From: Actinomycetes bacterium
Lineage (GTDB): Bacteria > Actinomycetota > Acidimicrobiia > Acidimicrobiales > Microtrichaceae
Assembly: GCA_030621865.1 (NCBI GenBank)
Contig: JAUXGW010000009.1
Location: 1-32,826, forward strand
DNA: 32,826 nt
Reading direction: 5' to 3'
Under the pieces are notes generated by a model that did no database searches, was not told the DNA's origin, and was given only the letters and a program-made list of their open reading frames with translations. Position numbers and translations under genes: made by a program. Shown piece after piece: positions 1 through 32,826 of this stretch. Every line of letters starts with the position of its first letter. The first letter of the stretch is position 1.

Positions 1-927
1 CTGCAGCCCGGCGACACCGTGCTCGGGCTGAGCCTCGACCATGGCGGTCACCTCACGCACGGCTCGCCCGTGAATGTCTCGGGTCGGTTCTACAACTTCA
101 TCTCCTATGGTCTCACTGCCTCGGATGAGCGCATGGACCTCGATCAGCTGCGGGACATCGCGGTGCAGGAGAAGCCGAAGATGATCGTGGCCGGCGCCAC
201 CGCGTACTCGCGGACCATCGATCCGGAGCCGATTCGGGAGATCTGTGACGAGGTGGGTGCCCTGTTCATGTTCGACGCAGCGCACATCGCAGGACTGATC
301 GCGGGCGGCGCACATCCGAATCCAGTGGGCGTGGCCGACATCGTGACCTTCACCACCCACAAGACACTGCGGGGTCCCCGTGGCGGATGCATTCTGAGCA
401 CCGAAGAACACGCCGCCGCCATCGACAAGGCGATCTTCCCCGGGTTGCAGGGTGGTCCACTGGAGCACGTCATCGCAGCCAAAGCCGTGGCCTTCAAAGA
501 AGCATCACATCCCAGTTTCAGCGACTACGCCGCCCAGATCGTGACCAATGCCCGCGCCTTGGCCGACTCGCTCGGCGGACACGGATTCCGGCTGGTATCG
601 GGCGGAACCGACAATCACCTGATGTTGATCGATCTGCGCCCCTTCAATTCAGAACTCACCGGGAAGGAGGCGCAGGTTGCCCTGGACCGGGCGGGGATCA
701 CCCTCAACAAGAACACCATCCCGGACGATCCGCGATCCCCGTTCGTAACCTCCGGACTCAGAATCGGCACTCCGTCGGTGACCACCCAGGGCATGAAGGA
801 ACAGGAGATGGCCCGAATCGGTGATCTGATAGCAAAGGTCCTCGCTGACCCGACTGATGACGCAACGCTTGGTGAGGCCCGTCAAGAGGTGGCCGAACTC
901 TGCGGAGGGTTCGAGCCCTACGCCTGA
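1..927 (+). CDS. glyA: Serine hydroxymethyltransferase, 5'-truncated by window edge
   Basis: PLP enzyme interconverting serine plus tetrahydrofolate with glycine plus methylene-tetrahydrofolate in the cytoplasm. The reading frame is open from base 1, so the first roughly 110-120 residues lie outside the window. Visible SHMT hallmarks are the DHGGHLTHG stretch near the start, the DAAHIAG segment, and the Schiff-base lysine in [14 protein letters not shown] (Lys codon 361-363). Further on are the glycine-rich FPGLQGGP loop and a C-terminal domain with GLRIGTP. The stop is at 925-927. It lies 18 bp upstream of wecA on the same strand, so the two are probably co-transcribed. The family assignment is secure; only the start cannot be seen. 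Confidence 0.97.
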
Positions 928-945
928 TCAGGCGCAGCTTCTGAC

Positions 946-2037
946 GTGACCGCCTATCTGATCGTCCTGGCCGCAGCAGCGGTATCCACTGCCGTGGCGG
1001 TGATCCCGCTCCGGGTGCTTTCGCGTCGGGCGGACGCGATGGCCCATCCGTCGGATCGCTCGGTTCACGCACACGCAACGCCAATCCTTGGTGGCACGGC
1101 GCTTCTGATCGGCCTGCTGGTGGGGATCGGCGTGGCAGCGATGCTCCCTGACTTCGACGCAGTGTTCGTCACGCCGAGCAACATCCTGGGTGTCGTCGCC
1201 GCCGCCATCGTGATGTGGCTGACCGGCCTGGTCGACGATCTCCGCGACATCTCACCGCCGGCCAAGGTCGCGGGGATGGTCCTGTCGGGATCGATCCTCA
1301 CTCTGGTGGGCCTCACCATCATCTACTTCCGCGTGCCCTTCCTGGGCTTCACCGTGCTGCCGGCAGACCTGTCCGCGTTGGTTACGGTGTTGTGGGTGGT
1401 CGGAATGGCCAACGCGGTCAACCTGATCGATGGCCTCGATGGCCTGGCGGCGGGGATCGTTGCCATTGCCTCCGGCGCCTTCTTCTTCTACGGATACCAA
1501 TTGCTCGACGTCGGTGTTCTGGACCCTTCCAACGTCGGGCCGCTGGTGGCGATTGTCACGGCCGGAGCCTGCATCGGATTCCTTCCGTTCAATTTCAACC
1601 CCGCAAGCATCTTCATGGGGGACAGCGGAGCCCTGTTGCTCGGGTTGCTCCTGGCATCGTCGACAGTTGCCGTGGGAGGCCAGTCGGATGACCCGTTCTC
1701 CGGTCAGGCCTGGTTCTTCTTCGCTCCGTTGGTGATCCCGCTCGTGATCCTCGCGGTGCCTCTTCTGGATACGGTGCTGGCCATTGTTCGCAGGGCCCGC
1801 CAGAGGCGCGGTGTGGCCAGCGCCGACAAACAGCATCTGCATCACCGGCTGATGGACCTCGGACATGGTCACCGCCGCGCGGTGCTGATCCTGTGGGCAT
1901 GGACAGCGGTGCTGTCAGGATTTGTGCTCATCCCGGTGTTCACAGGCCGCGGAGACGCCCAGGTTCCGATCGGTCTGGCCGCACTCGCCCTGTTGCTGTT
2001 CACGTTCTTTGCGCCGAGCATCCTCACCCGACGGTGA
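946..2037 (+). CDS. wecA: Undecaprenyl-phosphate GlcNAc-1-phosphate transferase (WecA/TagO/Rfe type)
   Basis: Integral membrane enzyme of the MraY/WecA family that moves a UDP-sugar phosphate (usually GlcNAc-1-P) onto a polyprenyl phosphate, the first step in polysaccharide or arabinogalactan-linker assembly. The 363-residue length is normal. Family motifs are DDLRD (residues 97-101), the Asp-rich NLIDGLDGL (159-167), the GDSGAL block (225-230) and the cytoplasmic HLHHRL motif (297-302) typical of WecA rather than MraY. About ten hydrophobic segments are visible. The GTG start at 946 follows glyA by 18 bp. In Mycobacterium the orthologue (rfe) directly precedes the atp operon; here a transporter module intervenes. 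It converges on the amidohydrolase across only 25 bp. Confidence 0.93.
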   Translation: MTAYLIVLAAAAVSTAVAVIPLRVLSRRADAMAHPSDRSVHAHATPILGGTALLIGLLVGIGVAAMLPDFDAVFVTPSNILGVVAAAIVMWLTGLVDDLRDISPPAKVAGMVLSGSILTLVGLTIIYFRVPFLGFTVLPADLSALVTVLWVVGMANAVNLIDGLDGLAAGIVAIASGAFFFYGYQLLDVGVLDPSNVGPLVAIVTAGACIGFLPFNFNPASIFMGDSGALLLGLLLASSTVAVGGQSDDPFSGQAWFFFAPLVIPLVILAVPLLDTVLAIVRRARQRRGVASADKQHLHHRLMDLGHGHRRAVLILWAWTAVLSGFVLIPVFTGRGDAQVPIGLAALALLLFTFFAPSILTRR

Positions 2038-2062
2038 CTTGGTCGTCCGGGAGCACGGTGAG

Positions 2063-3826
2063 TCAGTCGCCCACGAGCACGGTGTCTGTGTCAACGCCCG
2101 AGCGCAGGATCTTTCCCGAGGTCGTGCCGTTGAACTGTCCGTCGGTCACAGTTTCGACTCCACCGAGAAACACGTGGCGAATACCAGCCGAGTCGGAATG
2201 GAGCCTTGACTCCCCGGCGGGGAGATCCGCCACCATGGTGAGGATCTCCGAGTCGATTGTTTCCGGATCGAAGACCACGAGGTCCGCGTGGGCCCCAACG
2301 GCCAGAACGCCGCGGTCCCGCAGTCCGAACAGCTCGGCCGGAACCTGGGTGAGCATCTGCACTGCCCGTTCCAGCGACACGAGCTTGCGGCCGCGCAGGC
2401 AGTCAGCGAGGAATCGGGTCGGATAACCGGAACCCATCATGCGGTCGAGGTGGGCTCCGGCGTCTGAGCCGCCGAGCATCACCGATGGGTGACCCCAGGC
2501 CTCCTGGCGCAGATCCCATGACTCGGGATCATTGTCGGTTGCACCCGGCCACAGAATCGTCTGCAGGTCATCCTCGAGAACCACGTCGAGCAGGGTGTCG
2601 AAGGGATTGTCGTCGCCACGTTCGGTGGCGATGTCGCCCACTTTGCGCCCTGAAAGGCCTGCAGTGGCCCCGCTGAATGTGTCACCGATCACGTAGATGT
2701 CCCATCCAGTGAGCCGGGCGAACACTCCGGCATCGGGTGAGGCGGCGCGTTCCTGCATGAATTTGCGGACCTCCGGATCGCGCAGCTTCTCCATCCGATC
2801 CGCGAGTGGCAGACCGAGAATGTCGCCCCAGTCCGGAAGCAGGTTGAGCGCACAGAAGTTGAGGAAGCTCATGTTCATGGGGACGATCACAGGCATGGTG
2901 AGAGCCACCACCCTGGCTCCCTCGTCGGCGCAATGGTCCATTGCCGCGATCTGATTCCGGTATCGCTCCGGCGCATGGGAATCCACCGTCAGCACGTTCC
3001 AGTTCAAGGGTCGTTTGCCCGTCTTGGAGAACTGGATCATGAACTCGACTTCTTCAGGTTCGAATCCGTCGAGACAGCCATCGGATGCAAATTCCAGAGT
3101 GGTGCCCTCATGCTGTGACACAACTTCGGCCAGGGCGAGGACTTCGGACTCGGTGGCCCAGCGCGAAGCGACCGGCTCGCCGGCGCCATCGGAATGCGTG
3201 CGCGCACGGGTGGTGGAGAATCCCATGCCGCCGGCAGCCAGGCTCTCGCCCAACAGCTCGCGCATGGCCTCGATCTGGTCCGGTGTGGCTTCGTTGCCAA
3301 CAGAATCCTCACCCATAACCTCCCGGCGGATTGCGCAGTGGCCAACCAGGAATCCGGCGTTGACACCGATGTTTCCATCAAGGCGATTGAGGTAATCGCC
3401 CGTTGATGACCACTTCCAGTCGACTCCCTCAGCCAGTGCAGCGAGCGGCATCCCTTCAACCCTGGCCATCATCCTGGCTGTGTACTCGCCATCGCCCGGA
3501 CGAACCGGGGCAAGGGTGAATCCGCAGTTGCCCGCAATCACGGAGGTGACTCCATGGATGCTCGAAGGTGAGGCGGAAGGATCCCAGAGAAGTTGTGCGT
3601 CGTAGTGGGTGTGCGGATCGATGAAACCCGGGCAGACCACGAGTCCTTCACCATCGATGGTTCGCCTTGCTCCGGTCACAGTTCCGGGTTCCGCCATCGC
3701 AGTTATGCGGCCCTCGGTCACGGCGAGGTCCCCGGCGCGTGGTTCGCTGCCGGTTCCATCAACGATCAGGACTCCACTGATCAAGAGATCGACGCTGCCG
3801 CTGTCGGTTGGTGCTTCACCTGACAT
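2063..3826 (-). CDS. Amidohydrolase of the N-acyl-D-amino-acid deacylase (COG3653) family
   Basis: Cytoplasmic metal-dependent hydrolase of the amidohydrolase superfamily, 587 residues, which is slightly longer than classical D-aminoacylases. It shows the N-terminal beta-sandwich strand (DLLISGVLIVDGTG), the metal-binding HxH in DPHTHYD (His72, His74), the bridging-Cys motif GNCGFTLAP (Cys101) and the catalytic-Asp block GGSDAGAH (Asp455). A C-terminal ADLVVFDP strand closes the sandwich. The two downstream His-containing motifs usual in D-aminoacylases (SHxRxE-like and SHHK-like) are not recognisable: the corresponding region reads LEFASDG and LNWNVL. The substrate is therefore uncertain. 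ATG start at 3826. It is divergent from the Liv-type transporter and shares a palindromic site with it, suggesting that it processes the imported compound. Confidence 0.88.
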   Translation of the reverse strand: MSGEAPTDSGSVDLLISGVLIVDGTGSEPRAGDLAVTEGRITAMAEPGTVTGARRTIDGEGLVVCPGFIDPHTHYDAQLLWDPSASPSSIHGVTSVIAGNCGFTLAPVRPGDGEYTARMMARVEGMPLAALAEGVDWKWSSTGDYLNRLDGNIGVNAGFLVGHCAIRREVMGEDSVGNEATPDQIEAMRELLGESLAAGGMGFSTTRARTHSDGAGEPVASRWATESEVLALAEVVSQHEGTTLEFASDGCLDGFEPEEVEFMIQFSKTGKRPLNWNVLTVDSHAPERYRNQIAAMDHCADEGARVVALTMPVIVPMNMSFLNFCALNLLPDWGDILGLPLADRMEKLRDPEVRKFMQERAASPDAGVFARLTGWDIYVIGDTFSGATAGLSGRKVGDIATERGDDNPFDTLLDVVLEDDLQTILWPGATDNDPESWDLRQEAWGHPSVMLGGSDAGAHLDRMMGSGYPTRFLADCLRGRKLVSLERAVQMLTQVPAELFGLRDRGVLAVGAHADLVVFDPETIDSEILTMVADLPAGESRLHSDSAGIRHVFLGGVETVTDGQFNGTTSGKILRSGVDTDTVLVGD

Positions 3827-3854
3827 TTTCGCTTGGACTCCCGAGGTTGCGTGG

Positions 3855-3875
3855 AATCTGACGGTCTGTCAGATT
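3855..3875. promoter_or_regulatory. Perfect inverted repeat, candidate operator between divergent amidohydrolase and transporter
   Basis: Half-sites AATCTGAC (3855-3862) and GTCAGATT (3868-3875) are exact reverse complements around a 5-nt spacer GGTCT. A smaller nested palindrome, TCTG-T-CAGA, spans 3865-3873. A further half-site-like GTCAGA lies at 3890-3895. The site is 28-48 bp upstream of the amidohydrolase start and about 120 bp upstream of the binding-protein start. Its size and symmetry fit a dimeric TetR- or GntR-type repressor. No regulator gene lies in the window. Confidence 0.6.
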
Positions 3876-3993
3876 TGTGCACCAATCGTGTCAGACGCTT
3901 TGCAGTAATGTCGAGCGAACGACGCCACACAAATGGTTGACCCGCAGTTGACGTCCAACAGCCAAATGGGGAACAACCGAATATGGGGGAACA

Positions 3994-5424
3994 ATGAGGA
4001 AGTCACTCAGATGGGTCGCTGCGCTTGTGGCCGTGATCACTTTTGCCGGCGCTTGTAGCGCCAAGAACGGCGATGACAGCGCCAGCGAGGATGAGTCCTC
4101 GGCTTCGGAAGAGTCGGCCGAGAAGGATTCAGCCACTGACTTCGGCACACTCGACGGGCCTTGCGGCGATGGTGACTACACGGTCAATGCCGATGAGGCC
4201 GGAATCGGCGCAGACAAGCTCTATCTGGCCGCGGCGAATGACCGCAGCGCCACAATTCGTCCGGGCCTGAACAAGGAGCTCTGGGACACCTCCGTTGCGT
4301 TCACCGAATGGTGCAACTCCGTGGGTGGCATCGGGGGACTCGAGATCGAGCTGATCGACATGGATGGCCAGCTGCTCGAGGTGGAATCCGCCATGGTGAA
4401 TACCTGTAACGACGCATTCATGATGGTTGGTGGCGGCCTCGTCCAGGATCAGTTGGAGTTCACGGACAAGCCCGAGAGCGACTTCCACCTGTGTGGCATG
4501 GCCGACGTTCCCGGATTCGCAGTTTCTCCCGAAAAGGCTGATTCCAACGGACAGATCCAGGCGATTCCACACCCATCCGACGAGATCACTGCCTCTCAGA
4601 TGATTGCCCTGAAGGAAGTGCACCCGGAAGCCGCTGAGAAGATGGCCGAGGTCTGGGGCGATCTCCCCTCGATGGAGGCAATCAAGAACCAGAGCGTTGC
4701 CATCATGGAGGAGCAGGGCATCGAGAACGTCGGTGTCTTCTCCTACCCGATCACCGGCCTCGAGGACTGGACTCCACTGGCACAGCAGATCATCAGCAGT
4801 GATGCCGGTTCACTCCACTTCGTGGGTGAGCCGACCAATCTCGGCAACCTTGTGTCCAAGCTTCGCGAGCAGGGCTGGGAAGGTGTTCCCGTTGTCGAGA
4901 CCAACTCCTATGACCCGGTCTATCTGGAATCCACCACTCCCGCCAGCGCGGCTGAGGGTTCGTTCATTCGTTCGGTGTTCCACCCGTTCGAAGAGGCTTC
5001 GGAGTGGCCGGCCGTTCAGCAGTATCTGGACATACTCGAAGAGGCAGTGCCCGAGCACAAGGAGCGGGCACTCCTCGGAATGCAGGGTTTCAGCGCCTGG
5101 TTGTTGTTCGCCGAGGCGGCCAACGACTGTGCCGCCGGCAACGACAATGAGCTCACAAGGGATTGTGTGCTGTTCGCTGCTGATGACATCAACGCCTGGA
5201 CCGGTGGCGGACTGCACTCGGAAATGGATCCGGGTGGTGTCGGTGCCACTCCACCCGCTTGTGAACTCCAGCTTGGTGTGCTCGACGGCGAGTTCGTTCG
5301 TGTCTTTCCCGAACTCGGCAGCGACGACGACGATGGTGACGGCTTCAACTGCCCAGATGACGCCGAGGTGTCCGTTCCTGCCAACGAAGGACTCGGCGTC
5401 GTCGATCCGGATCGGGCGATCTGA
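3994..5424 (+). CDS. Branched-chain amino acid-type ABC transporter substrate-binding lipoprotein
   Basis: Extracytoplasmic solute receptor of the LivJ/Peripla_BP_6 class, 476 residues. It has a basic N-terminus, a hydrophobic signal segment and a lipoprotein-like cysteine at residue 21 (FAGAC; the -3 position is Ala rather than Leu, so the lipobox is imperfect). A Ser/Glu/Asp-rich linker (about residues 22-48) follows, then two alpha/beta lobes with segments such as WCNSVGGIGG and GVPVVETNSYDP. The tail contains an Asp-rich SDDDDGDGFNCPDD stretch resembling an EF-hand or thrombospondin-3-like calcium loop. The ATG at 3994 is preceded by GGGGGA. It is first in the operon with the permease and ATPases. 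The ligand is unknown; amino acids, amides or N-acyl amino acids are possible. Confidence 0.88.
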   Translation: MRKSLRWVAALVAVITFAGACSAKNGDDSASEDESSASEESAEKDSATDFGTLDGPCGDGDYTVNADEAGIGADKLYLAAANDRSATIRPGLNKELWDTSVAFTEWCNSVGGIGGLEIELIDMDGQLLEVESAMVNTCNDAFMMVGGGLVQDQLEFTDKPESDFHLCGMADVPGFAVSPEKADSNGQIQAIPHPSDEITASQMIALKEVHPEAAEKMAEVWGDLPSMEAIKNQSVAIMEEQGIENVGVFSYPITGLEDWTPLAQQIISSDAGSLHFVGEPTNLGNLVSKLREQGWEGVPVVETNSYDPVYLESTTPASAAEGSFIRSVFHPFEEASEWPAVQQYLDILEEAVPEHKERALLGMQGFSAWLLFAEAANDCAAGNDNELTRDCVLFAADDINAWTGGGLHSEMDPGGVGATPPACELQLGVLDGEFVRVFPELGSDDDDGDGFNCPDDAEVSVPANEGLGVVDPDRAI

Positions 5425-5457
5425 GCGCCGGGCAACCGAGCGACCTGATCGGTTGAT

Positions 5458-7869
5458 GTGGACAAATTCCTTCAGTTCACGGTTCTAGGCCTTTCCCAGG
5501 CGGCGATCTTCGCGATCGCCGCCTCGGGGTTGGTTGTGACCTACAGCACTTCGGGCATTTTCAACTTTGCCCACGGTGCGTTCGGAATGATGGCCGCCTT
5601 CATGTACTGGCAGGTGCATGTGGCCTGGGACGTTCCCACCTGGCCCGCCTTCTTCCTGGTCGTGTTCATCATCGCCCCATTGTTCGGGGCCTTCATCGAA
5701 CGCGTCATCATGCGCGGCATCGAGGACGCGCCCGAAGTGGTGAAGATCGTGGTCACGGTCTCCCTCATGGTTGCACTGCTGTTCCTGGCGATAGCCATCT
5801 GGCCCCAGGATGTGGCCCACCCGGTTGGGGCTCTGGTTGAAGGAGGTCAGCTCGAAATCGCGGGCGTGGTCCTGCCCAATCAGAGGTTGATGATCATTGG
5901 CGTGGCCATTGCGGTGGCCATCGGCCTCTGGCTGTTGCTCAAGGCGACCCGACTCGGCGTTGCGATGCGTGCCGTGGTGGATGACCGCTCGCTCCTTCAG
6001 CTGAACGGTGGTCGGCCCGCTCGTACCGCAATGATGTCGTGGGCCATCGGTGCCGGACTGGCAGCGATATCCGGCGTGCTGCTGGCAGCCGAGCAGCCAC
6101 CTTCGGCGATCACCCTGACCTTCCTGGTGGTGAACGCGTATGCCGCAGCCGTGGTTGGCCGACTTCGCAGCCTTCCGGGGGCCTTCCTGGGCGCTGTCAT
6201 CCTGGGCTTGGCCGTGTCGTACACCGCTGCCTACCTGCCGTCGGATGCCTCCATCGGCTCGTTCAGTCTCTCCAATCTCCCGCGCGCGGTGCCAGCAATC
6301 ATGTTGTTCATCGTGATCGTGGCTCAACCGGAGGCCCGACTTCGGGCACACACCACCATCCGGACCCGTGTGGTCGGCGTGCCGACTCAGCGAACGGCGG
6401 CGATCGGTGCCTTGGTTCTGGTGCTGGGAACGGCGGCAATCGGATCGATGATTGCCGGGCCTGACCTGCCTCTGGTTTCCAAGGCTCTCTGGTTCGGCCT
6501 CATCACGGTCTCACTGGTCCCGCTCACTGGTTATGCGGGCCAGGTTTCGTTGGCTCAACTCACCTTCACCGGCATCGGCGCCCTGGCCATGGCCGAATGG
6601 GGCGCCAACGGTTCACCGTTTGCGGTGATGTTGTCCATTGGGCTTTGTGCGCTGGTGGGAGCAGTCGTCGCTTTGCCGGCGTTGCGACTGACTGGCATCT
6701 ATCTGGCGCTGGCCACAGCGGCCTTTGCGATTTTCTGTACCTGGATGGTGTTCAGCCAGTCCTCACTTCTGGTGGGTGGAACCGTTGCAGTCCCACCCCT
6801 GAGCATCTTCGGTTGGACTGCCGACACACAGTTCAAGCAACTGATGGTCACTGCCGTGGTCTTCGCGATCATTGCGAACATCCTGGTTCTGCTTCGTCGC
6901 AGTGCATGGGGTAGACGCCTGACCGCAATGAGGGACTCGCCGGTAGCCTGCGCAACGCTCGGTCTCAACCTGACCTCGACCAAGGTGGGAGTATTTGCGC
7001 TTTCCGCTGCCATTGCAGGTTCTGCCGGTGCAATCGCCGGCCGCAGTTTCGTCTCGGATGACTTTGGGCTCACTCCGTCATTGCAGGTGACGATGCTCGC
7101 CGTGGTGGGTGGTGTCGGCTCCATTGGAGGTGCCCTGTTGGGAGGTTTGCTTCTGGGCATGTTCCCGATCGGATCCTCGGTCTTCGCTGCAAACGCGATT
7201 GGCGTGTTCCGGTTCGTCACTGTCCCGGTCACCAAGGTCATCACGATCATGCCCGGGTTCATGGGAATCGGCATGGGTCGGAACCCGGATGGCGCTGCGT
7301 CCGAGATTGCACGCAGCTACAAGTCGCTGATCGAATCCGTTCCGGCCTCAGTGGTGACAGCGCTCGCCTTCGTGATCCTGTGGATGTCGGCTCGCCTCGA
7401 GTACATCTCCAACTGGGACTTCTTTGCCGGAGTGCTGGTGATCCTGCTTGCGGTGATGCCGCTCATCGGCTCGATTCTGCCGCCACCGGGTGTTCAGGTT
7501 GCGGGCCGCCGACTTGCCGCCGGGTTGTGGCTCGTGTTTGCGCTTCTGATCACGGTGGTTCTGCCCTGGGAAACCCTGGTCGAGTCCAACGGATTCCGTA
7601 TCCTGCTCATGCTCGTGTGGGCCGGGGTCGTGGCGAGCATCGCTGTCGGCGTCCATGGAGCCGTGGACCTCGAGGCGCTGGGTATGGGCACAGACACCGC
7701 TGCTGAGATCGAGAGTCCCGATTTGATGGGCTTCGGCACCGAGATCACGCGTGCCGATGCCCAGTTGGCTGCTCGCGCGATCGGCCTCGACGGCGAACTC
7801 GACCGGCCCGACACGGGTTCCACGGCTGTGACGCACGCTCGCTCGGGTGTGGAGGTTGGTTCCACATGA
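5458..7869 (+). CDS. Fused LivH-LivM branched-chain amino acid ABC permease with extra C-terminal membrane domain
   Basis: Inner-membrane pore of the importer, 803 residues combining both permease subunits. Residues 1-295 are LivH-like (GLVVTYSTSGIFNFAHGAFG near residues 25-43; the cytoplasmic-loop ERVIMR). Residues about 315-615 are LivM-like (GYAGQVSLAQLTFTGIGA at 358-375; LRLTGIYLALAT at 409-420; the EAA-like RDSPVACATLGLN loop at 492-504). A third part (about 620-803) has some four further hydrophobic segments and a soluble tail ending at residue 803; this is not part of standard LivM. Start GTG at 5458 has only a weak upstream ribosome-binding site. The stop overlaps the livG start by 4 bp (ATGA), indicating translational coupling. 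Confidence 0.92.
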   Translation: MDKFLQFTVLGLSQAAIFAIAASGLVVTYSTSGIFNFAHGAFGMMAAFMYWQVHVAWDVPTWPAFFLVVFIIAPLFGAFIERVIMRGIEDAPEVVKIVVTVSLMVALLFLAIAIWPQDVAHPVGALVEGGQLEIAGVVLPNQRLMIIGVAIAVAIGLWLLLKATRLGVAMRAVVDDRSLLQLNGGRPARTAMMSWAIGAGLAAISGVLLAAEQPPSAITLTFLVVNAYAAAVVGRLRSLPGAFLGAVILGLAVSYTAAYLPSDASIGSFSLSNLPRAVPAIMLFIVIVAQPEARLRAHTTIRTRVVGVPTQRTAAIGALVLVLGTAAIGSMIAGPDLPLVSKALWFGLITVSLVPLTGYAGQVSLAQLTFTGIGALAMAEWGANGSPFAVMLSIGLCALVGAVVALPALRLTGIYLALATAAFAIFCTWMVFSQSSLLVGGTVAVPPLSIFGWTADTQFKQLMVTAVVFAIIANILVLLRRSAWGRRLTAMRDSPVACATLGLNLTSTKVGVFALSAAIAGSAGAIAGRSFVSDDFGLTPSLQVTMLAVVGGVGSIGGALLGGLLLGMFPIGSSVFAANAIGVFRFVTVPVTKVITIMPGFMGIGMGRNPDGAASEIARSYKSLIESVPASVVTALAFVILWMSARLEYISNWDFFAGVLVILLAVMPLIGSILPPPGVQVAGRRLAAGLWLVFALLITVVLPWETLVESNGFRILLMLVWAGVVASIAVGVHGAVDLEALGMGTDTAAEIESPDLMGFGTEITRADAQLAARAIGLDGELDRPDTGSTAVTHARSGVEVGST

Positions 7870-8627
7870 GCACACTCGAGGTCTCGGATCTCACGGTACG
7901 ATTCGGTGGCAATCTGGCCGTCAGCAAGGTTTCCCTGTCGGTGGCGGGCGGGGAGATAGTTGGACTGATCGGACCGAACGGCGCAGGCAAGACCACCGTG
8001 TTCAATGCGGTTTCAGGCGTGGTTACCCCGACCTCGGGGAAAGTTGCCCTGGCCGGTCGTGACATCTCCAAACTGCCGACCTACAAACGTGCGCGGGCGG
8101 GTCTCGGACGAACCTTCCAGCGGCTCGAGGTGTTTTCATCCCTTTCGGTTCGCGGCAACGTGCAGGTTGGCCTGGAAATTCGCAAGTCCTGGTCACGGCG
8201 GGGTGGTTGTGATCGGCAGTACCTGGCTGACGGCGCTGATCTCAGCGCTGACGGCGAGGTGTCGCTGATCCTGGACCGGTTGGACCTGTTGGGTCTGGCC
8301 GACGAGGTCGTCGGTGCGCTGCCCACCGGTCAGGCCCGCCTCGTGGAACTTGGGCGCGCGTTGGCCGCCCGGCCGTCGATCCTTCTGCTGGATGAGCCGG
8401 CTTCGGGCCTGGACGAGAACGAAACCACACGTTTCGGGGAATTGCTCCGCTCCCTGAGTGAAGCCGGGCTGGGGATTCTGCTGGTCGAACACGACGTTGG
8501 ACTGGTGATGGAGGTTTGCGACAGCCTCCACGTGCTTGATTTCGGATCGGTGATCGCGTCGGGTGACGCAGACGAGGTGCGCAACAATGCCGCGGTGGTC
8601 GATGCATATCTGGGAGCCGGAACATGA
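7866..8627 (+). CDS. livG: Branched-chain amino acid-type ABC transporter ATP-binding protein (LivG)
   Basis: Cytoplasmic ATPase subunit powering the LivHM permease, 253 residues, typical of the family. Walker A GPNGAGKT lies at residues 36-43, the Q-loop region around GRTFQR (81-86), Walker B LLLDE at 173-177 and the switch His in VEHD. The ABC signature, normally LSYGQQ or similar, reads LPTGQARLVELGRAL (153-157 PTGQA), a degenerate version. LivG features include the early GRTFQRLEVF motif. The start overlaps the permease stop and its own stop overlaps livF, both as ATGA. It is assigned as LivG rather than LivF because of the GRTFQ motif and its position before the second ATPase. Confidence 0.93.
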   Translation: MSTLEVSDLTVRFGGNLAVSKVSLSVAGGEIVGLIGPNGAGKTTVFNAVSGVVTPTSGKVALAGRDISKLPTYKRARAGLGRTFQRLEVFSSLSVRGNVQVGLEIRKSWSRRGGCDRQYLADGADLSADGEVSLILDRLDLLGLADEVVGALPTGQARLVELGRALAARPSILLLDEPASGLDENETTRFGELLRSLSEAGLGILLVEHDVGLVMEVCDSLHVLDFGSVIASGDADEVRNNAAVVDAYLGAGT

Positions 8628-9343
8628 CTGATGGGCCTGCAGCGGTCGAACCGCTTCTGGAACTGCGCGACATCTTTGCCTCCTATGGAACCATCGAAGT
8701 GCTCCACGGGGTGGATCTGGTTGTTCCTCCAGCTTCCGTGGTTGCCCTGCTCGGCCCCAACGGTGCCGGCAAGACCACCACACTGTCAGTGGCGGCGGGC
8801 CTCCTCACGCCCAAATCGGGTGGCGTCTACATGGCCGGTCGCGAAGTGAGCGGCGTGAAGCCCGACGAACTCGCGCGCAAGCGGGTTGTCACGATACCCG
8901 AAGGCAAGGGAATCTTTCCGAACCTGACCGTGAAGGAAAACCTCCTGATGGCCAGCTACACGGGTGTGTCGGTCGACCATATCGAAACGGTCGCATTCGA
9001 GAGATTCCCGCGGCTGGCGGAGCGAAGCTCCCAAGTTGCCGGCACCCTCTCCGGTGGTGAACAGCAAATGCTCGCGATGGCTCGTGGCCTTGCTGTGGAG
9101 CCGGCCATCCTGCTGCTCGACGAACTCTCGATGGGGTTGGCACCCTTGATCGTCGAGGAGCTCTATGGAATCGTTGCGCAGATCGCCAAGTCCGGAACAT
9201 CGATCCTCGTGGTCGAGCAGTTTGCCCGCGCCGTGTTGGGTGTTGCCGACACCGCAGCGGTGATGGTCAACGGCCGCATCAGGGCCGTCGGAAAGCCATC
9301 AGAAATCGAGAAGGACCTGTCCGCCGCCTATCTGGGAGCCTGA
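8624..9343 (+). CDS. livF: Branched-chain amino acid-type ABC transporter ATP-binding protein (LivF)
   Basis: Second ATPase of the importer, 239 residues. Walker A GPNGAGKT lies at 44-51, the LivF-typical IPEGKGIFPNLTVKENL segment at 91-107, a canonical signature LSGGEQQ at 142-148, Walker B ILLLDE at 162-167 and the LivF-specific ELSMGLAP at 167-174. It pairs with LivG to form the heterodimeric nucleotide-binding module, in which LivG carries the weaker signature. The ATG start overlaps livG by 4 bp. It is the last gene of the transporter operon; the next gene starts 6 bp after its stop and may be co-transcribed. Confidence 0.95.
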   Translation: MTDGPAAVEPLLELRDIFASYGTIEVLHGVDLVVPPASVVALLGPNGAGKTTTLSVAAGLLTPKSGGVYMAGREVSGVKPDELARKRVVTIPEGKGIFPNLTVKENLLMASYTGVSVDHIETVAFERFPRLAERSSQVAGTLSGGEQQMLAMARGLAVEPAILLLDELSMGLAPLIVEELYGIVAQIAKSGTSILVVEQFARAVLGVADTAAVMVNGRIRAVGKPSEIEKDLSAAYLGA

Positions 9344-9349
9344 TTAACA

Positions 9350-9841
9350 ATGAGCGACAACACCACTGACCAAACGACCACTGACCAAACGACCACTGGC
9401 CAGGACACCGCAGGCCAGAATGCCACCGGAAGCGAAGTCCGCGTGGAGCAATTTCGATCCGAGATCGAAGACTTGAAACTGAAGGGTTCCTCGGGTAGTT
9501 CCGAGCGCTGGCTCCTCATCATCGGTGTCCTGCTTGCAGTGGCCGGCGTGATCCTCGCCATCCTGGGTGCGGTGCAGGTGATCAACTCGGGGGACAGCCC
9601 TGCTGACCAGCGTGCGTTCATGGCTTCCGGCTCAATCCTTGGCTTGGTTCTGGTTGTCGCGGGAGCGGCACTGTTCCTTCGATACTCACTCGGACGCTAC
9701 CTGCGGTTCTGGCTGGTTCGGCTTGTCTACGAGGGCCGCACCGACACGGATCGGGTTGTTGATGCAATAGACCGCGCGAGCGGCGCTTCTGCCCCGCAGG
9801 AATCTGCCGGCGGATTTGCTCCCTCCGATACCGAATCGTAG
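9350..9841 (+). CDS. Small two-TM membrane protein with Thr/Gln-rich repeat N-terminus
   Basis: Protein of unknown function, 163 residues. The N-terminus is built of five-residue repeats (TTDQT, TTDQT, TTGQD, TAGQN) encoded by tandem 15-bp units. A short charged, helical stretch follows (VEQFRSEIEDLKLKG), then two hydrophobic segments (about residues 60-82 and 95-115) and a basic patch (RYSLGRYLRFWLVRLVYEGR). The C-terminus is polar. It starts 6 bp after livF and could be the last gene of that operon, or an independent gene before the atp cluster. I do not recognise the family. Confidence 0.75.
   Translation: MSDNTTDQTTTDQTTTGQDTAGQNATGSEVRVEQFRSEIEDLKLKGSSGSSERWLLIIGVLLAVAGVILAILGAVQVINSGDSPADQRAFMASGSILGLVLVVAGAALFLRYSLGRYLRFWLVRLVYEGRTDTDRVVDAIDRASGASAPQESAGGFAPSDTES
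9362..9421. repeat. 15-bp tandem repeat, four copies, in coding sequence
   Basis: Units begin at 9362, 9377, 9392 and 9407. The first two are identical (ACCACTGACCAAACG) and the next two are increasingly diverged. The unit length is a multiple of three and keeps frame, giving five-residue Thr/Gln repeats at the N-terminus of the small membrane protein. Confidence 0.85.
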
Positions 9842-9842
9842 A

Positions 9843-9860
9843 TTGTGTACGGTTTCACAA
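9843..9860. promoter_or_regulatory. CRP/GlxR-like palindrome upstream of the ATP synthase operon
   Basis: The sequence TGTGT-N6-TCACA at 9844-9859 differs from the CRP-family consensus TGTGA-N6-TCACA at one position, and is flanked by T and A to give TTGTG (9843-9847) and CACAA (9856-9860). It lies 2 bp after the preceding stop codon and 53 bp before the first atp gene, a plausible activator or repressor position. It is a single match, so chance occurrence is possible. Confidence 0.45.
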
Positions 9861-9912
9861 GCGGTAAATGCCGTCGGGATTTTGTCCGGGAACCGACCAA
9901 CAGATCACTTAG

Positions 9913-10140
9913 ATGACCACCGATTCCTCCTCCTCGCCTCCTCTGACCAGCGCTGCCACGCGTAGCTCGGGCGCGTACGAACTCGTGCTTGGTCCGGTGT
10001 TGATGGCTCTGGTCGGTCTGGTGCTGGACAACATCTTCAACACCACCCCGCTGTTCATCCTCTTGTTCACTGCGTGGGGTGCCGCAGGCGCTGCGATCAG
10101 CATCTACTACCGGTACCGTCGGCACATGGAGGACGTTTGA
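9913..10140 (+). CDS. atpZ: AtpZ/AtpI-like small membrane protein (ATPase_gene1 type)
   Basis: Protein of 75 residues with a polar Ser/Thr-rich N-terminus and two hydrophobic helices (about 25-42 and 46-67) separated by a short DNIFNTTP loop, ending in YYRYRRHMEDV. This architecture and its place as the first gene of an atp operon fit the AtpZ family, which is linked to ATP-synthase assembly or Mg/Ca handling. It overlaps the next gene by 1 bp (TGATG). Assignment rests on size, topology and context rather than on a strong motif. Confidence 0.7.
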   Translation: MTTDSSSSPPLTSAATRSSGAYELVLGPVLMALVGLVLDNIFNTTPLFILLFTAWGAAGAAISIYYRYRRHMEDV

Positions 10141-10607
10141 TGTCCACCCAGGCCGACCCGATGAACACCCGGATCGAGGGTCCGTCACCCGCGATGGCAG
10201 TGGCGCTCGACATGGCCAGGCGCAGCCTCTGGCTTCTCCCGGTCATTGTCGTGGTCAGCGCAGCCTTCTGGGGAGTCAACGGCGTTGCCTCCACCCTCTA
10301 CGCCCTCGCCATCGTTGTGATCAACTTCCTCCTCGCTGGTTGGCTCCTCGCGGTCACCGGCAGAATCTCGGCCGCCCTGATGGGTGCCGCTGCGTTGTTC
10401 GGTTTCCTTCTTCGTCTCGGCCTGATCTTCCTGGCCGTGTTCGCGGTGAAGGATGCCTCCTGGATTGAGTTCGTCCCGCTCGGGATAACACTCATCCTCA
10501 CCCACCTGGTGCTTCTCTTCTGGGAGATGCGCCATGTGTCTGCTTCGTTCGCCTTCCCCGGAGTCAAACCCGGGGTCACCCCCAATCCGTACCTTCCGGA
10601 TAACTAG
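10140..10607 (+). CDS. atpI: ATP synthase protein I-like membrane protein (AtpI)
   Basis: Membrane protein of 155 residues with four hydrophobic segments (about 32-50, 52-72, 78-103 and 109-128), consistent with the AtpI/subunit I family that helps assemble the c-ring. The ATG at 10140 is chosen because it overlaps the upstream TGA by one base; the frame is open further upstream but there it would overlap atpZ. It ends 11 bp before atpB, with that gene's AGGAG overlapping its stop region. In Mycobacterium a similar protein (Rv1303) sits directly before atpB. Confidence 0.78.
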   Translation: MSTQADPMNTRIEGPSPAMAVALDMARRSLWLLPVIVVVSAAFWGVNGVASTLYALAIVVINFLLAGWLLAVTGRISAALMGAAALFGFLLRLGLIFLAVFAVKDASWIEFVPLGITLILTHLVLLFWEMRHVSASFAFPGVKPGVTPNPYLPDN

Positions 10608-10618
10608 GAGCCCACGCG

Positions 10619-11431
10619 ATGCTCGCTGCTCTTTCCAACCCCGTGATCCTGCTCGCCTCTGAAGAGGGCGGCGGTGGCGTGGAGTTCCCGCCGATCAACT
10701 TGATCGTGAAGTGGCCCGCCTTGTTCGGCGAGGACACGTTCTACGGATTCAACAAGATCGCGCTGATCTCGATGATTGCGATGATCGTTCCGACGATCCT
10801 CTTCGTGATCGCCGGTCGAAATGCCAGCCTTGTACCCCGCGGCCTCCAGAACGTGATGGAAGTATCGATCGATTTCATCGAGAAGCAGGTCGTCATGCCG
10901 GCGATCGGCAAGGACGGCATGAGGTACCTGCCGATGTTGATGGCGATGTTCTTCTTCATCTGGATCGGCAACCTCTTCGAGATCATCCCGACGTCTCACA
11001 TGCCGGCCAACGCACGCATGGCGAATCCGATCATGCTGGCCTTGGTGGCCTGGGTGATGTTCATCGGAGTAGGCGTGAAACACCACGGCCTCAAGTACTT
11101 CAAGGACGCCCTGTTTCCCCCGGGTGTACCCAAGGCGCTGTATCTGTTGGTCACCCCGATCGAGTTCCTTTCGACCTTCCTGATCCGGCCTTTCTCCCTG
11201 GCAGTCCGGCTCTTCGCCAACATGCTCGCAGGTCACATCCTTCTCGTGACCTTCAGCGTGCTCACCATCACACTCTTCGGTGCGGGAATCCTCGCCATCG
11301 CCGGTGTGCTCTCTTTCGGAATGCTGGTGGCTTTCACCGCCTTCGAGTTCATGGTCGCCTTTCTGCAGGCGTTCATTTTCAGCTTGCTCACCGCCGTCTA
11401 CATCGGTGGTGCGCTGCACCCGGCTCACTGA
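10619..11431 (+). CDS. atpB: F1Fo ATP synthase subunit a
   Basis: Membrane stator subunit forming the proton half-channels, 270 residues. The essential arginine is Arg197 in SLAVRLFANM, corresponding to E. coli Arg210, and a conserved Gln250 lies in the last helix (AFLQAFIFSLLTAVYI). The start has a good AGGAG (10606-10610). The preceding segment PFLIRPF-like (STFLIRPFSLAVRLF) is typical of actinobacterial subunit a. Third gene of the atp operon. Confidence 0.97.
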   Translation: MLAALSNPVILLASEEGGGGVEFPPINLIVKWPALFGEDTFYGFNKIALISMIAMIVPTILFVIAGRNASLVPRGLQNVMEVSIDFIEKQVVMPAIGKDGMRYLPMLMAMFFFIWIGNLFEIIPTSHMPANARMANPIMLALVAWVMFIGVGVKHHGLKYFKDALFPPGVPKALYLLVTPIEFLSTFLIRPFSLAVRLFANMLAGHILLVTFSVLTITLFGAGILAIAGVLSFGMLVAFTAFEFMVAFLQAFIFSLLTAVYIGGALHPAH

Positions 11432-11482
11432 GTCGAATAAGTCGCAATACACGAATCGAACACAAGAAGATCTGATCAAGGA

Positions 11483-11499
11483 GACCGGTGGAACCGGTC
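11483..11499 (+). promoter_or_regulatory. RNA hairpin in the atpB-atpE intergenic leader
   Basis: GACCGGT (11483-11489) and ACCGGTC (11493-11499) are exact complements around a 3-nt loop GGA. The stem lies between an AAGGAG (11478-11483) and the presumed atpE ribosome-binding site AGGAG (11507-11511). It could protect the abundant c-subunit mRNA or tune its translation. There is no U-tract, so it is probably not a terminator. Confidence 0.5.
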
Positions 11500-11515
11500 G
11501 CTGAACAGGAGATAG

Positions 11516-11821
<306 letters not shown>

Positions 11822-11865
11822 AACCCACTGAACGGATTTGGACGAGCTGACCAACGGAGTTACCC

Positions 11866-12414
11866 ATGTTCCTAGCTTCACTTGCCGCCCTGGCATCTGA
11901 GGTCGCTGAATCGGACCCGACGGACATCAATCCGGTCGTGCCCGATGAGATCGGCGAAATCTTCTGGGGTGCAATTGCATTCTTCGGCCTTTGGATTCTG
12001 ATGCGGTATGTGCTTCTGCCACCGCTGCTGAAGATTCGCGCGGACCGAAGAAACCAGGAGATTGCCGACCAACAAGCAGCCAGTGCTGCCGACGAGCAGG
12101 CCGAACAGGTGCGCCGTGACTACGAGGCCACCGTTGCCGAGGCGAATTCCGAGGCCAACGACATCATCGCCGAAGCACGCGCTGCCGCTGAGCATGAGCG
12201 TGGAGAGATTGTTGTTGCGGCCGAATCTGAGATCGCACTGGAGCGTCAGGCCGCATTGGCGGAGCTCGAATCACAGCGTTCCAGCGCAGTGAGTGGCCTC
12301 GGCGACGACGTTGCCGACCTGGCCGTTGCTGCCGCTTCGAAGGTAATGGACGCTTCCCTGGATGAGCCGGTCCACCGCTCAACGGCGGCGAACTATGTGG
12401 AGGACGCACGATGA
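11866..12414 (+). CDS. atpF: F1Fo ATP synthase subunit b (first copy)
   Basis: Peripheral stalk subunit, 182 residues. One N-terminal membrane helix (about 32-52, EIFWGAIAFFGLWILMRYVLL) is followed by a long Ala/Glu-rich amphipathic helix, typical of the b dimerisation and F1-contact region. An ACGGAG lies upstream of ATG 11866. It resembles the next gene in both the membrane-anchor motif and the C-terminal AA-KVMDASLD segment, indicating duplication. It overlaps that gene by 4 bp (ATGA). Confidence 0.94.
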   Translation: MFLASLAALASEVAESDPTDINPVVPDEIGEIFWGAIAFFGLWILMRYVLLPPLLKIRADRRNQEIADQQAASAADEQAEQVRRDYEATVAEANSEANDIIAEARAAAEHERGEIVVAAESEIALERQAALAELESQRSSAVSGLGDDVADLAVAAASKVMDASLDEPVHRSTAANYVEDAR

Positions 12415-12944
12415 ACATCCTGCTTCTTGGTGAAGAGGGCGCTGAGAACGCCTTCTGGCTGCCACATGACATCCAGGAGGTCTTCTGGGGCACGTTGGCG
12501 TTTCTCATCGTGGCTGCACTGCTGTGGAAGTTCGCCAAGGAACCCGGCGCGAATTACTTCAAGAACCGCACTGCAGGCATTGAGGAAACCCTTGACAAGG
12601 CCCGATCCGAGCGCGAGGCAGCGGAGGCCACGCGCGACGAAATCAAGTCCGCGCTGGCAGGCTCGGATTCTGAAGCCGCCCGCATCGTGGAGGATGCGCG
12701 TTCCGCAGCCGATGCACTTACGGCGGAGATCGCCGTTCGGGCCGGCGATGACGTGGATCTTGCCCGCGAGCGTGCGGAGATCGATTTGGCTGCAGCCCGC
12801 GGCCAGATGAACGCCGATCTCTCCGGTGAGTTGTCCCGGCTCTCGTTCGGTGCCGCGGAGAAGGTTGTGGAGTCCTCCCTGGATGGTGATAGCCAGCAAC
12901 GGCTGATCGACAGCTACATCAGCCAAGTCGGCGGACGGAACTGA
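12411..12944 (+). CDS. F1Fo ATP synthase subunit b' (second copy)
   Basis: Second b-type stalk subunit, 177 residues. A membrane helix around residues 23-42 (QEVFWGTLAFLIVAALLW) matches the EIFWGAIAF anchor of the first copy. A charged coiled-coil region follows, with a C-terminal AAEKVVESSLDG segment like that of its neighbour. Tandem b and b' are known from phototrophs and some other bacteria and imply a heterodimeric stalk. Unlike the mycobacterial b-delta fusion, delta here is a separate gene. It overlaps the first copy by 4 bp. Confidence 0.9.
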   Translation: MNILLLGEEGAENAFWLPHDIQEVFWGTLAFLIVAALLWKFAKEPGANYFKNRTAGIEETLDKARSEREAAEATRDEIKSALAGSDSEAARIVEDARSAADALTAEIAVRAGDDVDLARERAEIDLAAARGQMNADLSGELSRLSFGAAEKVVESSLDGDSQQRLIDSYISQVGGRN

Positions 12945-12952
12945 GGAATTTG

Positions 12953-13480
12953 ATGAGTGACAAACGCATAACGGCCTGGGCCGACTCACTTCTCGGAATC
13001 GCCAGTGCAGAGGGCGACTCCGATACTGTCAGCGAAGAACTGCATTCTCTTTCCCGGATGATCGAATCGGATGAATCCCTTCGGTCGAGCCTCGGCGACG
13101 AACGCATTTCTGTCGCCGATCGAACTGCGGCGGTCGAAGGCGCCCTCAACGGCATGGCCAGCGAAGTCACCACGGCTATCGCCGGGCTCGTCATTGGCGC
13201 CGGCCGGATCAACGACCTCGGCCTGATAACCGCCGAGATGGCACATCGCTCCGCCGAGGCCACCGGTGCGTCTGTCGCGGAGGTTCGTTCCGCGGTGGCA
13301 CTGTCGGAGGATCAGCTGAATCGCCTCACCGAAGGACTGTCCAGCAAGATGGGCCGTCAGATCCAGGTCCGCAACATCGTCGACCCCACCGTCATGGGCG
13401 GCATCGTCACCCAGATCGGTGACGAGGTAATCGACGGTTCTGTTCGTACTCGCCTCAACCAGCTTCGCGACGCTTTCTGA
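12953..13480 (+). CDS. atpH: F1Fo ATP synthase subunit delta
   Basis: Stalk-to-F1 connector (OSCP-like), 175 residues, normal length. The N-terminal helical domain begins RITAWADSLLGIA, and the C-terminal part shows the family block NIVDPTVMGGIVTQIGDEVIDGSVRTRLNQL. ATG 12953 is preferred to the in-frame TTG one codon upstream (12950) because of the TGAGGA located 8 bp upstream. It is not fused to a b domain, in contrast to mycobacteria. Confidence 0.95.
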   Translation: MSDKRITAWADSLLGIASAEGDSDTVSEELHSLSRMIESDESLRSSLGDERISVADRTAAVEGALNGMASEVTTAIAGLVIGAGRINDLGLITAEMAHRSAEATGASVAEVRSAVALSEDQLNRLTEGLSSKMGRQIQVRNIVDPTVMGGIVTQIGDEVIDGSVRTRLNQLRDAF

Positions 13481-13519
13481 GCGCCGCCCAAGCAGATCGA
13501 AAACGGAGACTGATCAGCA

Positions 13520-15154
13520 ATGGCTGAGCTCACAATCAACACCGCAGAAATTGCAGCGGCAATCAAGAAAAATCTCGAAGGCTTCGAGCCCGACACCACC
13601 CTCACCCAGGTTGGTCGAGTGATCGAGGTGGGAGACGGTATCGCCCGCGTTTCCGGACTACCGGACGCGGCAGTGAATGAGCTGCTCGAGTTCGAATCCG
13701 GCGTGGTGGGCCTGGCCCTCAACCTCGACGAACAGTCGATCGGGGCCGTGGTCCTCGGGTCGGTGGAGAGCATTGAGGAGGGGCAGAGCGTGAAGGCCAC
13801 CGGCCGGATCCTCTCGGTCCCGGTTGGCGACGGAGTCCTCGGCCGTGTCGTGAACACGCTGGGTGAACCTGTCGACGGCAAAGGTGCCCTCACCAACGTT
13901 GAACCTCGCCGCATGGAGATCCAGGCTCCGGGAATCATGGGCCGCAAGCCCGTACATGAGCCGATGCAGACCGGAATCAAGTCGATCGACTCACTCATTC
14001 CTGTGGGCCGGGGCCAGCGGGAACTGATCATCGGTGACCGCAAGACCGGCAAGACAACAATCGCCACCGACACAATCGTGAACCAACGTGGCCTTGGCGT
14101 GAAGTGCATCTACGTTGCGATCGGCCAGAAGGCTTCCACAGTTGCCCAGACCGTGGCCACCCTCGAAGAACTTGGTGCAATGGAGTACACGGTGATCGTA
14201 ATTGCACCCGCTTCCGATCCTGCTCCCTACAAATTCCTGGCCCCGTACGCCGGTTGTGCCATGGGTCAGCACTGGATGGAAAACGGCGAACACGCCCTCA
14301 TTGTCTACGATGACCTCTCCAAGCAGGCTGAGGCCTACCGCCAGGTGTCCCTCCTCCTGCGTCGCCCTCCGGGCCGCGAGGCGTATCCCGGTGACGTGTT
14401 CTACCTCCACAGCCGCTTGCTGGAGCGTGCCGCCAAACTCTCTGACGAGCGCGGCGGTGGATCGCTCACCGCGCTGCCCATCATCGAGACCAAGGCTGGT
14501 GACGTTTCGGCGTTCATTCCAACCAACGTGATCTCGATCACCGATGGCCAGATCTTCCTGCAGGATGACCTCTTCAAGTCCGGCGTTCGTCCGGCTGTGG
14601 ACGTTGGCATCTCGGTGTCCCGTGTTGGTTCGGCCGCACAGATCAAGGCCATGAAGACCGCCGTCGGCACACTGAAGTCGGATCTTCAGCAGTTTCGCGA
14701 ACTGGAGGCATTCGCCGCGTTCGGTTCTGACCTCGATCCTGTGTCCAAGGCACAGCTGGAGCGTGGATATCGCCTCACGGAGTTGCTCAAGCAGGGCATC
14801 AACTCTCCCTTGCCCGTGGAAGAGCAGTGCGTGGTGATCTTTGCCGGTACCCGCGGTTACCTGGACGGCATTGAGGTTGACGATGTCTCCCGCTTCGCCT
14901 CTGAGCTGCTCGAGTGGTTCCATACCCGTTACGCCTCCTTCCTCGACGAGGTCCGCACCGAGGGCAAGATCTCCGATGAAGACGCCTACGAAGCTGCCAT
15001 CAAGGCCTTCACCGAGCAGTTCCAGCGCACGAACATCGATTCCGATGCTCCCGATGCCAAGGATCAGAAAGACGCCGACACGTCGCTGGCGACTGGCAAA
15101 CGTCACCTTCCCGAGGAGGACATCGACCGACCCGCATCCTCCGACGAGGACTGA
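13520..15154 (+). CDS. atpA: F1Fo ATP synthase subunit alpha
   Basis: Non-catalytic nucleotide-binding F1 subunit, 544 residues. Walker A GDRKTGKT lies at 172-179; the conserved QKAST and the [13 protein letters not shown] segments follow, and [17 protein letters not shown] is present. After the usual end of the family (about FTEQF) there is a charged tail of some 35 residues ([10 protein letters not shown]... ending PASSDED). A comparable C-terminal extension on mycobacterial alpha restrains ATP hydrolysis. ATG 13520 is preceded by CGGAGA. It is followed by atpG after 3 bp. Confidence 0.97.
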
Positions 15155-15157
15155 CTG

Positions 15158-17606
<2,449 letters not shown>

Positions 17607-17607
<1 letters not shown>

Positions 17608-18014
17608 TGTCCCTTCAGGTCGAGCTTGTCTCCCCTGAACGCGTTGCCTATTCGGGCGACGCGAAGATGGTCGTGTGCCGGACCACCGCAGGTGACATCG
17701 CCTTCCAGCCCGGGCACATTCCCCTCATCGGTGTGCTTCAGACCCATCCGGTCAAGATCATCGGCGAAGACAGCGAGATGACAGTCGCCGTACACGAGGG
17801 TTTCGTGGAGGTGTCAGCTCCTGATGCTGACGGCAATACCCGCATCACGATCCTGTCGGACGTGTGCGAGTTGGCGGACGCCATCGATGTGGACCGCGCA
17901 AGGACCGCCAAGGAGCGCGCTGAAGCCGCTCTGCTGTCGGACCCGAATGACCCCGGTGCCCAGTCCGCTCTCGAGCGGGCTGAGGTTCGACTGAGTGTCC
18001 TGGAAGCTTCCTGA
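17607..18014 (+). CDS. atpC: F1Fo ATP synthase subunit epsilon
   Basis: Central stalk subunit and rotor inhibitor, 135 residues. The N-terminal beta-barrel (LQVELVSPERVAYSGDAKMV, then GDIAFQPGHIPLIGVL) is followed by a helical hairpin (DVDRARTAKERAEAALL... LERAEVRLSVLEAS), so the two-domain form is complete. The ATG overlaps the atpD stop by one base. Last subunit gene of the operon; a thioesterase starts 2 bp later. Confidence 0.95.
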
Positions 18015-18016
18015 GC

Positions 18017-18442
18017 ATGACCGACCCCACAGAGTTGGTCCGCAAAGCGGTCCCACTCTGTGAAACATTCGGAATCACGGTGGTTGAGGTCTCGGCCGAA
18101 AAGGTCGTGATGGAACTGGATTGGCAGCATCGCCTCTGCACAACTGCCGGCGTCCTGCACGGCGGAACCCTCATGGCATTGGCGGATTCCGCCGCCTCTG
18201 CATGTGCATTCTTCGGACTGCCCAAGGGGTCCGGTGGCACGACTTCGATTGAATCAAAGACGAACTTCCTGGGTGTGGTGACGGAGGGCACGGTCGTGGC
18301 CACTTCCAAGCCACTCCACAGCGGTCACAGCACAATCGTGATCGAGACGGAACTCCGCGTCGACGATCGTCTGGTCTCCAAGACGACACAGACACAAGCC
18401 GTACTCTCAGCTCAACACACTGAGCATTCAGCCGGGCACTGA
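18017..18442 (+). CDS. Hotdog-fold thioesterase, PaaI/YbgC-like
   Basis: Protein of 141 residues of the single-hotdog acyl-CoA thioesterase type. The family signature appears as TAGVLHGGTLMALADSAASACAFF, with HGG and the following Ala-Asp, and the second half shows IESKTNFLGVVTEGTVVATSKPLHSG. It likely hydrolyses an acyl- or aryl-CoA in the cytoplasm. It begins 2 bp after atpC and is probably read through from the atp operon. The C-terminal EHSAGH end lies inside a 19-bp tandem repeat, so the stop codon is repeat-derived. Substrate unknown. Confidence 0.88.
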   Translation: MTDPTELVRKAVPLCETFGITVVEVSAEKVVMELDWQHRLCTTAGVLHGGTLMALADSAASACAFFGLPKGSGGTTSIESKTNFLGVVTEGTVVATSKPLHSGHSTIVIETELRVDDRLVSKTTQTQAVLSAQHTEHSAGH

Positions 18443-18467
18443 GCATTCAGCCGAGCACTGAGCATTA
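18421..18467. repeat. 19-bp tandem repeat, 2.5 copies, across a stop codon
   Basis: Units TGAGCATTCAGCCGGGCAC (18421-18439) and the same with one change (18440-18458) are followed by a partial third copy (18459-18467). The second unit supplies the TGA stop of the thioesterase. The unit is not a multiple of three, so the duplication fixed a new C-terminus. Confidence 0.8.
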
Positions 18468-18509
18468 CGGGTCGGGCCGGTGTGGTGAAGTCGAGTATGC
18501 CCGGTCTGT

Positions 18510-19712
18510 TCAGGGCAGTTGAACGTGTCCGCCCTTGGACTTCCACATGAAGTACTTCTCGAAGCTCACCTTGGCGGCGTGGGGAACCGGCAACATGACG
18601 CCCTTCTTGGGTCCGAGCATGCTGTCGCCGAGGATCGCCACGGCCTTGTTGCCGGCGTCCATGACGCAGACCGCCGGCATGTCTCCGAACGACTTCTCCT
18701 CGGTGGGGGGAAGTCCCTTGATCTGACTGACGATGTTCTTGGCAGCGGTGTGGGCCATGGTTTCGGTGGGGAGACCCGTCTTGGGGACCCCTGTCTTGAT
18801 CGGGGTGGTCCACGGGGCTGTCACCTGGGCGGCCAGTCCTACGGCATAGACGTCATCGTGGTCATCCAGTTGGTAGGTCGGCCTTACCTTGAGGAAGTCC
18901 CCGGGATCGGTGGCCCCTTCGATTGTGGCGTTGACCTTTCGGCCGATGAATGGCGGCACGATCATGGAGAACTTGAACGGAACCTTGGTGCCGTCGCTGA
19001 GGCGGAGTTCACCCGGGACCACTTCGTCCATAGAGGCAGAAGTGATGTGGTTGATGTCCTGGTGAGCCAGGAACTTGGTGAGGAGTTTCTCGCCTCCGGG
19101 GAGCCCGCCGATTCCGAAGTGACCCAATTCTGGTTCAGCGGTCACGTAGGTGATCTGGACCTTGTCCCGGATCTTGTTCTTGCGGGCCTGGTAGTCCACG
19201 TTGAACAGGAACTCGTAGGCAGCTCCGAAGCAGCCGGCACCCTGGGTGGCGCCGATCACGATTGGTCCCGGATCGTCGAGGAGTTTCTTCCAACCCACAG
19301 CTGTCTCTTCTGCCCCGGGCAACGTGGTGATGTCGTAGGTGTCATTGGCCGGGCTGAGGCCCGGGATCACCGTTGTGTTGCGGTCATAACCAGTTGCCAC
19401 GACCAGGTAGTCGTAGTTGTGGATCTTCCCGGTGCTGTCCTTAACGGACTTGGTGGCCGGGTCAATCGACATGGCTGCCGCCAGAATGAACTCAACGTCC
19501 GCGGATTCAAACGTGGGAGCCACGGGGAACGTGATGTCCTCAACGGTGCGCTGGCCGAACGGAACCCAGATCAGAGAGGGGTTGAAGAGGAAGTCCTTGC
19601 TGGGGGAGAGAACTGTGACATCCACATCCTCGTCGAGCGCATGCTTGACCGCGATGGCAGCGGTCAAACCTCCGAAGTTGCCGCCGAGTACGAGGACTTT
19701 TGGTGTGGCCAT
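18510..19712 (-). CDS. SQR-like FAD-dependent oxidoreductase (sulfide:quinone reductase family)
   Basis: Flavoprotein of the two-dinucleotide-binding-domain family, 400 residues. The N-terminal FAD site is LVLGGNFGGLTAA (8-20), with YDYLVVATGYD at 100-110 and VYAVGLAAQV (288-297) as the second FAD-contact motif. Exactly two cysteines, Cys161 (GATQGAGCFGAAYEF) and Cys349 (PAVCVMDAG), occupy places equivalent to the redox pair of sulfide:quinone oxidoreductases; the third SQR cysteine is absent. It may reduce quinone with sulfide or another donor at the membrane face. It follows glpX on the same strand after 106 bp with an intervening hairpin. Sulfide specificity is inference. Confidence 0.8.
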   Translation of the reverse strand: MATPKVLVLGGNFGGLTAAIAVKHALDEDVDVTVLSPSKDFLFNPSLIWVPFGQRTVEDITFPVAPTFESADVEFILAAAMSIDPATKSVKDSTGKIHNYDYLVVATGYDRNTTVIPGLSPANDTYDITTLPGAEETAVGWKKLLDDPGPIVIGATQGAGCFGAAYEFLFNVDYQARKNKIRDKVQITYVTAEPELGHFGIGGLPGGEKLLTKFLAHQDINHITSASMDEVVPGELRLSDGTKVPFKFSMIVPPFIGRKVNATIEGATDPGDFLKVRPTYQLDDHDDVYAVGLAAQVTAPWTTPIKTGVPKTGLPTETMAHTAAKNIVSQIKGLPPTEEKSFGDMPAVCVMDAGNKAVAILGDSMLGPKKGVMLPVPHAAKVSFEKYFMWKSKGGHVQLP

Positions 19713-19779
19713 GGTGTTTTCCGTTTCTGGTGCGCTCCGGTGCGCCCCCGTACCACGGTAGTCCTGCGGTCAGGCCGAT

Positions 19780-19797
19780 GCCCCACCTCGGTGGGGC
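19780..19797 (-). terminator. GC-rich hairpin downstream of glpX
   Basis: GCCCCACC (19780-19787) and GGTGGGGC (19790-19797) are exact complements around TC. As RNA this gives a stem of seven pairs with a four-base loop, 22 bp past the glpX stop. There is no T-tract on the minus strand, so it may be an attenuating or processing hairpin rather than a full Rho-independent terminator. Confidence 0.5.
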
Positions 19798-19818
19798 GGG
19801 TCTGGGTGGGCGACCGGC

Positions 19819-20781
19819 CTACTGGAACTTGTCGACGTGGTGCTGCGCGTCGATGGTGCGGACGGTTCCGGACCGCGAGCGCATTACCAATGACTGGGTC
19901 GTGACGCCGTCGCGGTCGTAGTGGACACCCTTGAGCAGGTTGCCGTCGGTGATGCCGGTGGCGGAGAAGAAACAGTTGTCGCCGGAAACGAGATCGTCGG
20001 TGCCGAGCACACGGGAAATGTCATAACCCAGATCTTCTGCTTCTTTGCGCTCTGCGTCATCACGTGGCCACAGGCGACCGATCTGCTCGCCCCCCATGCA
20101 CTTGAGCGCGGCGGCGGCGATCACACCTTCCGGGGTTCCCCCGATGCCCATCAGGACGTCCACACCGGAGTCGGGAACAGCTGCTGCGATGGCACCAGCC
20201 ACATCACCGTCGCCGATCAGGCGAATGCGGGAACCGGTGGCTCGAATGTCGGCGATGAGTTCATCGTGGCGGGGACGGTCGAGGACCATCACCGTGACTT
20301 CGCTCACCTCGATGCCCTTGGCGCGGGCAACGGCTTCGAGGTTTTGGGAAACTGAGGCGTTCAGATCCACGACACCCTTGGCTTCAGGACCAACGGCGAT
20401 CTTCTCCATGTACACACACGGCCCGGGGTCGAACATGGTGCCCTGTTCGCTCACGGCTATCACGGCCACTGCGCCTCCACGCCCGAGAGAGGTGAGGGTG
20501 GTGCCATCGATGGGGTCCACGGCGATGTCCACTGCGGGGCCATTGCCGTTTCCAACCACCTCGCCGTTGTAGAGCATGGGAGCTTCGTCCTTTTCGCCCT
20601 CACCGATGATCACGGTTCCGGTCATGGCCACGGATCCGAGGATGAAACGCATGGCGTCAACCGCGGCACCATCGGCCGCTTCCTTGTCGCCACGGCCCAC
20701 GTACGGAGCGGCGGCGAGTGCTGCCGCTTCGGTGGTTCGGACGATTTCGAGGGCGAGGTTACGATCCGGAGTTGAAGGCAT
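19819..20781 (-). CDS. glpX: Class II fructose-1,6-bisphosphatase
   Basis: Gluconeogenic phosphatase converting fructose-1,6-bisphosphate to fructose-6-phosphate, 320 residues, normal length. Metal- and phosphate-binding motifs are [15 protein letters not shown] (60-74) and DPIDGTT (89-95). GlpX-type features continue with [19 protein letters not shown]. The type fits actinobacteria, which rely on GlpX rather than class I Fbp. ATG at 20781. It is divergent from the duplicated-domain protein across 83 bp. Confidence 0.96.
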
Positions 20782-20864
20782 GTGCCCAAATTACTCGCAG
20801 AGGCGGCGTCAGCGGAATCCGAACCGCGGAATCCGAACACTGCCGAATGTGTCAGCATCTTCGG

Positions 20865-21728
20865 GTGAGCAACCCATCAGAGCGCGGCGACCCCGGCAAT
20901 GACCACCCCAACGGTTCGGAGGCAGCGGCGGTGTCTGCTGAAACCAGTGCTGGAAACGTCTCGTTCGACTGCACTCCGTGGGCAGGGGAATCCCGTCGGA
21001 TTCTGGAGTCACTGCTGAACGGGCGCGAGATTCCCCATGCTTGGGAGGGGACGGTTGTCGTGGTACCCGCAGCGCTGGCTGACGGCGTCCGGGATCTCAC
21101 AGAAGAGGTTGCCGCCCTCGCAGATCGTGCGCTGGATCCCCAGGAGGAACAGATCGCGTTCGAAGTGAGTGACTGGTCAGGTGAAGCCCAGAACAGCATC
21201 GTGGCGGCTCTGGATGCGGCCGGAATTTCCCACGAGTGGGATGGGGACGGCGATCTCGTGGTTGCCGAATCCAGTGAGGCGGAGGTTGAAAAGATCCTTC
21301 TCGGCGTCGGGGAACCCGACGGAGATGACGAGATGGACGGCATCGCACTGAACGAACTCCTTGGGGATCTGTTCGACGCAGCCGGGAGGCTTGCGAAGAA
21401 TCCTGATGACTTCAGGCGCCGGGGGGAGGCGCTCGACGCAATCGATCAGTTGGCAGGGGTTGGCACTCCGTTCGGTTACACCGATGAGCACTGGAACCGA
21501 ATTCTGTTTGCCGGCGCGAACCTGGCCGTATCCATCGATCTGCCCACGGCGAATGGTGAAGGTGATGCGGCGAGCCAGGCCGATTCCGACAGAACCGACT
21601 CCGAGGATGTCGAGGGATCCGGTTCTGACGACGCGGTCGGCCGCGAGGGTGAAGGCGATGCCGGCGAACCTCCATCGGTTCAGGATTCGGCCCTGGTGGT
21701 CCGCGATCTCCTCAAAGAAGTGCTCTGA
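20865..21728 (+). CDS. Hypothetical protein with two copies of a W-x-GE / I-x-H-x-W domain
   Basis: I do not recognise the family. The protein (287 residues from GTG 20865) carries two related units of about 50 residues. Copy one (about 32-82) has PWAGESRRILESLL and IPHAWEG followed by VVVVP. Copy two (about 98-150) has DWSGEAQNSIVAAL and ISHEWDGDGDLVV. Each looks like strand-helix-strand. A helical region follows (about 158-225), then an acidic, Asp/Ser/Gly-rich linker (about 231-272) and a short terminal helix (ALVVRDLLKEVL). The frame is open to 20718, but that extension would run over the glpX start. It precedes the J-domain gene by 15 bp. Confidence 0.75.
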   Translation: MSNPSERGDPGNDHPNGSEAAAVSAETSAGNVSFDCTPWAGESRRILESLLNGREIPHAWEGTVVVVPAALADGVRDLTEEVAALADRALDPQEEQIAFEVSDWSGEAQNSIVAALDAAGISHEWDGDGDLVVAESSEAEVEKILLGVGEPDGDDEMDGIALNELLGDLFDAAGRLAKNPDDFRRRGEALDAIDQLAGVGTPFGYTDEHWNRILFAGANLAVSIDLPTANGEGDAASQADSDRTDSEDVEGSGSDDAVGREGEGDAGEPPSVQDSALVVRDLLKEVL

Positions 21729-21730
21729 CG

Positions 21731-21736
21731 TAGGAT
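21731..21736 (+). promoter_or_regulatory. Possible -10 element for a leaderless transcript of the J-domain gene
   Basis: TAGGAT at 21731-21736 fits the TANNNT pattern and lies 7 bp before the GTG at 21744, where transcription would start if the mRNA were leaderless, as is frequent in actinobacteria. No clear Shine-Dalgarno or -35 is present. The gene may equally be read from upstream. Confidence 0.35.
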
Positions 21737-21743
21737 CGTCCCC

Positions 21744-22610
21744 GTGGTTGTGGCCGAGATCGAGGCGTTCTATTCGCGGTCCGTGGCTCCCACACGCCGC
21801 ATTGCCCTCGGGGAACTGCATCTCCCCGAGAATTCCCGGGGAGAAGTTGCGTCGATTCTGCTGGGCGGGATGATGGCGCGATCAGCCCAGACCCTCAACG
21901 CTGAGGACCGAGGCGAACTTCGCAGCCTGCTCACCGACATGGAGTTGGGTCGTCGGATTCCCCAGCCGAGGCTTCGACACCGTTTTCAGGCAGATCGAAT
22001 CGGTCTCCAGAGTTCGACGAGTCGTCTGGTGCAGGATCGTGGCGGGTTCTTCCATCTCGACCTCGATCACGAGCGGGGTACTGCTGCACAACAGGCGCTG
22101 GCAGCGGTCTACGCCATGCGCTCGCTCGGAGGATCCGCTCGACACGAGACCATCAAGGCACTGCGGCGGGCAGTCAGCTGGCAGGGTGGCCTCGGCAGGG
22201 AGCTGATCGGATATCTGCAGAATCCGAACGGGGCCATCACATTCGGCCCTGCCATGGATTCGGGCAATCCCAAAGCGTGGGCGAGGAACGTCCTGGGCCT
22301 CGAGGGAGAAGAGCACCCGTTCAGTGAGAGCCTGATTCGCAAGGCATTCAGGTCCCAACTGCTCCTGGCACACCCGGATCACGGCGGAGCGAAGAATGCT
22401 GCAGCCGAACGAATCCGCGAACTCGACTCCGCCCGAAGGATTTTGATTTCGGCTTTTGCGGAGTGGGCGAAGTCGGCTAACCCTTCAGAGGATGTCCCTG
22501 AAGGCTCTGCTCCTGAGGGTCCTGCCCCTCAGGACTCCACTACTGGGGACCGGACTTCTGGGGACCGGACGTCTGAAGGACGATTCTCCGGAACTCCCCG
22601 AGGCAGTTGA
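21744..22610 (+). CDS. J-domain (DnaJ-like) protein of unknown role
   Basis: Protein of 288 residues with a C-terminal J-domain-like segment. Helix II/III of the fold is seen as SLIRKAFRSQLLLAHPDHGG (197-215) with the invariant HPD at 210-212, then AAERIRELDSARRIL. Canonical DnaJ has its J domain at the N-terminus; here it is preceded by an uncharacterised region of about 185 residues including HLDLDHERGTAAQQALAAVYAMR. It would stimulate an Hsp70 partner. The tail (252-281) consists of six 5-residue repeats encoded by 15-bp units. Start GTG 21744; an alternative GTG lies two codons later (21750). Confidence 0.8.
   Translation: MVVAEIEAFYSRSVAPTRRIALGELHLPENSRGEVASILLGGMMARSAQTLNAEDRGELRSLLTDMELGRRIPQPRLRHRFQADRIGLQSSTSRLVQDRGGFFHLDLDHERGTAAQQALAAVYAMRSLGGSARHETIKALRRAVSWQGGLGRELIGYLQNPNGAITFGPAMDSGNPKAWARNVLGLEGEEHPFSESLIRKAFRSQLLLAHPDHGGAKNAAAERIRELDSARRILISAFAEWAKSANPSEDVPEGSAPEGPAPQDSTTGDRTSGDRTSEGRFSGTPRGS
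22497..22586. repeat. 15-bp tandem repeat, six degenerate copies, C-terminal coding region
   Basis: Six in-frame units encode PEGSA, PEGPA, PQDST, TGDRT, SGDRT and SEGRF at the end of the J-domain protein. The fourth and fifth units are nearly identical at DNA level (CTGGGGACCGGAC shared). The unit length preserves frame. Confidence 0.8.
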
Positions 22611-22611
22611 G

Positions 22612-23193
22612 GTGCCGCCGCGGCGTCGCCCTCGCAAGCCTGCTGCAGTCCTGTTGTGGCCCGGAGCAGGTACGGGTTGTGATCATCCGTCCCTGGTTCA
22701 CATCAGTGAGTCCATCGGGGAAGTTCCGGTGTTCCGTCTGGACTTTCCCTACCGTAGGGAAGGACGCAAGGCCCCGGATCGCGCACCCAGGTTGATCGAG
22801 TCCATATCCGACGAAGCCACCCGGATCTCCGCAGAGTTGAATGTGCCGGCCAACAGGCTCGTGCTCGGTGGGCGGTCGATGGGTGGCCGGATGTGCTCCA
22901 TGGCAGTGGCAGAGGGTCTGCCGGCCGCCGGCCTGATCCTCATTGCCTATCCGCTTCACCCGCCGCGGAAACCGGAGAAACTCCGCGTCGACCATTTGCC
23001 GGATGTCCGTGTTCCCACTCTGTGGCTGTGCGGAGACCGCGATCCTTTCGGGACTCCGCAGGAAATTGGCGCTGCCCAGGAACTTCTGGCGGGTCCGGTC
23101 ACTTCACGGACGTTGCAGGGCCGCCATGATCTCAAGGGGTCAGACGACATCATGGTGCGCGAGATCAGGGACTGGCTGGGTCTTCGTCGCTGA
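22612..23193 (+). CDS. Alpha/beta hydrolase, dienelactone hydrolase/TEX30-like
   Basis: Protein of 193 residues with an alpha/beta-hydrolase core. The nucleophile elbow is LGGRSMGGRM (Ser89), an acid follows in CGDRDPFG (Asp144) and the His is in GRHDLKG (His172), giving a complete catalytic triad. LLWPGAGTGCDHPSL forms the oxyanion region. The frame is open further upstream (possible ATG 22492) but that would translate the tandem-repeat region of the preceding gene in another frame; GTG 22612, one base after the preceding stop and preceded by GAGG, is preferred. Its 3' end overlaps the MFS gene on the other strand by 29 bp. Substrate unknown. Confidence 0.8.
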   Translation: MPPRRRPRKPAAVLLWPGAGTGCDHPSLVHISESIGEVPVFRLDFPYRREGRKAPDRAPRLIESISDEATRISAELNVPANRLVLGGRSMGGRMCSMAVAEGLPAAGLILIAYPLHPPRKPEKLRVDHLPDVRVPTLWLCGDRDPFGTPQEIGAAQELLAGPVTSRTLQGRHDLKGSDDIMVREIRDWLGLRR

Positions 23194-24811
23194 CATTCAG
23201 ATCTTCGAGTTCGGCGCCTGCAGTCTCCGGCAGGAAGAAGCTGATGAGCATCGCAAGCACCGGAGCCAGAGCAATCAACGCAAAGGTCGAGCCGTAGCCG
23301 ATGCGGTCCGCCAGATTGCCTGCGATTAGCAGCCCGGCCACCGACCCGACGGTGGCCACCGCGGCCAGGACTCCCCGCGCGGTTCCGCGGCGAGCGGTGG
23401 GAAACAACTCGGGGGCCAGGACCCCGAGTGCAGGCACCGACAGCGCCCCGAGAGTTGCCCACAATGTGGCCGAGAGCCACATCCCGGCCCCCGACAACAT
23501 GTAGAAGGCACCCCCGAACACTCCCATTGACAACAGGCCGACTGCCAGAACCCCCCGTCTGCCCCGGCGGTCCGCCCAGCGTCCGCCAAGAAGGATCCCG
23601 AACAGTCCCGGAATGGCCGTAACCACGATGAAGATGCTGATGTTGGCGCCGTCGAACCCGCGATCGGAATGCAGATAGTCGTTTTGCAGCTGAGACGAAG
23701 GTGCCACGAAGAAGTTCACCGCGAAGAACAGGAACCCCAACAGGAGGAGCCGGTTCAGTCGAGCCTTCTGTCGAGGAGCACCTTCGTGAATGGCCTTCGC
23801 AGTGCTCTGGAAACGGTTGCTCTCGGGCAACCATCTGGAAGACAGGGCAATCAGGGGGATTGCGAGCGCGGCGGAGGCGAAAACCCATCTCCATCCACTC
23901 GGTCCGGTATCGGCGAGCGGCAAGAGGATGATGATCATGCCGGCTCCGAGGCCATACGACAGAGCACCCAGGCCTTGAGCCGCGGCGCGGCTTCCGGCGG
24001 GGATCTCCTCCACGCTGATCGTGTCAGCGGACAACATGGCCACGATGGCCAGGTTGCGGGACAGAGTCTGGGTGGCGGCCAGCACCACAAGTGAAGGTGA
24101 CAGGGCGCTCAACACCGTCAGCACTGCCGCCGCGGAGGCGGACCAGAGCGCGACCCGACGCCGGCCGATGCGATCCGCGAGCGTCATCACCGCGATTGTT
24201 ATCACGGCCCCGAGGCGGGCTGCGATCAACACCGCCGACTGTTCGCTGGCTGATCCTGTGCCGAGGTCATCCGCAGCAAATGTCAGCGTGTTGGTGAGCA
24301 CGGCAGCCAACATTCCCCCGATCACATGAAACAGTGCCATCACTGCCAACACAGAGGACTGGCGCGGATTGAGCCGGTCGGGAAGTGACCACCAAGGGTG
24401 TTTGTGGGGCGCCGGATCCCTGTGCAGGGCCCGCTTCATCAAGGGATAATACAGAGGAGCAAATACCGGAATCGCCGGCCAGAAGCGTACGAACTCCTGG
24501 ACATGGATTCGTTTCGCGTCGATCCGCTGCCAGGTGACCAGGCGTTCGTATCGGCTGAAGGGGCCGTCCGCCGCAGCAAAGCTGACCGCGCCTGTGTCGG
24601 GAAGTGGGCCTGTGTCGGGAGGTGGGCCGGACTCGGCGAGGCGACCGGAATCGGCAAGGAGATAGTCAGGTTCCCCTCCGGTGGGTTCGCCATTCGTTGC
24701 GGACCGCGCCTGCGGGACCGCTGTCTCTTCGCGGACAAGATTGTTGTCCCGCGGGGTCAGCCGAGACCGAAGATCAGACTCGACAAGTTCAAGATCCACT
24801 CTGCTCCCCAC
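23165..24811 (-). CDS. MFS transporter with long N-terminal cytoplasmic extension
   Basis: Major facilitator superfamily carrier, 548 residues. About twelve hydrophobic segments begin near residue 155. The loop 2-3 signature appears as LADRIGRRRVALWSA and its counterpart in the second half as WADRRGRRGVLAVG. The family resembles sugar/metabolite-proton symporters, but the substrate is not apparent. The first 150 or so residues are hydrophilic, including a repeated (D/E)(S/T)G stretch at about 55-75 encoded by 18-bp units, then a WQRIDAKRIHVQEFVRFWPAIPVF amphipathic region. The start GTG 24811 is uncertain. It ends tail-to-tail within the hydrolase gene. Confidence 0.85.
   Translation of the reverse strand: MGSRVDLELVESDLRSRLTPRDNNLVREETAVPQARSATNGEPTGGEPDYLLADSGRLAESGPPPDTGPLPDTGAVSFAAADGPFSRYERLVTWQRIDAKRIHVQEFVRFWPAIPVFAPLYYPLMKRALHRDPAPHKHPWWSLPDRLNPRQSSVLAVMALFHVIGGMLAAVLTNTLTFAADDLGTGSASEQSAVLIAARLGAVITIAVMTLADRIGRRRVALWSASAAAVLTVLSALSPSLVVLAATQTLSRNLAIVAMLSADTISVEEIPAGSRAAAQGLGALSYGLGAGMIIILLPLADTGPSGWRWVFASAALAIPLIALSSRWLPESNRFQSTAKAIHEGAPRQKARLNRLLLLGFLFFAVNFFVAPSSQLQNDYLHSDRGFDGANISIFIVVTAIPGLFGILLGGRWADRRGRRGVLAVGLLSMGVFGGAFYMLSGAGMWLSATLWATLGALSVPALGVLAPELFPTARRGTARGVLAAVATVGSVAGLLIAGNLADRIGYGSTFALIALAPVLAMLISFFLPETAGAELEDLNVSDEDPASP
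24591..24662. repeat. 18-bp tandem repeat, four copies, in MFS N-terminal region
   Basis: Units start at 24591, 24609, 24627 and 24645. The first two differ by one base (CCTGTGTCGGGAAGTGGG versus one G change) and the last two are diverged. On the minus strand they encode six-residue repeats of the type DTGPLP/ESGPPP. Confidence 0.8.
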
Positions 24812-24898
24812 CGGCCCCGTTTGGCGCTTGCATGGTGGCCCGCCCCATCAGTGTGAGTGGGCATCATAGGGTCGGAGTTCTCTGGTGCTCCATACTGG

Positions 24899-26173
24899 AT
24901 GATCGTGAGCCAATATGTCGTCCGCCGCAGTGGGCCGCTCCAAGGCGGAATAACCATCAGTGGAGCCAAGAACTCCGCGCTGAAACTCATGGCTGCCACG
25001 GTCCTCACCGAGGGCCGGCATCGCCTGAGAAACGTCCCCGCAATTGTCGACGTGGATCTGATGGGTGGAGTTCTCGAGGCGATCGGCCTGGAGATGGTAC
25101 GAGGTGTGGATGACCAGGGAGTTGCCTACCTGGATGTCATCAGGGGACCGGAGGTGACTCCCGTTGCGCCCTACGAACTCGTTGAGAAGATGCGGGCGTC
25201 CACGGCTGTCATGGGTCCGCTGCTTGGCGCGGTGGGTGAAGCACGTGTCGCCATGCCGGGAGGCGACGACTTCGGCACGAGGCCAATCGACATGCACATG
25301 GCGGGTCTGGAAGCGCTGGGAGTTCATTTCGAACTCTCACACGGGATAATCAACGCCCACACTGACGGCTTGAAGGGAGCCAACGTGGTTCTCGACTATC
25401 CGAGTGTCGGTGCCACCGAAAACCTCATCATGGCTGCGGCGCTCGCGGACGGCCGAACGGTTGTTTCCAACGCGGCCCGGGAACCGGAGATCGCCGACCT
25501 GGCCGCCTTCCTCAACCGGATGGGGGCACAGGTGATCGGAGCTGGATCACCCACCATCGAGATCGAGGGGGTGGAGCAGTTGAGGGCCGTGGAGCACGCC
25601 GTGGTTCCCGACCGCCTGGAGGTTGCGACCTATCTGGCTGCGGTCGGAGTTGCCGGCGGCGAGGTCACGTTGCACAACACCCGTGTGGACCACCTCGAGT
25701 TGCTGGTGGAGAAAATGGGCGCGATGGGGCTTCGGATCTCCCCTCAGGTTGATGGTCTGTGGGTGATGCAGGCGGGCAGGCCCCGGCCGGTGGACGTGGC
25801 GACGTTGCCGTACCCCGGACTAGCCACCGACTTCCTTCCCCTGCTGGTGGCTCTTCTGAGCTACGCCGACGGCACCAGCTACGCAACCGAGAACGTGTTC
25901 TCCGGTCGTTTTGGATATGTCGGAGAGCTCACCCGCATGGGTGCCCAGATACGCATCGAGGACCATCATCTGGTGGTCGACGGGAAACGACGGCTGTCAG
26001 CAGCACCAGTGCGGGCTCTGGACATTCGTGCAGGTGCGGCATTGGTGGTGGCAGCTTTGGGGGCCGAAGGGGAGACAGTGATTGCCGATGGTGAGCACAT
26101 CGACCGTGGTTATGAGAATCTGGCCGGCAAGATGCAGGAGATCGGCGCCGATGTGACGCGGCGCGAAGACTGA
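24899..26173 (+). CDS. murA: UDP-N-acetylglucosamine 1-carboxyvinyltransferase with Asp at the catalytic Cys position
   Basis: First committed enzyme of peptidoglycan synthesis, transferring enolpyruvate from PEP to UDP-GlcNAc. The N-terminal substrate motif GGITISGAKNSALK includes Lys24 (E. coli Lys22). The active-site loop reads VAMPGGDDFGTRPIDMH, so the residue equivalent to E. coli Cys115 is Asp123, as in Mycobacterium and Chlamydia MurA. This predicts intrinsic insensitivity to fosfomycin. Length is normal at 424 residues from ATG 24899; GTG 24905 is an alternative start and neither has a clear ribosome-binding site. In Mycobacterium murA also lies downstream of the atp operon. Confidence 0.94.
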   Translation: MIVSQYVVRRSGPLQGGITISGAKNSALKLMAATVLTEGRHRLRNVPAIVDVDLMGGVLEAIGLEMVRGVDDQGVAYLDVIRGPEVTPVAPYELVEKMRASTAVMGPLLGAVGEARVAMPGGDDFGTRPIDMHMAGLEALGVHFELSHGIINAHTDGLKGANVVLDYPSVGATENLIMAAALADGRTVVSNAAREPEIADLAAFLNRMGAQVIGAGSPTIEIEGVEQLRAVEHAVVPDRLEVATYLAAVGVAGGEVTLHNTRVDHLELLVEKMGAMGLRISPQVDGLWVMQAGRPRPVDVATLPYPGLATDFLPLLVALLSYADGTSYATENVFSGRFGYVGELTRMGAQIRIEDHHLVVDGKRRLSAAPVRALDIRAGAALVVAALGAEGETVIADGEHIDRGYENLAGKMQEIGADVTRRED

Positions 26174-26228
26174 TCATTGGGGGAAGGTCGGAGCGTGCGA
26201 ATGCGTCAGGGCACGTCAGAGGAGGGAT

Positions 26229-26453
26229 TCAGATCTCCCGGGGTTCCTTGTGATCCTCTGGCTCACCGATCTTGTCGGCCCGCTTGCTGGCGAGCCTCAG
26301 CAGAAGGGCGAAGATGATCACTGGCACTGCGACCATCAGAAACTCGTCCCACCCGCCGTCATGGCCCAGCAATCCGGCACCCTTGAGGTTCAGGATCATC
26401 TCTGCGATCAATGAGGCCACGAACAACAAGAATACAGTCGACTGTGGGAACAT
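26229..26453 (-). CDS. Small two-TM hypothetical membrane protein
   Basis: Protein of 74 residues with two hydrophobic segments (about 5-23 and 37-55) and a charged C-terminus (ASKRADKIGEPEDHKEPREI). A short GGGA precedes the ATG on the minus strand. It lies tail-to-tail with murA (55 bp) and divergent from the nfu gene. No family recognised. Coding is supported by the clean two-helix topology and positive-inside basic stretch, but it is short. Confidence 0.6.
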   Translation of the reverse strand: MFPQSTVFLLFVASLIAEMILNLKGAGLLGHDGGWDEFLMVAVPVIIFALLLRLASKRADKIGEPEDHKEPREI

Positions 26454-26565
26454 TCCCAGCTGTCATATCGTTGTGTTGTCAAGGAACGGAAGGCGTCAGT
26501 GTTCCAGTTGCCGCAAGGCCCCGAAATCGCAGGCTCCACCAATCACAATCCTGAACAACAAGCTT

Positions 26566-26637
26566 GAGCAACAGAGTCCACTCGAGAAACAGAGTCCACT
26601 CGAGCAACCAGGGTCCAGCAACAACCAGGCTCCAGTA
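26566..26637. repeat. 18-bp degenerate tandem repeat, about four copies, in nfu 5' leader
   Basis: Units starting at 26566 and 26584 differ by one base (GAGCAACAGAGTCCACTC and GAGAAACAGAGTCCACTC). Those at 26602 and 26620 are diverged. The array ends 26 bp before the nfu ATG and is not within its reading frame, which is closed by a TAG at 26649. Confidence 0.8.
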
Positions 26638-26663
26638 GCAGACACCAATAGCAGAGAGAACAG

Positions 26664-26924
26664 ATGGAACCGGAAGTCGAAAGTGTCATCGAGATCATCA
26701 GGCCTGCAATTCAGGCCGACGGTGGCGACATCGAACTGATCGACATTGATCGGGACAGCGGTGTGGTCACCGTCGAATTGATGGGCGCCTGTGTCAGCTG
26801 TCCGGCTTCCACCGTGACGATGAAGGCCGGCATCGAGCGGATCATGAAGGATCGAATCGACTGGGTCACGGCCGTTGTGCAGAAGGACGATGACATGGAA
26901 CTGGGTACGGCGGTGACGCTCTGA
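26664..26924 (+). CDS. NifU C-terminal domain (Nfu-type) Fe-S cluster scaffold protein
   Basis: Protein of 86 residues consisting of a single NifU-like domain. It shows IIRPAIQADGGDIELIDID and the cluster-ligating CxxC in MGACVSCPASTVTMKAGIE (Cys pair at about residues 43 and 46). It carries 4Fe-4S clusters to target apoproteins. ATG 26664; an in-frame stop lies 15 bp upstream. The ribosome-binding site is weak. The end meets the MeaB gene without a gap. Its 5' leader carries tandem repeats and a possible 22-codon upstream ORF. Confidence 0.92.
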   Translation: MEPEVESVIEIIRPAIQADGGDIELIDIDRDSGVVTVELMGACVSCPASTVTMKAGIERIMKDRIDWVTAVVQKDDDMELGTAVTL

Positions 26925-26956
26925 GCGACTCCTCCCGCAAGGGCGGCGATCCGGCA

Positions 26957-27877
26957 TTGCTGCTCGATCGGGCCCGGGGCGGTGACCGTGGCGCCCTCGC
27001 CCGACTTCTGTCGATGGTGGAGCGGGGCGGACCCTCCGCCCGGGCGGTGGCAGCGGTCACCTACCGCGCGGGTCGTGGTGCTCACGTGATCGGGATCACG
27101 GGAGCCTCGGGGGCCGGAAAGTCCACGCTGACCAGCGCGCTTTGTCGGTCTTGGGCCGAGTCGGGTGAGCCGGTGGGCGTTCTGGCCATCGATCCGTCAT
27201 CTCCGTTCAGTGGCGGGGCGATCCTGGGGGATCGAGTCCGTATGTCCGAGCAAGGCCTGGACAACGAGGTATTCATTCGCTCCATGGCAACACGGGGTCA
27301 CCTTGGCGGCCTTTCGTTTGCTGCCCCCGAAGCTGCCCGAGTTCTCGACTCGGCAGGTTTCGATCCGGTTGTCATCGAAACCGTTGGAGTTGGCCAGATC
27401 GAGGTGGAGATCGCCGCGCGAGCGGATACCACCGTCGTGGTGGTCAATCCCGGGTGGGGTGACGCCGTGCAGGCTGCAAAAGCCGGTTTGATGGAGATTG
27501 CCGATATTTTCGTCGTCAACAAGGCGGACCGCGAAGGGGCTCCAGAGACCGTCCGGGACCTGGAGTCCCTCTTGGCGATGTCCGGTGATCGCCGCTGGCG
27601 GCCGCCGGTGATTCGCACGGTTGCAACCGATGGCCTCGGAACCGACGAACTCCGTGCAGCTCTTGTTGAACACAGGGATTGGCTTGGCCTCAGCGGCGTT
27701 GGGGTGATTCGGCGGAGACAACGCGTTGAAGAGGAGCTTCGGGCGGTTGTGGCCGCACGCCTGGCAGAGCGAGCCGAAGCATTGTGTGCCGGCGAAGACT
27801 GGGATTCTGCGGTTGAGGAACTCACCTCGGGACACGGTGATCCCTGGTCATCAGCCGATGACCTGCTGAGGGATTGA
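26957..27877 (+). CDS. meaB: MeaB/ArgK-type P-loop GTPase (methylmalonyl-CoA mutase chaperone family)
   Basis: G3E-family GTPase that loads and protects B12-dependent acyl-CoA mutases, 306 residues. Walker A GASGAGKST, the switch-region IDPSSPFSGGAILGDRVRM, IETVGVGQIEVEIA with the Walker B/switch II Glu, and the NKAD base motif are all present. The TTG at 26957 is the first conventional start in frame. Translation might instead begin at CTG 26921, overlapping the nfu TGA as CTGA and adding 12 residues (SDSSRKGGDPA...), which would align better with relatives. No mutase gene is in the window. The stop overlaps the kinase start (TTGA). Confidence 0.92.
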   Translation: MLLDRARGGDRGALARLLSMVERGGPSARAVAAVTYRAGRGAHVIGITGASGAGKSTLTSALCRSWAESGEPVGVLAIDPSSPFSGGAILGDRVRMSEQGLDNEVFIRSMATRGHLGGLSFAAPEAARVLDSAGFDPVVIETVGVGQIEVEIAARADTTVVVVNPGWGDAVQAAKAGLMEIADIFVVNKADREGAPETVRDLESLLAMSGDRRWRPPVIRTVATDGLGTDELRAALVEHRDWLGLSGVGVIRRRQRVEEELRAVVAARLAERAEALCAGEDWDSAVEELTSGHGDPWSSADDLLRD

Positions 27878-28674
27878 TCAAGGTGGAGGATCTGGCGCGG
27901 CGCATCGGGCTCCCCGGCCATATCCACCCGGAACGTCGTATTGAGGATTCCGGATCTGCCGAGTTGTTCCTGGGGCGAGACAGTCGCCGTGGACGAACCG
28001 TGGTGATCAAGGTGGTCCGGGGCACCGAGCGCCTCGCAAGCCTGCAATCGGAGGCCCGGGCACTGGCACGCGTTCAACACTGTGCGATTCCCGAGGTGAT
28101 AGCGGTGGGTTCCGCTGCGGATCTTGCATGGATCGTCACCGACCACGCGGATCAAGGCTCACTGGCTGACCGGTTGGCAGGGCTGGATCCTGATCAGCCG
28201 CGCTCTGAAGGCGATGCGGAAGGGATCGAATCCAAACAGATGTGGCGCTGGTTGTCCGACGTTGCGGACGCATTGGCGGCAGCCCATCGGGCGGGTGTTG
28301 TGCATGGCGATGTGTCGCCATCGAACATCCTCCTTCGCACGAACGACGGTGGCGACGTAGATGCATATCTCGCGGACTTCGGATCTTCGGCGATGGCGGA
28401 CCAGACCTCCCCGCGTGGAGGCCACACGCCGAGATTCGCGGCTCCGGAGCGAAGACGGGGGAGTGGGCCGAGCGAATCCTCGGATGTGTTCGGGCTGTGT
28501 GCCACTGCACTGCACTGCCTCGAGGAGGCCGGGATTCCGATTCCGTCCGCTGCGGAACGGATTCTCGGAGCGGGAGTCATGCCGAAGCCGGACCGGCGAC
28601 CTTCGCTCATAAGGGTGCAACGTTGCCTGCAGAAGGCCTCGAGGCGGGACGGTCGTTCCGGTGCCCAGGGGTAG
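27874..28674 (+). CDS. Soluble Ser/Thr protein kinase-like protein
   Basis: Protein of 266 residues with a compact Hanks-type kinase fold. The catalytic residues appear intact: Lys46 in VVIKVV, Glu60 of helix C (SEARAL), Asp146 and Asn151 in HGDVSPSNIL (HGD in place of HRD), Asp168 in ADFGSS, and an APE motif at 190-192. A regular glycine-rich loop is weak (SGSAELFLGR). No membrane segment or extracellular sensor is visible, unlike most actinobacterial PknB-type kinases. Start TTG 27874 overlaps the meaB stop by 4 bp; GTG 27883 is an alternative. Coupling to meaB suggests a linked function; target unknown. Confidence 0.82.
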   Translation: MIKVEDLARRIGLPGHIHPERRIEDSGSAELFLGRDSRRGRTVVIKVVRGTERLASLQSEARALARVQHCAIPEVIAVGSAADLAWIVTDHADQGSLADRLAGLDPDQPRSEGDAEGIESKQMWRWLSDVADALAAAHRAGVVHGDVSPSNILLRTNDGGDVDAYLADFGSSAMADQTSPRGGHTPRFAAPERRRGSGPSESSDVFGLCATALHCLEEAGIPIPSAAERILGAGVMPKPDRRPSLIRVQRCLQKASRRDGRSGAQG

Positions 28675-28710
28675 ATCGCATCGTTCGCTCGGCCCATCGT
28701 GGTTGAGCGG

Positions 28711-28716
28711 GTACGC
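28711..28716 (+). promoter_or_regulatory. Possible -10 element for a leaderless enoyl-CoA hydratase transcript
   Basis: TACGCT (28711-28716) matches TANNNT and ends 9 bp before the ATG at 28726. No Shine-Dalgarno sequence is visible between them, so a leaderless mRNA is plausible. Confidence 0.35.
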
Positions 28717-28725
28717 TCGCTCGCC

Positions 28726-29520
28726 ATGAGCTTTGTGACAACTGATGAGGTCGAACCCGCCCTGCACCTCCTCACCATCTCCAACGGCAAGCTGAATCCG
28801 CTTTGTGTGGATCTCCTCAATGAACTCAGCGATGTGTGCAGTCAGTTGGCCACTGCCAATCCGAAGGCGGTGGTGATCACAGGTGGCGAGAAGCACTTCG
28901 CTGCCGGTGCGGACATCACCGAATTCGCGGAGCGCGGTGGGCAAGCGCCATTTGCACTCAACGACGGCAAGACCGTACAGAGTATCGGCCGGGCATTTCT
29001 GGATGCGCTGAATGCCGTGGCGGCCCTTCCGTGTCCCACGATCGCAGCCATCAACGGAGTTGCCCTCGGCGGCGGTTGTGAGTTGGCGCTGGCATGTGAT
29101 TTCCGGGTGGCCGGTCAGAAATCACTGCTCGGACAGCCGGAGATTCTGCTGGGGATCATCCCCGGAGGTGGTGGAACCCAGCGTCTGGCGCGTCTGATCG
29201 GCCCGGCCAAGGCCAAGGATCTTGTGTTCTCGGGGCGCACCGTTCCGGCTGGGGAGGCGCTGGAGATCGGGCTGATTGACCGCATCGCGGCCGGTGATTC
29301 CCGCGACGAGGCCCTCGAGTGGGCGAGAGATTTCACCAAGGGACCCCGAGCCTCCACAGCTCTGGCAAAGCGGGCAATCGATTCCGGACTCTCCGGGAGC
29401 CTCGAAGACGGCCTTCTTGGCGAGCAGCGCCTGTTCGTGTCGAGCTTCTCCACAGATGATGCGGTTGCCGGCGTGTCCAGCTTCCTGGAGAACGGTCCCG
29501 GTCACGCCGAGTTCGAGTGA
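28726..29520 (+). CDS. Enoyl-CoA hydratase/isomerase (crotonase) family protein
   Basis: Cytoplasmic crotonase, 264 residues, typical of hydratases of beta-oxidation. The oxyanion-hole segments are HFAAGADITEF and NGVALGGGCELALACD, and both catalytic glutamates are present, in GGGCELA and in GQPEILLGIIPGGGGTQRL. ATG 28726 is preferred to the in-frame GTG 27 bp upstream because it gives the usual start of the family and follows a TACGCT element. It lies 51 bp after the kinase gene. Exact substrate chain is not deducible. Confidence 0.93.
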   Translation: MSFVTTDEVEPALHLLTISNGKLNPLCVDLLNELSDVCSQLATANPKAVVITGGEKHFAAGADITEFAERGGQAPFALNDGKTVQSIGRAFLDALNAVAALPCPTIAAINGVALGGGCELALACDFRVAGQKSLLGQPEILLGIIPGGGGTQRLARLIGPAKAKDLVFSGRTVPAGEALEIGLIDRIAAGDSRDEALEWARDFTKGPRASTALAKRAIDSGLSGSLEDGLLGEQRLFVSSFSTDDAVAGVSSFLENGPGHAEFE

Positions 29521-29539
29521 ACCCCGGCCCAGCCCGGGT
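29521..29539 (+). terminator. Imperfect hairpin directly after the enoyl-CoA hydratase stop
   Basis: ACCCCGG (29521-29527) can pair with CCCGGGT (29533-29539) with one mismatch around a five-base loop, immediately after the TGA. It lies in a 50-bp convergent gap, so it could end transcription on this side. No T-tract. Confidence 0.35.
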
Positions 29540-29570
29540 CAGGTGCTGTGCGTATCAGGCCCTGTCCGGA

Positions 29571-32246
29571 TCAAGCCGTCGATGCGCTGAGCGCCCTCGC
29601 TCGTTTGCGCAACACCACGAAGACGCCGCCTGCTGCCACATACACAAGCAAGGCCATGAACTGGACTGTGCGGAATCCGAAGGACATCGACAACATGGTG
29701 GTCAACACCGAACCGACCACCGAGAAGGCACCGTTGATCGCCCAGCCCCAGGCGACGTACTCGTCAGCGTGGTCGCTCATGCCGGCCACGGTGGAAAGAC
29801 CAAGCGGCATGAACATTCCCAGACACAGTCCCAACGGAGCCAGAACGATCACAGTGAGAGCCACACGCGCCCAGAACGGCGCATCGAGGGTGTTCTCGGT
29901 GAGAGCCGGTACCCCGAATCTGTAGGCGACCGTCAGCACTGCCAGAACACCGAGCAGTACGGCCATCAACTTGGCAGGCCTCACTCCCTTGTTGTTGGTC
30001 AGCCAGCCGGACAACCACGCACCGATTCCGGTGAACACCAGGATCGAGGCCAGTGTGACGGTCAGCGAGTAGGTGGGGTACCCCAGGTACTGGGTGAACC
30101 GCTGGATCATCGTGATCTCGAAGAGCATGAAGCCGAGGCCCAGGGCAGCGAAGTAGAGCGCGCTGAGGCCCTTTGCCGGGAGCTGCTTCCACTCCTTGCG
30201 AATCATCACGAACGGCAGCAACAGGAACAGCGCGGCGAAGAAGGCAGCAATTCCCAGCAGCAGCAGCAGAACACGTTCGCCTATGGAGTCCTCGAGATCC
30301 ACCGCCGAGGCCGGCTGGTTGATCTCGCTGATCACATCGTTGAACGGGGTGAAATGCCAGAAGAACGGGCCGTCGTCGGTGATGGCACCTACCTCGTAGG
30401 GATAGTCCGCCAGCAGTGTTTCGGAGCTGGTTCCCGGACCCAGAGCAGCAACCTGCGCAACGAGTGAATCTGATGACTCAACGCCGGGGGCATAGATCAG
30501 CTCGGCGGGTTCCACATTTGGGATCACCTCCACCAGGCGATTCACCTCATCCGGTGTGAACGGTGTCCGCTTGACGATGAAGGTGGAGAGACCGCCGGAA
30601 AGCGGATCGCTTGATCGAGCCACTGCGATGTGTTGCGAAGGGTCGTCCACTCCCATCTCTTCGAGTGCTTCCCTAGCGGTGTTCACATAACGAAGTGCCC
30701 TGTTCGGTTTGTTGGCGAAATCCACTTCGCCGAACTGTGCAACCACAAGGCCGTCCTCGCTCAGGTGTCCCAGGCTCTCCTCGATCATCTGGGCGGTGTA
30801 GAGGTAGCTCTCGGAGAGAACAAAGGCTCCCGCCGAAGCGGCGTTGTTGGCCGCATAACTGTCCGGGGCGACGAACCAGATCAGGTCGAAGTCCTCTTCG
30901 GAGCGAGCCAGGAAGGTGCGTCCATCTCCCTGGGTGAGGTTCACTGCCTGGTTTTCGGCGAGATTGCCCGTGTAGTCGGCGAACTGTTCGGAGACGAGGT
31001 CAACGGTGACCGGATTCAGTTCGACTGCTTCGATCTGTTCGGTTTCGAAAAAGAGTGAGGTCTGGATTTCGTTTCCGCCCGCCGAGCCGATGATCAACTC
31101 TCGTCGGGCCGGTTCTCCAAGCACGGCGAAAGGCCATGCACGCGGATCGTTCTCGAACTCGGTCAGGTTCTCTGTGTTTCCGTCCCACTCGTGCAGAGCC
31201 GATCCCCAGGAGCCGTCGTGAGACAGGAGCTTCGAGTTGTACTCCTGTGGAAGTGGATCCACATCCACCCGGAACACCGGACCCCAGTCGCTTGCCTCAA
31301 ACCCTTCCGCAGGAGGACTGATCTTGTGTTTCTCCACCTTCACGTCGGGAAGTGAACTGTTGAACACCAGCATCGCCAGACAGACCGCTGCAACGGCAAC
31401 CGCTGCGACACGCTCCGTTGTGCTGACCTGACCCAGGGTGGGAGCGGGTGTTTCCGATCCAGCGGCTGACTCCTGTTGTGAACCAACTTTCAGGTAGGCG
31501 GCGGCCGCGCCGAGTCCAGCCAGCAGCAGCGCACTCAGTGCGATCACTCCGGGAGGTGTTATCCAGCTGATGAGGTAAACGACCACCGCGGCGGCAATAC
31601 CTGCTCCGACGAGGTCGGCGAAATAGAGCTTCGACAGCGACTTGCCGCCTCTTCCGAGCAGCGTGGCGATGAGTACGCCGATTGACACGAACGTGATGAA
31701 AAGCGCCACACATATGATCAGCAGTGCACCAAAGTTTGCGAAGGAGTCCCTCGATCCGTAGTCCCAGAGCACGGCTGTGTCGATGGGCCACTGCGACACG
31801 ACCGCATATCCGATCACGATGCTGAGGGCTCCGAGGATTGAGGTCCACCCGAGGATCGTTCGGGTTGCTGCACCCCTGATTCGGGGTGACACGACAACGA
31901 GGGTGGCTCCGGTGCCGATACCCAGCAGAGCCAGACCGATCACCAGATATGTGTAGTAGTACCACAGTTTGTAGGAGACGATTCGGGTGTAGGAGACCTC
32001 CAGGAGCAAGCCCGCAGCACTGACGATGAAGATCGCCCAGAGTTGCCATCGCATCGACACTGTTTCGTCAGTTTGCCCTTCGGCGGCGGCATTGGCGACT
32101 GATTCGCCCGCATCCGCGGCCGACTGGTCTGGATCCGCAGATGACTCGTCAGTATCCGTTGCCGGCCCCGCACTGAACTCGTCGACCTGCATCCCGTCTC
32201 CCATCCGCCACTCATCCATTGGTTGACCGGGCAGCGAGTCGAACAC
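29571..32246 (-). CDS. Large membrane protein with spermidine-synthase-like (SAM-binding) domain
   Basis: Protein of up to 891 residues. An acidic, low-complexity N-terminus (about 25-62) is followed by some seven hydrophobic helices (68-300), then a soluble Rossmann-like domain of the polyamine-synthase type: motif I LIIGSAGGNEI (384-394), the acidic strand end EAVELNP (406-412) and QGDGRTFL (439-446). After the family-typical TDDGPFFWHF come about six further helices to the C-terminus. The GGGDGG and catalytic-Asp motifs of true spermidine synthases are not seen, so aminopropyl transfer is doubtful. Start GTG 32246 or ATG 32219; neither has a clear ribosome-binding site. Confidence 0.82.
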   Translation of the reverse strand: MFDSLPGQPMDEWRMGDGMQVDEFSAGPATDTDESSADPDQSAADAGESVANAAAEGQTDETVSMRWQLWAIFIVSAAGLLLEVSYTRIVSYKLWYYYTYLVIGLALLGIGTGATLVVVSPRIRGAATRTILGWTSILGALSIVIGYAVVSQWPIDTAVLWDYGSRDSFANFGALLIICVALFITFVSIGVLIATLLGRGGKSLSKLYFADLVGAGIAAAVVVYLISWITPPGVIALSALLLAGLGAAAAYLKVGSQQESAAGSETPAPTLGQVSTTERVAAVAVAAVCLAMLVFNSSLPDVKVEKHKISPPAEGFEASDWGPVFRVDVDPLPQEYNSKLLSHDGSWGSALHEWDGNTENLTEFENDPRAWPFAVLGEPARRELIIGSAGGNEIQTSLFFETEQIEAVELNPVTVDLVSEQFADYTGNLAENQAVNLTQGDGRTFLARSEEDFDLIWFVAPDSYAANNAASAGAFVLSESYLYTAQMIEESLGHLSEDGLVVAQFGEVDFANKPNRALRYVNTAREALEEMGVDDPSQHIAVARSSDPLSGGLSTFIVKRTPFTPDEVNRLVEVIPNVEPAELIYAPGVESSDSLVAQVAALGPGTSSETLLADYPYEVGAITDDGPFFWHFTPFNDVISEINQPASAVDLEDSIGERVLLLLLGIAAFFAALFLLLPFVMIRKEWKQLPAKGLSALYFAALGLGFMLFEITMIQRFTQYLGYPTYSLTVTLASILVFTGIGAWLSGWLTNNKGVRPAKLMAVLLGVLAVLTVAYRFGVPALTENTLDAPFWARVALTVIVLAPLGLCLGMFMPLGLSTVAGMSDHADEYVAWGWAINGAFSVVGSVLTTMLSMSFGFRTVQFMALLVYVAAGGVFVVLRKRARALSASTA

Positions 32247-32367
32247 TAGCGCGCAGGTGCCAAAAACAGGGCTTCATCGGCGAAGGTCGCCGCCGCCATG
32301 TTCGTCCGGACAACCGGAGTTGCAGGGTGTTCCCTCCAGACGGTGCAGCGTCAACTGAGCCTGAATC

Positions 32368-32826
32368 TCAGGTGGCCCAGGCCACGTTGCCGAAATCCAC
32401 GGCATTGGTGATCAACCGATGCCGTGGCACCACCCGCACGGTCACTCCCATGCGGCCGGCAGAATCAAGTGGTGCGTGGGCACCGTAACGATGGTGATCG
32501 TCATCCACCATGCCCCCGGGAGTCATCGGTATCTCGGTCACCCGTGTGATCTCACCGGCCTGGCCGACGGGTCCGGTGAGGAGTTGAACTTCCACTTCGG
32601 ACTCATCCAGAGCACCGAGGGAAACCACTGCCTGCACTTCCCGGCTGGATCCGAGGTCGCCCACCGCCTCGTCGGTGTTGACCGAGTCCACGTGGACCCT
32701 GTGCCAGGATTCGTCGAGCCTGCGAGCGTAGCCAGCGAGGTCTCTGGCACCACTCCAGTTGTCTGCCGACAAGTTCTCGGCCGAGCGGGCGGCAGGCAGA
32801 AAGTCGGATCGTAGCCATGTCGTTCT
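32368..32826 (-). CDS. glgP: Alpha-glucan (maltodextrin) phosphorylase, C-terminal fragment
   Basis: The frame is open to the window edge, so only the last 152 residues are visible. They match the C-terminal region of the actinobacterial GlgP type: an Arg-rich helix (ARDLAGYARRLDESWHRVHVD), a beta-rich segment (VQAVVSLGALDESEVEVQLLTGPVG) and the closing GVTVRVVPRHRLITNAVDFG. The enzyme removes glucose-1-phosphate from alpha-1,4-glucans. The catalytic PLP region lies outside the window. It is 121 bp upstream of the membrane protein on the same strand; that gap shows no gene. Confidence 0.85.
   Translation of the reverse strand, partial: RTTWLRSDFLPAARSAENLSADNWSGARDLAGYARRLDESWHRVHVDSVNTDEAVGDLGSSREVQAVVSLGALDESEVEVQLLTGPVGQAGEITRVTEIPMTPGGMVDDDHHRYGAHAPLDSAGRMGVTVRVVPRHRLITNAVDFGNVAWAT

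Follow-up and report, generated by a model that had tools for sequence, protein, structure and literature searches.

Introduction

KstR of mycobacteria is a TetR-family repressor of lipid and cholesterol breakdown genes, and its palindromes are intergenic, many of them lying between divergent genes and overlapping the -10 region, according to the excerpted text of PMC1995591. For KstR2, the excerpt of PMC3068626 describes a palindrome between divergent operons with CoA-linked ring breakdown genes; the motifs are mostly 22 to 82 bp from the start, the regulon has 15 genes, and three motifs lie near kstR2. MftR belongs to the same family and has a long-chain acyl-CoA as its effector (PMC8728441, in excerpt). 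FdmR, going by its title alone, is a repressor of mycobacterial fatty-acid catabolism (cited in the excerpts of PMC9301340 and PMC8728441).

The system described here comprises a palindrome at 3855-3875 of the window (the whole stretch of DNA analysed, 32,826 nucleotides) and a candidate regulator that we call TetR-A. With KstR it shares a predicted TetR-family repressor, palindromes of divergent genes over a putative -10 element, and lipid breakdown genes; however, the KstR operator reads TnnAACnnGTTnnA in the excerpt of PMC1995591, whereas the motif here reads TCTGACGNNNCGTCAGA, and an NCBIfam scan gave no KstR match for TetR-A. The likeness to KstR2 covers the TetR-family repressor, the palindrome between divergent operons, CoA-linked breakdown and similar motif-to-start distances, but the KstR2 operator AnCAAGnnCTTGnT (PMC3068626, in excerpt) differs from [A/T]TCTGACGNNNCGTCAGA[T/A], and the sites here are dispersed, unlike the three motifs near kstR2. 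MftR resembles our system as a TetR-family protein whose palindromic operator has a 5-nt spacer, yet that operator, T-N2-GGCA-N5-TGCC-N2-A, is different (PMC8728441, in excerpt). TetR-A reached no NCBIfam equivalog cut-off, scoring 19.3 bits against 224.9 for MftR. FdmR can be likened to the predicted TetR-A regulon as a repressor of fatty-acid catabolism, again by title alone. The nearest solved relative of TetR-A is EthR of Mycobacterium tuberculosis (profile E 7.5e-12, fold Z about 20), which has the same fold at about 20% identity and is likened to TetR-A by the protein alone. The known target of EthR is a monooxygenase.

Results

The palindrome and its flanking genes

The palindrome lies between a divergent amidohydrolase gene and an importer operon, arranged as follows.

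2063..3826, minus strand: D-aminoacylase-like amidohydrolase (Amidohydro_3), the divergent target; its orthologue is divergent in 21 family genomes
3855..3875, no strand: putative operator palindrome, perfect 8-5-8, AATCTGAC-GGTCT-GTCAGATT, assigned from recurrence and conservation
3994..5424, plus strand: Liv-type substrate-binding protein (Peripla_BP_6), first gene of the importer operon
5458..7869, plus strand: permease with two BPD_transp_2 stretches (fused LivH-LivM type)
7866..8627, plus strand: ABC ATPase, LivG type
8624..9343, plus strand: ABC ATPase, LivF/UrtE type

The perfect 8+8 bp palindrome with 5-nt spacing reported in an earlier note was confirmed with exact arms, and it is a member of the family motif [A/T]TCTGACGNNNCGTCAGA[T/A]. 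It stands 28 bp from the ATG of the amidohydrolase gene and 118 bp from that of the binding-protein gene. Taken alone, such a repeat or a GTCAGA half-site is unremarkable in this window: its roughly 33 kb should contain about 0.8 perfect 8-N5-8 inverted repeats by chance, and GTCAGA occurs 16 times against a mean of 23.5 in shuffled sequences, which is no enrichment. What makes the palindrome significant is its recurrence in the genome and its conservation between paired orthologues.

D-aminoacylase is the closest match of the amidohydrolase (E 6.6e-40), and the aligned parts keep the His-Thr-His, Asn-Cys-Gly and Gly-Ser-Asp segments. For the importer, no solved relative at E <= 0.001 was found to suggest a substrate. 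The permease is one 803-residue protein instead of two separate permeases, its first half matching UrtB/LivH and its second half UrtC. An ORF of 163 codons (9350-9841) without a Pfam match follows the last ATPase gene at a distance of 6 bp and may belong to the importer operon.

Recurrence of the motif in the genome and the family

The pattern TCTGAC-N5-GTCAGA was found six times exactly in the 2,878,366-bp (2.88 Mb) genome, where 0.12 occurrences are expected from composition, and its reversed-pattern control was not found there at all. The earlier note had regarded occurrence at random positions genome-wide as speaking against a regulatory role; instead, the six exact sites are at gene starts or close to them, and among 14 additional sites with one mismatch, eight are upstream of predicted genes and six are inside them or at their ends. 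At up to two mismatches the genome has 112 sites against 38 for the reversed control, which is too noisy for assigning two-mismatch sites individually, and such assignments were rejected.

All 33 family genomes contain the exact motif (1 to 15 per genome, 210 in total), and the reversed pattern is absent from each of them. By its named relatives, the family belongs with Microthrixaceae and Candidatus Microthrix. An alignment was built from 69 sites: 54 drawn from the 210 in the family, and the full set of 15 exact ones in Aquihabitans sp. G128. Positions that the search pattern left free proved to be conserved, with G and C at 88% beside the spacer and A or T at 92% just outside the arms. The sites are usually within about 60 bp of predicted gene starts.

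Conservation between orthologous divergent pairs

In 21 family genomes, the loci examined show the amidohydrolase divergent from a relative of the binding protein; the amidohydrolase orthologues of the relatives are 58 to 94% identical. An exact site lies between the two genes in 16 of the 21 pairs, spread over 10 genera, and a one-mismatch site in two more (G028 and G023), so that 18 of 21 carry the site at no more than one mismatch and the conservation expected of a shared operator is borne out. The remaining three pairs lack it, with best matches at four (G026), five (G003) and three (G008) mismatches. In contrast, none of 13 binding-protein loci without the amidohydrolase (best-match loci, flanks of up to 1.5 kb) has a site just upstream (Fisher P 1e-5 for loci with versus without the pair); in one of them a site with one mismatch lies at a distance of about 1.4 kb. 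A 23-bp block at 3855-3877 is invariant in five genomes of three genera in which the surrounding DNA has diverged.

Several loci show variations on this arrangement. In five pairs from genera g15 and g3 (L105, L107, L109, L111 and L250) the centre of the site reads TCTGACACTCTGTCAGA and not the commoner TCTGACGNNNCGTCAGA, indicating that spacer composition is lineage-specific. G015 has two exact palindromes, 24 bp apart, between the amidohydrolase and binding-protein genes (L119, 3012-3052); it is also a family genome without a close TetR-A match. Extra tandem binding-protein paralogues stand near the pair in G018 (L247, 16022-19098) and G013 (L246, 2108-5078), with no site directly upstream of these paralogues; in G018 a one-mismatch site precedes the first of them by about 0.7 kb.

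Promoter-like elements and the third half-site

Three short elements accompany the palindrome.

3847..3852, plus strand: putative -35 element TTGCGT of the binding-protein promoter; TTG conserved
3870..3875, plus strand: putative -10 element CAGATT in the right arm of the operator, proposed from sequence and conservation
3890..3895, plus strand: third half-site GTCAGA, a lineage-specific conserved element with no role assigned

CAGATT starts 17 nt after TTGCGT. In an alignment of 19 rows from 18 genomes, 12 rows have a TTG at 10 or 11 nt ahead of the palindrome. The two elements would form a binding-protein promoter that overlaps the operator, a proposal that applies to this promoter only: a simple promoter scan found no promoter at the palindrome region, and the TTG element was not seen in a wider set of 32 oriented sites.

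The GTCAGA at 3890 pointed out earlier is present at 3890-3895, but its conservation is confined to the nearest lineages. It is exact in four of the 18 aligned genomes (our own, G018, G019 and G020) and reads GCCAGA in G013; the hexamer found in G015 belongs to a second palindrome. We rejected it as a part of the operator on account of the missing dyad partner at operator spacing, its chance frequency in the window and its exact presence in four of 18 genomes.

Genes beside the sites

In the genome under study, exact or one-mismatch sites stand at the starts of genes for acyl-CoA dehydrogenases, a family III CoA-transferase, a CoA_trans-type CoA-transferase, a wax ester synthase/DGAT, an enoyl-CoA hydratase and an AMP-binding ligase; others precede two OB_ChsH2 plus thiolase pairs, an Amidohydro_2 protein and a short-chain dehydrogenase. 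We then assigned Pfam families to the 83 predicted genes beside the 69 aligned sites. Among the best 25 of 50 families were 14 acyl-CoA dehydrogenases, seven each of CoA-transferase III, short-chain dehydrogenase and Amidohydro_2 proteins, five AMP-binding proteins, four each of luciferase-like monooxygenases, thiolases, Amidohydro_3 and OB_ChsH2 proteins, and three binding proteins. Single matches to TrkH, PPK2, EAL and sulfatase families fit this picture poorly. A control set of 68 genes, taken from 20 stretches chosen arbitrarily in G005 and Aquihabitans, gave only HTH_18 and TetR_N twice among the best 25 of 51 families, and single lipid genes may stand among the families beyond these 25. 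In this genome, most of the six exact sites and the eight one-mismatch sites in promoter position precede predicted genes of CoA-dependent acid and lipid breakdown. A reasonable, though unproven, link between the importer, the hydrolase and the rest of the regulon is that an N-acyl or similar compound yields an acid which is then activated with CoA.

TetR-A as the candidate regulator

Near the palindrome itself we noted no regulator gene, and the earlier proposal that it is controlled from elsewhere fits our best candidate, which sits on another contig. TetR-A is a TetR-family protein (locus L047, 5035-5754, plus strand, contig C351), one of 28 TetR_N matches in the genome. An exact site lies between its gene and the next one, for an acyl-CoA dehydrogenase; a second exact site is found close to where the contig begins, and there is a two-mismatch site near the start of the TetR-A gene itself. 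TetR genes on contigs C82 and C266 are also near one-mismatch sites. The protein has a TetR_N helix-turn-helix (30.2 bits, Pfam cut-off 24) and a TetR_C_38 domain (112 bits). Its model (pLDDT 86.9) has the all-helical TetR fold and matches TetR-family structures best, with FasR, DesT and FadR lower in the match list than EthR.

Close TetR-A orthologues are present in 29 of the 33 family genomes. An exact site lies within 150 bp of TetR-A at 16 of the 29 loci and is lacking within that distance at 13, several of which are incomplete. The four family genomes without a close match are 62 to 87% complete and have one (G012), 11 (G015), five (G016) and eight (G017) sites. These absences reflect either incomplete assembly or another reader and count against TetR-A; because G015, G016 and G017 (75, 76 and 87% complete) have sites without a close match, we rated TetR-A lower as the reader.

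The motif and TetR-A (threshold E <= 1e-25) were then searched in 296 genomes of the class, in which they occur in 99 and 70 genomes, respectively. At least three sites were found in 47 of the 70 genomes with TetR-A and in none of the 226 without it, a contrast whose Fisher value is not to be taken literally because the genomes are related; the two groups hold 312 and 41 sites, respectively, and nine of the genomes with TetR-A lack an exact site altogether. In family f2, all six genomes with TetR-A have 3 to 16 sites and all 16 without it have none or one. The contrast holds inside three genera too. In four single-contig genomes TetR-A is 3 to 7 kb from a site, and in three of them it is the closest to a site among the TetR genes listed. 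G005 is the exception: at least four of its TetR genes, including two in the same cluster, have a shorter distance to a site than TetR-A has.

TetR-A orthologues from Streptomyces, Embleya and Microtetraspora are among the best matches at 44 to 47% identity, and that of S. scabiei keeps the segment AGTSPATFYQYF. All seven neighbourhoods read from these genera have one to four sites at up to one mismatch. By the same measure, nine genomes with these orthologues have 22 to 77 sites against 0 to 7 in the control; the corresponding counts are 33 and 1 for Aquihabitans, and six and none for a genome titled Ca. Microthrix parvicella. At two streptomycete loci the genes near sites encode a thiolase, an acyl-CoA dehydrogenase and a CoA-ligase-type protein. 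The recurrence of the motif, its conservation between orthologous pairs, the kinds of predicted target genes and its co-distribution with TetR-A can all be read from the genomes themselves.

Discussion

According to the above analysis, the palindrome is probably a TetR-type operator of the divergent pair and one of many sites of a regulon whose reader is most likely TetR-A. The promoter-like elements overlap the operator and the site is close to the gene starts, which makes repression the likely mode. The earlier suggestion of one repressor for uptake and hydrolysis was supported as to the repressor, but the predicted regulon is much wider than that pair.

The same operator and regulon might instead be read by TetR-B (L045, 907-1716, minus strand) or by the third TetR protein of the G005 cluster (2101429), which we consider unlikely. 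TetR-B adjoins an OB_ChsH2/thiolase operon and has an exact site (L045, 1730) just upstream, between its gene and the divergent operon; sites lie near it in G005 and G013 too, and the three family genomes with sites but no close TetR-A match would also suit another reader. However, TetR-B (E <= 1e-20) occurs in only 12 of the 296 class genomes, against 47 with at least three sites, and it has no match at E <= 1e-12 in G018, a genome with seven sites; with so narrow a distribution, TetR-B was rejected as the reader. It may also have a site of its own, since another palindrome lies beside its gene. This palindrome, TCTGAACGCAGTTCAGA (L045, 1686-1702, contig C85), is 44 bp from the exact site and may be the operator of TetR-B. 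The best NCBIfam match of TetR-B is KstR, at 35.5 of 280 bits.

There is only a slim chance that the motif is a real regulon operator with a different type of reader, either an activator or a protein outside the TetR family. Activators can use divergent palindromes too, but this site overlaps conserved promoter-like elements and the sites are usually within about 60 bp of predicted gene starts, as for repressors, and the co-distribution points to TetR-A. A chance inverted repeat, of which about 0.8 would be expected in the window, a terminator, or an RNA hairpin that has no part in regulation can be regarded as refuted by the genome recurrence, by 210 sites against no reversed-pattern matches in 33 family genomes, and by the conserved position between orthologous pairs. 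No terminator-like site was found at 3780-4020, and the palindrome lies between two gene starts.

With TetR-A as the reader, we infer the following model from sequence analysis, including binding, repression, control of both genes, the ligand and the transported substrate. A TetR-A dimer would bind the operator over the promoter spacer and the -10 element and so block RNA polymerase, and the bound protein would also cover the sequence immediately before the amidohydrolase start. Control on the amidohydrolase side, and a substrate common to both genes, would follow from the divergent arrangement. A pathway intermediate, most plausibly an acyl-CoA, would release TetR-A, whereupon the importer, hydrolase, acyl-CoA dehydrogenase, ligase and CoA-transferase genes would be induced together. 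The regulon content and the analogy with acyl-CoA-binding TetR regulators such as MftR suggest that the inducer is a CoA thioester or its precursor.

The operator is of a known kind, and the regulon is apparently undescribed, although it may have been described earlier in the case of FdmR. No description of the motif or of TetR-A was found among the papers listed from open-licence PMC literature; for one search, which matched letters and not topics, this is weak evidence of absence; the strings CTGAC and GTCAG are absent from the excerpted main text of PMC3511530 and PMC7324645. As a tentative wider reading, about which we remain somewhat doubtful, TetR-A may be an undescribed old master repressor of acyl-CoA catabolism in actinobacteria, its operator code [A/T]TCTGACGNNNCGTCAGA[T/A] kept from Acidimicrobiia to Streptomyces. 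The Microthrixaceae-like family would then have recruited the ABC importer and the D-aminoacylase-like hydrolase into this regulon, coupling the uptake of amide or acylated substrates to CoA-thioester breakdown.

A single palindrome has in this way yielded a regulon prediction, together with a candidate regulator, for a group that stands close to Candidatus Microthrix. To our knowledge, little genetics has been done in this group. Because TetR-A and the motif occur together in Streptomyces, the prediction is testable in laboratory strains. The importer and the amidohydrolase, whose substrate is unassigned, would gain a functional context in the CoA-linked breakdown of acids.
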